The notes under the pieces were generated by a model, which worked only from the letters and a program-made list of their open reading frames with translations, was not told the DNA's origin and searched no databases. A stretch of 53,116 nucleotides of DNA from Cetobacterium somerae ATCC BAA-474. Lineage in GTDB: Bacteria; Fusobacteriota; Fusobacteriia; Fusobacteriales; Fusobacteriaceae. Location: contig NZ_KI518185.1 in the NCBI RefSeq assembly GCF_000479045.1, forward strand, positions 1 through 53,116, given 5' to 3'. The translations under genes and the position numbers were made by a program. This document shows positions 1-53,116 of the stretch, one piece after another; the stretch's first letter is position 1; each line of letters opens with the position of its first letter.

Positions 1-16
1 TTAAAAATTATAAAGC

Positions 17-45
17 TTGATTTTATAAAATATAAGAATTATAAT
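17..45 (+). promoter_or_regulatory. Sigma-70-type promoter of the rsuA-like gene
   Basis: TTGATT (17-22) and TATAAT (40-45) are separated by exactly 17 bases, about 30 bases upstream of the TTG start at 75. AGGAGG lies in between (62-67). The short leader leaves no room for a regulatory RNA. Confidence 0.7.
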
Positions 46-74
46 TATATTATTACTATTTAGGAGGATTAAAA

Positions 75-755
75 TTGAGATTAGATAAATTTTTAGTAGA
101 ATGTGGAATTGGAAGTAGAAGTGAGGTAAAGAAACTGATATCTTCTGCTGAAATAACTATAGATGGATGTATCTGTAAAGATAACAACAAAAACATAGAT
201 GAGAAAAATACAGTGGTAGAGTATAAGGGTAGAAGAGTTATATATAAAGAGTTTAGATATTATAAGCTATATAAAATAGATGGATATATCACTGCTACTG
301 AAGATAAAAAAGAAAAAACTGTAATGGAGCTACTACCTGAATGGGTAAATAAAAAAGATCTATTTCCAGTTGGAAGATTAGATAAAGATACTGAAGGATT
401 ACTTTTCTTTACAAATGATGGTAAGTTAGCCCATGAATTAACATCTCCTAAAAAACATGTGGATAAAATATACCGTGTTTCTTTAAGAGATGATATTGGA
501 GAGGGAGAGATTGAAAAACTTGAAGCTGGAGTAGATATTGGTGGATATATAACTCAACCTGCAAAAGCTGAAATTGTAAATTCTAAAGAAATACTTTTGA
601 ATATAAAAGAGGGTAAGTTCCATCAGGTGAAAAAAATGTTAAAAGCTGTTGGAAATGAAGTTACATATTTAAAAAGAGAGACTTTTGGAAAATTAACTTT
701 AGAGGATATGGTTCCATGTGAAGTTAGAGAGATTGAAAGAGATGATGTTATATAG
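75..755 (+). CDS. rsuA: rRNA pseudouridine synthase, RsuA/RluB family
   Basis: This enzyme isomerises a specific uridine in rRNA to pseudouridine. Residues 1-55 form an S4 RNA-binding domain (MRLDKFLVECGIGSRSEVKK). The catalytic block GRLDKDTEGLLFFTNDG at about 100-116 carries the presumed nucleophile Asp103. The C-terminal region has the KxHQVKKMLKAVGNEV motif typical of the RsuA branch. The length of 226 residues is closer to E. coli RsuA (16S U516) than to the longer RluB and RluF, so RsuA is the preferred name, but the target base cannot be proved here. The TTG start is chosen because AGGAGG sits 7-8 bases upstream and the S4 domain begins directly after it. The recombinase gene follows in the same direction after 51 bases. 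Confidence 0.88.
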   Translation: MRLDKFLVECGIGSRSEVKKLISSAEITIDGCICKDNNKNIDEKNTVVEYKGRRVIYKEFRYYKLYKIDGYITATEDKKEKTVMELLPEWVNKKDLFPVGRLDKDTEGLLFFTNDGKLAHELTSPKKHVDKIYRVSLRDDIGEGEIEKLEAGVDIGGYITQPAKAEIVNSKEILLNIKEGKFHQVKKMLKAVGNEVTYLKRETFGKLTLEDMVPCEVREIERDDVI

Positions 756-806
756 TTTTCTATAAATTTCCATAAAAAAAATGATAGGACTTTTTTAGGA
801 GGAACA

Positions 807-1799
807 TTGAACGAGATAGTTATTAAAGAAAAACATGAAATAAGTACCCAACGTAGAAAGAAAAAAAGTAAAGAGGAGAAAAAGAGTATATTTGAAATAT
901 ACAAATCTCCAAAAACAATGAAAGATTATTTTTTCTATCTAAAGGATTTTTTAACTTATGTTTATGATGGTGATTCTCCAATAGAAGGGGACGAGATAAT
1001 TGAACTTATGACTGGAATAGAAAAAAGTGATATAGAAGATTATTTGTCTCATCTTTTAAATGAGAGAGAGATGAAAAAAACATCTGTAAATAAAGTTATA
1101 TCATCTTTAAAATCTCTTTATAAAGAATTGGAAAAAAACGGGTATGATAATCCGTTTAAATATATTGGACTTTTTAAAACAGCAAGAAATTTAGATAATA
1201 TATTAAAAGTATCCTTTGATGATATAAAAGAGATTTTGAAAAATTATAAAGTTAGTGGAGAAAAGGAGTATAGAAACACTCTTATTTTACACACACTTTT
1301 TTATACAGGAATGAGAAGTCAAGAACTTCTGTCTTTACAGTTTAAACATATACTAAAAAGAAATGGAGAGTATTTTGTAAAATTAGAAAAAACGAAAAGT
1401 GGAAGAGAACAATATAAACCACTACATAATTTTCTAATAAACAAAATTGCAGACTATAAAAATTATATAATTAATGTGTACGGAATGGACGAGGAGGAGT
1501 TAGAAGAGAGATATCTTTTCTGTAGTTCCTTTGAAAAAAATAGACCTTTATCTTATAGAGCTCTATACAATGTTGTTCAAGAAATGGGGCAAGTTATAAA
1601 TAAAGATATTAGTCCACATAATATTCGTCACGCCATTGCGACTGAACTTTCATTAAATGGAGCAGATTTAATAGAGATTAGAGACTTTTTAGGTCACTCA
1701 GATACAAAAGTTACTGAAGTTTATATAAATGCAAAATCATTAATCGAAAAGAAGGTCCTTGATAAAATACCTGTGCAATCTATTGATGAAGACTTTTAA
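807..1799 (+). CDS. XerC/XerD-type tyrosine recombinase
   Basis: This is a site-specific recombinase of the phage-integrase family. A SAM-like N-terminal core-binding domain (about 35-130) precedes the catalytic domain. All catalytic residues are visible: Arg170 (TGMRSQE), Lys197 (TKSGR), His271 and Arg274 (PHNIRH), His297 (LGHSD) and the nucleophile Tyr306 (EVYINA). The length of 330 residues is slightly above the usual XerC/D size because of a Lys/Glu-rich N-terminal extension of about 30 residues. TTG at 807 is used, preceded by AGGAGG. With no phage or transposon genes nearby it is more likely a chromosome-dimer-resolution type enzyme than a mobile-element integrase. A palindrome with dif-like spacing lies 73 bases downstream. 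Confidence 0.88.
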   Translation: MNEIVIKEKHEISTQRRKKKSKEEKKSIFEIYKSPKTMKDYFFYLKDFLTYVYDGDSPIEGDEIIELMTGIEKSDIEDYLSHLLNEREMKKTSVNKVISSLKSLYKELEKNGYDNPFKYIGLFKTARNLDNILKVSFDDIKEILKNYKVSGEKEYRNTLILHTLFYTGMRSQELLSLQFKHILKRNGEYFVKLEKTKSGREQYKPLHNFLINKIADYKNYIINVYGMDEEELEERYLFCSSFEKNRPLSYRALYNVVQEMGQVINKDISPHNIRHAIATELSLNGADLIEIRDFLGHSDTKVTEVYINAKSLIEKKVLDKIPVQSIDEDF

Positions 1800-1870
1800 A
1801 TACGATTTAAAAGCTATATTATTTGGTTATACAACTAATTTTAATGAAAATAACAGTTATTTTCGAAACA

Positions 1871-1907
1871 AAACTACATATAATTAACATTATATGTAGT
1901 TTATTTT
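1871..1907 (+). terminator. Hairpin with T tail after the recombinase gene
   Basis: AAACTACATATAA and its perfect inverse (1871-1902) are followed by TTATTTTT, a plausible intrinsic terminator. The same palindrome also has the 11-6-11 layout of a Xer site (see findings). A second perfect 9-base inverted repeat, GAAAATAAC/GTTATTTTC, lies just upstream at 1846-1864. Confidence 0.6.
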
Positions 1908-1956
1908 TAACAAATAAAAGATAATTATTATTTCAAATAATTTAAGGAGGTTTTCT

Positions 1957-2793
1957 ATGAATTTTATAGATTTAGATTATGTAAAAGAGATCTATAGACC
2001 TAGAGAGTTAGAATCATATAAAGGTAATTTTGGCCATACTCTGATTTTATGCGGAAGTTCAGGAATGGTCGGAGCTGGATTTTTTGCAAGTATGGGTGCT
2101 GTAAAATCAGGTTCGGGACTTACAACTTTAGGAACTTATCGTGAAACTTTTGATATTTTTTCTATAAAACTAAACGAAGTTATGTTGCTTAATTTAGATG
2201 AGATCAATATATTAGATAATTTAGAAAAATTCTCATGTATAGTTTTTGGAAGTGGATTTGGAATAAATCAAAAAAATGAGCACCTTTTAAAAGAGCTGCT
2301 TTCGAATTTTCCAAAACCTATAGTTATTGATGCAGATGGATTAACTATGTTAGCTAAAAATAGTAATCTAGATTTTTTAAAAAATAGAACTTATCCTACA
2401 ATTTTAACACCTCACTATGGGGAGTTTTCAAGACTTACAAATTTAGACATAGAATATATAAAAGTAAATAGAGTAGCTATTGCAAAAGAGTTTGCCCAAA
2501 AGTATAGTTGTATACTACTTTTAAAAGACCACAAAACTTTAATTACTAATGGAGAAAATATCTTTATAAATACAACAGGAAATAGTGTTATGGCAACAGG
2601 AGGAATGGGTGATGTTTTAAGTGGAATAATTGGATCTTTTATAAGTCAGAAATATTCACCTTTAGATGCAACTTTATTAGGAACATATATACATGGAAAG
2701 AGTGGAGAACATTTTTCAGAAAGTTACTACTGCACAACTCCAACTGATATAATCAATATACTTCCTAAAATTATAAAAGGTATAGAGTTTTAA
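1957..2793 (+). CDS. nnrD: ADP-dependent NAD(P)H-hydrate dehydratase
   Basis: This enzyme repairs damaged NAD(P)H by dehydrating (S)-NAD(P)HX at the expense of ADP. It has the ribokinase-like carbohydrate-kinase fold. Visible motifs are GHTLILCGSSGMVGAGF near the N-terminus, IDADGL in the middle (about 125), LTPHYGEFSRL (about 150) and the anion-hole and catalytic block NTTGNSVMATGGMGDVLSGII (about 208-228). The length of 278 residues equals the dehydratase domain alone, so the NnrE epimerase domain is absent and must be encoded elsewhere if present. The ATG is preceded by AAGGAGG. It is apparently monocistronic and ends in a bidirectional terminator shared with the YeeE genes. Confidence 0.9.
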   Translation: MNFIDLDYVKEIYRPRELESYKGNFGHTLILCGSSGMVGAGFFASMGAVKSGSGLTTLGTYRETFDIFSIKLNEVMLLNLDEINILDNLEKFSCIVFGSGFGINQKNEHLLKELLSNFPKPIVIDADGLTMLAKNSNLDFLKNRTYPTILTPHYGEFSRLTNLDIEYIKVNRVAIAKEFAQKYSCILLLKDHKTLITNGENIFINTTGNSVMATGGMGDVLSGIIGSFISQKYSPLDATLLGTYIHGKSGEHFSESYYCTTPTDIINILPKIIKGIEF

Positions 2794-2812
2794 ACTCTAT
2801 ACCTTTATTTTA
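2776..2812. terminator. Bidirectional terminator between nnrD and the yeeE genes
   Basis: AAAGGTATAGAG and CTCTATACCTTT form a 12-base stem spanning the nnrD stop codon. It has a T-rich tail on the right, and weak A-rich sequence on the left that serves the opposite strand. Confidence 0.75.
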
Positions 2813-3406
2813 TTTCTTCTCATCTCTAGATAAAGAATAGGGAATAGCTAGTGATATCGCAATTAAAACAATTCCTATAAATACCCCTATCCAAGGCGTT
2901 CCATGAAAAAGAAAATTATACTTTTCAGATAAAAAAAGTAAAGTAGTTTTACCACCAATAACATTTTTAAAAAGTCCGATACTATTTAATACGGGATAGG
3001 CAAGTGTGAAAAGAAAAGCTCCAATCAATCCCCCTAAAATAACATATATACTTTTTAAATATCCAGCTCCAAAACTTGCAACTGCAGTTCCAGGACAAAG
3101 TCCAATCATTCCAAAACCTAAAGCTAAAATTGCGCTTCCTAGTATAACTCCAAAATTCATAGGTTTAATACTAAAATGATCTAAAGGAATTATATTTAAA
3201 GCTACACTTAGATATAGAAGAGACATACTAAATCCTATGGCAAAAACTATTATTTTCATAAGAGTTAAATCTTGAAGTTTTAACATTTTAGATATAACAA
3301 CTCTATTTGTTGCTCCAGCATAATATAGTGCTAATCCAAAAAGTAAACCTAGTATTAATCCTAAAAGTGGTACATTATCAAAAAATAGATTTCTCATATT
3401 ATTCAC
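2810..3406 (-). CDS. YeeE/YedE family membrane protein, second half
   Basis: This integral membrane protein of 198 residues has about five hydrophobic segments. It carries the family signature GFGMIGLCPGTAVASFGAG (about 98-117), with one conserved Cys in a pore-like loop. YeeE/YedE proteins import thiosulfate or related sulfur species through cysteine relays. Here the family is split into two genes, and this one overlaps the preceding gene by 8 bases, so the two are translationally coupled and probably form a heteromer equivalent to a full-length YeeE. No rhodanese or TusA partner is next to it, so the exact sulfur substrate is unknown. A Lys/Arg-rich cytosolic tail follows the last segment. 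Confidence 0.8.
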   Translation of the reverse strand: MNNMRNLFFDNVPLLGLILGLLFGLALYYAGATNRVVISKMLKLQDLTLMKIIVFAIGFSMSLLYLSVALNIIPLDHFSIKPMNFGVILGSAILALGFGMIGLCPGTAVASFGAGYLKSIYVILGGLIGAFLFTLAYPVLNSIGLFKNVIGGKTTLLFLSEKYNFLFHGTPWIGVFIGIVLIAISLAIPYSLSRDEKK

Positions 3407-3917
3407 CTATCCTTTTGGCAATGATTACAGCTATTGGAAATAAAACTATTGTAAAAATAATGCTACTTACAGATAGTTGCATTATTCCACTCATCATATG
3501 TCCACTTGTACATCCACCAGCCATTCTAGCTCCAAAAAGTAAAAGTACTCCACCTAGAAAAAGTTTTACTCTAGAGATTCTATCTTTTTCTAACAAGCTT
3601 TCCTTTTCTATAAACTCCTCTTTTTTTCTAAAAAATATTCTACCTAACATACCTCCTAAAAAAACACCAACAACAAATATAATTCCATAGTTATACGGAG
3701 TCACTATACTTTTAGCAATACCATCTTGATTATAATAATCGATTAAACTATAAAATTCAGTTCCTTCTCTGAAAATTATATCATCTTGAAAAACTGTTTG
3801 AATCATTCCAGATGCGACACTAAATTGTGTTGAAATTCCAATTGGTTTTATAAGTAGTATAGATATAAAAAACACACTTCCTAAAAAAACACCTTTTAAG
3901 ATCCATTTTCTTTTCAT
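3399..3917 (-). CDS. YeeE/YedE family membrane protein, first half
   Basis: This membrane protein of 172 residues has an N-terminal hydrophobic segment (about 7-27), a presumably extracytoplasmic stretch of about 45 residues, and a C-terminal half with the YeeE signature GARMAGGCTSGHMMSGIMQLS (about 129-149) that includes the conserved CxxGH cysteine. It is the first gene of a two-gene unit with the overlapping partner. The ATG is preceded by AAGGAGGG. It was assigned by the motif and topology. The substrate (thiosulfate, sulfide or selenium species) cannot be told. Confidence 0.8.
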   Translation of the reverse strand: MKRKWILKGVFLGSVFFISILLIKPIGISTQFSVASGMIQTVFQDDIIFREGTEFYSLIDYYNQDGIAKSIVTPYNYGIIFVVGVFLGGMLGRIFFRKKEEFIEKESLLEKDRISRVKLFLGGVLLLFGARMAGGCTSGHMMSGIMQLSVSSIIFTIVLFPIAVIIAKRIGE

Positions 3918-4014
3918 AATTTTTTACCCTCCTTAAAAAGAGTCATTTGAGTATAACTCTATATATGTATAAGTTTATTCGATAAAAAATTATTTTTTCT
4001 TTTTTATAATTTAT

Positions 4015-4045
4015 ATAAAAACAGGGGTAGAATAATCTACCCCTT
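4015..4045 (-). terminator. Terminator of the nag operon
   Basis: On the minus strand AGGGGTAG, a six-base loop and CTACCCCT are followed by GTTTTTATA. It lies directly after the nagA stop and ends the nagB-nagA transcript. Confidence 0.8.
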
Positions 4046-4051
4046 GTCAAA

Positions 4052-5191
4052 CTATACTAACTCTCCCTTTGCAATAACCTTTTTAAGTCTTAAATGTTTA
4101 TCTAAAAATACGATATCAGCAAAACATCCAGGTTGTAGCTTTCCATACTCATTATCAATATTTACAGCTTTTGCAGGATATAAAGTTGCCATTCTTACAG
4201 CTTCTTCTAAAGTTATATCACAATATTTAACTAAGTTTCTAACTCCAGCATCCATAGTTAGTGCAGAACCACCTAAAGTTCCATCCTCTCCAAAACACTT
4301 TCCATCTTTATAGAAAACTTTGTTTCCTTCAAAGTAGAAGTATTCCATATCTGTTCCAACAGGAGAAACAGCATCAGTAACTAAATATAATCTTTCTCCC
4401 ATAACTTTAATAGCTGATTTTATAGCAGAGTAGTGACAGTGGAATCCATCAGCAATTACTCCAGCTTTAATATCACTATCAAATACAGCACCAACAACTC
4501 CAGGTTCTCTGTGGTTGAAAGATGACATTCCATTGTATAGGTGAGTTGCAAGAGTTATTCCGAAACCTTCTTTTTCTTTCACTTGCTCATAAGTAGCGTT
4601 AGAATGACCTACTGCCACATGTATTCCAGCTGCGTTTAGTTTCGAAATTATTTTTTTATCTGTATTTTCTGGAGCTAATGTAACTATTCTTACATTTTCT
4701 TTTCCAGCTTCTACCATTTTATCTATCATAGCTTCATCAGCTTTTCTTATAAATTTAGGATTATGAATTCCCTTTTTTTGTAAAGAGATATATGGTCCTT
4801 CTATATGTAGTCCAACAACTCCATACTTACCTTTATTCTCAATACCTTTAACTAACTCAAGAGCTTTTTCAATATTTTCATCTCCAGTTGTAATAAGTGT
4901 TGGAGTAAAAGAAGTACATCCATATTTTAAATTAGTTTTATGCATTGTATCTAAAGTCTCTAATGATATATCATCATTAAATAAAACTCCTCCACAACCA
5001 TTTAATTGTAAATCTATAAATCCAGGAGTTACATATGCATTTTCAGCATCTATAGTTTCAATATTTCCATAAGTAGTTGTTAACTCCTCTTGAGGTATAA
5101 TATCAACTATTCTCTCTCCATCTATAATTAAAACTTTACCAGTATAAAATTTATTTCCTATAAATAACTCTCCATTTACAATAGCCTTCAT
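4052..5191 (-). CDS. nagA: N-acetylglucosamine-6-phosphate deacetylase
   Basis: NagA removes the acetyl group of GlcNAc-6-phosphate to give glucosamine-6-phosphate in the cytosol, for amino-sugar catabolism and wall recycling. It is an amidohydrolase-fold enzyme of 379 residues, the usual family length. Visible motifs are TPGFIDLQLNGCGG (about 56-69), the metal-site Glu in GLHIEGPYIS (about 128-137), VGHSNATYEQ and THLYNGMSSFNHREPGVVGA (metal and substrate His), GVIADGFHCHYSA, and the catalytic Asp in LVTDAVSPVG. It lies 15 bases downstream of nagB and certainly shares its transcript. NagA and NagB act consecutively. Confidence 0.96.
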   Translation of the reverse strand: MKAIVNGELFIGNKFYTGKVLIIDGERIVDIIPQEELTTTYGNIETIDAENAYVTPGFIDLQLNGCGGVLFNDDISLETLDTMHKTNLKYGCTSFTPTLITTGDENIEKALELVKGIENKGKYGVVGLHIEGPYISLQKKGIHNPKFIRKADEAMIDKMVEAGKENVRIVTLAPENTDKKIISKLNAAGIHVAVGHSNATYEQVKEKEGFGITLATHLYNGMSSFNHREPGVVGAVFDSDIKAGVIADGFHCHYSAIKSAIKVMGERLYLVTDAVSPVGTDMEYFYFEGNKVFYKDGKCFGEDGTLGGSALTMDAGVRNLVKYCDITLEEAVRMATLYPAKAVNIDNEYGKLQPGCFADIVFLDKHLRLKKVIAKGELV

Positions 5192-5206
5192 TATTAGTTC
5201 ATCTCC

Positions 5207-6037
5207 CTATTTTCCACAACTTTTGTATAACTCTTCTATTAATAAATCTGTATCTAAATTACTTTTTTCAATATCTTTAAAGTATCTATAAGTTCCAACT
5301 TTTAACTCTGTACAAGCAGCTTCATCAGAAACAATAATTCCTTTTGGATGTAATTGAAGTGCACTGATAGTCCACATATGATTTACACCTTGCTCAACTG
5401 CATGGTGTAATGCTCTTGCTTTGTTATGTCCATTAACCATTATTAAAACTTCTTTTGCATCAAGAATAGTTCCAACTCCAACAGTTAAAGATAACTTAGG
5501 TACTCTATCTATATCTCCACCGAAGAATCTAGCATTTGCAATTATTGTATCCATAGTTAACTCTTTATCTCTAGTTCTTGAACTTAAAGATGATCCTGGC
5601 TCGTTGAAAGCAATATGTCCATCAGGTCCAATTCCTCCTAAGAATAAATCGATTCCTCCAATAGCTTTTATTTTTGCTTCGTAATCTTCACACTCTTTTT
5701 TGTAATCAGTTGCTAATCCATTTAATATGTTGATGTTTTCCTCTTTTGCATCTATATGTTTAAAGAAGTTTTCATACATATAGTAGTGGTAACTTTGATC
5801 ATTAGCTGGAGATAACCCAACATATTCATCCATATTAAATGTTACTACATTTTCAAAAGATATAATTCCATCTTGGTAAAATTGAATTAATCTTTTGTAC
5901 ATAGCTAAAGGTGTTCCCCCAGTTGGTAAACCTAATACAAATGGCTTCTCTGCAGTTGGCTTTGCATCTAATATTTTCTTTGCAACATAAACTGCTGCCC
6001 AGTCCCCAATATTTTTCTCAGTTATAATTACTCTCAT
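5207..6037 (-). CDS. nagB: Glucosamine-6-phosphate deaminase
   Basis: NagB converts glucosamine-6-phosphate to fructose-6-phosphate and ammonia, feeding glycolysis. Motifs are [15 protein letters not shown] (phosphate-binding, about 36-50), [10 protein letters not shown] (catalytic Asp, about 66-75) and [25 protein letters not shown] (about 132-156, with the ring-opening His). The length of 276 residues is slightly longer than E. coli NagB (266). The gene precedes nagA with 15 bases between them and follows an RpiR-family regulator on the same strand after a 118-base gap that carries its own promoter-like and palindromic elements. Confidence 0.96.
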
Positions 6038-6100
6038 TCTAAATCACTCCCTTGAATTGTTTACATATTCTACATTAAAGTTACCATTTATTTTTGGAAA

Positions 6101-6132
6101 AGTCAACCTTTTTAGAAACTTTTTTTCTAAAA
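6101..6132 (-). promoter_or_regulatory. Putative nagB promoter element and operator
   Basis: On the minus strand TTGACT (plus 6101-6106) looks like a -35 box, but the expected -10 position reads only TAACTT. Immediately upstream is a perfect 9-base inverted repeat, TTTTAGAAA/TTTCTAAAA with a 5-base spacer (6110-6132), a candidate binding site for the neighbouring RpiR-family regulator. Confidence 0.4.
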
Positions 6133-6155
6133 TGTTTTATAAAAATGAATTATAT

Positions 6156-7013
6156 TTACATTTTGAATTTTTTTACACTTTCTACAGCATCTCCAATTAA
6201 TCTGTTTGCTTTTTCTCTATCCCTTTGAATTAACTTAACATAAAGGATATCAATAACAGTTAATTGTGCCATTCTAGATGAAAGAGAAGTCGATCTTAAA
6301 TTACTTTTTTCAACTATAGTACTTAAAGATATATCCCCAATATCCTTTATAGGATTTGTTGCTACTTTAGTTAATGTAATTACTTTTACACCTTTTTCTT
6401 TAAACTCTAAAATACTTTGATATATATCTAAAGTTTGACCACTATAAGATATTACAAATACTAAGTCTCCCTCTTGAGCTGTAGAAGCATTTGTTAACTG
6501 TATATGTTGATCAGTTTCAAATATAACATTTTTACCTAGCTCCCATAGTTTATATTGAAAGTCTCTTGCAATTATTCCAGAAAATCCAGCTCCTAAAAGA
6601 AATATTCTATTTGCATTTTCTATAGCTTCAACAGCTTTTTCTATCTCTTGGAAGTTTAAAACTTTATATGTATCCTCTACACTTTTAATGTTTTCATAAA
6701 CAACTTTTTTAGCTAATATTTCTGTACTGTCATCAACACTAATCTCATCATAGATTATTTGAATCTCTTTTTCATTATTCTTCATAGCCAAATCTCCAGC
6801 TAATGCTATTTTAAACTCTGGAAATCCTTTAAATCCAAGTTTTTTAGCAAATCTAACTACTGAAGCTTGACTCACATCACACTTAACAGCTAAGTCATAT
6901 GTATTTAATGTTTTTATCTCATCCATATTCTCTAATAGATAGTGAGATATCTTTTTCTCATTTTTAGTAAAGCTTTCTTGAAACTCTTTTAACTTTATAA
7001 GCGTTCCACCCAT
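6156..7013 (-). CDS. MurR/RpiR family transcriptional regulator
   Basis: This regulator of 285 residues has an N-terminal RpiR-type helix-turn-helix (about 1-77, including CDVSQASVVRFAKKLGFKGFPEFK) and a C-terminal SIS sugar-phosphate-binding domain (about 125-250, with IFLLGAGFSG and VFVISYSGQTLDI). SIS domains in this family sense phosphosugars. Its position directly upstream of nagB-nagA on the same strand suggests that it controls them in response to an amino-sugar phosphate. GGAGG precedes the ATG. The effector is not readable from sequence. Membership of the family is secure, and the regulatory target is an inference. Confidence 0.88.
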   Translation of the reverse strand: MGGTLIKLKEFQESFTKNEKKISHYLLENMDEIKTLNTYDLAVKCDVSQASVVRFAKKLGFKGFPEFKIALAGDLAMKNNEKEIQIIYDEISVDDSTEILAKKVVYENIKSVEDTYKVLNFQEIEKAVEAIENANRIFLLGAGFSGIIARDFQYKLWELGKNVIFETDQHIQLTNASTAQEGDLVFVISYSGQTLDIYQSILEFKEKGVKVITLTKVATNPIKDIGDISLSTIVEKSNLRSTSLSSRMAQLTVIDILYVKLIQRDREKANRLIGDAVESVKKFKM

Positions 7014-7028
7014 AATTTAAAACCTCCG

Positions 7029-7934
7029 TTATATATTCTCTCTCTTTTTAAGTTCTTTTTCAATTTCGTTTAAAACTTTCCTTTTATTCAAACTCCATTT
7101 AGGTTCAACAACCTCATCTTTTTTTCCATCACCTGTTACTCTATGAACAACCATTTTATCAGGTAGAAGTTTTAATATAGTAACTACAATATCCACATAC
7201 TCATCTAAAGTGAAAACTTTAAAGTTTGTATCATTATATAACCTTTCTAAAGGAGTTCCTTTTATAATATGAAGAGAGTGAATTTTTATTCCCCAAGCAC
7301 CAGATTGAACGATGCACCTAGCTGTATTTAAAATATCTTCCCTCTCCTCTGTAGGTAATCCCACAATCATATGTGTAACAAATTTTATCCCACTTTCTTT
7401 TAGTTTTTTAGATGTTTCAAGATATGTAGAAAGAGGATAACCTCTATTTATTATTTTTGCAACTTTATCATCAATTGTTTGAAGACCTAGTTCTATCCAA
7501 AAGAAATGTTTTTCATTTATCTCTTTTAAAAGTTCTAAAGTATCATCCTCTATACAATCAGGTCTAGTTCCTATTGCTAATCCTAAAACTTTTGGGTGAT
7601 TTAAAGCTTCATAATAAATCTCTCTTAAATAATCTACATCACCATATGTATTTGTAAAGTTTTGAAAATAAGCTATCACTTTCTTATCTTTAACTTTATC
7701 TTTTAGAAACTCTAATTGTTCATCAATTTGTTCTGTTATACTTTTTCTTCTATTTCCAGCAAATTCTCCACTTCCAGCATCACTACAAAATATACATCCA
7801 CCGTGAGCAACTTTTCCATCTCTATTTGGACAAGTGAATCCACCATCTAAAGATACTTTAAATATCTTGTCTTTAAACTCATCTTTAAAAAAATCATTTA
7901 AAGAATAAAATCTTCTATTATTGTGTTTCTCCAT
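7029..7934 (-). CDS. Radical SAM protein, YhcC family (TIGR01212)
   Basis: The protein has 301 residues. The cluster cysteines have the unusual spacing of the YhcC/Elp3-like group: Cys35, Cys47 and Cys50 in FTCPNRDGKVAHGGCIFC. LGLQTIDDKVAKIINRGY and IVGLPTEEREDI are typical of this family. The physiological reaction is not established. I chose the ATG at 7934 (MEKHNNRRFYSLNDFF) because the family starts there. A longer reading to 8018 would only translate the tail of queH in another frame. The start overlaps queH by 17 bases, so the two are probably translationally coupled. Confidence 0.85.
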   Translation of the reverse strand: MEKHNNRRFYSLNDFFKDEFKDKIFKVSLDGGFTCPNRDGKVAHGGCIFCSDAGSGEFAGNRRKSITEQIDEQLEFLKDKVKDKKVIAYFQNFTNTYGDVDYLREIYYEALNHPKVLGLAIGTRPDCIEDDTLELLKEINEKHFFWIELGLQTIDDKVAKIINRGYPLSTYLETSKKLKESGIKFVTHMIVGLPTEEREDILNTARCIVQSGAWGIKIHSLHIIKGTPLERLYNDTNFKVFTLDEYVDIVVTILKLLPDKMVVHRVTGDGKKDEVVEPKWSLNKRKVLNEIEKELKKRENI

Positions 7935-8568
7935 TTTCTTTTTCCTTCTCTTTCTCTTTTTCCATTCTCTCAAGTTTAGAATATATACATCCACAGTAGT
8001 CCTGTCTATATAACTCATGTTCTTTAGATAGATTTACACTTCTTAAGTATCTGCTTTTCTTTTTAAAATCTCCTCTTAAAAACTTAACTCCATACTTTTC
8101 TTCAAGTTCAATTCCAATCTCATTTATCCACTGAGCATTTTTCATAGGACTTATACTTAAAACAGTTGAAAAATATTCGTATCCCAACTCTTTAGCTTTT
8201 TTTGCAGTAGCGTCCATTCTAAGTTTATAACATCTGTAGCATCTAGCTCCGCCCTCTTTTTCTTTTTCAAATCCCTTAATTTTTTCTATAAAATCTTTAC
8301 CTGGACTATATTCACCTTCGATTATAGTCATCCCAAATTCCATAGCATCATTAAATGTAAATTGTTCATTTAATCTAGTGATGTATTCCTCTTTCTCTGT
8401 TATATTTGGATTATAAAAATATATATCAATATTTAAATATGTTTTTAGGTACTCAAGTATAGCACAACTACATGGTGCACAACATGAGTGTATTAAAAGT
8501 TTTTTTTCACTGTTAAGACCTATCTTATCCAGCTCTTTTTGCATTTCTAATTCATAATTTACCTTCAT
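7918..8568 (-). CDS. queH: Epoxyqueuosine reductase QueH
   Basis: QueH performs the last step of queuosine tRNA-modification synthesis, reducing epoxyqueuosine to queuosine. It replaces the cobalamin-dependent QueG. The 216-residue protein has the DUF208 pattern: adjacent cysteines in LLIHSCCAPCSC (29-35), the pair in GARCYRCYKLRM (about 111-122), the STVLSISPMKN block, and the C-terminal YRQDYCGCIYS. The tail is a run of Lys/Glu repeats that coincides with the overlapped start of the next gene. It is first in a two-gene unit with the YhcC-like protein and is divergent from the DJ-1 gene. Confidence 0.92.
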   Translation of the reverse strand: MKVNYELEMQKELDKIGLNSEKKLLIHSCCAPCSCAILEYLKTYLNIDIYFYNPNITEKEEYITRLNEQFTFNDAMEFGMTIIEGEYSPGKDFIEKIKGFEKEKEGGARCYRCYKLRMDATAKKAKELGYEYFSTVLSISPMKNAQWINEIGIELEEKYGVKFLRGDFKKKSRYLRSVNLSKEHELYRQDYCGCIYSKLERMEKEKEKEKENGETQ

Positions 8569-8594
8569 GTTATCATTCCTTTTTTCATTTATAT

Positions 8595-8643
8595 TATGAT
8601 TATATCATATAACCTAGAGTTTTTTTAATGTTTCTGATATAAT
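8595..8643 (+). promoter_or_regulatory. Extended -10 promoter and palindrome upstream of the DJ-1 gene
   Basis: TGATATAAT (TATAAT at 8638-8643 preceded by TGN) is an extended -10 element 29 bases before the DJ-1 start. No good -35 is visible. A perfect inverted repeat, TATGAT-TAT-ATCATA (8595-8609), lies in the divergent gap and could be an operator. Confidence 0.5.
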
Positions 8644-8671
8644 TAAGTTAATTATTTTTCGGAGGTGTTTT

Positions 8672-9229
8672 ATGAACAAGAAAATTTTTGTTATGTTAGC
8701 TAATGGATTTGAACTAATTGAAGCGATGTCACCAGTAGACGTTTTAAGAAGAGCAGGACTTAATGTGGTTACTGTATCTACTATGGAAAACACTTTAGAA
8801 GTTGAGTCAGCTCAAAAAGTAAAAGTTGTTGCTGACATAAATATTTCTGATATTAATGTAGGAGAGGGAGTAATGGTTGTTATACCTGGTGGATTCCCTG
8901 GATATGTTAACTTAAGAAGCGATTCAAGAGTTGTTGAGATTGTTAAGGAATATTTAAATAGTAACGATAAGTTTGTTGGAGCTATTTGTGGAGGACCAAC
9001 AACTTTAGGAATAAATGGATTAATTGGAGATTATAAATTTACTTGTCATACATCTGTTAAAGAGGAGATGGCTAGTGAAAAGTATGAGCATAAAGATGTT
9101 GTAGTTGATAGAAACTTAATTACTTCTCCAGGAGCTGGAAAATCTGTTGAATTTGGTCTTGCTTTAGCTAGTGTTTTTGTAGATGAAGCTACTATAACTA
9201 AAGTTAAAAAAGGAATGGAACTTATATAA
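8672..9229 (+). CDS. DJ-1/PfpI family protein (YajL-like)
   Basis: This 185-residue protein of the DJ-1/ThiJ/YajL group has the nucleophile elbow AICGGPTTLG with Cys106, the same number as in human DJ-1. The acidic partner is in FELIEAMSPVDVLRRAGL (Glu17), and the C-terminal block is ITSPGAGKSVEFGLALA. Family members are linked to methylglyoxal detoxification, protein quality control or redox protection, and which applies here is unknown. AGGTG precedes the ATG. It is monocistronic, with its own extended -10 promoter and a terminator directly behind it. Confidence 0.9.
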   Translation: MNKKIFVMLANGFELIEAMSPVDVLRRAGLNVVTVSTMENTLEVESAQKVKVVADINISDINVGEGVMVVIPGGFPGYVNLRSDSRVVEIVKEYLNSNDKFVGAICGGPTTLGINGLIGDYKFTCHTSVKEEMASEKYEHKDVVVDRNLITSPGAGKSVEFGLALASVFVDEATITKVKKGMELI

Positions 9230-9243
9230 TAAAATTAGTAAGT

Positions 9244-9277
9244 AAAAAGGAGACTCTATTAAAGTCTCCTTTTTTAT
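9244..9277. terminator. Bidirectional terminator
   Basis: AAAAAGGAGACT and AGTCTCCTTTTT form an 11-12-base stem with A and T tracts on both sides. It serves the DJ-1 gene and the convergent SIMPL-domain gene. Confidence 0.85.
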
Positions 9278-9294
9278 ATAATATAGTATATTTT

Positions 9295-10014
9295 TTAATC
9301 AACTAGGTAATATTCGATTGTACTAACAACTCTCACATTTTTAATCTGTGGATTGTGTTGATCTCTGTTAGTTATAGTAAACTGTCCTTGATTTGCAGAT
9401 TTAATCTTTCCTAAAGAACTATTTGAATCCTTTGCAAATTTTTCAGCAACCTCTCTAGCATTTTTAGTAGCCATCTCAATCATCTCAGGTTTTAAATCAT
9501 TAAGTTTTGTATAGATATAGTCAGTTGTAGTTCCATATTGATTTGAATTTCCTAGAGCTATATTTTCTTTAACAAGTTCACCAATTTTATTCGTTAAAGT
9601 ATATACCTTATCCACTTTAGTTGAATAAACAGTGACTGTTTGAGTTGCTACATATCTAAAAGCAGCAACATTATTATCATATTGATATAACATCTTGTCT
9701 TCAATAGTAGGTGCTGAAATAGTTATCTCAGTGTTTTCTATTCCGTTCTCTTTTAAGAATTCAATAATTCTACCATTATCTCTTTCTAAATTAGAGTAAA
9801 TTTCTGAAAGTTCATTTCCAGCAACTTTGAAATCAATTGGCCATAGAACCACATCAGCCATAACCTCTTTTTCAGCTAATCCTTTTACAGTTACAACTCT
9901 GTCCATTGTTTTTGCTTTTATAAAGCTCTCTCCTAAAGTGTAACCTAAAATCCAAAGGCCAAGAAAAATACATACTCCTAAAATTCCATAACTTGTATTT
10001 AACCTATTTCTCAT
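9295..10014 (-). CDS. SIMPL domain-containing (DUF541) exported protein
   Basis: The protein has 239 residues. A single N-terminal hydrophobic segment (about 8-27) works as a signal anchor or uncleaved signal. The remainder matches the SIMPL/DUF541 pattern: DRVVTVKGLAEKEVMADVVLWPIDFKV at the start of the domain, then VTVYSTKVDKVYTLTNKIGEL and ATKNAREVAEKFAKDSNSSLGKI. Proteins of this family are envelope-located and poorly understood, and oxidative-stress roles have been proposed for some. The gene is convergent with the DJ-1 gene and lies 42 bases downstream of the radical SAM gene on the same strand, possibly in one transcript. Confidence 0.85.
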   Translation of the reverse strand: MRNRLNTSYGILGVCIFLGLWILGYTLGESFIKAKTMDRVVTVKGLAEKEVMADVVLWPIDFKVAGNELSEIYSNLERDNGRIIEFLKENGIENTEITISAPTIEDKMLYQYDNNVAAFRYVATQTVTVYSTKVDKVYTLTNKIGELVKENIALGNSNQYGTTTDYIYTKLNDLKPEMIEMATKNAREVAEKFAKDSNSSLGKIKSANQGQFTITNRDQHNPQIKNVRVVSTIEYYLVD

Positions 10015-10056
10015 ATAACCCTCCTAATTGAAAAATTATTTTGAAACTGTAATATA

Positions 10057-11265
10057 CTACTCCTCTTCTTCCTCGTCCTCTTCAACAAAGAAATCCTCAT
10101 ACATCTCATCTTCATCATCAACTATAAGAAAATCTATTTCATCTAAACAATTTTCTAATTTTAAATTTTCTGGTAACTCAGCTTCTTCAATAAAAACAAA
10201 GCTCTCATCCTCTAAAGTTGCTAAGAATAGATGTGGTAAGAATCTATCAAACTCACTAACATAAGTTGTACTTCCAAAAGGTTGTCCTTGTTTAGAGTTT
10301 TTATTTAACTCTCTTGAGTATTTTGTATGGTTTGAACAATCGTGAACAACTACTGGCCAATTCTCATCACAAGCTTGTTTCATAAGTTTAAATGTAATCT
10401 CTCTTGACCAAAGTGGAGATATATATCCTCTTCTAGCCATATACATTCTCTCTCCAACATAGTTATTTATATTGTCTTCTCCAAAGTGAAGTTCAGCACA
10501 GTTTATAAAGTCTATACCTGTTGCTAGAATCTTTTCCTTCTTTTCTTGGAACTCTTCATAAAATTCTGGAGTCATTGGAGTCTCTATTCCAACCATTGGA
10601 ATGTACTCTTTAGCTATTGCCATATTTTCAATAACTTTATCACTACATTTAACAGCACCTAAATTAAATCTTAACTCATTTAATCCAGCTTCACCAAGTT
10701 TTTGTAAGTTCTCTCTTGTACATAGCGAACCATTCGTATACATATGTTGATAAATTCCAGCTTCACTTAGCTTTTTTATAATTCCATAATATTTTTCAAT
10801 ATCTAAGAACGGCTCTAAGTATACATATGCAATTCCACTAGGTTTTTTCTGTATAGATAATAATAGGTCTATATCCTCTTCATAATAAAGTGTCTCTCCA
10901 ATTTCCCACATTCCATCTGGAATTGGCTCTTGATTATCAATATTATCATGGTAGTAACAGAACTTACATAGTAAGTTACATTGGTGAGTTTTTCTTATTC
11001 CACCAAGACCGTCACCAAATAAGCAAGAAACACATCCTTTAGGGAATTTTTGTTGATCTCCAACGAAGAATGTTCTTCCTTTAAGATTTTTCAGATCAGC
11101 AATCTCATCTTTCATCTCTTGGTGTCTTTTATTAACTGCTAACTCAATCTGTCTAACAGTTGAATCTATAATTGGGCTAAATCTTTTAAATACTTCTGTT
11201 TTATCTCCAGAAAGTGATGATAAATGACTAAACCACTCTAATGCATCTTTTTTTGATATTTTCAT
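10057..11265 (-). CDS. Radical SAM protein of unassigned function with acidic tail
   Basis: The protein has 402 residues. The S-adenosylmethionine/iron-sulfur motif is CNLLCKFC (Cys96, Cys100, Cys103). Two further cysteines, in KGCVSCLFGDGLGG (Cys78, Cys81), sit just before it and could ligate an auxiliary site. The barrel continues through YLEPFLDIEKYYGII and MYTNGSLCTRENLQKLGEAGLNELRFNLGAV. The last 30 residues are almost entirely Asp and Glu. An unrelated poly-Ser reading on the other strand is only the mirror of that tail. I do not recognise the substrate. It is not one of the tRNA or cofactor radical SAM enzymes I know, and no peptide substrate or partner is adjacent. Confidence 0.75.
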   Translation of the reverse strand: MKISKKDALEWFSHLSSLSGDKTEVFKRFSPIIDSTVRQIELAVNKRHQEMKDEIADLKNLKGRTFFVGDQQKFPKGCVSCLFGDGLGGIRKTHQCNLLCKFCYYHDNIDNQEPIPDGMWEIGETLYYEEDIDLLLSIQKKPSGIAYVYLEPFLDIEKYYGIIKKLSEAGIYQHMYTNGSLCTRENLQKLGEAGLNELRFNLGAVKCSDKVIENMAIAKEYIPMVGIETPMTPEFYEEFQEKKEKILATGIDFINCAELHFGEDNINNYVGERMYMARRGYISPLWSREITFKLMKQACDENWPVVVHDCSNHTKYSRELNKNSKQGQPFGSTTYVSEFDRFLPHLFLATLEDESFVFIEEAELPENLKLENCLDEIDFLIVDDEDEMYEDFFVEEDEEEEE

Positions 11266-11349
11266 TATTTATTCTCCAATTCTAAAATTAAAATATAATC
11301 TATCTTTAATTATATACCTTTTGAGTAAAGATTACAACTAAATAATATG

Positions 11350-12936
11350 TTAAAGTGTTGCAAAGGCTAAGTCCACTACTTTAAAACCATCAATGGCAGC
11401 ACTTATAATTCCACCTGCGTATCCAGCTCCCTCTCCTATTGGATAAAGACCTTTTGTATTTACTGATTCTCCAAACTCATTTCTTGTAACTTTTACAGGA
11501 GCAGATGTTCTAGTTTCTGGTCCTATTAAATTTGCATGCTCACTTATAAAGTTTCTTTGTGTTTTTTCCCAATACCCCATAGCCATTTTCATATTCTTAG
11601 ATATTACCTCTGGGAAAAGATTATTTAAGTCATAGCTTTTCAATTCCATCTCATAACTAGACTCAATCTTTCTATTTGTAGTTTTCCCTTTCAAGAAATC
11701 AAGAGTATTTTGATATAGTGCTCCGTAATTTCCAATTATATCATAAGTTTTCTTTTCAAGTTGATCTTGATATTCCATTCCTGAGAAAAGTTCATCTCCA
11801 AACTCATTAGCTTTAACTCCTACAACAAGTGCTGAGTTAGAAAATCTACCATCTCTTTGAGAGTAACTCATTCCATTAACAAGTGTCCCTCCCTCTTGAG
11901 AAGCAGCGTTTACAATTACACCACCTGGACACATACAAAATGAAAATACTCCTCTTTCTTCATCTCTATTGTTATAAGTTAAGCTATATGTTGCAGCTTC
12001 TAAATTTGGGTGAGAACACATCTTACCATACTGCATTGTATCTATATCCACTCTTGGATGTTCGATTCTTGCTCCTATGGCAAAAGGTTTATTTTCCATA
12101 AAAACACCATGTTTATGAAGCATTCTATAAGTATCTCTCGATGAATGTCCTATAGCTAATATTACATGATCAAATAAAACATTCTCTTCTACTAAGATTG
12201 GTGATTTCAGATTTTGAATCTTTATACCTTTTACTTTTCCATCTAAAATTATAACATCCTTTATTAAAGTGTTAAAATGAAACTCTCCACCTAAATTTAT
12301 AATTTTTTCTCTTAAATTTTTTACTACTACCTTTAATACATCAGTTCCTACATGTGGTTTATAATCCCAAAGTATTTGTTCTTGGGCACCATTAGCAACT
12401 AACTCTAAAAATATTTTATTCATATATCCACTTTTTACTCTAGTGTTTAACTTTCCGTCTGAATATGTTCCTGCTCCACCCTCTCCAAATTGAATATTTG
12501 AATTAGGATTAAGCATACTAAATTTTATAAATTCATCAATAGTTTTATCTCTATCGTCAACTTTTTCTCCACGTTCATAAACTATAGGCTTTATTCCAAG
12601 TTCACAAAGTCTAAGAGCAGCAAAAAGTCCAGCTGGTCCAGCTCCTATAACAGCAACTCTTTCTATTCCATCTTTTGCTTTATAGTTTACTTCCTCATTC
12701 TCTTTAAATGGATTTACATTTGTTAGAGATGAGATATCTACATCATTTTTTAATGTAACCTCTATATTGTAAACAAATTTTATATCAGTTTTTTTTCTAC
12801 TATCTATTGATCTTTTTGAATACTCTATTTTTTCTATATTCTCTTCTTTTATTCCTCTTTTAATGATCTCTTTTTTAAGTTCAAGGGTTTGATTCTTTTC
12901 AATAGAAACATTAATATTGTTTATAACGACTTTCAC
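11350..12936 (-). CDS. NAD(P)/FAD-dependent oxidoreductase, COG2509 group
   Basis: This flavoprotein of 528 residues has an N-terminal ferredoxin-like region (about 1-90) and then a dinucleotide-binding motif, VAVIGAGPAGLFAALRLCELG (about 95-115). NIQFGEGGAGTYSDGKLNTRVKSGY is diagnostic of the COG2509 family. ILAIGHSSRDTYRML and the C-terminal LYPIGEGAGYAGGIISAAIDG close the FAD site. The CMCPGG segment contains conserved cysteines. The biochemical role of the family is unknown. It is transcribed from the minus strand between HU and the radical SAM gene, with 84 bases to the latter. Confidence 0.85.
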   Translation of the reverse strand: MKVVINNINVSIEKNQTLELKKEIIKRGIKEENIEKIEYSKRSIDSRKKTDIKFVYNIEVTLKNDVDISSLTNVNPFKENEEVNYKAKDGIERVAVIGAGPAGLFAALRLCELGIKPIVYERGEKVDDRDKTIDEFIKFSMLNPNSNIQFGEGGAGTYSDGKLNTRVKSGYMNKIFLELVANGAQEQILWDYKPHVGTDVLKVVVKNLREKIINLGGEFHFNTLIKDVIILDGKVKGIKIQNLKSPILVEENVLFDHVILAIGHSSRDTYRMLHKHGVFMENKPFAIGARIEHPRVDIDTMQYGKMCSHPNLEAATYSLTYNNRDEERGVFSFCMCPGGVIVNAASQEGGTLVNGMSYSQRDGRFSNSALVVGVKANEFGDELFSGMEYQDQLEKKTYDIIGNYGALYQNTLDFLKGKTTNRKIESSYEMELKSYDLNNLFPEVISKNMKMAMGYWEKTQRNFISEHANLIGPETRTSAPVKVTRNEFGESVNTKGLYPIGEGAGYAGGIISAAIDGFKVVDLAFATL

Positions 12937-12952
12937 TTTACACCTCTTTTTA

Positions 12953-13001
12953 AATAAAAAAGCTCCGAATGATATTCTTCAAAAGAATTGTATTCGAAGC
13001 A
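12953..13001 (-). terminator. Terminator of the HU gene
   Basis: On the minus strand GCTTCGAAT pairs with ATTCGGAGC around an inner ATTCTT/AAGAAT stem. TTTTTTATTT follows. Confidence 0.75.
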
Positions 13002-13009
13002 TTTTGTAA

Positions 13010-13282
13010 TTATACTATTTTTTCCTCTAAAGTTTTTCCAACTCTAAATTTAACAACTTTTTTCTCTTTTAATTTCATTTTCTTACCTGTTTGTGGGTTT
13101 CTTACGTGTCTTGCTGCTCTAGTAACTACTTCAAATTTTCCCCATCCTATAAATGATACTGGTTCACCTTCAACTAACTTTTGTTCAACTAAATCTAAAA
13201 ATAACTTAACTGCCTTCTCTGCATCTTTTTTAGTGTATTCACCTGTTTTTGCAAATAAATCGATAAACTCTTTTTTAGTCAT
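13010..13282 (-). CDS. hup: HU family DNA-binding protein
   Basis: HU is a histone-like dimeric protein that bends and compacts DNA. The 90-residue protein starts MTKKEFIDLFAKTGEYTKKDAEKA, continues through SFIGWGKFEVVTRAARHVRNPQTGKKMKL, the DNA-binding arm with the minor-groove intercalating Pro, and ends with VVKFRVGKTLEEKI. I chose the ATG at 13282 because GGAGGG lies 6 bases before it. An upstream in-frame ATG at 13321 would add 13 residues without a ribosome site. It is monocistronic with a perfect consensus promoter and a strong terminator, as expected for an abundant protein. Confidence 0.95.
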   Translation of the reverse strand: MTKKEFIDLFAKTGEYTKKDAEKAVKLFLDLVEQKLVEGEPVSFIGWGKFEVVTRAARHVRNPQTGKKMKLKEKKVVKFRVGKTLEEKIV

Positions 13283-13367
13283 TGTTACCCTCCTTGAACT
13301 ATTATAGAATATAGTATGCAAGAAACCAAAAAGTTGAAAACCCTTTATTTATGGTATCTTTAAACCG

Positions 13368-13396
13368 ATTATACTCAGTAAACCCTTAAATGTCAA
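13368..13396 (-). promoter_or_regulatory. Consensus promoter of the HU gene
   Basis: On the minus strand TTGACA (plus 13391-13396) and TATAAT (plus 13368-13373) both match the consensus perfectly and are 17 bases apart. This predicts a 5' leader of about 80 bases before the HU ATG and high expression. Confidence 0.9.
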
Positions 13397-13444
13397 TACT
13401 TTATGTATATTTTTTTGTATTTATTTTAAAAAAATGTAAAAATA

Positions 13445-13530
13445 TGGCGATAGAGGTGGGACTCGAACCCACGAAGCTTACGCTCTACACGCGTTCCAGG
13501 CGTGCTCCTTAGCCACTCGGTCACTCTACC
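13445..13530 (-). tRNA. tRNA-Ser (anticodon GGA)
   Basis: This is a class II tRNA of 86 bases including an encoded CCA. The acceptor stem GGTAGAG pairs with CTCTATC and is followed by discriminator G and CCA. The D-loop is GTGGCTAAGG. The anticodon arm CACGC-CTGGAAC-GCGTG gives anticodon GGA, reading UCC/UCU Ser codons. A long variable arm typical of Ser is present, and the T arm GTGGGTTCGAGTCCCAC is intact. It stands alone between HU and the HD-domain gene. Confidence 0.97.
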
Positions 13531-13600
13531 TTGCTCATTAATTAATACTTTTTAATAATATCACATGAAAAGAGAAAAATCAATAAACTTCATGTATTTT

Positions 13601-14182
13601 TTACTTTATAATTCCCCTCTCCTGATACTTTAAAAACTCAGGTAACATAACTTTTTCATATAGTTCAGGAACATAGATTTTTATAACTTCAGCTCTTTTT
13701 AAAACTCTCTCCATAGGAGCGTTAAATTTCTTCCAAGTATGTCCATCAGAAGTTAAGTTTTGCATAAATCCTTGATATCTATCACAAACATTTGCAAATT
13801 TAGCTTCATTACTTTCACACTCTTCAAACTCTAACCAAAGGTTTAAAAACTCATCTTTTTGATCATCTGGTAGGAGAGAGAAAAGTTTAACTGCAGCTTT
13901 TAACTCATCGTCAGCTTTATCAGGTCTTACTTCACCAAAAGCGGGAGTATCCCCAGCGTATATCTCAACTAAATCATGGATTAAAATCATTTTCAGAGAT
14001 CTTTCTAAATTGACCTCTCCTTGAAAGTACTCTTTTATTGTCAAAGCAACTAAAGCCATATGCCAACTGTGCTCTGCATCATTTTCCTCTCTTTTTCCAT
14101 TTACAACAAGTGATTGTCTAAAAATATCCTTCACTTTATCAATTTCAAATAAAAATGCCATCTGTTTTTGAATTCTTTCCAT
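13601..14182 (-). CDS. HD-domain hydrolase, YfbR/HDDC2-like
   Basis: The 193-residue HD-fold phosphohydrolase has the metal-binding pattern of the family: NDAEHSWHMALVAL (about 34-47), ILIHDLVEIYAGDTP (about 67-81, the HD pair), and a distal Asp in VCDRYQGFMQN (about 132-142). E. coli YfbR and human HDDC2 are 5'-deoxynucleotidases acting on dNMPs, and that activity is plausible but inferred. The start has only a weakly spaced GGGGG upstream. It lies 33 bases behind the RNA helicase gene on the same strand, so the two probably share a transcript. Confidence 0.85.
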   Translation of the reverse strand: MERIQKQMAFLFEIDKVKDIFRQSLVVNGKREENDAEHSWHMALVALTIKEYFQGEVNLERSLKMILIHDLVEIYAGDTPAFGEVRPDKADDELKAAVKLFSLLPDDQKDEFLNLWLEFEECESNEAKFANVCDRYQGFMQNLTSDGHTWKKFNAPMERVLKRAEVIKIYVPELYEKVMLPEFLKYQERGIIK

Positions 14183-14215
14183 TTTTTATGTATCCCCCTT
14201 CTTTTAGTTTCATTT

Positions 14216-15430
14216 TTATCTTCTGTAACGCTTTTTTTGCTCTTCTATATTTTTTGTTCTTGCGTTTATTTTCTTATTGTACTTCTTTTTAGGTAGCTCT
14301 AATGTAGACATAACTCCTTGAGCAAACTCTATCTCCATTTCAGGAATAGAGAATCCAATTGTATTTTCAATATCTTTTAACATACTTTCATTTCTATCTG
14401 TAACAAAAAGGTATGATTCTCCTTTTTCTCCAGCTCTACCAGTTCTTCCAATTCTATGGATATAACTTTCAACATCCTCTGTAATATCATAGTTAAATAT
14501 ATGAGTTACTCCAGTGATATCTACTCCTCTTGCTGCAACATCTGTTGCAACTAAAAATTGAAACTCTACATCTTTAAATGCTTTCATTATTTTCTCTCTT
14601 TTAGCTTGAGGTATATCACTATGTAGTTTTTGACAAGAGTATCCTCTAGATGATAACTCCTCTTCTAAACTATCAACTCTAACTTTAGTTCTACAGAAAA
14701 TAATTCCCATAAATGGATTTGTATCATTTAATAGAGAACAAAGAGTATCTAATTTTCTTCTATCTGATGTTTTTATAATATGCTGATTTATATTTGCTAG
14801 TTTATTCTCTTTACTTTCAATAACAATATTTAATGGTTCTTTTGTTATTCTATAAGCTATCTTCTTAACTGTAGAATCTATTGTTGCAGAGAAACAAAGA
14901 GTTTGTCTTTTTCTACTACAAACTTCAATAACTTTATCAATCTCATTTCTGAATCCCATCATAAGAATTTGATCAACCTCATCTAAAACTAATGTTTTTA
15001 TTTTAGATAGATCAATTGCTTTTCTTTCTATTAAATCAACTAACCTTCCAGGAGTTCCAATAACAATATCAACTCCAGATTTTAAAGTTTCTATTTGACC
15101 AGCTATCTCTCTACCACCATAAGCTAGCATAATTTTTTTATTATCGTAATTTATTTTTTCGCACTCTTCTGCAATCTGGATTGCTAACTCTCTTGTTGGA
15201 GTTATTATTAAACTTTGTGGTAATTTCCCATTTCCACCTAAGTTTTGTATAATAGGTATTATAAAAGCTAAAGTTTTTCCACTTCCTGTAGCTGCTTGAG
15301 CTATGACATCTTTACCATTTAATATTGGTGGAATTCCCTCTTTTTGTATATCAGTTGGCTCTTTAATTCCCATCTTACTTAAAAGTTCTATTATATTTTT
15401 ATTAACATTTAAATTATTAAAATTATTCAC
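14216..15430 (-). CDS. DEAD-box family ATP-dependent RNA helicase (DEVD variant)
   Basis: This RNA helicase of 404 residues has all the family motifs: a Q motif (PTDIQKEGIPPIL), AATGSGKT (motif I), PTRELAIQ (Ia), GTPGRL (Ib), LDEVDQIL (motif II as Asp-Glu-Val-Asp), SAT (III), VATDVAARGVDI (V) and HRIGRTGR (VI). The short basic C-terminal tail (KKKYNKKINARTK) is likely RNA-binding. I place the start at the GTG at 15430 because GAAGGAG lies just before it. A TTG at 15460 would add 10 residues with no ribosome site. It resembles CshA/DbpA-size enzymes used in ribosome assembly or mRNA decay, but the exact orthologue is uncertain. Confidence 0.9.
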   Translation of the reverse strand: MNNFNNLNVNKNIIELLSKMGIKEPTDIQKEGIPPILNGKDVIAQAATGSGKTLAFIIPIIQNLGGNGKLPQSLIITPTRELAIQIAEECEKINYDNKKIMLAYGGREIAGQIETLKSGVDIVIGTPGRLVDLIERKAIDLSKIKTLVLDEVDQILMMGFRNEIDKVIEVCSRKRQTLCFSATIDSTVKKIAYRITKEPLNIVIESKENKLANINQHIIKTSDRRKLDTLCSLLNDTNPFMGIIFCRTKVRVDSLEEELSSRGYSCQKLHSDIPQAKREKIMKAFKDVEFQFLVATDVAARGVDITGVTHIFNYDITEDVESYIHRIGRTGRAGEKGESYLFVTDRNESMLKDIENTIGFSIPEMEIEFAQGVMSTLELPKKKYNKKINARTKNIEEQKKRYRR

Positions 15431-15533
15431 ATATTCTCCTTCGATTTTAACTTTATTCAATTGTTTATTATAGCATTTATTCGCTAAAAAGGGAACAAGT
15501 ATAAAATTAAGTTTTATTGTACAATTTTAATCT

Positions 15534-15561
15534 TTGACTTTTGTAAAAAATCTGTTAAAAT
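15534..15561 (+). promoter_or_regulatory. Promoter of the PfkB-type kinase gene
   Basis: TTGACT (15534-15539) and TAAAAT (15556-15561) are 16 bases apart, about 40 bases before the ATG at 15601, which has AGGAGG upstream. Confidence 0.6.
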
Positions 15562-15600
15562 ATATTTATTTATTTTTTTTATATTTAGGAGGAATTTGTA

Positions 15601-16554
15601 ATGCAAGATTGTCTAAGCGGACAAAAATATATACTAGTTTTTGGAGCTTCTGTTGTTGATATGTTTGGTTTTTGCAACTCATCATATAAAGCCTGCGATT
15701 CTATTCCAGGAAAGATAAAAATATCTTTCGGAGGAGTTTCAAGAAATATAGCTGAAAATATGGCTAGAGTTGGAGTTAAAACTAAGTTCATATCTATCAT
15801 AGGAGATGATGAGATCGGACGTTCAATGTTAACTCACTCTTTAAAAATTGGATATGATATGAGAAATTCTTTAGTTTTAGAAGGAAAAAGCACACCAACG
15901 TACATGGCTATTTTAGATGAGAGCGGAGAGATGGTTTCAGCAGTAGCAGACTTAGATAGTATAAGTGCTATGACAACTGATTTTATAGACTCGAAAGCAC
16001 CTATGATAGAAAATGCTGCATTTACATTCTTAGATGCTGATGATCCAGAGAACTTAGAGTACCTATTAACTAAGTTTCAAGGAAAAACAAATTTCATCTT
16101 AGACCCAATCTCTTCAACAAAAGCTGAAAAGGTTAAACATCTTATAAAATATTTCCATACAATAAAGCCTAATAGAGTTGAAGCTGAAGTTTTATCTGGT
16201 ATTAAAATTAATACTAGAGAGGACTTAGAAAAAGTAGGAACTCACTTTTTATCTTTAGGAATTAAAAATGTATTTATAAGTTTAGATGCCGATGGAATTT
16301 ACTATACTAACGGAGTAGAGAGTGGAACATTAAAAGCTACTGGAGTTACAGTTAAAAATGTTACAGGAGCAGGAGATTCTTTTGTTGCAGGATTAGGATT
16401 TGGTTATATGCATGACCTTCCTATAAAAGAGACTGTTAAGTTCGCTATGGCGATGTCAATTGTTACAATATCTCATGAAGAGACTATTCACCCAAATATG
16501 GGGCATGAGTTAATTCAAGAAATAATAGCAAAAACAAATTGGAATGAAAATTAA
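15601..16554 (+). CDS. PfkB family sugar/nucleoside kinase, probably pseudouridine kinase-like
   Basis: The ribokinase-fold kinase has 317 residues. The N-terminal signature KISFGGVSRNIAENMARVG (about 40-58) followed by IGDDEIG closely resembles the YeiC/PsuK branch (pseudouridine kinase), where GGVxRNIAENLARLG is typical. The C-terminal PfkB signature is NVTGAGDSFVAGLGFGY with the catalytic Asp. No PsuG glycosidase gene is adjacent, so the substrate assignment is tentative. It could be another nucleoside or sugar kinase. It has its own promoter and terminator and is divergent from the helicase gene. Confidence 0.82.
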   Translation: MQDCLSGQKYILVFGASVVDMFGFCNSSYKACDSIPGKIKISFGGVSRNIAENMARVGVKTKFISIIGDDEIGRSMLTHSLKIGYDMRNSLVLEGKSTPTYMAILDESGEMVSAVADLDSISAMTTDFIDSKAPMIENAAFTFLDADDPENLEYLLTKFQGKTNFILDPISSTKAEKVKHLIKYFHTIKPNRVEAEVLSGIKINTREDLEKVGTHFLSLGIKNVFISLDADGIYYTNGVESGTLKATGVTVKNVTGAGDSFVAGLGFGYMHDLPIKETVKFAMAMSIVTISHEETIHPNMGHELIQEIIAKTNWNEN

Positions 16555-16583
16555 AAAAATGGACTAAATTTAGTCCATTTTTT
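16555..16583. terminator. Bidirectional terminator
   Basis: AAAAAAATGGACTAA and TTAGTCCATTTTTTT form a stem directly behind the kinase stop. It is shared with the convergent Bax-inhibitor-1 gene. Confidence 0.85.
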
Positions 16584-16585
16584 TA

Positions 16586-17260
16586 TTAGTTATTTCTTTT
16601 ACCAAATAATCTTAAAAGATTTAGGAATAAGTTTACAAAGTCTAAGTAAAGCATTAAAGCTCCAATAGTTGAAAACTTATTATAATCTTCCTCTGTTAAA
16701 TCATTAGATTGGAATATTTTTACAATTCTATTTATATCATAAGCAATTAGAGCTGTAAATAGTACTACTGCACATACAGATATAAACCATCCAAGAATTG
16801 ATATTTTTAAGAATAGATTTAGGAGAGAGACAATTACTAAAGCAATTAATCCTCCTTTAAAGAAACCATCATATGATGAAAGATCCTCTTTTGTTTTTAA
16901 TCCATAAATTGTCATTCCAACAAATATAAGAGATGTAACTCCTAAAACATAAAGAATAGAATATGGATTGTAGATTAACATAACTACAGAAAGAACTAAA
17001 CCGTTCATAGCTGAATACGCTATAAATAAAAGTTTTGCAGTTCCACTACTTATCTTATTTATACCAAAGTTTATACCAAGAACTAATAACAACTCTGCTA
17101 CTATTATAAAAGTCATATAGTTAGCTACAAAAGATATTAACGGTTGACTTTGGACAACATACCAAGAAACACCTCCTGTAATTAAAAGCCCTAAGAACAT
17201 TTGCATAAAAACTTTTCTTAGAAAACTATTTTTTGTAGAAATCTCAATTGAATTATACAT
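16586..17260 (-). CDS. Bax inhibitor-1/YccA family membrane protein
   Basis: The 224-residue protein has seven predicted membrane segments: FMQMFLGLLITGGVSWYVV, MTFIIVAELLLVLGINFGI, LLFIAYSAMNGLVLSVVML and so on. Features typical of the BI-1/YbhL/YccA family are the small-residue YSAMNGL segment and the C-terminal ALIAYDINRIVKI and ALMLYLDFVNLFLNLLRLFG with conserved acidic residues thought to control a pH-dependent ion leak. I chose the ATG at 17260 because GGAGG lies 6 bases before it. An upstream ATG (17275) adds only MRRLI. The cellular role in bacteria is not settled. Confidence 0.9.
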   Translation of the reverse strand: MYNSIEISTKNSFLRKVFMQMFLGLLITGGVSWYVVQSQPLISFVANYMTFIIVAELLLVLGINFGINKISSGTAKLLFIAYSAMNGLVLSVVMLIYNPYSILYVLGVTSLIFVGMTIYGLKTKEDLSSYDGFFKGGLIALVIVSLLNLFLKISILGWFISVCAVVLFTALIAYDINRIVKIFQSNDLTEEDYNKFSTIGALMLYLDFVNLFLNLLRLFGKRNN

Positions 17261-17292
17261 AATTAACCTCCTCAATTATTTTAAAATTAAAT

Positions 17293-17316
17293 ATAAAAAG
17301 CTGGCTAAGCCAGCTG
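17293..17316 (-). terminator. Terminator of the 65-residue gene
   Basis: On the minus strand AGCTGGC-TTA-GCCAGCT is followed by TTTTATATTT. It separates the small basic protein gene from the Bax-inhibitor-1 gene. Confidence 0.8.
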
Positions 17317-17331
17317 TTAAAATCTATATTT

Positions 17332-17529
17332 TTAATCTTCATCATTTATAAACTCATATAGCTTTTTCTTATCATTCACCACTTTAGTTTTTATTTTTTC
17401 CTTTACCTCTTTTTTCATTTTTGGAATTTTCTTTTTGTCCTCCTTAGTTCCACATTTTGTGAATTCTCTTGGAATGTAGTTCATTTCATCATCTTCAAAT
17501 TGATCAAAGTTCATTCTTCCGTTAGCCAT
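17332..17529 (-). CDS. Small Lys-rich hypothetical protein (65 residues)
   Basis: I do not recognise this protein. It has an acidic N-terminal stretch (FDQFEDDEMNYIP), one cysteine (FTKCGTKED), a strongly basic middle (KKKIPKMKKEVKEKIKTKV) and an acidic end. There is no membrane segment or signal. The gene is credible because AAAGGAG lies at the right distance from the ATG, it has its own terminator, and the composition is not that of a shadow frame. The charge pattern could suit a nucleic-acid or ribosome partner, but that is a guess. Confidence 0.6.
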   Translation of the reverse strand: MANGRMNFDQFEDDEMNYIPREFTKCGTKEDKKKIPKMKKEVKEKIKTKVVNDKKKLYEFINDED

Positions 17530-17631
17530 TTCAATCTCCTTTAAGTTTATAAAGAGGAATTAACCTCATACTAATATTTATTATATTTTCTAGTTTTTGT
17601 CAACAAGTTTATTTTAAATTTTTCACACCCC

Positions 17632-17730
17632 TCAAATGTTCCAAGGAAACATTATAAATCCTATGGCTAAAATTAAAATTAAAATAACTCCCATAATTAT
17701 TTTTTTTACAACACTATTTTCGCTTTTCAT
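17632..17730 (-). CDS. Possible 32-residue single-pass membrane peptide
   Basis: The open frame begins MKSENSVVKK and runs into a hydrophobic segment (IIMGVILILILAIGFIMF) ending PWNI. GAGGGG lies 4-5 bases before the ATG. A short polar, positively charged N-terminus followed by one membrane helix is the classic build of small bacterial membrane peptides. It is the only supported frame in the gap between 17,530 and 17,900. A longer plus-strand frame across the same place looks like its mirror. There is no homologue I can name. Confidence 0.45.
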   Translation of the reverse strand: MKSENSVVKKIIMGVILILILAIGFIMFPWNI

Positions 17731-17907
17731 ATATCCCCTCTTTTGTAATGAATTTACTCTATTATACTTATATTTAAATATTTTTCCTTTTTTAAATAGC
17801 TATATTATTTTTTATATATCCATGTCATATAATTATTATATTTGTGTAAATTATTAATCTGATATATACTACAACCAGTACATTGTTTCCTTATAATGTA
17901 TAATAAA

Positions 17908-17922
17908 GTGTGTGTGTGTGTG
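17908..17922 (+). repeat. GT dinucleotide microsatellite, (GT)7G
   Basis: This is a run of seven GT units in an otherwise AT-rich intergenic stretch, placed just after TATAAT-like sequences (17892-17904) and just before overlapping terminator hairpins. Such tracts can vary in length by slippage. Confidence 0.85.
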
Positions 17923-17923
17923 G

Positions 17924-17980
17924 AAAATAGGTTCTTGAAAAAAGGACCTATTTTTCTTTTTACAGAAAAATAGGTCCCTT
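17924..17980. terminator. Three-arm alternative terminator hairpins
   Basis: Arm A (17924-17936), arm B (17942-17957) and arm C (17964-17980) share the AATAGGTCC/GGACCTATT sequence. B pairs with A, giving a plus-strand hairpin followed by T-rich sequence. B also pairs with C, giving on the minus strand a 14-base stem followed by TTTTTTC that can terminate the MATE gene transcript. The two foldings exclude each other. Confidence 0.65.
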
Positions 17981-18000
17981 CAAATTTTTATTAATATTTT

Positions 18001-19383
18001 TTATTCATAAACTCTAATTTTAAATAGTGAGAATTGTGAACCACCATTATATTTATTAAGATTTTTTCCTACCATTAGAACTGTTACTATTGCTGCAATT
18101 ATATCACATATTGGCTGAGCTAACCAGATACCTGTTAATCCATAAGCTTTTGAGAAAATCATAATTAGTGGTATCAATAAGATTACTTGTCTTAGTAAAC
18201 TTAAAAACATTGCTGCTTTTCCCTCACCTATTGCTAAGAAGTAATTACTTCCTGCCATTCCTAAAGCAATTGCGGGCATAGCCATTAAATAGATTCTCAT
18301 TCCATGAATAGATATTGCCATTATATCTGGATTTTTATTAAATAATCCAACTATTGTTGCAGGGAAAACCTCAACTAAGAATAATGCGATAGAAAATATT
18401 ACTACTCCAGTCCATGTCGCTATTTTATAAGCCTCTTCCATTCTTCCATATTGCTTAGCTCCAAAATTATATCCAATTATAGGTTGGGCTCCTTGAGATA
18501 TTCCAAACACTGGCATGAAACAAAGTAGCGCTACTGCATTCACTGTGGCCATTGCTCCAATTGCTAAATCTCCACCATGAGTTTTCAAAGCATTATTATT
18601 TACAACCTGTACCATACTTGTTGCTAATTGCATTGTGAATGGTGATATTCCTATAGCAAATATAAGTTTAACAATATCAAGGTTTAGCATTAGATTCTCT
18701 TTTTTTATTTTTAAATCAGATTTTTTACTCATATAATATACGTAAGAAAGTAGTGCTGTCATAACTTGAGAAAGTACAGTTGCATACGCAGCTCCTTTTA
18801 TACCTAAACCTAAAGTAAATATAAATATTGGATCTAGAACTATATTAACAAAACAGCTAAATACCATTATTGCTGAACATATCTTTGGATTACCATCAGC
18901 TCTAATCGTACTGTTCAATGCATATCCCATAATATTAAAAACTGTACCGTATAAAATAATAGTTATATACTCTCTTGCATATTTTAAAGTACTTTCACTT
19001 GCTCCAAAAGCTTTTAAAATAGGATCTCTATATATTGTTCCTAGAACTGTAATTATTACTCCTAAAATTATTGAAAGTGTAATAATGTTTCCCATTATTT
19101 TTTCAGCACTATCTCTTTTTTGTTCTCCCAGTTTTATAGAAATGTTTGCAGTAGCTCCTATTCCTATTAACATTGAAAAAGCTAATACAATTGTTACTAT
19201 TGGCATTGTTATTCCAACTCCAGTAATAGCCAAAGCTCCAATCTCATCCATATTTCCTATAAAAATTCTATCAACCACATTATATAGGGCACTTACAAGC
19301 ATACTAATTATTGCAGGAATAGAATATTTTATAAGTAATTTTTTAATGTCTCCATTATGTAGAGTTAATTCCTGTTGTTTCAC
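18001..19383 (-). CDS. MATE family multidrug/cation antiporter
   Basis: The 460-residue membrane transporter has twelve hydrophobic segments. It begins LTLHNGDIKKLLIKYSIPAIISMLVSALYNVVDRIFIGN, which is the MATE N-terminal signature close to MepA-type exporters, and has the pseudo-symmetric second half starting at about 230 (IFAIGISPFTMQLATSMVQVVNNN). MATE proteins export cationic compounds in exchange for sodium or protons. The substrate cannot be read. The gene is divergent from the molybdopterin enzyme gene and ends in the alternative hairpins at 17,924-17,980. No regulator is adjacent. Confidence 0.9.
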   Translation of the reverse strand: MKQQELTLHNGDIKKLLIKYSIPAIISMLVSALYNVVDRIFIGNMDEIGALAITGVGITMPIVTIVLAFSMLIGIGATANISIKLGEQKRDSAEKIMGNIITLSIILGVIITVLGTIYRDPILKAFGASESTLKYAREYITIILYGTVFNIMGYALNSTIRADGNPKICSAIMVFSCFVNIVLDPIFIFTLGLGIKGAAYATVLSQVMTALLSYVYYMSKKSDLKIKKENLMLNLDIVKLIFAIGISPFTMQLATSMVQVVNNNALKTHGGDLAIGAMATVNAVALLCFMPVFGISQGAQPIIGYNFGAKQYGRMEEAYKIATWTGVVIFSIALFLVEVFPATIVGLFNKNPDIMAISIHGMRIYLMAMPAIALGMAGSNYFLAIGEGKAAMFLSLLRQVILLIPLIMIFSKAYGLTGIWLAQPICDIIAAIVTVLMVGKNLNKYNGGSQFSLFKIRVYE

Positions 19384-19441
19384 GTGTTCCTCCTTAATTT
19401 TTTCTCATCCTTTCATCATAACATTTTTTTTAAAAATATGA

Positions 19442-19447
19442 TATAAT
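19442..19447 (+). promoter_or_regulatory. Extended -10 promoter of the molybdopterin enzyme gene
   Basis: TATAAT preceded by TGA (TGATATAAT) lies 27 bases before the ATG at 19474, with AGGAGG between. No clear -35 is present, as is usual for extended -10 promoters. Confidence 0.5.
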
Positions 19448-19473
19448 TTATTTATTTTTTAGGAGGATTTTTA

Positions 19474-21423
19474 ATGGAAATATTTAAAAATAGTTGTTCT
19501 CTTGATTGTTTTGATGTATGTAAAATTGATGTATATAAAGAAAATGGAAAAGTGGTTAAGCTTCAGGGAAATAAGGAGCATAATTTAACAGATGGTTTTT
19601 TATGTTCTAAGGGTCTTAAACATTTAAACCGTCTTTATGATGAAAATAGAATTTTAAAACCACTTTTAAAAGTAGGAGAGGGATTTAAAGAGATCTCTTT
19701 TGAAGAAGCTTTAGATATTTTAAAAAATAGATTGAGTGAAATAAAAAATAGTAACTCTACAAACTCTATTATCCACTATAGTGAATCTGGAGCTGGAGGA
19801 CTTTTAAAAGGAATACATGATATATTTTTTAATTTTTTAGGAGGAATTTCAACAGCTAGCGGAGGAACTTGTTGGTCTGCAGGATGTGCTGCTCATGATT
19901 ACGATTTTGGAGGAAGAAAGACAAGTGATTTAGATGATATGAAAAATGCTAAAGTTATAATTCTTTGGTCTAGAAATCCAGCGATAACATCAGTTCATCT
20001 GTATAAAAAATTAATTGAAATGAAAAAATTAGGAGTTAAAATTATAACAATTGATTTTAGAACAAATGAAACTTCCGTAATAAGTGATTTACATATTAAT
20101 GTTAAAAGTGGAAGTGATGGAGCTTTAGCTCTAGCACTTTGTAAAATGGCTTTTGAACACAACCTAGTTGATTATAATTTTTCTAAAAATAATATAGTTG
20201 GTTTTGAAACCTTTAAAGAGTATCTTGATACTATAACTTTAGATGAACTTCTGTTAGATTGTGGCATCACTAAAGATACAATAACAAAACTTTTAGATTA
20301 TATATCTCTTGGAAACATTATGACTTTTATTGGATATGGATTACAAAGATATGTTAATGGTGGAAATAGTGTAAGAGCTATTGACGCTTTAATGAGCATA
20401 ACAGGAAATGTTGGAAAAAGTGGAACTGGTGTTTTCTATTCTAGTAAGATTTATCCTCAAGTGTTAGATAGAGATCCTTATAAAAGTTCAAACTTTGCTA
20501 AAAACTCTCGCGAGTTTCCAATTACAAAATTTAGTGAGTTTGTTGCAGAAAATGAAATTAAAGCTATTTTTATAAGTAAAGCTAATCCTTTAAATCAACT
20601 TCCAAATTTAAATAAAACTTTAGAGGCTTACAAGTCTATACCTTTAAAAGTGTGTTTTGATATGTTTTTAACTGATACTGCAAAAAACAGTGATCTTATA
20701 ATTCCTGTTACAAACACACTTGAAAGTGAAGATATTATATACTCATCTATGCTTATGCCATCTTTAATGTATAATGAAAAGGTTGTTGAACCCTTAGATT
20801 ATAGAATGGAGGAGTTTGAGTTTTTTAAGGAGTTAGCAAAAATTTTAGATTTAAAAAATTATCCACAAGTTTCTAAAACAGAGTATTTAAATAAAGTTTT
20901 AGCACCTTTAAACATAAATGTTGAGGATTTAAAAAAACAAGATTTAAATATAGAAAAAGGATATATTGCTTGGGAAGATAAAAAGTTTAAAACACCATCA
21001 GAAAAAATTGAAATTTATAGTGAAACAGCTTTAGCAGATGGATTTGAACCAATGCCTATTTTTATGAAAGCAACAAAAGGAAGTGATGAGTATCCAATTA
21101 GACTTGTGACACCTCATTGTAAAGATTCTTTATTTAACCAACATATTGGAGATATTGATGGTATATCAAGTATATATCTATCAACAAAAAATATTGAAAA
21201 CTTTCAGGAGGGGGAGATAGTTATTGTTTCATCTCAAAATGGAAGTATTTTATCCCAAGTAAAAATTGATTCAAATTTAAAAAAAGATGAAGCTTATATT
21301 TTTATGCAATGGAGTAAAAAACAGGGCAATCCAAATTTTTTAACAAATAGTCTTTCCTCTGATATTGGTGGTCAAGTTGCATATTACGATACTTTTATAA
21401 ATATAAGAAAAAGTATTGTTTAA
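19474..21423 (+). CDS. Molybdopterin-dependent oxidoreductase with [4Fe-4S] domain
   Basis: This is a molybdo- or tungstopterin (bis-MGD) enzyme of 649 residues. The N-terminal cluster ligands are Cys8, Cys12, Cys16 and Cys44 in the CSLDCFDVC...FLCSKG arrangement, the CPLDCPDTC subgroup of COG0243. The middle region has SGGTCWSAGCAAHDYDFGGRKTSDLDD and VIILWSRNPAITSVHLYKKL. The C-terminal pterin-binding domain includes VTPHCKDSLFNQH. There is no twin-arginine signal, so it is cytosolic. No electron-transfer or membrane subunit and no cofactor-insertion gene is nearby. The substrate is unknown. Electron-accepting reductase roles are typical of relatives, but I cannot assign one. Confidence 0.85.
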   Translation: MEIFKNSCSLDCFDVCKIDVYKENGKVVKLQGNKEHNLTDGFLCSKGLKHLNRLYDENRILKPLLKVGEGFKEISFEEALDILKNRLSEIKNSNSTNSIIHYSESGAGGLLKGIHDIFFNFLGGISTASGGTCWSAGCAAHDYDFGGRKTSDLDDMKNAKVIILWSRNPAITSVHLYKKLIEMKKLGVKIITIDFRTNETSVISDLHINVKSGSDGALALALCKMAFEHNLVDYNFSKNNIVGFETFKEYLDTITLDELLLDCGITKDTITKLLDYISLGNIMTFIGYGLQRYVNGGNSVRAIDALMSITGNVGKSGTGVFYSSKIYPQVLDRDPYKSSNFAKNSREFPITKFSEFVAENEIKAIFISKANPLNQLPNLNKTLEAYKSIPLKVCFDMFLTDTAKNSDLIIPVTNTLESEDIIYSSMLMPSLMYNEKVVEPLDYRMEEFEFFKELAKILDLKNYPQVSKTEYLNKVLAPLNINVEDLKKQDLNIEKGYIAWEDKKFKTPSEKIEIYSETALADGFEPMPIFMKATKGSDEYPIRLVTPHCKDSLFNQHIGDIDGISSIYLSTKNIENFQEGEIVIVSSQNGSILSQVKIDSNLKKDEAYIFMQWSKKQGNPNFLTNSLSSDIGGQVAYYDTFINIRKSIV

Positions 21424-21504
21424 AACTTGTAAACTAATTTGACAAGTTAATATAAAAAAAATATAATGACCTTGAATTTATACAAACTTATTCTAGGAGG
21501 AAAT

Positions 21505-22212
21505 ATGGAAATATTAGCACATAGAGGTGCATCTGGAACTGCGCCTGAAAATACAATTGCAGCATTTAAAAAAGCTTTAATTGATGGATGTGATGGTTTC
21601 GAGTTTGACGTTCAACAAACAAAAGATGGGAAAATTGTTGTATTTCATGATTGGACTTTAGAAAGAACTAGTAACGGTCAAGGACATTTAAGAGATTATA
21701 CATTGGAAGAGCTAAAAAAATTAGATGTAGGAAGTTGGTTTAGTGATAAATTTAAAGGAGAACAAATTCCAACTTTAGAGGAAACTTTAGATATTATTCC
21801 AGATGATAAACTTATTAATATTGAATTAAAAGAGGAGCACTCTGTTGAAAGAGGTACTGAAAATAAAGTTCTAGAAATAATTAAAAGATATCCGAATAAA
21901 AATATTATCGTTTCATCTTTTAGCCATAATCTTTTAAAAAATTTAAAAGAGTTAGATAGCTCTATTAAGGTGGGTATTCTTTTAGAAAGTGCTCTTGTTA
22001 ATTTAGATAAATATATTGAAAATTTAGGTTTTAACATAGATGGATATCATCCTAGCAAAAGTTTTCTTAATCAAAAAGATGTTAATTACCTAAACTCTAA
22101 AAATATAGATATTAATGTTTGGACTGTTAATTCTTCTAAAGATGCTAAAATATTAAAAGATATGGGTGTTACAAGAATAATCACTAATTTTCCAAAAGAG
22201 ATTAAAAAGTAA
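21505..22212 (+). CDS. ugpQ: Glycerophosphodiester phosphodiesterase
   Basis: The enzyme hydrolyses glycerophosphodiesters from phospholipid turnover to sn-glycerol-3-phosphate and an alcohol. The 235-residue TIM-barrel protein has the GDPD signature LAHRGASGTAPENTIAAF (catalytic His, metal Glu), then FEFDVQQTKDGKIVVFHDWTLERTSNG with the second His and Glu/Asp metal ligands. It lacks a signal peptide, so it is cytosolic, like UgpQ. The ATG at 21505 is chosen because AGGAGG lies directly before it. An upstream ATG (21466) would give a 13-residue extension not shared by the family. It has its own terminator. Confidence 0.9.
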   Translation: MEILAHRGASGTAPENTIAAFKKALIDGCDGFEFDVQQTKDGKIVVFHDWTLERTSNGQGHLRDYTLEELKKLDVGSWFSDKFKGEQIPTLEETLDIIPDDKLINIELKEEHSVERGTENKVLEIIKRYPNKNIIVSSFSHNLLKNLKELDSSIKVGILLESALVNLDKYIENLGFNIDGYHPSKSFLNQKDVNYLNSKNIDINVWTVNSSKDAKILKDMGVTRIITNFPKEIKK

Positions 22213-22220
22213 TTATATAA

Positions 22221-22256
22221 AAAAGAGGTCTTAATAAACTTAGACCTCTTTTTTTA
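22221..22256. terminator. Bidirectional terminator
   Basis: AAAAGAGGTCT and AGACCTCTTTTTTT form a stem shared by the glycerophosphodiesterase gene and the convergent BCCT transporter gene. Confidence 0.85.
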
Positions 22257-22265
22257 GGATATATT

Positions 22266-23903
22266 TTATTTTTTTATACTCTTAATTGCATCTGAAAGAT
22301 CATTAATCTCTTCTAAAGACATCTTTCGAAGTTCATTTCTTAAAGCAATTTGTTTTTTTATATACATGTCTCTTTTTAAAGAGTAAAACATTGTAAATAT
22401 CATTATTGGAAATAAAATCAATAATGGAAAAGCTATTATAATTGAAGCGGTTTTAAGCATATTTAATCCTCCAGCAAATATTAGAGCTATGGCCAGAAGA
22501 GATTGTGTAATACCCCATATTAACTTTTTATAACTTGGAGGATTTAAATCTCCATCTGAACTCATCATTCCTAAAACATATGTAGCAGAATCAGCTGAAG
22601 TTATAAAAAATGATCCTAATAACAGTATTGCTATTCCACTCATTAAGGCTCCAAATCTATATTGACCAAAAACTAAGAATAATGCTGTTTCTGTATTTTC
22701 CACTGCCACTGTTGCAAACTCTTTTCCAAGAGTTATACCTAAAGTTCCAAAGGCTGAAAACCAAATAAAAGAAACAATAGATGGTATTATAACTACTCCA
22801 ATTACAAACTCTCTTATAGTTCTTCCCTTTGATATTCTAGCAATAAAAGTTCCAACAAAAGGTGTCCATGCAACCCAGTTAGACCAATAAAATATTGTCC
22901 ATGCTGACATCCATTTATTATCACCGAAACTATTTGTTTTTAAACTAATTTTTAAAAAGTTATTTAAATAGTTTCCTAAATTTTCAGAAAAAACATTAAA
23001 TATCGATATAGTAGGTCCTAATATAATAACCATTAATAGTAATACAACAGATATTAATACATTTATATTTGAAAGTATTTTTATGCCTTTATCTAAAGAT
23101 CCCAAAGCTGAAGCTATAAATATAACTGTTACAATAGTTATTATAACTATTTGGCTTAATATGCTATTTGGTATATTAAAAAGATAGTTTAATCCACTAT
23201 TTATTTGTAAGGCTCCTAACCCTAAAGTTGTTGCAACACCAGTTATTGTAGCTAAAATTGCGATTATATCTATTATAGTTTTCACTTTTTTTTCATAGGA
23301 TTTCCCTTTTAAAATAGGTGAAAAGAGAGAACTTATAAGTCCTTTTTCTCCCTTTCTAAATTGAAAATATGCCATTGCCAATGCTAAAAAACTATAAATT
23401 GCCCAAGGATGAATACCCCAATGAAAAAATGATGTTTTAAAAGCAAAATCTATTGCCTCTTTAGTTCCGCCATCTATCCCTCCTATTGGATAAGCATAAT
23501 GAGTCATTGGTTCAGCTACTCCAAAGAACACTAATCCTACTCCCATTCCTGCAGAAAAAAGCATAGAAAACCAAGAAAGGTTAGAGTACTCAGGTTTAGA
23601 ATTATCTTTTCCAAGTTTTATATTTCCATAACTACTACAACATAGAAATAAACAAACTAATGCTATTACAAGTACAATGATTAAATATAAAAATCCAAAG
23701 TTTGTAATTATAGAATCAAGAAGATTTGTCGTAGCTTTTTCAAAAGTAATTTTGTCCAAACCAATTATTGATAAAATGACAAAAATAATTAAAAATGTTG
23801 TATAAAATATGGTGTTTTCTTTAGGTATAGCTTTTTCTAAAATTTTTGTTTTTTTATCAATTTCACCAGAGTTTTTGCCGTTGTCATAACTATAGCTTCC
23901 CAT
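22266..23903 (-). CDS. BCCT family betaine/carnitine/choline transporter
   Basis: The 545-residue, twelve-segment secondary transporter takes up quaternary ammonium compounds. Family landmarks are SAGMGVGLVFFGVAEPMTHY (about 117-136), FFHWGIHPWAIYSFLALAMAYF (about 159-180) and the aromatic substrate box WTIFYWSNWVAWTPFVGTFIARISKGRTIREF (about 335-366). The Gly-rich segment GMGVG after the SA start is the variant that often distinguishes sodium-coupled from proton-coupled members, but I do not assign the coupling ion. The charged C-terminus is short. A 53-residue membrane peptide gene lies 26 bases upstream on the same strand and may be cotranscribed. Confidence 0.92.
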   Translation of the reverse strand: MGSYSYDNGKNSGEIDKKTKILEKAIPKENTIFYTTFLIIFVILSIIGLDKITFEKATTNLLDSIITNFGFLYLIIVLVIALVCLFLCCSSYGNIKLGKDNSKPEYSNLSWFSMLFSAGMGVGLVFFGVAEPMTHYAYPIGGIDGGTKEAIDFAFKTSFFHWGIHPWAIYSFLALAMAYFQFRKGEKGLISSLFSPILKGKSYEKKVKTIIDIIAILATITGVATTLGLGALQINSGLNYLFNIPNSILSQIVIITIVTVIFIASALGSLDKGIKILSNINVLISVVLLLMVIILGPTISIFNVFSENLGNYLNNFLKISLKTNSFGDNKWMSAWTIFYWSNWVAWTPFVGTFIARISKGRTIREFVIGVVIIPSIVSFIWFSAFGTLGITLGKEFATVAVENTETALFLVFGQYRFGALMSGIAILLLGSFFITSADSATYVLGMMSSDGDLNPPSYKKLIWGITQSLLAIALIFAGGLNMLKTASIIIAFPLLILFPIMIFTMFYSLKRDMYIKKQIALRNELRKMSLEEINDLSDAIKSIKK

Positions 23904-23929
23904 ATTATTCCTCCTTTAAACCATTAGTT

Positions 23930-24091
23930 TTATCCATAAAAAAGACAAAATATAGTTGATAATAAAAATATAAGGTAGATAATATAATTTTCTAAAGAAT
24001 TAGTTAATTTGTTTCTATTAAAATAAATTTTTCTTCGACTGTTATTACTTTTGTTTATATAGTTTAAATTTACAGTATTTAAAAATTTCAT
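23930..24091 (-). CDS. 53-residue putative membrane peptide upstream of the BCCT gene
   Basis: The frame begins MKFLNTVNLNYINKSNNSRRK. It has a polar, basic first half and a C-terminal hydrophobic helix (YIIYLIFLLSTIFCLFYG) and then stops. It has one of the best ribosome sites in the region (AAGGAGG, 9 bases before the ATG) and ends 26 bases before the BCCT start, so it would be cotranscribed. It fills most of the 355-base gap between BCCT and ilvC. I know no homologous family. The tail-anchored build suits a transporter-associated peptide. It might instead be a chance frame in AT-rich DNA, but the ribosome site argues against that. Confidence 0.55.
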   Translation of the reverse strand: MKFLNTVNLNYINKSNNSRRKIYFNRNKLTNSLENYIIYLIFLLSTIFCLFYG

Positions 24092-24217
24092 AACTATCTA
24101 CCTCCTTTTTATACTAACTATGTTGTAAATATATTCAAAAATTTATTTTATAATCCTTTTTATCTTTATTTGAATTTATTTTTCTTAATTTATGATTATA
24201 GGTTTTTTATGTTATGG

Positions 24218-24248
24218 CAAATAAAAATCACAGAACTGTGTCTGTGAT
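24218..24248 (-). terminator. Terminator of the ilv operon
   Basis: On the minus strand ATCACAG and CTGTGAT flank an 8-base loop and are followed by TTTTATTT, just behind the ilvC stop. Confidence 0.75.
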
Positions 24249-24258
24249 CTGTCTTTTT

Positions 24259-25206
24259 TTATTTTTTAAACATCATCTCTCTTAATTCATTTCCAACAAC
24301 TTCAATTTTTTCATCTTTACATCTATTTCTCATAGTTTTTAAAATTGGATATCCCGCTTGCCCTTCTAAAATAAAATCTTTAGCGAATCTTCCATTTCTA
24401 ATATCCTCTAAAACTTCTTTCATATTCTCTCTACTCTCTTTTGTAACAATCTTTTTTCCAGTTGTATAGTCTCCATATTCAGCAGTATTTGAAATCGATT
24501 CTCTCATTGCTGCAAACCCTTTTGAATAGATTAAATCTACTATTAATTTCATCTCATGAACACATTCAAAATATGCTAATTTTTCATCATAGCCTGCATC
24601 TAATAGTGTTTCATAACCTGCTTTCATTAATTCTACTAATCCCCCACATAAAACAGCTTGTTCTCCAAATAAATCTGTTTCTGTTTCATCTTTAAAGGTA
24701 GTTTCTAAAACCCCTAAATTCAAACAAACTCCCTTAGCCCAATCTTTAGCCAATTGAAGTGTTTCTTTAGACGGATCTTGATAAACAGAGATTAAGGCAG
24801 GTACTCCCTCTTTTTCTAAAAATTTTTCTCTCACTTTATGACCTGGAGACTTTGGTGCAACCATAAACACATTTAAATCCTCTCTTGGAGTAATTTGTGA
24901 ATAATGAATATTAAAACCATGAGCAAATCCTAAAAACGCTCCATTTTTCAGCTCACTCTTTAAGTAATTTTTATATAATTCTGGTTGGTTTTCATCAGGT
25001 ACTAAAAGCATAGCTACATCTGCAACTCTTGCTCCATCCTTCAAATTTAAAACTTCAAAGCCATCCTCTTTAGCTCTATCCCAACTTTGACTATCCTCTC
25101 TTAATGCTACACTTACATTATAACCGCAATCTTTTAAATTTAAAGCATGTGCATGCCCTTGTGACCCATACCCAAATACAACAACCTTTTTTCCTGATAA
25201 ACTCAT
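24259..25206 (-). CDS. ilvC: Ketol-acid reductoisomerase
   Basis: IlvC converts acetolactate or acetohydroxybutyrate to the dihydroxy-acid in Val/Ile synthesis, using NADPH and Mg. The class I enzyme has 315 residues. The Rossmann motif VVFGYGSQGHAHALNLKDCG begins at residue 9, and the cofactor-specifying loop is VALREDSQSWDRA (Arg37, Ser40, Ser42). FMVAPKSPGHKVREKF and the Mg-binding DLFGEQAVLCGG are present. Class I enzymes normally have 15-20 residues before the Rossmann motif, and here only eight precede it. The ATG is fixed by GAGGAGGAG, so the short N-terminus is real rather than mis-called. Fourth gene of ilvDBNC. Confidence 0.95.
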   Translation of the reverse strand: MSLSGKKVVVFGYGSQGHAHALNLKDCGYNVSVALREDSQSWDRAKEDGFEVLNLKDGARVADVAMLLVPDENQPELYKNYLKSELKNGAFLGFAHGFNIHYSQITPREDLNVFMVAPKSPGHKVREKFLEKEGVPALISVYQDPSKETLQLAKDWAKGVCLNLGVLETTFKDETETDLFGEQAVLCGGLVELMKAGYETLLDAGYDEKLAYFECVHEMKLIVDLIYSKGFAAMRESISNTAEYGDYTTGKKIVTKESRENMKEVLEDIRNGRFAKDFILEGQAGYPILKTMRNRCKDEKIEVVGNELREMMFKK

Positions 25207-25235
25207 AACAACTCCTCCTCATATCTATTTTTATT

Positions 25236-25718
25236 TTAAACCTCTAATCCTCTACTCATTGCTGATACACCTGTTCTTGCTATCTCTAAAACATTAAAAT
25301 TTTTAATAAGCTTTAAAAAACCATCTATTTTTCCAATATCTCCTGTTATCTCAACAATTAAACTTTCAAGTGCTACATCTACAACTGACCCTCTATATAT
25401 ATCTAATATTTGAAGTAACTCCTGTCTATTTTTAGAATTAACTTTTATTTTTATTAAAACTAACTCTCTAAAAACACTCTCTCTTGAAAAAGCTTTAATA
25501 AACTCAACATCAAATAATTTTTCAGCTTGTACAATAACTTGATTTAATGTGTATTCATCCCAAAATCCAGTTATTGTCATTCTTACAGTATCCTCTGGAT
25601 ATCCCTCTCCAGCCGTTATATTTTCTATATTAATACCTCTTTTTTGAAATAAACCAGATATTTTATTTAAAACTCCAGGTTTATTTTTCATAACCAATAA
25701 AATTCTTTTGGCATCCAT
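25236..25718 (-). CDS. ilvN: Acetolactate synthase small (regulatory) subunit
   Basis: The regulatory subunit of acetohydroxyacid synthase has 160 residues. The N-terminal ACT domain (about 1-75, ILLVMKNKPGVLNKISGLFQKRGINIEN) binds the feedback inhibitor valine in characterised enzymes. The C-terminal domain (about 80-160) includes ELVLIKIKV and GDIGKIDGFLKLI. The size and layout match IlvH/IlvN. It starts three bases after the ilvB stop, so the two subunits are translated together in stoichiometric amounts, and it is followed by ilvC after 29 bases. Confidence 0.94.
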   Translation of the reverse strand: MDAKRILLVMKNKPGVLNKISGLFQKRGINIENITAGEGYPEDTVRMTITGFWDEYTLNQVIVQAEKLFDVEFIKAFSRESVFRELVLIKIKVNSKNRQELLQILDIYRGSVVDVALESLIVEITGDIGKIDGFLKLIKNFNVLEIARTGVSAMSRGLEV

Positions 25719-25721
25719 AGA

Positions 25722-27386
25722 TTATTCACCTCCAATTGTATGTTCATAAGATTTTCCAGCTGGTATTATTGGATAGACATTGTGTTTATAAGACATTTGA
25801 ATATCAACTAAATAAGGTTTATCATTTTCTAATATCTCCTTTAATCTTTTAAGATTATCTACATTATCTATTTTTTCACCCTCTATAAAATGAGCATTTC
25901 CTAATTTTACAAAGTCTGGATTAACATCTAAAATTACACTAGAGTACCTTTTTTCATTAAATAACTCTTGCCACTGCTTTACCATTCCCAAAGCTCCATT
26001 ATTAAAAATAAGTATTTTTACAGGTAGATTATATTGAGCTAATAAAATCAACTCCTGTTGATTCATTTGAAACCCTCCATCACCTAATATAGCTAATACT
26101 TTTTTATCTCTGTTAGCTATTTGAGCTCCAATTGCTGCAGGTAATCCATACCCCATTGTTCCTGCTCCACCAGATGTGCAAAATTGAAATGGTTTTTTTA
26201 TATCTAAATGCTGTGCTGTAAACATCTGATGTTGACCAACATCAGTTACTACAATGTAATTTTCATCTAAAATTTCATTTAACATTTTCAATGTAGTGAT
26301 TTGGTTTAGTTCTCTTTCTTTAAACACATCAACTTTTTCCAAACTCTCTCTCCAACTCTCATAATAAACTTTTAAATCCAATTTTAAAAGTCTATTAAAA
26401 ATATCTTTAGCATTCCCTATAATTGGAAGATCTACAACTATATTTTTGTTTATTTCCGCTTTATCTAACTCTATATGTATCTTTTTAGAGTTTGGTGAAA
26501 ATCTTTTTTTATCCCCTACTATCCTATCATCAAATCTCATTCCAACACATATCAATAGATCACATTCATCAACAGCTCTATTAGCTTCTATTAATCCATG
26601 CATACCTATCATTCCTAAGTACCCTTTATCATCTTTATTAAATATTCCTAAACCCATAAGTGTTGAAACAACAGGAATCTTAGTTCTATTTATAAACTCT
26701 CTTACCTCTTCTACACACCGAGCATTTAAAACTCCTCCTCCTATTACTAATACTGGATTTTTTGAACTATTAAAATAATTTTCAAACTCCTCAATCTCTT
26801 TATCTGTATAAGTTGGTTTAAATTTTCTCATCTCTTGAATATCCTTTTTTAAAAGTATCTCAAATAAAGAGTAATCAACTACTTGTTCTTGAATATTTTT
26901 AGGAATATCTACTAAAACTGGTCCTGGTCTTCCATGTTTTGATAGTGTATAAGCCTCTTTCAATATCTCTGGAAGATCACATATATCTCTCACTAAGTAG
27001 TTATTTTTAGTAATCGGAGATGTTATTCCAATAATATCACTCTCTTGAAAAGAATCCTTTCCTAAAAATGACGTACTCACTTGTCCTGTTATAACAAGTA
27101 AGGGTATAGAGTCCATATGAGCAGTCATTATTCCTGTAACTAAATTTGTCGCTCCAGGACCAGATGTTGCTAAACAAACTCCAGGAACCTTTTTAGTTCT
27201 TGCATAACCATCTGCACTATGAACCGCCCCTTGTTCATGTCTTGTCATATAGTGATTTATCCCTTTAAAATCATATAGTGCATCATAAATAGGAATTACA
27301 GCTCCACCTGGATATCCAAAAATATCTTTAACTCCTAAATACTTTAATGTTTCTAAAACTATTTTAGCTCCTGTTATTTTTTTCAT
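25722..27386 (-). CDS. ilvB: Acetolactate synthase large (catalytic) subunit
   Basis: This thiamine-diphosphate enzyme of 554 residues condenses pyruvate with pyruvate or 2-oxobutyrate. FGYPGGAVIPIYDALYDF and the cofactor-activating Glu in MTRHEQGAVHSADGYAR lie in the N-terminal domain. The FAD/beta domain carries VIGGGVLNARCVEEVREF. The ThDP signature GDGGFQMNQQEL...FNNGALGMVKQW is in the C-terminal domain. It is the biosynthetic, FAD-containing AHAS form, supported by its IlvN partner and by its location in the attenuated ilv operon. Confidence 0.95.
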   Translation of the reverse strand: MKKITGAKIVLETLKYLGVKDIFGYPGGAVIPIYDALYDFKGINHYMTRHEQGAVHSADGYARTKKVPGVCLATSGPGATNLVTGIMTAHMDSIPLLVITGQVSTSFLGKDSFQESDIIGITSPITKNNYLVRDICDLPEILKEAYTLSKHGRPGPVLVDIPKNIQEQVVDYSLFEILLKKDIQEMRKFKPTYTDKEIEEFENYFNSSKNPVLVIGGGVLNARCVEEVREFINRTKIPVVSTLMGLGIFNKDDKGYLGMIGMHGLIEANRAVDECDLLICVGMRFDDRIVGDKKRFSPNSKKIHIELDKAEINKNIVVDLPIIGNAKDIFNRLLKLDLKVYYESWRESLEKVDVFKERELNQITTLKMLNEILDENYIVVTDVGQHQMFTAQHLDIKKPFQFCTSGGAGTMGYGLPAAIGAQIANRDKKVLAILGDGGFQMNQQELILLAQYNLPVKILIFNNGALGMVKQWQELFNEKRYSSVILDVNPDFVKLGNAHFIEGEKIDNVDNLKRLKEILENDKPYLVDIQMSYKHNVYPIIPAGKSYEHTIGGE

Positions 27387-27395
27387 ACTCTCCTC

Positions 27396-29051
27396 CTATT
27401 TCATAACTGCTCCCTCTGATGCATCTGAAACTAACTTCATATATTTTTGTAGCATTCTATTTTTTACATTTTTTTCTAAAATAGACATATTTTTTTTCCT
27501 TTCCTCTATCTCTTCATTAGAAACTAATAGCTCTAGTTTTTTATTGGGTATATCTATTTCAATATAATCTCCATCCTTTACGTAAGCTATAAGTCCACCA
27601 TCTAAAGCTTCTGGTGATATATGGCCTATAGCTGCTCCTCTAGAACCACCTGAAAATCTTCCATCTGTTATTAAAGCACAATACATATCTAGTCCCATTC
27701 CAGAAAGAGCTCCTGTTGGAGATAACATCTCTCTCATTCCTGGTCCTCCTTTAGGTCCTTCATACTTAATAACAATTACATCTCCCTTTTCAATATTCCC
27801 ACCTAAGATAGCCTCTGTAGCACTTTCTTCACAATTAAATACTTTAGCAGTTCCCTTATGAACTAACATACTTGGATGTACTGCACCTGATTTTACAACA
27901 GCACCTTTTGGTGCTAAATTTCCTTTTAATATAGATATACCTCCACTAGTAAAATATGGATTGGAAAAATCTCTAATGACATCTTTATCTAAAACTCTTC
28001 CATTTTCTGCAACTTCTAAAATATTTCTTAATGAAACTGTATTATTTGATTTTAAAAGGTTATATTTTTTTAAAACATTTAATACAGCACTTACTCCACC
28101 AGCCTCATTAAAATCCTCTATAAAAATTGAACTAGCAGGAGATAGTTTTACAATCTGTTTTGTCTTTTTAGATATTTCATCAAAGACATTTAAATCTAAA
28201 CTTATTCCTCCTTCATAAGCTATTGCTGGAATATGTAACGTAGTATTTGTTGAGCCACCTAAAGCCATATCTACCACAACAGAGTTATATAGACTATCTC
28301 TATTTAAAATATCTCTTGCTTTTATATCTCTTTTTAATAACTCCATTATTTGCATTCCTGTTTCTTTTGCTAGTCTCTTTCTCTTTGAATAAACACTAGG
28401 TATTGTTCCATTTCCAGGAAGTGCTATTCCTAAAGCTTCAGTTAAACAGTTCATTGTATTTGCAGTATACATTCCAGAACATGACCCACATGTTTTGCAA
28501 ACTTCATGCTCAGCTTCATTTAACTCTTCTAGTGTCATCTCTTTATTCTGAACTTTTCCAACATACTCAAAAAGATCTGATATCCCTATTTTTTTACCTT
28601 GAAATTTCCCAGCTAGCATTGGACCTCCACTTACAAAAATAGATGGAAGATTTAATCTCATAGCTGCCATTAGCATCCCTGGAACAACCTTATCACAACT
28701 AGGCATAAAAACTAATGCATCAAAAGGCATGGCATAAACTGTTGCTTCAATAGAGTCAGCTATAATCTCCCTTGTTGGAAGAGAGTTATTCATTCCCTCA
28801 TGTCCCATGGCTATCCCATCACAAATAGCTATAGTATTAAATTCCATAGGAACTCCTCCAGACATATAGATTCCAGCCTTCACCTCTTCTACAAGCTCTT
28901 TTAAATGAATATGTCCTGGAACTAACTCATTATATGAGTTGACAACTCCTATTTTAGGAAGAGCTATCTCCTTATCAGTTAACCCCATTGAATAAAACAG
29001 TGACCTATGTGGTGCTCTTGTTAACCCCTTTGTTACAACATCGCTTCTCAT
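27396..29051 (-). CDS. ilvD: Dihydroxy-acid dehydratase
   Basis: IlvD dehydrates 2,3-dihydroxy-3-methyl acids to the 2-oxo acids in Val/Ile synthesis. The enzyme has 551 residues. Cluster-ligand and signature motifs are MPSCDKVVPGMLMAAMRLN (about 117-135), CKTCGSCSGMYTANTMNCLTEALG (about 185-208) and LITDGRFSGGSRGAAIGHISPEA in the C-terminal half. It is the first structural gene of the operon. The GGAGG before its ATG lies about 10 bases downstream of the attenuator's T tract, so its transcription depends on antitermination. Confidence 0.95.
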   Translation of the reverse strand: MRSDVVTKGLTRAPHRSLFYSMGLTDKEIALPKIGVVNSYNELVPGHIHLKELVEEVKAGIYMSGGVPMEFNTIAICDGIAMGHEGMNNSLPTREIIADSIEATVYAMPFDALVFMPSCDKVVPGMLMAAMRLNLPSIFVSGGPMLAGKFQGKKIGISDLFEYVGKVQNKEMTLEELNEAEHEVCKTCGSCSGMYTANTMNCLTEALGIALPGNGTIPSVYSKRKRLAKETGMQIMELLKRDIKARDILNRDSLYNSVVVDMALGGSTNTTLHIPAIAYEGGISLDLNVFDEISKKTKQIVKLSPASSIFIEDFNEAGGVSAVLNVLKKYNLLKSNNTVSLRNILEVAENGRVLDKDVIRDFSNPYFTSGGISILKGNLAPKGAVVKSGAVHPSMLVHKGTAKVFNCEESATEAILGGNIEKGDVIVIKYEGPKGGPGMREMLSPTGALSGMGLDMYCALITDGRFSGGSRGAAIGHISPEALDGGLIAYVKDGDYIEIDIPNKKLELLVSNEEIEERKKNMSILEKNVKNRMLQKYMKLVSDASEGAVMK

Positions 29052-29080
29052 TACTAACCTCCTCCAAGTAAAAAATATAT

Positions 29081-29168
29081 AAAAAAAGAGCTTAAATCCG
29101 TAGACTTAAGCTCTTAAAACTTCTAACTATTGCTCAAGCCTTTATTTTTTAAACAAAATAAGGCTTGA
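29081..29168 (-). promoter_or_regulatory. Transcription attenuator of the ilv operon
   Basis: Reading the minus strand, helix 1:2 (plus 29134-29168) is TCAAGCCTTATTTT against AAATAAAGGCTTGA. The terminator 3:4 (plus 29081-29115) is AAGAGCTTAA/TTTAAGCTCTT followed by TTTTTTT. Arm 2 extended by GC (GGCTTGAGC, plus 29132-29140) can instead pair with GCTTAAGTC (plus 29103-29111) over 9 bases including two G-U pairs, which would break the terminator. This is the classical arrangement of peptide-leader attenuation. Confidence 0.8.
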
Positions 29169-29190
29169 ATATTTTCAGAGAAACAACTCG

Positions 29191-29253
29191 TCAAATCCAA
29201 ACCCAAAAGCATATTATTATAATTATAGTAAATAGGTTTTTGAATTTGTTCAT
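29191..29253 (-). CDS. ilvL: ilv operon leader peptide (20 residues)
   Basis: The peptide is MNKFKNLFTIIIIICFWVWI, with five consecutive Ile codons (ATA ATT ATA ATA ATA), then a Val and a final Ile. AAGGAGG precedes the ATG, and a consensus promoter lies 32 bases upstream of it. The stop codon is 23 bases before the first attenuator helix. Regulatory codons match the end product of the downstream genes, so ribosome stalling at Ile codons should signal isoleucine starvation. The GGTTTGGA sequence near the end of the frame can pair with TTCAAGCC, the 5' arm of helix 1:2, which would let a stalled ribosome free arm 2 for antitermination. Confidence 0.82.
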   Translation of the reverse strand: MNKFKNLFTIIIIICFWVWI

Positions 29254-29284
29254 GAGTGCTTCCTCCTTTTTCTAATTTTTATAG

Positions 29285-29313
29285 ATTTTATATTAATTTT
29301 TTTTAAATGTCAA
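29285..29313 (-). promoter_or_regulatory. Promoter of the ilv operon
   Basis: On the minus strand TTGACA (plus 29308-29313) and TAAAAT (plus 29285-29290) are 17 bases apart, upstream of the leader peptide. Confidence 0.8.
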
Positions 29314-29328
29314 CATTTTTTTATTTTT

Positions 29329-29817
29329 TTAAAATCCAAAGGGGTTATATCTAACACTTGATCCTACAGATTTACTTTTTGTCATTGTTCTTTCAACTGA
29401 GTTTGAGTGAGTCGTTGTATTTGAATTTCTTGTTGTAGTTGTCATAGTTCCATTAGAACCATATGGTTGTGTATATGTCTCAGTTTTACTAGTTCCAACA
29501 GTATTTGATGTTGACGTTCCTGTTTTATGAGTTTCTGTAACTGTTTTATTTTTTCCATATATTTCATTACTAAATCCACTGCCCGTATGTCCAAAACTAC
29601 TACTGCTTGAACTTCCAAAATTATTATTAAAATTACGTTCGAAATCATGGTTAAAAGAGTTGTTGTTTGATCCGTTATATAATGCCGTAGCTAATATTGT
29701 ATTAGCCACTAAATTCATATCTAATCCATTTCCTCTTGTTTGTTGTCCCTCATATGATGTTGCAGCACATCCTGTTAAAATAAAAAATATTAGTAAAATT
29801 CCATTTATCTTTTTCAT
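29329..29817 (-). CDS. Low-complexity lipoprotein
   Basis: The 162-residue protein has a type II signal: MKKINGILLIFFILTGC, with the lipobox LTGC and lipidation at Cys17. The mature part is dominated by Ser, Thr, Asn and Gly (SNNNSFNHDF, GSSSSSSFGHTGSG, TTTTRNSNTTTHSNS) and lacks any domain I recognise. A flexible, surface-exposed or envelope-tethered protein is likely. It lies directly upstream of the ilv promoter on the same strand, but nothing links it functionally to ilv. A second frame within it is an overlapping shadow. Confidence 0.8.
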   Translation of the reverse strand: MKKINGILLIFFILTGCAATSYEGQQTRGNGLDMNLVANTILATALYNGSNNNSFNHDFERNFNNNFGSSSSSSFGHTGSGFSNEIYGKNKTVTETHKTGTSTSNTVGTSKTETYTQPYGSNGTMTTTTRNSNTTTHSNSVERTMTKSKSVGSSVRYNPFGF

Positions 29818-29937
29818 ACTCTATCTCCTTTTTTAATAATTAAATTAATTTTTTACATTATATACTACTATAAAAATATTGATATTTATTTTTTTATACA
29901 CGAATCCTTCAAAAAAGTACATGATTTTTTATTTTTG

Positions 29938-29966
29938 TTGAATTTTCCACAATTTTATTATATACT
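29938..29966 (+). promoter_or_regulatory. Promoter of the MarR-GNAT pair
   Basis: TTGAAT (29938-29943) and TATACT (29961-29966) are 17 bases apart, about 30 bases before the ATG at 29997. Confidence 0.65.
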
Positions 29967-29996
29967 TATCTAAATATATTTTTAAAGGTGAGTTAT

Positions 29997-30449
29997 ATGA
30001 AAGAAATCCTAAGAGAAATAGGAATGATTAGTCGATGTTGTGCAACTATTAGTGATATTGAATTTAAAGAGATTAATCTTTCAAAAGGTCAATATCTATA
30101 TCTTGTAAGAATTTATGAAAATCCCGGAATAATTCAGGATAAAGTTGCATCACTCTTAAAGGTTGATAGATCTACTGCAGCTAAATCTATTAAAAAATTA
30201 GTTGAACATGGATTAGTAAAAAAAGAAAAAGATGAGCATAACAAAAAAGAGTTAAAACTTTATTGTACTGAAAAAGGAGCAGAACTTTATCCTTTTCTCC
30301 AAAGAGAAGAGGAATATTCTACTGAGGTTATAACTGAAAATATTACTCAAGATGAAATTGAAACTACACTTAAAACTCTTTATAAAATGAGAATTAATAT
30401 TGAAAAAGAGTGGGAAAATATGAAAAAAGGCATTATTAGGAGGTATTAA
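29997..30449 (+). CDS. MarR family transcriptional regulator
   Basis: The 150-residue winged-helix regulator has LSKGQYLYLVRIYENPGIIQDKVASLLKVDRSTAAKSIKKLVEHGLVKKEKDEHNKKELKLYCTEKG as recognition helix and wing, and terminal helices for dimerisation. I use the ATG at 29997, where AAAGGTG is well placed. An upstream GTG at 29988 lies inside that site. One base separates its stop from the next start, so it is translationally coupled to a GNAT acetyltransferase that it probably controls. The ligand is unknown. Confidence 0.88.
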   Translation: MKEILREIGMISRCCATISDIEFKEINLSKGQYLYLVRIYENPGIIQDKVASLLKVDRSTAAKSIKKLVEHGLVKKEKDEHNKKELKLYCTEKGAELYPFLQREEEYSTEVITENITQDEIETTLKTLYKMRINIEKEWENMKKGIIRRY

Positions 30450-30450
30450 T

Positions 30451-30891
30451 ATGATAATATGTAAAAAATTTAATGAATTAACACTAGAGGAACTTTATGA
30501 AATTTTAAAGTTAAGATCTGAAGTTTTTGTTGTAGAACAAAATTGTATCTATAATGATATTGATGGAAAAGATTTAACATCAAGTCATATAATGATAAAA
30601 GAAAATGGAAAAATAAAGGCTTACTTAAGAGCCTTACAACCTGGAGTTTCATATGAAGATGCTTCTCTAGGAAGAGTTTTAGTTTCTCCAGATGCCAGAG
30701 GTAAAGGATATGCTAAAACCATTGTCACAAAAGGTGTTGAGTATATTTTAAATAATTTCAATACTACAAAAATTACTATTGGTGCTCAAGAGTATTTAAA
30801 AAACTTCTATAGTGAAATTGGATTTAAACCAATTTCTGAGGTTTATGATGAAGATGGTATCCCTCATTTAGATATGACTTTTGAAAAATAA
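30451..30891 (+). CDS. GNAT family N-acetyltransferase, ElaA-like
   Basis: The 146-residue acetyltransferase has ILKLRSEVFVVEQNCIYNDIDGKDLTSSH near the N-terminus, which matches the ElaA group. The acetyl-CoA loop is LGRVLVSPDARGKGYAKTIV (about 73-92). The C-terminal strand is EIGFKPISEVYDEDGIPHLDM, where the His is typical of ElaA. The acceptor is unknown. It is cotranscribed with the MarR gene and ends at a strong terminator. Confidence 0.9.
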   Translation: MIICKKFNELTLEELYEILKLRSEVFVVEQNCIYNDIDGKDLTSSHIMIKENGKIKAYLRALQPGVSYEDASLGRVLVSPDARGKGYAKTIVTKGVEYILNNFNTTKITIGAQEYLKNFYSEIGFKPISEVYDEDGIPHLDMTFEK

Positions 30892-30903
30892 AATTACAAC
30901 TTG

Positions 30904-30934
30904 AAAAAGGAGCTTTGTAAAGCTCCTTTTTTTT
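30904..30934. terminator. Bidirectional terminator
   Basis: AAAAAGGAGCTTT and AAAGCTCCTTTTTTTT form a stem between the convergent acetyltransferase and first autotransporter genes. Confidence 0.88.
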
Positions 30935-33900
30935 AGAATCTATAACTTAAACCAGCACCAATTTTCCACGAATTTTCATCTTCAAATATATATCTATAAT
31001 CTATATATAAATCAAGACTACTAATATCTATTTTTTCTATATCAACTTTTAATCCAACTTCTTTAGAAAATTGATTTTCTCTATCTACTTTTATTTTTAC
31101 CTTCTCATTCTCTACATTTTTCAAACTTACTTTTAAATCATCATTTGAACTATTTATCTCTTGTCCTAATCCACCCATCAATTTAAGAGTTAACATGTAA
31201 CTTTTTGGATTAAAAACTTTTCCTATCCCAACTTGAGCTTTTACTTTTCCAAAGAATCTATTTAATTCATCAACCTTTAATTCATACTCTCCACCTGACT
31301 CATTTATTTTATTTTGGAATATACCCATTGCATGGGCACCAAGTTCTGGCTCTAAGAAAAAATTAGAAACATTATATCTTTTGGATATTTTTCCTGAAGT
31401 TCCAACATAAAAGTTTTTAGTATTTCCTTTATACTTCTCATTTATCTCTTCATACATAGGAGCAAAATCTTGATAATTTAAATAACTTAAGTTAAACTTT
31501 CTTTTTATATCACCTTTAGAAAAACCTAAATATAAAGTGCTTATAGCTTTTACATCTTCGTAGTCATAATTTAAAAATGCTGTTCCTTGAAGAAAATTAT
31601 CCTCTCTCTCTCCAACATTAGATTTATAATCACTATCTAACCTAGTATAACTAAAGACTAATCCATAATCTGATTTTTTATCTAAATAGAACTGCTTACC
31701 TAAATAAAATCCATTTAAACTATCATCATGTCCTTCTACACGATCAAACCCTTTTTGTCTGAATCTTTCAAAAGTATATCCAACTATATAACTACTTTTT
31801 CTATCATTTCTAAGCTTTTGATTTAAATTTTCTAATATATCTTCAGTGGTATAAATTATACTATCTCTTGTTTGAAATATAATAGCCGGATATAAATCTC
31901 TACCAAAAAATTTATCTAAATAGTAATTATACTGATTTATATTTTTAGAACTTCTTAATATATCAAAAAACTTATCTTTAGATGAGTTATCGCTATCATA
32001 GTATATTTTTTCTAAAAATTCACCAACTTCTATTTCTGTAATCTCTCTAAAATCTTTTCTTCTCATATATACTGAATCTTCACTTGAAGTGACATCATAT
32101 AGATATGAGTAAGATTCAAAATTTTGAGCATCAAAAGAAAGTGGGACAAGTGCAAAAGAACTATCTTCTGCACTATATTTAGCCTGAGCATAACTCAAAC
32201 CCAATGTTGCCATTTGTAGTGCTGTATTTGTAGTTCCTCCTTTTTCCATAACTAATTTCCCATTAGGACCATTTGTTATTCCTTTAGAAGCTATAATATC
32301 TCCATAATTAAATAGAGTTCCTCCAGATATTAAACTACCTGAGTTTCCCAAATTTACAATTCCTTTATTTGTTGCTGTTCCTCCTGAAACATTAAATGCA
32401 AAGTTATCTACTGCTCCATCTAATATGTTTATTGTACCGCTGCCTCCATTTACTAACGATAAATTTCCTGAAGATGCCATGGCATTAATATTAGAACCAC
32501 CTATTGTTATCGTTCCATTATTTAAAGCACTGCCACTTCCATTTACATACATTCCACCATTAGTACCTGAATACACTCCAAAAACAGGCGTGTATGTTAT
32601 TGTCCCTTCATTTATTATTGCTGCTCCATTTTTACCATACATTCCATACTTTGTTTTTTTTATCGCTATCTCTCCTGAACTTGTATTTGTTGCTGTTCCA
32701 CTTCCTGAAATAGAGATTGCTGCTGTTCCATTTGTTAAATTTATTATCCCATTATTCTCTATACTTCCAGCACCATTAGAAACAATACCATAATAAGCTC
32801 CTTGCCCTTGATATCCATCTTTAATTGTTCCAAAGTTTCTAAATAGACTATTGGCTGTTGTATTATATAAAACAACTCCTGATCCTAAAACAGAGATATT
32901 TATGTCTCCATTATTTGTCCCTGTGGCGTCTCCTGATAGTAAAACTCCATGTTGATATGCTCCTGCATTTATAATTCCGTTATTTACTACATTTCCTGAA
33001 TTATTCATAACAATCCCATAATTATCTACTCCACCATCTATCGTTATCGTTGCTCCTTGATAGTTGACAATAGATCCACCATTCTCACCATAAATAACTA
33101 CTGATTGTTCAAATTCATCTGCTAATTTTAGTGACACTGTTCCATAGTTTGTTATATTTCCTGTTCCTGATAAATACATTGTATATTTTACATTTTCAGA
33201 GTTCAAAGTATTATAATTCAACGCTGTTCCACTACCTAAAACTGCCATTTTTGCAATCTCTGTATTATCTGTTGTGATAGTGCTATTATATCCACTGCCT
33301 CCATTCACTATAATACCGCCATTTTGAGATAACATCCCGTAACTTGTATTTATTAAATTTATTGACGAAAAGTTATAACTACTTCCTTGTCCGTTTACAA
33401 GTATTCCTGCCACACCATTAGATATATCTATTTTTCCATAGTTTTGAGTACTTGAGTTACCGTTTATTAATATTCCTACTTGGGCATCTCCTTTAATAAC
33501 TCCATTCTCTTCATTTAATAAAAATGAATCCTCACTGGCATTATTTGCTACCATACCTATTCCTTGAGAATTTATAGAGATTACCCCTGAGTTAAATATA
33601 CTTCCATTTTTTTCTACGAGCATAGCCAGCTGCTTATTTCCTACATTGATTGTTCCAATGTTCTCTCCAACTCCCTGCTCAGTTACATAAATTCCAACTC
33701 CTGTTTGAGAGTTTGAAACAGATATAGTTCCCAAGTTCCTTCCTTCTCCCTCTCCTACAATTCCCATTCCCACATCATTTCCAATTCCTTCTACAACTAT
33801 AGTTCCCTCTTCTCCATTTATTATTTTAGCTCCATTTAAAGACAACATACCTACATAACTTATATCGCTGCTGTCTCCATTTACTAAAATATTTTTAACA

Positions 33901-34361
33901 TTCTCAGCTGTAAATCCAGATTGAATAGCTCCCATACCAGTCAATATTCCACTACTTGAAGAAACTATTACATCTTCTGAATCAACATATGTATGAGTAT
34001 TCCAAATCCAATTATTTTCAAAGAAAATTTCTGTATATTTATCTTCTGGTATTTCTGGTTTATCTGGATTTGTAGGTTTTACAGGCGGTATATTTTCATC
34101 AGGTGGCACTGGTATTTCAGGTTTAATAGGTTTATCTGAATCTGGATTTATAAGAGGAGGGATTGTTGGATTTTCATCTGACGAACTCATCATAAGAGAT
34201 AGTCCCTCATCTTCAACTCCTACATCTTTAAAGTTTTTTTCATTTGATTTAAAATAATTAAAATTTGTAAAAAATATAACTCCTGTATCATCATTACTAG
34301 ATAATGATGTTTTATTTAAAATAATTAGTAATGAAAAAAGAAATAGCAATTTTTCTTTCAT
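30933..34361 (-). CDS. Type V autotransporter, first paralogue (1,142 residues)
   Basis: This is an outer-membrane, surface-exposed protein. Reading from the ATG at 34361 there is a signal peptide (KEKLLFLFSLLIILNKTSLSS), a conserved fusobacterial motif FFTNFNYFKSNEKNFKDV, a Pro-rich linker (about 60-110), and a long passenger of short beta-helix repeats of the form NNGxI/NYGTI/INxGxG (about 115-720). A C-terminal beta-barrel (about 850-1142) ends in Tyr-Arg-Phe, as the barrel-assembly signal requires. I prefer MKEK over an ATG four codons upstream because GTGAGGTG sits just before it. The passenger repeat type is that of adhesins in this phylum. The receptor is unknown. It is paralogous to the gene at 43,163. 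Confidence 0.88.
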   Translation of the reverse strand: MKEKLLFLFSLLIILNKTSLSSNDDTGVIFFTNFNYFKSNEKNFKDVGVEDEGLSLMMSSSDENPTIPPLINPDSDKPIKPEIPVPPDENIPPVKPTNPDKPEIPEDKYTEIFFENNWIWNTHTYVDSEDVIVSSSSGILTGMGAIQSGFTAENVKNILVNGDSSDISYVGMLSLNGAKIINGEEGTIVVEGIGNDVGMGIVGEGEGRNLGTISVSNSQTGVGIYVTEQGVGENIGTINVGNKQLAMLVEKNGSIFNSGVISINSQGIGMVANNASEDSFLLNEENGVIKGDAQVGILINGNSSTQNYGKIDISNGVAGILVNGQGSSYNFSSINLINTSYGMLSQNGGIIVNGGSGYNSTITTDNTEIAKMAVLGSGTALNYNTLNSENVKYTMYLSGTGNITNYGTVSLKLADEFEQSVVIYGENGGSIVNYQGATITIDGGVDNYGIVMNNSGNVVNNGIINAGAYQHGVLLSGDATGTNNGDINISVLGSGVVLYNTTANSLFRNFGTIKDGYQGQGAYYGIVSNGAGSIENNGIINLTNGTAAISISGSGTATNTSSGEIAIKKTKYGMYGKNGAAIINEGTITYTPVFGVYSGTNGGMYVNGSGSALNNGTITIGGSNINAMASSGNLSLVNGGSGTINILDGAVDNFAFNVSGGTATNKGIVNLGNSGSLISGGTLFNYGDIIASKGITNGPNGKLVMEKGGTTNTALQMATLGLSYAQAKYSAEDSSFALVPLSFDAQNFESYSYLYDVTSSEDSVYMRRKDFREITEIEVGEFLEKIYYDSDNSSKDKFFDILRSSKNINQYNYYLDKFFGRDLYPAIIFQTRDSIIYTTEDILENLNQKLRNDRKSSYIVGYTFERFRQKGFDRVEGHDDSLNGFYLGKQFYLDKKSDYGLVFSYTRLDSDYKSNVGEREDNFLQGTAFLNYDYEDVKAISTLYLGFSKGDIKRKFNLSYLNYQDFAPMYEEINEKYKGNTKNFYVGTSGKISKRYNVSNFFLEPELGAHAMGIFQNKINESGGEYELKVDELNRFFGKVKAQVGIGKVFNPKSYMLTLKLMGGLGQEINSSNDDLKVSLKNVENEKVKIKVDRENQFSKEVGLKVDIEKIDISSLDLYIDYRYIFEDENSWKIGAGLSYRF

Positions 34362-34462
34362 AAAACACCTCACTTTTTTATGTTGGTCTTTATAAACTTA
34401 GTTTTCTTAAACTAACTTACTTAAAAAACTTGCTATTTCTTCTATTAATTTTTTTATTCTTT

Positions 34463-34783
34463 TTATTTTATCTCCATCAACTCTAACACAACTCCATCTC
34501 TTAAAACAAAAGCTATTTTGCAGTTTTCATTTACCACAGTTGGTTCTAATAAAACCTTATCACATGTTGGTAAAACTTTTTCAATACTTTCTACCTCAAC
34601 TGCAATATGTGTTTGAGTCTGAATCTCTTTAGCCATCCAAGAGTCTTTTTCAAATCTTAGATATTCAAACTTAAACTCATCCTTTTCTGGGTCTGAAATC
34701 CATACTTTCATATCTTCACAATACTCTTCATTTGGCATTTTTTTATCAGTAGGTGCTCCTATATGAACAAATTTTTTAAACAT
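34463..34783 (-). CDS. Small VOC-fold (glyoxalase-like) protein
   Basis: The 106-residue protein has one vicinal-oxygen-chelate domain. The possible metal ligands are in the expected places: His in KFVHIGAP (about 7), Glu in FKFEYLRF (about 40), His in THIAVEV (about 59) and Glu in VLELMEI (about 103). VOC enzymes include isomerases, epimerases and lyases acting on oxo compounds. It is the last gene of the dhaL-dhaK-lsrF unit, 17 bases from lsrF. A plausible role is an isomerase on the phosphorylated ketone, the step done by LsrG in enteric bacteria, although LsrG has a different fold. That role is inferred only from context. Confidence 0.7.
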   Translation of the reverse strand: MFKKFVHIGAPTDKKMPNEEYCEDMKVWISDPEKDEFKFEYLRFEKDSWMAKEIQTQTHIAVEVESIEKVLPTCDKVLLEPTVVNENCKIAFVLRDGVVLELMEIK

Positions 34784-34800
34784 CTTATACCTCCTACTTC

Positions 34801-35682
34801 TTAAATTTTATCTTTTAATTCTAAATAAAGATTATAAGCTTCAGCATCACTATAGTTTTCATGAACAATTTTTCCTACACATCTTGCCATAGCCTTAGGA
34901 TTTTCTGCTTGAAATATATTCCGTCCCATATCTACACCAGCAGCACCTTTACTTATAGCGTTATAAACTAATGTTAGAGCCTCTTTTTCAGGAAGCTTTT
35001 TTCCACCTGCTACAACAAGAGGTACTGGACATGCTGCGACCACTTTTTCAAAATCTTCACAATAGTAAGTTTTTATAATTTGACACCCAAACTCAGCTAA
35101 CATTCTAGTGGCTAATAGAAAAAACTTTGTTGTTCTCTCCATATCTTTTCCCACTGCAACTACTCCTAATGTTGGAATTCCATATCTATTTCCTGCGTCT
35201 ATTGTTTTCACTAAATTCTCAATAGAATCCTTTTGTCCAGGTGCTCCAATAAAGGTTTGAATAGCCATGCAACTTGCATTCATTCTAATGGCATCATCTA
35301 TATCTACACCTATAACTTCAAAAGACATATCATCATCTAAAACACTAGATCCAGCAGAACATCTAAGTGCAACACCTTTATTATAAATTGGTGGAACACA
35401 TGTTCTTATAGCGCCCCTAGTTCCCATTATACAATCAACCTCTTCTAAGAGATCTGGTAAAACCAAATCCAATCTTTCCAGTCCAGAAGTAGACCCCATT
35501 ATATATCCGTGATCAAAAGCTAACATAACTGTTTTCCCTGTTTTCGGATTAAATATTTTTGATAGACGATCTTTCATTCCCCAATCGATATTGTCCATAC
35601 CTTTTATATAAAAAGATTGATTGTGAAATGGTTTATCTATTCCATAATCTTTTGCTACTTTATTTCCATCTAAATCAGCCAT
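34801..35682 (-). CDS. lsrF: LsrF-like 3-hydroxy-2,4-pentadione-5-phosphate thiolase
   Basis: The 293-residue class I aldolase-fold protein resembles E. coli LsrF throughout. It starts MADLD and has IDWGMKDRLSKIFNPKTGK (about 32-50), VMLAFDHGYIMGSTSGLERLDL (about 52-73), CTRG-like GTRGAIRTCVPP and VVAGGKKLPEKEAL. The Schiff-base Lys is Lys204 in QIIKTYYCED, and GASGVDMGRNIFQ-like GAAGVDMGRNIFQAE is present. In enteric bacteria LsrF cleaves phosphorylated AI-2 breakdown product to acetyl-CoA and dihydroxyacetone phosphate. Here it lies behind dhaL-dhaK-like genes and before a VOC gene, with no Lsr transporter or LsrK kinase in the window. Related aldolases of the DhnA group act on other ketose phosphates, so the substrate is open. 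Confidence 0.85.
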   Translation of the reverse strand: MADLDGNKVAKDYGIDKPFHNQSFYIKGMDNIDWGMKDRLSKIFNPKTGKTVMLAFDHGYIMGSTSGLERLDLVLPDLLEEVDCIMGTRGAIRTCVPPIYNKGVALRCSAGSSVLDDDMSFEVIGVDIDDAIRMNASCMAIQTFIGAPGQKDSIENLVKTIDAGNRYGIPTLGVVAVGKDMERTTKFFLLATRMLAEFGCQIIKTYYCEDFEKVVAACPVPLVVAGGKKLPEKEALTLVYNAISKGAAGVDMGRNIFQAENPKAMARCVGKIVHENYSDAEAYNLYLELKDKI

Positions 35683-35700
35683 CCTCGTTCACTCCCCTAA

Positions 35701-36699
35701 TTATTTAGAAAAATATGGTGTTTTTGCAGAAACATTCCAGTAATCTAATAACTCCTCATCCATTCTAGCTATAAACATCTGGAACCCTGCTTGTTCTTGA
35801 ACTGTTAAAATTTCTCCTACCATATTGGCAACAACTTCAATTCCTAACTTTTCTAAATATTTAACACATCCACGGAAAAGTATAAGTTGCTCCATTAAAG
35901 TAGTTCCTCCAGATCCGTTTATGATAACCATAAGTTTTTCCCCTGTTTTTATATTCAAGTCTTTAAGAAGTGCTCCCATCATAATTTCAACAGTTTCATC
36001 TGCTGATTTCATAGGTTGACGCCCTCCTCCTCCCTCTCCATGTTGTCCCATTCCAATCTCCATATCTATATCCCCAAGGTCAGCAAATGGTGCCCCTGTT
36101 TGTGGATGTGTTGCTTCTCTAGCTGCAACTGCAATTGTCGCCATATTATCTGCAAATCTTTGAGCTATTTCTGCAACCTCTTCTAAAGTTTTTCCTGCTT
36201 TAGCTGCAGCTGCAGCAATTTTATATGTTGGAACACAACCAACTAGTCCTCTTCTATCATCACTGTTTTCTCTTGGAGCATTAGATACATCCTCTTGAGT
36301 TACAACTTTTATAACATTTAATCCCTGTTTTCTGGCCTCTTTCATTGTTAAGTTTGCTGTTAACATGTCACCTGCATGGTTTAAAACAACAAATAAAACA
36401 CCATGTCCTTTTTCAGCCATTTTAATCGCTTCTATACAGGCATGAGGACCTGGAGCTGCAAATATATCTCCAACTACTGAAATATCAATCATTCCATCTC
36501 CAACAAACCCAGATAAAGCCGGTTCATGTCCTGCTCCCCCTAAAGTTACAACAGTAACTCTATTGGCATCTTTTAAAGATTTTGATACAACTAGATTATT
36601 TGGTTTTAACTCTAGTATATCTTTATTTGCTAAAGCTAGTCCTTCTAATAACTCTGATGTTAACTTTGATGGATCATTAATAAACTTTTTCATTTTCAT
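35701..36699 (-). CDS. DhaK-type ketose kinase subunit with altered substrate site
   Basis: The 332-residue DhaK-fold protein has LGGAGHEPALSGFVGDGMIDISVVGDIFAAP (about 53-83), with His58 equivalent to E. coli His56. His220, in MEIGMGQHGEGGGGRQPM, corresponds to the His that forms the covalent hemiaminal with the substrate. Against the E. coli alignment the dihydroxyacetone-contacting Lys104 is Leu106 (FVVLNHAGD), and HGEPG is HGEGGGGRQ. Asp111 is kept. The protein probably binds a phosphorylatable ketone other than dihydroxyacetone. It pairs with the DhaL-like protein 37 bases upstream. No DhaM phosphotransferase gene is nearby, so ATP may be the donor. Confidence 0.85.
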   Translation of the reverse strand: MKMKKFINDPSKLTSELLEGLALANKDILELKPNNLVVSKSLKDANRVTVVTLGGAGHEPALSGFVGDGMIDISVVGDIFAAPGPHACIEAIKMAEKGHGVLFVVLNHAGDMLTANLTMKEARKQGLNVIKVVTQEDVSNAPRENSDDRRGLVGCVPTYKIAAAAAKAGKTLEEVAEIAQRFADNMATIAVAAREATHPQTGAPFADLGDIDMEIGMGQHGEGGGGRQPMKSADETVEIMMGALLKDLNIKTGEKLMVIINGSGGTTLMEQLILFRGCVKYLEKLGIEVVANMVGEILTVQEQAGFQMFIARMDEELLDYWNVSAKTPYFSK

Positions 36700-36736
36700 T
36701 AAAACTCCTCCTATTTTATATAATTAAAGTTAATAT

Positions 36737-37366
36737 CTATTTGCAACCTTCATATAAACCTAAAAATATATATGTACAACTTGTTGCTCCTGCATCAGGT
36801 GTTCCTATTGTTTGCTCTTTGTAACTTTTGGCTCTTCCAAACTTACTCACAAAATCTTTACTTTTCTCAGCTCCTTCAAGAGCAGCGTCTTTAGCTTTTG
36901 TTACTATATCAAGTATATCATCACTTGCATTTAATGCTGCTTCTGTAGCCGGTATAAGTGTATCCATCATAGTTTTGTCTCCAACTTTAGCTGTTGTTAA
37001 ATATTGTAACTCTGTTAATCCTGAGTCTAGTATTTTTTTTAATGTTTTTCCATCAGCTTCAACAATATCCTCATCTAAATCTTCACCTAATCCACTTAAA
37101 TATGTTCCATAAAGTGGTCCAGCAGATCCTCCATTTATATTTGTAACAGTATCTCCAATCTCTTGAAAAAACATTTTTAAAGATTGATCTTTATCTTTCC
37201 ACTCTTTGGCTTTATCACCTAAAACAACTCCAATTCTTTCAATTGTAATACCGTGGTCTCCATCTCCAAATTTAGAATCAATCTGTGATAAAATATCTTT
37301 ATTCTCTATCATAAGTTCTGAAATATTTTGAAAAATAGCTATCCATCTCTCTTTTGTTATAATCAT
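36737..37366 (-). CDS. DhaL-type ADP-binding kinase subunit
   Basis: The 209-residue helical-barrel nucleotide-binding partner of DhaK keeps the Mg-binding aspartates in IDSKFGDGDHG (Asp30, Asp35, Asp37, the same numbers as E. coli DhaL). NINGGSAGPLYGTYLSGLG, VGDKTMMDTLIPATEA and IGTPDAGATSCTYIFLGL line the nucleotide site. I choose the ATG at 37366, preceded by AGAGGTG. The reading further upstream extends into the promoter. It is the first gene after the TTGACA/TATATA promoter of this unit and lies 37 bases before the DhaK-like gene. Confidence 0.9.
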   Translation of the reverse strand: MIITKERWIAIFQNISELMIENKDILSQIDSKFGDGDHGITIERIGVVLGDKAKEWKDKDQSLKMFFQEIGDTVTNINGGSAGPLYGTYLSGLGEDLDEDIVEADGKTLKKILDSGLTELQYLTTAKVGDKTMMDTLIPATEAALNASDDILDIVTKAKDAALEGAEKSKDFVSKFGRAKSYKEQTIGTPDAGATSCTYIFLGLYEGCK

Positions 37367-37406
37367 ATCTTCACCTCTTAAAAATAGATTTTTTTCTTTT
37401 AATATG

Positions 37407-37435
37407 TATATAACCTTTGTTCTGACAAATGTCAA
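37407..37435 (-). promoter_or_regulatory. Promoter with overlapping palindromic operator of the dhaL-dhaK-lsrF unit
   Basis: On the minus strand TTGACA (plus 37430-37435) and TATATA (plus 37407-37412) are 17 bases apart. A perfect palindrome, TGACA-TT-TGTCA (plus 37423-37434), overlaps the -35, and a second inverted repeat, TTTGT-CAGA-ACAAA, lies in the spacer. Repression by the SorC-type regulator encoded just upstream is likely. Confidence 0.75.
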
Positions 37436-37460
37436 ATTTTTTTATTTCAATAATTTTAAT

Positions 37461-37488
37461 AAAAAAAGAAGCTTACCCAAGCTTCTTA
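37461..37488 (-). terminator. Terminator behind the SorC-type regulator gene
   Basis: On the minus strand AAGAAGCTT-GGGT-AAGCTTCTT is followed by TTTTTTATT. It separates the regulator transcript from the kinase-aldolase transcript. Confidence 0.85.
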
Positions 37489-37509
37489 AATTTTATTATA
37501 TATTTATTT

Positions 37510-38442
37510 TTAAATTAGATTAGCTACATCACTATCAATAATTATATGAGTAAAAAAACCTGTTTTTAAAGCTCCTATAACTGCTGATGGGTGAACTCTT
37601 TTATTTATTATACCAATTACTTTTTTATTACTTTTTAAACTTTCTAATGTAATTTGAATGGAAAAATCATTTTCTCCTTTTAAAATATTTCCATTAATAT
37701 CAAAGTAATAACTTAAAAATATTCCAACAGCCTTCTCCTCTTGTAAAACTTTTCCAAATCTTGCTTCTGTGGCTAAATCTGGTGCTGATGGAAAATTTCT
37801 TATCTGTACTATTGAGCAATCTATTTTATTCCAATAATATGAAACCTCTCTTAAATTTTCCGTTTTTAAAAACATCTCTTTTTCAATATTCGATGAACAT
37901 AAAAATGGTAAATATAAATATTTTGAAATTAAATTAGTTTTTTCTGAAAGCATTCTTATAAGTTCATTTGTATGATAATTTCTATGAGAAACTGGTGCAT
38001 TTCCTATTAGTGGCACAACAGTTCCAGAAAAAATATGTCGATCTTTACTATCTATCCTTTCTAAAATTCCACCTATTGTATTTCCCCATCCAATACCTAA
38101 TATTTGACTATTTTTATACTGATTAAAAATATATTCTAAAGAGTAATCCATAAATATCTGATCATTTAAATTTTTATTGCTACTTGATGGAACTATATAC
38201 ACATCTTTTAAATTATACTTTTTACATAACTCCTCTGATCTACTCTCTTGAACATTATCTTTTAAAATATCATTTATTTCTATTTTTACTAATCCTAACT
38301 CTCTAGCCTCTGTTAAAAATTTACTAATTAAAGGACGAGAAACTCCAACTATTTTTGCAATTTCACTTTGAGTCATATTTTCTAAATAATACAACTTTGC
38401 AATAGATATTAATCTCTGAATTTTTTCATTATCTGTGCTCAT
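37510..38442 (-). CDS. SorC/DeoR-like sugar-binding regulator (LsrR family)
   Basis: The 310-residue regulator has an N-terminal helix-turn-helix (about 8-55, YYLENMTQSEIAKIVGVSRPLISKFLTEARELGLVKIEI) and the C-terminal sugar-phosphate-binding domain of the SorC family (about 70-305, with ILGIGWGNTIGGIL and VIGIINKRVHPSAVIGALKTGFFTHIIID). LsrR, the AI-2 repressor, belongs to this family, and members sense phosphorylated sugars. The gene is directly upstream of the dhaL-dhaK-lsrF-VOC genes and separated from them by a terminator and an operator-promoter. It lies 3 bases behind the Mga/BglG-like gene, so both regulators share one transcript. Confidence 0.88.
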   Translation of the reverse strand: MSTDNEKIQRLISIAKLYYLENMTQSEIAKIVGVSRPLISKFLTEARELGLVKIEINDILKDNVQESRSEELCKKYNLKDVYIVPSSSNKNLNDQIFMDYSLEYIFNQYKNSQILGIGWGNTIGGILERIDSKDRHIFSGTVVPLIGNAPVSHRNYHTNELIRMLSEKTNLISKYLYLPFLCSSNIEKEMFLKTENLREVSYYWNKIDCSIVQIRNFPSAPDLATEARFGKVLQEEKAVGIFLSYYFDINGNILKGENDFSIQITLESLKSNKKVIGIINKRVHPSAVIGALKTGFFTHIIIDSDVANLI

Positions 38443-38445
38443 ACA

Positions 38446-39831
38446 CTACTCCTTATTTAATCCTCTTTTTAAAGCATGATTTTCTAAGATTTCATAAATT
38501 TTAATATTACTATATGAATCAATTAAAATTGAATCATAAGATATTTTACTATCACTTATAATAATATCATAGTTTTTTTTCAGAGTAGCCACATCTCTTT
38601 GATAAAATAGTATTGGTTCAACATCAAAATTAACAGTTGGAATATATCTTTTTAAATATACATTAAATGCACTTTTTTTATTAATTACTGCATCTTGAAA
38701 TAGAAGTAATACATTTTTTATATCACTAAGATTTTCCTCTATTATAATAGTTTTCAGCACAAAAGCTATTATATATTTATCAGCAAGATACATTTTATAT
38801 GAGTACTCCTCTAAAAATTTATCTAGTTTTTCTAAAATTTTTAATTGAGCTTTATCTCTCTTTAAATTTGAAATTTTTAAAATATTATTCTCAAATTTAA
38901 AAAATGAAAGATAAACTTTATTGAAAAGTAATCTGTATAAATCTTTATTTGACATTTGTAACTTAAAATATTTTTTTAAATCCTCTATAAATTTTGAACT
39001 TTTATTAATTAATGTTCCATCCATTTGCCCCTCTTCATAGGAGAATGAAAATAAAAATTCCACTAGTTGTTTTTTATATTCATCATTAAAACCTGCGCCG
39101 TGTTTGTACACTAAATTTTTTAATTTTATAAATTTCTCTATATTTGAGTCTTTATCTATTTTAAAATTAAATCCTCCAAATAGATCAACACAAATTTCTA
39201 AAGTATGAACAAAAGAAAGCATAACATAGTTTATAGATATATCTGAACTATTTAAAATAGGATACAGTTTTTCCATACGTTCTTTTGTGTCAAATTTTTT
39301 TATACTATCTAATAGTTTTTTTCTACTTGGAACTAGAATATCCTCCTCTATAAAAAATATCATTAATTTTTTACAAAAAGTTCCTTTATCAATTTGACTT
39401 AAATTTTTTAAAACTAAACCTTTTCCATGGACATATTCATAAGTTGTTCCATTTTTTGCAAAAGTCTCTTTCACAGTTTTAAAAGCTCTTAAAATTGTGC
39501 TTCTAGATATATCTAAATTTTCTTTCTCTTTTTCTAAATTCAGAAATCCTGTAGCTATAAATTTAATATATAGGTAATCTATTTTTTCTGTTAATGTTAA
39601 TGTGTTGAAATTGTTAAATAGTGTTTTCATTTGTTGATTTGAAAGATTTAAAGAGTATAAGTTTTCACTCTTTTCTATTGTTGGTAAATTAATTGATTTT
39701 AAAAATTCGTTAAATTGTAATATAGATTTTATTATAGAACTCTTTTCTACTTCTAAATACAACTGCATATCATCTACAGACATTTCGCTCTGAGATAAAA
39801 TTTTAAGAATATTGGCAGCTGTTGTATTCAT
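38446..39831 (-). CDS. Mga/BglG-like transcriptional regulator
   Basis: The 461-residue protein has two N-terminal helix-turn-helix segments (about 1-60, and about 85-145 with LDISRSTILRAFKTVKETFAKNGTTYEYVHGKGLVL) and a long helical region (about 150-400) of the PRD or Mga type with no PTS EIIA/B domain. The C-terminal part (VATLKKNYDIIISDSKISYDSILID) resembles the end of an EIIB-like fold. I use the ATG at 39831, preceded by GGGGGTGG. An upstream ATG at 39861 lacks a site. It is the first of two adjacent regulator genes. A related protein is encoded at 51,361-52,782. The target is unknown. Confidence 0.75.
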   Translation of the reverse strand: MNTTAANILKILSQSEMSVDDMQLYLEVEKSSIIKSILQFNEFLKSINLPTIEKSENLYSLNLSNQQMKTLFNNFNTLTLTEKIDYLYIKFIATGFLNLEKEKENLDISRSTILRAFKTVKETFAKNGTTYEYVHGKGLVLKNLSQIDKGTFCKKLMIFFIEEDILVPSRKKLLDSIKKFDTKERMEKLYPILNSSDISINYVMLSFVHTLEICVDLFGGFNFKIDKDSNIEKFIKLKNLVYKHGAGFNDEYKKQLVEFLFSFSYEEGQMDGTLINKSSKFIEDLKKYFKLQMSNKDLYRLLFNKVYLSFFKFENNILKISNLKRDKAQLKILEKLDKFLEEYSYKMYLADKYIIAFVLKTIIIEENLSDIKNVLLLFQDAVINKKSAFNVYLKRYIPTVNFDVEPILFYQRDVATLKKNYDIIISDSKISYDSILIDSYSNIKIYEILENHALKRGLNKE

Positions 39832-39937
39832 TATACCACCCCCTACTATACATGTTATCATATATTGGGAAATCTGAAAAGAGTTGATATTTATTTTTTA
39901 TTATTAATTGATTATAGGACTAAAGATATTTGTAAAA

Positions 39938-39966
39938 ATAAAATGGAGCTAATTATTAGCTCCATT
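39938..39966 (-). terminator. Terminator of the 100-residue exported protein gene
   Basis: AATGGAGCTAAT and ATTAGCTCCATT form a 12-base perfect stem with AT-rich flanks, just behind the stop codon of the minus-strand gene. Confidence 0.8.
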
Positions 39967-39970
39967 TCTC

Positions 39971-40273
39971 TTATAACTCTATCTCTCCTACATCTAACTT
40001 TTCTACAAATTTAAATGTAGAATCTATCTTTTTTAATATAAATATTTTTTCTTTAACTATTTGTCCACCAAAATCACTATATGCTTGATACTTTACTTTT
40101 TGAGCATATATATTCTCCTCTAGTTGTACAACTTTACCAGCCTCTAAGACCTTTGTAGCTGGGGAGTTAAAATAGTCTCCTAATGCGAAGGCTACTCCAG
40201 TTCTATATGATGTCTTTGGTGCTGAATAACTCAATGTAGAAAGTGCTAGTAAAAATAAAAACGCTTTTTTCAT
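39971..40273 (-). CDS. Small exported hypothetical protein (100 residues)
   Basis: A clear signal peptide (MKKAFLFLLALSTLSYSA, about 1-18) is followed by a beta-rich, mostly polar mature part of 80 residues with no cysteines. It ends IDSTFKFVEKLDVGEIEL. I do not recognise a family. The gene stands alone, with a terminator directly behind and GGAGG before the ATG. A periplasmic or secreted location follows from the signal. The function is unknown. Confidence 0.75.
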   Translation of the reverse strand: MKKAFLFLLALSTLSYSAPKTSYRTGVAFALGDYFNSPATKVLEAGKVVQLEENIYAQKVKYQAYSDFGGQIVKEKIFILKKIDSTFKFVEKLDVGEIEL

Positions 40274-40388
40274 AGTGTGTACCTCCCTAGGATATTATTA
40301 TTCATGATATCAATTATACCCTACTTAAGTATCATTTCAAAATATAATTTTTATATAATTATCATTTTGATTCACTTTAAAACGAATT

Positions 40389-41012
40389 TTATTTAAAAAG
40401 TTTTTTATGATAATATGTATCTGATATATATAATGGTGCTAAAGGATTGTGTCCTGTAACTCTATCTTTTACAGCTAAAACTGTTGCTGGAGCCTCTGAA
40501 TACTTCATAAAAAGAGAGTCGTGACCTACACAAAGTCCTAACATAACATTTAACTGTGTTCCCATTTTATTAAGAAGCCTTGCTTGACCAATAGGATTAC
40601 AAATTACCTCATTAGTTCCAGGTCTAACCTTTTCACAGTCAGATATACCTATAAACTCCTTTGGCACAGAACCATTTTTGCAAATTATTGAACATACCTC
40701 AAAATCTCTATTTTTAAGTATTTTTGTAAAAATCTCAGCTTCATTTCTAAGTCCAACACAAAATGCTAATCCTATTTTTGTAAAGTTATTTTTTTTAGCG
40801 AACTCCATTATCTCTTCTACCCTAGTTAATCTACAATAGCCTTCACTTTCAACTAAAGCTGAATTATGAGCTAATTTATAATTTTCCTCATCTAAATATA
40901 AGAGTTTATTCTCCTCTTGAAACTCTCTATCTCGACTTGGACAATTTTTAGGCATTTTTTCATAATTTTGTTCTCTACACCCATGAACTTTACAATTTGC
41001 ACAACTATACAT
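40389..41012 (-). CDS. DUF1847 family Cys-rich protein
   Basis: The 207-residue protein has an N-terminal cysteine cluster (MYSCANCKVHGCREQ, plus NCPS) and the family core EGYCRLTRVEEIMEFAKKNNFTKIGLAFCVGLRNEAEIF. Further conserved cysteines lie in VICNPIGQARLLN and VMLGLCVGHDSLFMK. The spacing suggests metal or iron-sulfur binding. The family (metal-binding-domain-containing, found in anaerobes) has no established reaction. It lies 12 bases behind the cytosolic PEBP gene and is probably cotranscribed with it. Confidence 0.85.
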   Translation of the reverse strand: MYSCANCKVHGCREQNYEKMPKNCPSRDREFQEENKLLYLDEENYKLAHNSALVESEGYCRLTRVEEIMEFAKKNNFTKIGLAFCVGLRNEAEIFTKILKNRDFEVCSIICKNGSVPKEFIGISDCEKVRPGTNEVICNPIGQARLLNKMGTQLNVMLGLCVGHDSLFMKYSEAPATVLAVKDRVTGHNPLAPLYISDTYYHKKLFK

Positions 41013-41024
41013 TTTTTCTCCTCC

Positions 41025-41540
41025 CTATACTCTATATATCCCCTCTGTTTCTGCTTCCTCTAATATATGACCTTTTATCTCTTTATAAGCTTCATTTAAA
41101 TAAAATCCAGTTTTTAAATTTGGAATATTATCTAAGGCATATATTTTTACTTCATATATATGGTCTTTATCTGGTGGAGTTGGCCCACCATAAAATGTCG
41201 CTCTTTCTTTTGGTAATCCAACTAGCTTTGATGCCCAACTATTTATTCCTTGAATTATATTTTTATCCATTCTACTTGCATCCTCTTTTAATTCAGTATA
41301 ATTTTTTGGAACTAGTGCTATCCAGTGTATCCAAGAAAACCCAGCTACAGGAATTGCATCATAGTCTTGCATAACAACCAAAAAACTTTCTGTTTCTTCT
41401 GGAGCATTTTCCCATTTTAAACTTAAAGATTTTGAGGGCATATTATCTATCCATAGATCTCCATGTTTTCCAAACTCATCTTTAATATAACCATCTTTAA
41501 TACTATCACTTTTCAATATAAAATTTCCACTTTTTTTCAT
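41025..41540 (-). CDS. YbhB/YbcL family (PEBP-like) protein, cytosolic form
   Basis: The 171-residue phosphatidylethanolamine-binding-protein fold has VVMQDYDAIPVAGFSWIHWIAL (about 50-72) and YGGPTPPDKDHIYEVKIYALDN (about 117-138), the two signature loops of the ligand pocket. There is no signal peptide. A secreted relative is encoded at 50,254-50,811. The function of bacterial members is unclear. It is cotranscribed with the DUF1847 gene (12-base gap). Confidence 0.9.
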   Translation of the reverse strand: MKKSGNFILKSDSIKDGYIKDEFGKHGDLWIDNMPSKSLSLKWENAPEETESFLVVMQDYDAIPVAGFSWIHWIALVPKNYTELKEDASRMDKNIIQGINSWASKLVGLPKERATFYGGPTPPDKDHIYEVKIYALDNIPNLKTGFYLNEAYKEIKGHILEEAETEGIYRV

Positions 41541-41689
41541 TTTTCCTCCTTAGACTCTTTTTTCTTTCTTATTCAAAAAAAATACTGATATCCTCTTTGA
41601 ATTTTTTACAGGAATATAGATATAAAATTCGTAAAAGTATTTCAAATGGATTTCATTTTATTGCATCTATATTCTCAGGAGGTTTTCTT

Positions 41690-42376
41690 ATGAATAAAAA
41701 AGTTTTAGTTGTTGTTACAAATGTTTCAAAATACTCAAATGTTAACAGAGCCACAGGTTTATGGTTAGGTGAAGCTGTTCACTTTGTTGAAGTTATGGAA
41801 AACAATGGCTTTGAAGTAACTTATGTTAGCCCTTTAGGTGGATATACACCTATTGATCCACATAGTATTGAGCCTGAAATGATGTCTGATTTAGATTGGA
41901 AATTTTATACTGATCGAAAATTCATGAACGCTCTTGGAACTACCGTTCCTGCTAAAGATATTAACTATAATGATTACTCTATTATATATTATACTGGAGG
42001 ACATGGAGTTATTTGGGACTTCCCTAATGATAAAAAACTACAAGAGATTGCTATTGGTATTTGGAACAATGGTGGAATTGTTTCAGCTGTTTGTCACGGA
42101 TTAGCTGGACTGTTAAATATAAAAGATAGTTCTGGAGAGTATTTAATAAAGGATAAAAAAGTTACAGGATTCTCTGATAGTGAGGAAAAAGAGGTTCAAC
42201 TTGATAAGCTTGTTCCATATTTAACAGAGGATGAACTTGTTAAAAGAGGGGCTAAATATAGTAAAACTGATAATTGGGGAGAGTACGCTGTTGCTGATGG
42301 AAGATTAGTTACAGGACAAAACCCTGCATCTGGAGCTGCTGTTGCTAGAGAGATTTTAAAGGTTTTACAAAAATAA
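41690..42376 (+). CDS. Type 1 glutamine amidotransferase domain protein, DJ-1/PfpI superfamily
   Basis: The 228-residue member of the DJ-1/PfpI superfamily is closest in layout to Hsp31-type proteins. The likely active-site residues are Glu28 (GLWLGEAVHF), Cys135 and His136 (VSAVCHGLAGLL). IIYYTGGHGVIWDFP and TGFSDSEEKEVQ are also typical. Relatives act as glyoxalase III or deglycase and chaperone-like proteins. Which applies is unknown. The ATG at 41690 is preceded by AGGAGG. An upstream ATG at 41597 would add 31 residues without a ribosome site. It is divergent from the PEBP gene. Confidence 0.88.
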   Translation: MNKKVLVVVTNVSKYSNVNRATGLWLGEAVHFVEVMENNGFEVTYVSPLGGYTPIDPHSIEPEMMSDLDWKFYTDRKFMNALGTTVPAKDINYNDYSIIYYTGGHGVIWDFPNDKKLQEIAIGIWNNGGIVSAVCHGLAGLLNIKDSSGEYLIKDKKVTGFSDSEEKEVQLDKLVPYLTEDELVKRGAKYSKTDNWGEYAVADGRLVTGQNPASGAAVAREILKVLQK

Positions 42377-42463
42377 TCTTTTAATAAAAAATCTTTCCTT
42401 GAATTAATTCAGAAAAAGCTTTATACTATACAATATTGTGTAATTTTATAATGGAGAGATATT

Positions 42464-42823
42464 ATGAATAAATTGATTATTAAATTTTTTAAAAAGTTTC
42501 AAGGAAGAAAAATTAGTTCTCAAGATTTAAAACTAGCTTTGAAAAAAGCTATGAATTTAGGCGCTAGTGCTGAAGATTTCCTTCTTATTATTAATTTAGT
42601 AAAAGATACAAAAAACAGAAAATATAAACTAGATAAAAAGTATTTAGTTATTTTAACTGCTGCAATTATATATGTTATCGTTCCTATTGATGCTGTTTCA
42701 GATTTAATTCCTGGAGTTGGCTGGATTGACGATGCCACTTTAATTGGATACGTTGCTAGAGGTTATGCTGAAGTTTTAAAAGACTATAAAGATTTTTGTA
42801 ATAAAAAGAAGGAGCTTGCTTAG
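42464..42823 (+). CDS. YkvA/DUF1232 family membrane protein
   Basis: The 119-residue protein has the DUF1232 core YLVILTAAIIYVIVPIDAVSDLIPGVGWIDDATLIGYV (about 62-99), in which VPIDAVSDLIPGVGWIDD is the signature and the preceding stretch is a membrane helix. An amphipathic, basic N-terminal part (about 1-45) precedes it. The family is widespread and without a clear role. GAGAG precedes the ATG. The terminator hairpin overlaps the stop codon. Confidence 0.88.
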   Translation: MNKLIIKFFKKFQGRKISSQDLKLALKKAMNLGASAEDFLLIINLVKDTKNRKYKLDKKYLVILTAAIIYVIVPIDAVSDLIPGVGWIDDATLIGYVARGYAEVLKDYKDFCNKKKELA

Positions 42824-42836
42824 AGCTCCTTTTTTA
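42808..42836. terminator. Terminator overlapping the YkvA stop codon
   Basis: AAGGAGCT and AGCTCCTT with a 7-base loop that contains the stop codon are followed by TTTTT. It also faces the convergent 83-residue gene. Confidence 0.8.
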
Positions 42837-42843
42837 ATTTTTA

Positions 42844-43095
42844 CTATTTTTTGTCTTTCTCTTCTTTTTCGTGTTCCTCTTTTTCTTTATGCTTTTCTTC
42901 AATTTCAAATAGTAGCATCTTTATATCTAAAAGTTCTGCTGCAATTAGTCTATCAAAGTTATCTTTATAAATTTTCTCTAATTTTTTAAATCTATCCCAA
43001 AAGTCCTCCACTTCCTCTTTTTTAGCAGGCTCATCTTTTTTTAAGCTCTCCTTTGCCTCATCTTTTAGTTCATCTAGTTTTTTCTTATTTTCCAT
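42844..43095 (-). CDS. Small charged coiled-coil hypothetical protein (83 residues)
   Basis: I do not recognise this protein. It is almost wholly helical and charged: ENKKKLDELKDEAKESLKKDEP, then EDFWDRFKKLEKIYKDNFDRLIAAELLDIKMLLFEIEEK, then a Lys/Glu tail (HKEKEEHEKEEKDKK). There is no membrane segment. The ATG at 43095 has AAAGGAG upstream. An in-frame ATG at 43149 lacks one. It lies 68 bases behind the second autotransporter on the minus strand, with no terminator visible between them, so it may be its downstream partner. Confidence 0.6.
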   Translation of the reverse strand: MENKKKLDELKDEAKESLKKDEPAKKEEVEDFWDRFKKLEKIYKDNFDRLIAAELLDIKMLLFEIEEKHKEKEEHEKEEKDKK

Positions 43096-43162
43096 AGTGA
43101 AACACTCTCCTTTTTCCCAATTATACCTATATATACAAATTTTTTTCAAAAAACCTTTTTAT

Positions 43163-46100
43163 CTAAAATTTATATACAACTCCCCCTCCAACTTTCCAAG
43201 AGTCATCATCTTCAAAAATATATCTATAATCAACGTAAAATTCTAAACTATCCGCACCTATCTTTTCTAAATTTATTTTTGTTCCCAACTCTTTTGAAAA
43301 CTGATTCTCTCTATCCACTTTTATTTTAGCTTTATCTTCTGAAGCCTCTCTTAAACTAACTTTCAAATCATCTTTTGGACTGTTTAACTCTTGTCCAAGC
43401 CCTCCTATAACTTTAAGTGTCAATTGATAATTTTGAATAGGTATTACTTTTCCAACTCCAATCTCTGTTTTTACTTTACTAAAGAAGCTATTTAACTCGT
43501 CTACATGAAGATTGAACTCTTCTCCTGATTCATTAATTTTATTTTGGAAGACTCCCATTAAATAGGCACTAGCTTCAGGTTCTATAAATAAACTAGAAAA
43601 ATTATATCTTTTAGATATTTTCCCAGATGTTCCTATATAAAAGTTTTTAGTATCTCCTTTATATCTATCATTAATATTTGTATATTTAGGTGTACTATCA
43701 TCATAATCTATATATGTCAAATCAAAGTTTCTTTTTATATTACCTTTTGCAAAACCTAAATACATAGCTCCAACACCCTTCACATCATTTTTAGTATAGT
43801 TCATAAATGCTGTCCCTTGTAAAAAGTTATCCTCTCTTTTTCCTGCATTTGAATAGTAATCACTATCTAATCTTGTATAACTAAATACAAATCCGTAGTC
43901 ACTATAATCATTTAAATAATATTGTTTTCCTAAATAAAATCCATTTAGATTATCGTCGTGACCCTCTACTCTATCGAAACCTTTTTGTCTAAACTTCTCA
44001 AAAGTATACCCTACAATGAAACTACTTTTTCTATTATTTGTTAATTTGTCTTCTAGATTATCTAAAATACTGTTTGTTGTATATTCTATAGTATCTTTAG
44101 TTTGGAATATTATATTAGGATAGATATCTCTACCAAAAATAGTATCTAAATAACTATTGTATTGAGAGCTATTTCGAGCACTTCTTAAAATATTAAAAAA
44201 TTTATCTTTAGTAGTGTTTCCACTATCAAAATATATACCTTCTAAAAATTTACCTAAACTCCCTTCAGTTATTTCTGTAAAATCCTTTCTTCTTATTAAA
44301 AATTCATCATTATCTTTTCCTATGTCATATAGATATGAGTAAGAAGTTATTCCTGTTGCATTAAATTTTAAATTTAATGCTGCAAAAGCTTTATCTCCTC
44401 TATTATATATATTTGAAGCATAACTTAGGCCAACTACTGCCTCTTTCAATGTAGTATTTGTTGTTCCACCTTGCTCCATAACTAAGATTCCATTAGCTCC
44501 ATTTTTTATACCATTTGGAGCATCTATATATCCATAATTAAATAAAGTTCCATTATTTACTAACTCTCCTGTAGTTCCTAAATTTACTGTTCCTGCATTT
44601 GTGGCTGTTCCACTTCCCAAGTCAAATGCAAAACTTTGAATTGCTCCATCTAAAATAGTTATTGTTCCACCTGCATCATTTTTTATTGTTGTAAGCCCTG
44701 CTGTTCCCATTGCATTAAAGTATGCTCCTCCTACAATAATCTCCCCTCTATTTATAGCTGCTCCAGATGATCCACTAACATACATAGCACTATTTCCTAT
44801 ACTGTATGTATTATAATCAGGTGTCACTTCAATCTCTCCATAGTTTTCTATAGTTGCTCCATTTGTAGAAAACATACCATAATCTGTACTTGCTATCTCA
44901 ATCTTTCCACCTTTTAAATTTGTTGCTGTTCCACCTCCTGAAATAATAATCGCTGCATCTCCATAATCTAGTTTTACAAGTCCTGCATTTGATATTTTCC
45001 CCTCTCCAAAAGCATATATACCGTATGTTCCACCTTGATAGTTTGAAGAAGCACCTATTATATTTCCATAGTTTGTAAATTCTCCCTGTGCTGTTGTGTT
45101 ATATACACTAACCCCAGTTCCATATATACCAAAATTTACATCTCCATTATTTATTCCAGTTGCAGACTCAGTTATAAGAATACCATTTTGATAACTTCCA
45201 GCATTGATTGTCCCATCATTTGTAAGTTGCCCTGATCCACTAATTATCATACCGTAGTTACTATCTCCACCATTTATATTTATAATACCATTTTTTGCAT
45301 TTGTTATTGTTCCACCTTTTTCTCCATACATAGTTGTGTATGTTGAATAATTACTTGTTATGTTCGATGTCAATGTTCCTGTATTTCTTAAACTTCCATT
45401 TCCTGACAGGTACATTATATACTTAGTATTCTCAGAAGTTATCGTTCCTTGATTTAAAGCATATCCACTTCCTATTACAGCCATCTTTGCATTTTCATTA
45501 TTATCTGAAGTTATACTTGATGTATACCCAGATATATTTTCATTTATTATTCCTCCACCATTTAATGACAGCATACCATATTTTGTATTAGTTATATTTA
45601 TATTATGATAATTATATATTGTTCCTGTACCATTTACCATAACTGCTGCTGTTCCATTTGAAATATCTATATCTCCATAGTTTTGAACATAACCAGCTCC
45701 ACCTAATAAAATCCCTGTTATAGCATCACCTTTTATAACTCCTGTATTTTCATTTAAAAAAGTAGATCCTCCATTTGTGCTATTATTTAAAACTACTCCT
45801 GTTCCTTGAGAGCTAATTAAGATATTCCCGTAATTTCTAGAGTTTGAAGCTCCTTCATTGTACATTCCAATTTGATTGCTGCCTACATTTATATCTCCCA
45901 TATTTGTTGCTAATCCATTTGTAGTTACATACATTCCAACCTCTTGGTTAGTTTCTGAAGTTGCTATTTTGGTATTTGATGTTACAAGATTAATATTCCC
46001 ATAATTAGTTATAATTCCATTATTTACACCACTCATACCAATTGATCCACTCTCAACATTTATAGTTCCACTACTATTATTAAAACCTTGTGCTTGATTT

Positions 46101-47176
46101 TGACCTTGTCCATCTATACATATCCCTGTTCCTCCATTAGTAATATTTATAACACCATTATTTGTCATCTGTCCAGCTTCACTAGCGTATCCACCTATTC
46201 CTCCACTAACTTCCAGTACTCCATTAGATACTAATTTACTTGAATCAAAGCTTAACATACCTATCTGTGAATTATTTACCACAATTGTTCCTGCATTTGT
46301 AGCAGTTGATGTGCCAAATGTTGTCATTCCAAAACCAGGAGTTGTAGATGATGTTGAAGTTTCTATTGTCCCTGTGTTTTTTATTGTTCCAGTTTCTGTA
46401 GAAATCATTCCAGCACCATTATTAACAACTATTTTATTTGAATTTAACAATGTAGAATCCTTTGTATACATTCCAAAAGCTCCATCATTTACATTTATAG
46501 TACCTTTGTTCTCTCCAGTTCCTCCTCCTAAAACAACCATTCCAAAATTATTCGTACTTCCTCCTACAGTTATATTTCCCTTTTCTCCATTTATAATACC
46601 TCCTTTATCTAAAGATAACATTCCTATTAGATTTGTTGTTGAACTACCATTTTCAATAGTTACATTGTTATTATTTTCAATGGAAAATCCACTTGCTACA
46701 GCTCCCATTCCAGTGAAAAGATTATTATTTGATGAAACTATTAAATCTCCTCCTGGAGTTAAATATGAATGAGTATCATAAATCCAATCATTATTATAAA
46801 AAATATCAGTATATAAGTTTTGCGGTGGTGTTATTACCGGTTTATCTGGTACCTTTGGTTTTGTTTCTGGCTTTACTATTGGTTTTTCTGGAATAGTCGT
46901 AGTGTCTTTTACATGAGTTGGTTGTATCACTGGTGTAGGAGGTAAAATAGGCTTGGGAGTTTCTGGTGTTTTTAATGATTTTACATCACTTATATTTAAT
47001 TCAACATCTCCCTTTTCATTTACATTTTTAAAATTCCGTTCATTAGATTTAAAATAGTTAAAATTTGTAAAAAAAATTAGTCCTTCTTTTTCATTTGTAG
47101 CTTCTGAAGCTACTGAAAACGATAGCTTACTACAAACAATTAGAAGGGAAAACAAAAGTAAAACTTTCTCTTTCAT
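43163..47176 (-). CDS. Type V autotransporter, second paralogue (1,337 residues)
   Basis: The layout matches the paralogue at 30,933. There is a signal peptide (KEKVLLLFSLLIVCSKLSFSVAS), the motif FFTNFNYFKSNERNFKNV, a Pro/Lys/Thr linker (about 75-125) and a passenger of many short repeats with N-x-G-x-I and YGNI forms (about 130-890). The C-terminal barrel of about 300 residues shares long stretches with the other copy (FRQKGFDRVEGHDD, LNGFYLGKQ) and ends Tyr-Lys-Phe. The passenger is about 200 residues longer. The start is taken as MKEK with AGTGAGGTG before it. It is likely an adhesin or surface protein, with the ligand unknown. Confidence 0.88.
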   Translation of the reverse strand: MKEKVLLLFSLLIVCSKLSFSVASEATNEKEGLIFFTNFNYFKSNERNFKNVNEKGDVELNISDVKSLKTPETPKPILPPTPVIQPTHVKDTTTIPEKPIVKPETKPKVPDKPVITPPQNLYTDIFYNNDWIYDTHSYLTPGGDLIVSSNNNLFTGMGAVASGFSIENNNNVTIENGSSTTNLIGMLSLDKGGIINGEKGNITVGGSTNNFGMVVLGGGTGENKGTINVNDGAFGMYTKDSTLLNSNKIVVNNGAGMISTETGTIKNTGTIETSTSSTTPGFGMTTFGTSTATNAGTIVVNNSQIGMLSFDSSKLVSNGVLEVSGGIGGYASEAGQMTNNGVINITNGGTGICIDGQGQNQAQGFNNSSGTINVESGSIGMSGVNNGIITNYGNINLVTSNTKIATSETNQEVGMYVTTNGLATNMGDINVGSNQIGMYNEGASNSRNYGNILISSQGTGVVLNNSTNGGSTFLNENTGVIKGDAITGILLGGAGYVQNYGDIDISNGTAAVMVNGTGTIYNYHNINITNTKYGMLSLNGGGIINENISGYTSSITSDNNENAKMAVIGSGYALNQGTITSENTKYIMYLSGNGSLRNTGTLTSNITSNYSTYTTMYGEKGGTITNAKNGIININGGDSNYGMIISGSGQLTNDGTINAGSYQNGILITESATGINNGDVNFGIYGTGVSVYNTTAQGEFTNYGNIIGASSNYQGGTYGIYAFGEGKISNAGLVKLDYGDAAIIISGGGTATNLKGGKIEIASTDYGMFSTNGATIENYGEIEVTPDYNTYSIGNSAMYVSGSSGAAINRGEIIVGGAYFNAMGTAGLTTIKNDAGGTITILDGAIQSFAFDLGSGTATNAGTVNLGTTGELVNNGTLFNYGYIDAPNGIKNGANGILVMEQGGTTNTTLKEAVVGLSYASNIYNRGDKAFAALNLKFNATGITSYSYLYDIGKDNDEFLIRRKDFTEITEGSLGKFLEGIYFDSGNTTKDKFFNILRSARNSSQYNSYLDTIFGRDIYPNIIFQTKDTIEYTTNSILDNLEDKLTNNRKSSFIVGYTFEKFRQKGFDRVEGHDDNLNGFYLGKQYYLNDYSDYGFVFSYTRLDSDYYSNAGKREDNFLQGTAFMNYTKNDVKGVGAMYLGFAKGNIKRNFDLTYIDYDDSTPKYTNINDRYKGDTKNFYIGTSGKISKRYNFSSLFIEPEASAYLMGVFQNKINESGEEFNLHVDELNSFFSKVKTEIGVGKVIPIQNYQLTLKVIGGLGQELNSPKDDLKVSLREASEDKAKIKVDRENQFSKELGTKINLEKIGADSLEFYVDYRYIFEDDDSWKVGGGVVYKF

Positions 47177-47328
47177 ACGGCACCTCACTTTGATATTTTA
47201 AATTTTGTACTGTTATACAAAACGTTTTTTATTTATCTTTTTTACTGTTTTTTTATTTTTAAAGGAGTCTGTATTTTTTTTGGTAAATACTATTTAAGGT
47301 ATCTTTATTATTGGGAGGAATGATTACT

Positions 47329-49950
47329 TTGTATGAAAATTTTGATAACAGTGAAAATAGTATAAATGGAACGTTAAAACTATTTTCTGAAGCTGATATA
47401 AAAACCGTCTTTATGACTTTAGAAACCTCTTTAGGAGGTATTAAAAATGAAGAAGCCATAAGTCGTTTAGAGAAATTTGGATTAAATGAGATTTCAAAAG
47501 AAAAAGTAAAACCTTGGTATATCCAACTTTTACTCGCTTTTTTAAATCCTTTTAATTTTATTTTGGGAACTTTAGCCTTTGTTTCTCTTTTTACTGATGT
47601 TATTTTTGTTAAAGAGACTGAGCGTTCCTGGATATCTATAATTTTAATTATAACTATGATTTTAATAAGCAGTCTTATTAAATTTATTCAAGAATATCGT
47701 TCTAGTAAAACTGCTGAAAAACTAAAAAATCTAATTGTTACTAAAGTTACAGTAGTTAGAGATAATCTTCCTATGGAAATTGATATAAAAACCTTAGTCC
47801 CTGGGGATATTGTTAAACTTACTGCTGGAGATATTGTTCCTGGAGATATTAGAATTGTATCTAGTAAAGACCTTTTCATTAGTCAATCTGTATTAACTGG
47901 AGAGTCTAATCCTGTGGAAAAATACTCTAATCTACTTGTTAAAGCAGGAGCTATCTCTGATCTATCTAACATAGTTTTAATGGGAACTAATGTTTTAAGT
48001 GGAGCTGCTACTGGAATAGTTCTTGGAACTGGAAAACACACATTTTTAAATACTATTAGTGAAAGTTTAAAAAGCACAAAAGTAGAGACTAGTTTTGAAA
48101 AGGGAATTGATGATGTTTCAAGACTTTTAATTAAGTTTATGATTTTTATGGTACCAATTGTTTTTCTAATAAATGGTTATTTAAAAGATGCTTGGTTTGA
48201 ATCTTTATTATTTAGCTTGTCTGTTGCCATTGGTTTAACTCCTGAGATGCTTCCTATGATTGTAACTGGTAACTTAACTAAAGGTGCTATTGAGCTTTCA
48301 AAGAAAAAAACTATAGTTAAAAAACTTGATTCTATTCATAACTTTGGGGCTATGAATATTCTATGTACAGATAAAACAGGAACTTTAACCCAAGATAAAG
48401 TGACTGTTGTAAAGTATTTAAATTTCAAAGGTATTGATGATGATAATGTTTTATATTTAGCATATTTAAATAGTTATTTTCAAACAGGACTTAAAAATCT
48501 TATGGATAGAGCAATCTTAGAGTTTGAAGAGGAACATTACTCTATAAAAAACGAGTATAAAAAAATTGATGAGCTACCATTTGATTTTGAACGTAGAAGA
48601 ATGTCTGTTATAGTTGAAGATAGTGATGAGAATAGAACTATGATTACTAAAGGTGCCATTGAAGAGATGCTATATATCTCAAATTTTGTAGAGATTGATG
48701 GTCAGGTGTTTGAAATAAAAGATGAGATTGAAGAAAAAATCAAAAATCTTGTTTCCAATTTAAATGAGGATGGAATGAGAGTTATTGGTATTGGTAAAAA
48801 AACACTTCCCAAAGATAGGGATCTTAACTTTAGCAATAAAGATGAGGAGTCTTTAACTTTTGTTGGAATGCTAGGATTTTTAGATCCACCTAAAGAGGGT
48901 GTAGGAGATACTTTAAAATCTTTATATCAGTACGGAGTAGATGTTAAAATTTTAACTGGAGATAATGAACTAGTTACTCAAAAAATATGTAAAGATATTG
49001 GAATTGAAGTTACAGGAGCTATTGATGGAAGTTACATGGAAGCTATTGATGATTTAGAGTTAAAAAAACTTTTAAAAGATACAACTATATTTTGTAAGCT
49101 TTCACCACTTGATAAAGCTAGAGTTGTTAGACTTTTAAAAGAGATGGGAAATACCGTTGGTTATATGGGTGACGGAATAAACGATGCCCCTGCTCTTCGA
49201 CAATGTGATGTTGGAATTTCAGTTGAAAATGGTATGGATATCGCTAAAGAGTCAGCTCAGATAATACTTTTAGAAAAGGAACTTTCAGTTCTTTTAGAGG
49301 GTGTTATAATTGGTCGAAAAATATTTACTAATATGATTAAATATCTAAAGATGACAGCATCTTCAAATTTTGGAAATGTATTTAGTGTTGTTTTAGCCAG
49401 TGCTTTTTTACCATTTTTACCAATGCTTCCTATACAGATACTTTTTCAAAACCTACTTTATGATATCTCTCAGATCTCTATCCCTTGGGATAATGTTGAT
49501 ACAGAGGATATTTTAAAACCTAAAAATTGGAGTGCTGAAAGTGTTGGAAAATTTATGGTTTATATAGGACCCTTAAGTTCTATTTTTGATATTATTACAT
49601 TTTTGATTATGTTTTATATATTTAAGGCTAATTCACCTGCCACACAAGCTCTTTTTCATACTGGTTGGTTTATAGAGAGTATTTTATCTCAAACTCTTAT
49701 AATTCATCTTATTAGAACTAGAAAAATACCTTTTATTGAATCTAATGCCAATATAAAAGTTATTCTTTTAACTTCTGCTATTATGATTTTTGCTTTATTT
49801 GTTCCATATTCTAAAATTAACGGAACTTTAGGATTCGTACCAATGCCTATTTCTTACTTTATTTGGGTTGTTTTAATACTTACTGGATATTTTTTTACTA
49901 TAATTTTTGCAAAAAAATATTTTATTAAAAAATTCAATAGTTGGTTATGA
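47329..49950 (+). CDS. mgtA: Magnesium-transporting P-type ATPase
   Basis: The P3B-type ATPase imports magnesium into the cytosol. It has 873 residues. Visible are the actuator TGES (SVLTGESNPVEKYS), the membrane motif SVAIGLTPEMLPMIV, the phosphorylation site DKTGTLTQDKV, the hinge VGYMGDGINDAPALRQCDVG, and ten membrane segments, six of them C-terminal. TPEMLP and the N-terminal domain layout are those of MgtA/MgtB rather than calcium pumps. The start is uncertain: GGGAGGA at 47313-47319 is best spaced for TTG at 47329, while ATG at 47320 is directly against it. There is no long leader, so no Mg-sensing riboswitch is visible. Confidence 0.92.
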   Translation: MYENFDNSENSINGTLKLFSEADIKTVFMTLETSLGGIKNEEAISRLEKFGLNEISKEKVKPWYIQLLLAFLNPFNFILGTLAFVSLFTDVIFVKETERSWISIILIITMILISSLIKFIQEYRSSKTAEKLKNLIVTKVTVVRDNLPMEIDIKTLVPGDIVKLTAGDIVPGDIRIVSSKDLFISQSVLTGESNPVEKYSNLLVKAGAISDLSNIVLMGTNVLSGAATGIVLGTGKHTFLNTISESLKSTKVETSFEKGIDDVSRLLIKFMIFMVPIVFLINGYLKDAWFESLLFSLSVAIGLTPEMLPMIVTGNLTKGAIELSKKKTIVKKLDSIHNFGAMNILCTDKTGTLTQDKVTVVKYLNFKGIDDDNVLYLAYLNSYFQTGLKNLMDRAILEFEEEHYSIKNEYKKIDELPFDFERRRMSVIVEDSDENRTMITKGAIEEMLYISNFVEIDGQVFEIKDEIEEKIKNLVSNLNEDGMRVIGIGKKTLPKDRDLNFSNKDEESLTFVGMLGFLDPPKEGVGDTLKSLYQYGVDVKILTGDNELVTQKICKDIGIEVTGAIDGSYMEAIDDLELKKLLKDTTIFCKLSPLDKARVVRLLKEMGNTVGYMGDGINDAPALRQCDVGISVENGMDIAKESAQIILLEKELSVLLEGVIIGRKIFTNMIKYLKMTASSNFGNVFSVVLASAFLPFLPMLPIQILFQNLLYDISQISIPWDNVDTEDILKPKNWSAESVGKFMVYIGPLSSIFDIITFLIMFYIFKANSPATQALFHTGWFIESILSQTLIIHLIRTRKIPFIESNANIKVILLTSAIMIFALFVPYSKINGTLGFVPMPISYFIWVVLILTGYFFTIIFAKKYFIKKFNSWL

Positions 49951-49956
49951 ATTTTG

Positions 49957-49985
49957 AAGACAACTTAATGAAAATGTGCTATAAT
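49957..49985 (+). promoter_or_regulatory. Promoter of the 59-residue lipoprotein gene
   Basis: TATAAT (49980-49985) lies 17 bases after the weak -35 AAGACA (49957-49962), immediately behind the mgtA stop. AGGAGGG follows before the ATG at 50032. Confidence 0.6.
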
Positions 49986-50031
49986 TAAGGAATGAAAGCA
50001 ATTTCAAATACATACGAGGAGGGATTTTAAT

Positions 50032-50211
50032 ATGAAAAAATTAGTATTAGGAAGCATTTTCTTTAGCTTATTCTTAGTTGGATGTTCAAGCACTCAACCT
50101 CAAGAAGAAGTAGTAGTTCAAGAGGCAGTTGTTGAGGAGGTTGTAGTAGCTACTCCTGAGCCAGTTGAAGCTCCAACTAAGCCTTTACCAAAGCCATTAT
50201 TAGACAAGTAA
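50032..50211 (+). CDS. Small Val/Glu/Pro-rich lipoprotein (59 residues)
   Basis: The signal peptide (MKKLVLGSIFFSLFLVGC) has the lipobox LVGC and lipidation at Cys18. The mature part is 42 residues, with an acidic Val/Glu stretch (EEVVVQEAVVEEVVV) and a Pro-rich end (PTKPLPKPLLDK). Complete signals surround it: promoter, AGGAGGG ribosome site and terminator, so the gene is real despite its size. The Pro-rich tail could be a periplasm-spanning linker. There is no recognised family. Confidence 0.82.
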   Translation: MKKLVLGSIFFSLFLVGCSSTQPQEEVVVQEAVVEEVVVATPEPVEAPTKPLPKPLLDK

Positions 50212-50217
50212 AAATAT

Positions 50218-50247
50218 AAGCTGAGTTCATTGAACTCAGCTTTTTTA
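50218..50247. terminator. Terminator behind the small lipoprotein gene
   Basis: AAGCTGAGTTCA and TGAACTCAGCTT form a perfect stem followed by TTTTT on the plus strand. It faces the convergent exported PEBP gene. Confidence 0.85.
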
Positions 50248-50253
50248 GTTTTA

Positions 50254-50811
50254 CTATTCTTTTATATATTTGGCTTTTAAAACTGTTTTTTCTAAAACAT
50301 GACCATCTATAGCGTCATATAACTCATTTAAATAGAATCCTTTTTTTAAATCCATCTCTTTGTCTAAAGCATATAGTGTTATTGTATAAGTATGTGTTTT
50401 ATTAGGTGGAACAGGTCCTCCATATCTAGCTACTTCCTCTTTTGGTAAACTACCACCAATTAAAGACCACCAGCTATTTTCACCTTGAATTAATTTTGAA
50501 TCTGTTGTACTGGCATTTTCAGGTAAAGCCTTGGCATCTCCTGGTATTAGAGTTAACCAGTGTAACCAGATGACTCCAACTGCCTCTACAGCATCAAAGT
50601 CCTCTATTACTAAAGCAAACTGCTTTGTTCCTGCAGGTGCATTTTTCCATTCAAAAGGAATTGAAAGAGTTGGCATTCCATGGTATTGATCTTTTCCATA
50701 AGTTCCATATTTTTTCTCAATAACTCCATCCTTTATTCCACTACTTGTCAGCTCTAGTGCAAAAGATGTCATTCCAAGAAGTAAAAACATGCTCAATAAA
50801 AATTTTTTCAT
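50254..50811 (-). CDS. YbhB/YbcL family (PEBP-like) protein, exported form
   Basis: The 185-residue protein has a signal peptide (KKFLLSMFLLLGMTSFA, about 2-18) and the same PEBP signature loops as the cytosolic relative: ALVIEDFDAVEAVGVIWLHWL and ARYGGPVPPNKTHTYTITLYALDKE. The ending DAIDGHVLEKTVLKAKYIKE matches the end of the paralogue at 41,025. A periplasmic location is expected. The ligand and function are unknown. Confidence 0.9.
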   Translation of the reverse strand: MKKFLLSMFLLLGMTSFALELTSSGIKDGVIEKKYGTYGKDQYHGMPTLSIPFEWKNAPAGTKQFALVIEDFDAVEAVGVIWLHWLTLIPGDAKALPENASTTDSKLIQGENSWWSLIGGSLPKEEVARYGGPVPPNKTHTYTITLYALDKEMDLKKGFYLNELYDAIDGHVLEKTVLKAKYIKE

Positions 50812-50905
50812 AAAGCTACCTCCTATTTAAATTAAGTTATCAAGTTATACAAAGGATTTATTCTCTTTCCTAGTTTTTTAAAATAGATAAATATTTCAAA
50901 ATATC

Positions 50906-51313
50906 TTAGTCTATATTTTTAAAGAAGTTCTTAATCTCTCTTGTGCTTGTTTCTACGCTATCAGAAGTATGAACAATATTTCTTAAAGTATCCATTGAAA
51001 AGTCCCCTCTTATTGTCCCAGGAACTGCATCCACTGGAGACGTACTTCCAGCCATATGTCTCACTATACTTATACAATCCTTTCCTTCTAAAACCATAAG
51101 CACAACTGGTCCAGATGTGATAAACTCTATGAGACCATTATAAAACTCTTTCCCCTTATGAATTTCATAGTGTTTCTCTGCCCTTTCTACAGTTATATTT
51201 TCCATTTTTAAAGCCTTAATCTCCAATCCTTTTCTTTCTACTCTTTGGATTATCTCTCCAATTAGTTTTCTTTCCACAGCATCAGGCTTTATAATCAGAA
51301 GTGTTCTCTCCAT
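50906..51313 (-). CDS. ndk: Nucleoside diphosphate kinase
   Basis: Ndk equilibrates nucleoside tri- and diphosphates through a phospho-histidine. The 135-residue protein starts MERTLLIIKPDAVERKLIGEII, has the nucleotide-site segment AVPGTIRGDF (about 96-105), and the active-site histidine is His115 in NIVHTSDSVETS. The usual sequence there is HGSDS, and here it reads HTSDS, a mild change beside the catalytic His. It is a minus-strand gene 47 bases behind the Mga/BglG-like regulator, a distance compatible with cotranscription. Confidence 0.95.
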   Translation of the reverse strand: MERTLLIIKPDAVERKLIGEIIQRVERKGLEIKALKMENITVERAEKHYEIHKGKEFYNGLIEFITSGPVVLMVLEGKDCISIVRHMAGSTSPVDAVPGTIRGDFSMDTLRNIVHTSDSVETSTREIKNFFKNID

Positions 51314-51360
51314 GTCTCCCCCTTAGTATAGTTATTTTCTAATATATGTATACTAATTTA

Positions 51361-52782
51361 TTAAACATCTTCCTTTTTTAAAAACACACTTAACTTAAAT
51401 TTATCTAACTTTGTTACAGGTAGATTAAATCTAATCTGCTTTATATTATCGTACTTTTTATTTAATTTTATATCTTCAAACAACACAATCCCCTTAACAC
51501 TATTTGTTTCTATAAAATAATCCAACTCTCGATAAGATACAAACTTCATATTTTTCATAAGTTTTTCAATTTTAAACTCCTCACAAATATCTTTCACTAG
51601 CCCTATATTTAAGAAGTTATAGACAACTACAATATTTTTTAAGTTTTCTATCTTTCTTTCAATATCTTTATTAATCTCATTTAAAATAGTTATTGATAAA
51701 ATTGTTCTATCAAAACTATCTATATTTTTATAATATTTTTTTACTAAATTAGAAACTAATTTTAATTTATTAAAATAATCCTCAGCTACCTGATTGTTAA
51801 AAATATATATTTCAACGATATTAAAAAGTCTCTTTATTTTCATCATAGTAAGTACAATTGTTAACCTCATTAAAAGATCATCATTTAAAGGTATCTCCAT
51901 CTTTAAAACTTTACTTAAGTATTCTATAAAGTTTCTTAACTCCAAAACCTCTTCTCTATTATTTTGAAAGAAGTTCATTTTTTTTCTTTTTAAAAAAATT
52001 TTTTTTACAAAATCTCTTTCATAATTTGAAAAGAATTCTATTTTTTCTAAAACTTCATTTAACTCTGTATATTCGCTTAAATCAATAGATCTATCCACAG
52101 TTTTTACACTTTCATCTTCAAAATCTTTTCGTATTATAGCAAGATAGATTAAGATCTCTATATGTAAAATTGTATATGTATTCCGAGGCATCTCCCATTT
52201 TTCACACACTTTATAGATCATATCCACAATTTTTGAAACTTTATACTCTTTTTTTATCTCATTCAGTTCTAAAAAAAAGCTTTCAAACTCTTTTGGAAGA
52301 TATTTTTCCTCTACAAATAACTTTAGAAAATATAACTCAAAAAACTCTCTTTTATTTTTTTCATTCCCCTCTAAAGAGATTCCATAAGAGTTATAACCTA
52401 CAATTTTTAAAGAGAAAAACTCCAACTCTTTTTTTAAATTCTGTATATCATTGGATAAAGTTCGTCTTGTAACAGAAAATCTTTCACTTATAGATGTTAA
52501 ATTTATTGTATTATTTTTAAAAAAGCTCATTACAATATAGCTTTCTCTCTCTTTGGGAGTAAAAGTCTGAAACTCCTTTAATTTTTCCAATAACTCTCTA
52601 TCTTTTTTTAACTTTTCATGAATACCTAAAGTATCCTCTTCTTTTAAAAGATTCCCTATATCGTTTATATACCTTTTCACCTTAAAAACAGATATATTTA
52701 ATATTTCAGAAAGTTCATTTAATGAGTAATTGTTCGCTTCAAGACAACTCAAAATTTTAAAATGTAGTGATGTTAAATTCAT
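51361..52782 (-). CDS. Mga/BglG-like transcriptional regulator, second paralogue
   Basis: The 473-residue protein is related to the regulator at 38,446. There are two N-terminal helix-turn-helix segments (about 1-45 with LNELSEILNISVFKVKRYINDI, and about 85-145 with LTSISERFSVTRRTLSNDIQNLKKEL), then a long helical region, and a C-terminal EIIB-like part (about 385-473, VVVYNFLNIGLVKDICEEFKIEKLMK). There is no recognisable PTS phosphorylation domain. The nearest downstream gene is ndk. The target is unknown. Its promoter and a terminator-like hairpin in the 5' leader suggest attenuation. Confidence 0.75.
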   Translation of the reverse strand: MNLTSLHFKILSCLEANNYSLNELSEILNISVFKVKRYINDIGNLLKEEDTLGIHEKLKKDRELLEKLKEFQTFTPKERESYIVMSFFKNNTINLTSISERFSVTRRTLSNDIQNLKKELEFFSLKIVGYNSYGISLEGNEKNKREFFELYFLKLFVEEKYLPKEFESFFLELNEIKKEYKVSKIVDMIYKVCEKWEMPRNTYTILHIEILIYLAIIRKDFEDESVKTVDRSIDLSEYTELNEVLEKIEFFSNYERDFVKKIFLKRKKMNFFQNNREEVLELRNFIEYLSKVLKMEIPLNDDLLMRLTIVLTMMKIKRLFNIVEIYIFNNQVAEDYFNKLKLVSNLVKKYYKNIDSFDRTILSITILNEINKDIERKIENLKNIVVVYNFLNIGLVKDICEEFKIEKLMKNMKFVSYRELDYFIETNSVKGIVLFEDIKLNKKYDNIKQIRFNLPVTKLDKFKLSVFLKKEDV

Positions 52783-52810
52783 ACTTCTCCTCTTATAACT
52801 TATATAACAA

Positions 52811-52850
52811 TAAAAAAACTCAAAATCTAGATAGTAAACTTTGAGTCTTA
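52811..52850 (-). terminator. Terminator-like hairpin inside the 5' leader of the regulator gene
   Basis: On the minus strand AAGACTCAAA and TTTGAGTTTT form a stem followed by TTTTATT, about 30 bases before the regulator ATG and about 50 bases after the putative transcription start. It would cut the transcript before the gene unless it is prevented from folding. Confidence 0.55.
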
Positions 52851-52883
52851 CAGTATTGTATGAAAAACTTTTTTCAAGTTGTT

Positions 52884-52912
52884 ATTATACCACACTTTAC
52901 CTATTCTTTTAA
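52884..52912 (-). promoter_or_regulatory. Putative promoter of the Mga/BglG-like regulator gene
   Basis: On the minus strand TATAAT (plus 52884-52889) has a weak -35 TTAAAA 17 bases upstream (plus 52907-52912). Confidence 0.5.
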
Positions 52913-52940
52913 ACTACTTTTTATAAATTTCATCAAATAA

Positions 52941-52975
52941 GTAATTAAATTAAATATTAATTGAAATTTAATTAC
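52941..52975 (+). repeat. Perfect 11-base inverted repeat upstream of the last gene
   Basis: GTAATTAAATT (52941-52951) and AATTTAATTAC (52965-52975) are perfect inverse copies 13 bases apart, in the gap between the divergent regulator and the gene starting at 53085. They may be an operator. The rest of this 300-base gap holds only the promoters and hairpin listed here. Confidence 0.5.
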
Positions 52976-53018
52976 ATAAAAACAACACTAAATTTCTACC
53001 TGTATTCCTATATTTCCT

Positions 53019-53047
53019 TTGACTTATACTTCAAAATCCTCTATAAT
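53019..53047 (+). promoter_or_regulatory. Promoter of the gene cut by the right edge
   Basis: TTGACT (53019-53024) and TATAAT (53042-53047) are 17 bases apart. AGGAGG (53069-53074) and an ATG follow. Confidence 0.8.
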
Positions 53048-53084
53048 TTATTTTGGAATTTAAATTTTAGGAGGACTTTTATTA

Positions 53085-53116
53085 ATGGAACAAACTTTAA
53101 CAACTTTTATTAATGA
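53085..53116 (+). CDS. Start of a gene truncated by the window edge
   Basis: An ATG with AGGAGG 10 bases upstream and a consensus promoter opens a frame whose first ten residues are MEQTLTTFIN, running to the window end. This is too short to assign. Confidence 0.65.
   Translation, partial: MEQTLTTFIN

Follow-up and report, generated by a model that had tools for sequence, protein, structure and literature searches.

Leader-peptide attenuation, a mechanism found in textbooks, is known best from Proteobacteria; cases in Actinobacteria and Firmicutes followed later. In the enterobacterial his and ilvGMEDA attenuators, a short leader frame carries a run of control codons, and the transcript forms either the helices A:B, C:D and E:F or the alternatives B:C and D:E. 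PMC5794164 cites attenuation for the branched-chain amino acid (BCAA) genes of E. coli and Salmonella. The authors of a 2010 survey wrote that, as far as they knew, no leader-peptide system had been demonstrated outside Proteobacteria and Actinobacteria until their own case in Firmicutes (PMC2965389). Rli60, the ilvD leader of Listeria monocytogenes, is a ribosome-mediated attenuator for which mutants of the ribosome binding site, the start codon and the terminator were tested (PMC5864092). The ilvD attenuator of Staphylococcus aureus encodes a peptide of 26 residues and is reported to respond mainly to leucine (PMC5794164).

The leader element ahead of ilvDBNC

The window, that is, the whole 53,116-nucleotide stretch of Cetobacterium somerae DNA that was analysed, carries on its minus strand an operon (24259-29051) composed of ilvD (27396-29051), ilvB (25722-27386), ilvN (25236-25718) and ilvC (24259-25206), with gaps of 3-29 bases. 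The four products pass the curated NCBIfam cut-offs of TIGR00110, TIGR00118, TIGR00119 and TIGR00465, respectively. Since leuA had no match above cut-off across Cetobacterium genomes, ilvDBNC and ilvE probably serve isoleucine and valine only. Directly upstream of the leader, at 29329-29817, lies a gene for a predicted lipoprotein-like protein of 162 residues, rich in Ser, Thr and Asn and with no Pfam match; farther away, at 30933-34373, a protein of 1146 residues has a repetitive Gly/Asn-rich passenger and is autotransporter-like in appearance.

A first-pass annotation of this DNA had described a promoter, a 20-codon frame with five Ile codons, helices and a terminator with seven T, and reading the sequence located all of these on the minus strand at 29,313-29,081. 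The sigma-70-like promoter (29285-29313) consists of a -35 box TTGACA at 29313-29308, a 17-base spacer and a -10 box TAAAAT at 29290-29285; by eye, the same arrangement is recognizable in relatives, at their ilvD, ilvE and transporter copies. Segment A (GGAGGAAGCACUC, 29254-29267) includes the Shine-Dalgarno sequence AGGAGG (29267-29262), and its predicted partner is 29189-29177. The leader frame (29191-29253), recognized by sequence and conservation, runs from the ATG at 29253 to the stop codon TGA at 29193-29191 and encodes MNKFKNLFTIIIIICFWVWI. Its codons 10-14 (29212-29226) are the five Ile codons ATA ATT ATA ATA ATA. Among the 50 short frames in the window led by a Shine-Dalgarno sequence, this is the only one with a run of at least four Ile codons, and 1,035 such frames from 20 Markov-model windows contained two four-Ile runs and no five-Ile run. 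The run is not made of rare codons, since six genes of the window use ATA more often than any other Ile codon (60%).

Downstream of the control codons, segment B (29177-29203) comprises the core GGUUUGGA at 29203-29196, which overlaps the end of the frame, and GAGUUGUUUCUCU at 29189-29177; its partner is either C or A. Segment C (UUCAAGCCUUAUUUU, 29155-29169) is the 5' arm of a competing hairpin whose 3' arm is segment D (29132-29148), and the core of D, GGCUUGAGC at 29140-29132, doubles as the 5' strand of the antiterminator. Segment E (AAGAGCUUAAGUC, 29103-29115), the 5' arm of the terminator, pairs with D in the antiterminator or with F in the terminator, and segment F (GAUUUAAGCUCUU, 29081-29098), the 3' arm, leads into seven U. 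The terminator arms lie at 29115-29103 and 29098-29086, and the seven T at 29087-29081. On the minus strand from 29,313 to 29,052, the frame encoding MNKFKNLFTIIIIICFWVWI is followed by TTCAAGCCTTATTTT...AAAATAAAGGCTTGAGC and then by AAGAGCTTAAGTC-TACG-GATTTAAGCTCTT in a run ending with the seven T, after which come GGAGG and the ATG of ilvD. The intrinsic terminator thus sits between the leader frame and ilvD, immediately ahead of ilvDBNC.

The first-pass annotation had also claimed a 9-base antiterminator and a pairing between the end of the frame and the first hairpin arm. Both are real: the antiterminator is the 9-base pairing GGCUUGAGC:GCUUAAGUC, and GGTTTGGA (29203-29196) faces TTCAAGCC, which opens the arm 29169-29155, in the 8-base pairing GGUUUGGA:UUCAAGCC. 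The arm opposite ends in GGCTTGAGC (29140-29132). D:E and B:C are kept in nearly all of the sequences compared, with a few compensatory changes. Beyond that annotation, there is a sixth segment, the Shine-Dalgarno and start region, which is predicted to pair with bases surrounding and following the stop codon.

Each of the seven Cetobacterium genomes with this ilvD also has the element, at a similar distance from the gene, while the sequence upstream of the promoter varies. The seven ilvD leader frames differ by conservative changes, vary between MNKFKNLINIIIIIICFWV and MNRFENMLTIIIIICFRVWI, and each hold a run of at least five Ile codons. When the copies on other operons described below are included, the frame, all helices and the Ile-rich run (once mixed I/L/V) are retained in 19/19 elements from eight Cetobacterium genomes. 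Loss of the Ile run or of a helix in close relatives, which the first-pass annotation had named as evidence against its reading, was therefore absent. GGUUUG in segment B is invariant in the 19 elements, and so is the segment D core GGCUUGAGC in Cetobacterium. As the leader peptides diverge outside the control codons while these two stretches stay constant, selection acts on the RNA pairing.

Homologous copies on other operons

A DNA search revealed second and third copies of the element in Cetobacterium, with 68-78% identity, on other operons. The second copy precedes ilvE and a CstA-like protein, with leaders such as MNTKFKVNFLLVLIIIISSMVWC. The third precedes a BASS transporter and a lactate-dehydrogenase-family protein and has the leader MNTNKKTLATLILIIIICSMV (loci L087, L088, L090, L091). 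An Ile leader on these two genes suggests a candidate route in which branched 2-hydroxy or 2-oxo acids are taken up, oxidized and converted to isoleucine. The ilvA gene of Cetobacterium had no attenuator in its upstream sequence in two genomes and no covariance-model match.

The first covariance model was built from Cetobacterium elements only, and it matched loci in three other genera of the family with E values of 2e-3 to 8e-6. A wider model scored these loci better, as expected, since they were in its training set. With genes in the other genera (ilvA, ilvB, ilvE-ilvD, opp, engB and valS) named from reading protein starts, copies were found before ilvB (leader MTFNRFEYKFFLIIILICSQV), before the threonine deaminase gene ilvA (leader NIIIIISSQVWTV, with an IIIII run), before ilvE-ilvD (leader MINVVNRYVLISIIISGRLEE) and before an opp-type binding-protein operon (leader MSSNTLKTVIIYIHILLIS). 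Threonine deaminase catalyses the first Ile-specific step. A weaker match, L164:552-684 (E 0.0025, outside the building set of the model), lies before engB and the valyl-tRNA synthetase gene valS; its leader, MYKNAHKEVTVSIVDVRPEG, carries four Val codons (VTVSIVDV). As read from the sequences, leader codon specificity matches the gene: Ile on ilvA, ilvD and ilvE, and Val on valS. The wide use suggested by the first-pass annotation is thus borne out within Fusobacteriota, with homologous copies on several operons; a further addition to that annotation is that the ilvDBNC element belongs to a dispersed family of homologues. Two low-scoring matches, G002:C6 and G050:C118, were dropped: both are terminators that follow unrelated coding sequence and have no leader frame.

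At four loci (L138, L143, L145 and L154), a BCAA-type leader and a homologous attenuator stand before an oligopeptide-binding protein and a membrane transporter, and at L154 a gamma-glutamyltransferase-like gene was also seen by eye downstream of the attenuator. Peptide scavenging is possibly under amino-acid attenuation at the opp-type copies.

Alternative folds and rival explanations

We consider it very probable that the ilvDBNC leader is a ribosome-mediated transcription attenuator sensing charged tRNA-Ile. In the proposed mechanism, RNA polymerase would start from the promoter at 29,313-29,285 and a ribosome would load onto the leader frame. When charged tRNA-Ile is short, the ribosome would stall at codons 10-14, leaving B free to form B:C; D would then be free to form D:E, which would block the terminator and allow ilvDBNC to be transcribed. 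When tRNA-Ile is charged, the ribosome would reach the stop codon and cover B, whereupon C:D and then E:F would form and transcription would end at the U run. In case of no translation, A:B would again permit C:D and E:F (super-attenuation), with the leader's own ribosome site hidden. The sequences, their conservation, the compensatory changes and the dependence of the in silico fold on ribosome position are observed; that transcription starts at this promoter, that the frame is translated, that ribosomes stall on it, that polymerase terminates in vivo and that isoleucine is the main signal are inferred. The features of an attenuator that can be tested on sequence were all found in silico: a short frame led by a Shine-Dalgarno sequence, control codons matched to the product, an intrinsic terminator and a mutually exclusive antiterminator. 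The layout is the six-segment one of the his/ilv type, including predicted silencing by A:B.

The folding energy of the leader RNA has a z-score of -5.9, and none of 200 shuffles was equally stable. Partition-function folding was performed on the transcript cut before F, with the bases upstream of and under the ribosome removed. As the first-pass annotation had expected, the fold flips with ribosome position: in the window, the antiterminator has a probability of 0.48 with the ribosome on the third Ile codon, 0.00 with the ribosome at the stop codon and 0.00 with no ribosome. The window's antiterminator is thus only about half occupied in silico, and other Cetobacterium copies switch more cleanly. 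Across 15 ilvD and ilvE copies, the probability is 0.22-1.00 in the stalled state (at least 0.89 in 11 of them) versus 0.00-0.33 at the stop. For the transporter copies, the values are 0.99-1.00 and 0.16-0.96, a weak contrast, as in three of the four a ribosome at the stop codon already leaves D:E favoured (0.69-0.96) ahead of the synthesis of F. The antiterminator effect largely disappears when nine bases over B are shuffled: in six copies, between 0 and 8 of 200 such shuffles reached the original value. The minimum-energy fold includes A:B, in which the Shine-Dalgarno region pairs with 29189-29177 in silico; the duplex is predicted at -16.8 to -21.7 kcal/mol in the ilvD copies and -13.0 to -17.8 kcal/mol in the ilvE copies. 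For the full-length ilvD leader, equilibrium folding prefers the terminator whatever the ribosome state and so does not tell the states apart, which is why the cut transcript was used. Hence the switch must be kinetic, and the folding model suggests a kinetic race in the cell.

Two-sided changes were counted per sequence, not per event; alignment A3 was fitted to the terminator structure and not to B:C or D:E. In the 19 Cetobacterium elements, the terminator and the competing hairpin together hold 22 cells with two-sided changes, a value reached in 0/500 shuffles. In the comparison across genera, two-sided changes occur at 9 pairs and in 47 cells of C:D and E:F (0/500 shuffles as high in cells), and slid partners score far worse; E:F alone has two-sided changes at six pairs. 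The antiterminator helices B:C and D:E are 95.4% paired across genera, versus at most 64% when slid, and show two-sided changes at 4 pairs and in 7 cells (again 0/500 shuffles as high in cells). These few changes come from few outgroup loci, as both helices are nearly invariant in Cetobacterium. For B:C, pairs are kept across genera and three have two-sided changes. D:E is paired in 100% of Cetobacterium sequences, where the E core shows only A-to-G or U-to-C changes, which D tolerates by wobble and for which F compensates; across genera, 98.3% of D:E cells are paired over 27 distinct sequences, and partners change compatibly.

In shuffled-segment tests, D:E was supported in all copies except one opp copy. 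B:C was supported in most groups, with p of 0.002-0.02 in the ilvA, ilvB and ilvE copies of other genera, 0.02-0.09 in the ilvD and transporter copies, and about 0.2 (weak) in three near-identical ilvE copies; in the opp copies, for which this test is uninformative because the B window lies too near the stop codon, B:C is paired in alignment A3. The stall/stop switch proposed by the first-pass annotation is supported, as far as modelling goes, by the ribosome-dependent fold, the compensatory changes and the conserved frame and Ile run.

A strongly structured leader with a terminator ahead of a biosynthetic operon could also be a metabolite-binding riboswitch or a T-box, the short frame being incidental, and a published ilvD leader motif has been classed as a weak riboswitch candidate (PMC8632094). 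However, the leader matches no Rfam family (the sole match at gathering score in the window was a tRNA), and no T-box (RF00230) was found in the window or in 12 Cetobacterium genomes. The frame, its Shine-Dalgarno sequence and the encoded amino acid are conserved and follow the gene (Ile versus Val), while four mutually exclusive helices account for the conserved RNA. These points leave a riboswitch or T-box very improbable.

We give just as little credence to a plain intrinsic terminator with a leader peptide that acts otherwise, by translation coupling or as a functional small peptide, and without alternative folding. Such an arrangement would agree with the equilibrium fold of the full-length RNA, but not with D:E partners that change compatibly and stay paired, or with peptides that vary outside the control codons whereas GGUUUG and GGCUUGAGC are constant. 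That the element is decayed or non-functional and kept merely through the closeness of the species is least probable of all: the two nearest relatives are indeed nearly identical, but frame, codons and helices are kept in the 68-78%-identity copies on other operons and in other genera. Ribosome-mediated attenuation remains our preferred reading.

A second leader type and comparison with known attenuators

A different leader, 29-56 residues long and opening with an L/I/V run, precedes most other fusobacterial ilvD genes (loci L016-L018, L096-L124). A strand inside the frame is complementary to the 5' arm of the terminator, as in GCCTTAAAAGTTTC and GACTTTTAAGGC. These long leaders occur at most ilvD loci of one family (f4, by our reading Leptotrichiaceae) and in some genera of Cetobacterium's own family. 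The complementarity had p <0.05 against shuffled frames at 26/29 loci, many of them close relatives, and it is retained while the leader sequences diverge between genera. By sequence, the long-leader type is apparently a second, unrelated attenuator architecture. The ilvD leader of Veillonella caviae (L023:5683-5797; MLGLVISLLIIALVVIINHIRIMNNNLTRFVLEVPRMV) has a similar long-leader look; by analogy, leader-peptide attenuation may also explain the published Veillonella ilvD motif, which PMC8632094 lists among weak riboswitch candidates.

We think it reasonably likely that Fusobacteriota regulate BCAA genes mainly by leader-peptide attenuation, using two separately built architectures: a duplicated six-segment, multi-operon regulon with a retunable codon run (ilvDBNC, ilvE, ilvB, ilvA, the BASS transporter with a 2-hydroxyacid dehydrogenase, an opp-type operon and engB-valS), and the long-leader type with its antiterminator strand in the frame. 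A homologous element over several operons, with codons matched, suggests that such attenuators can be duplicated and retuned to form a regulon, besides arising operon by operon. Cetobacterium is a fish-gut genus, and its leader offers a concrete testbed.

A literature search found no description of leader-peptide attenuation in Fusobacteria, Cetobacterium or Leptotrichia, although most subscription papers lay outside the search and absence is unproven. The sequences described here would thus extend a textbook mechanism to Fusobacteriota, a phylum for which we found no earlier report. Like the enterobacterial his and ilvGMEDA attenuators, the Cetobacterium leader has a control-codon run and the same six-segment alternatives. 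Unlike them, it is AT-rich, belongs to another phylum and is one homologous element copied to several operons; at ilvD its control run is purely Ile, whereas the enterobacterial ilv run mixes Ile, Val and Leu. Like Rli60, it precedes ilvD and carries BCAA codons, but Rli60, compared here by its description, is a Firmicute system with a 13-residue peptide and a four-segment switch (2:3 versus 3:4). The S. aureus leader likewise has a peptide with Ile codons (there Ile/Leu) and a terminator before ilvD, but its proposed antiterminator, unlike that of Cetobacterium, retains the terminator stem and pairs the poly-U (PMC5794164). The ilvBNC leader of Corynebacterium is similarly reported to have a leader frame, alternative hairpins or both upstream of BCAA genes, but in Actinobacteria and on a different operon (PMC10272879, PMC11857589).
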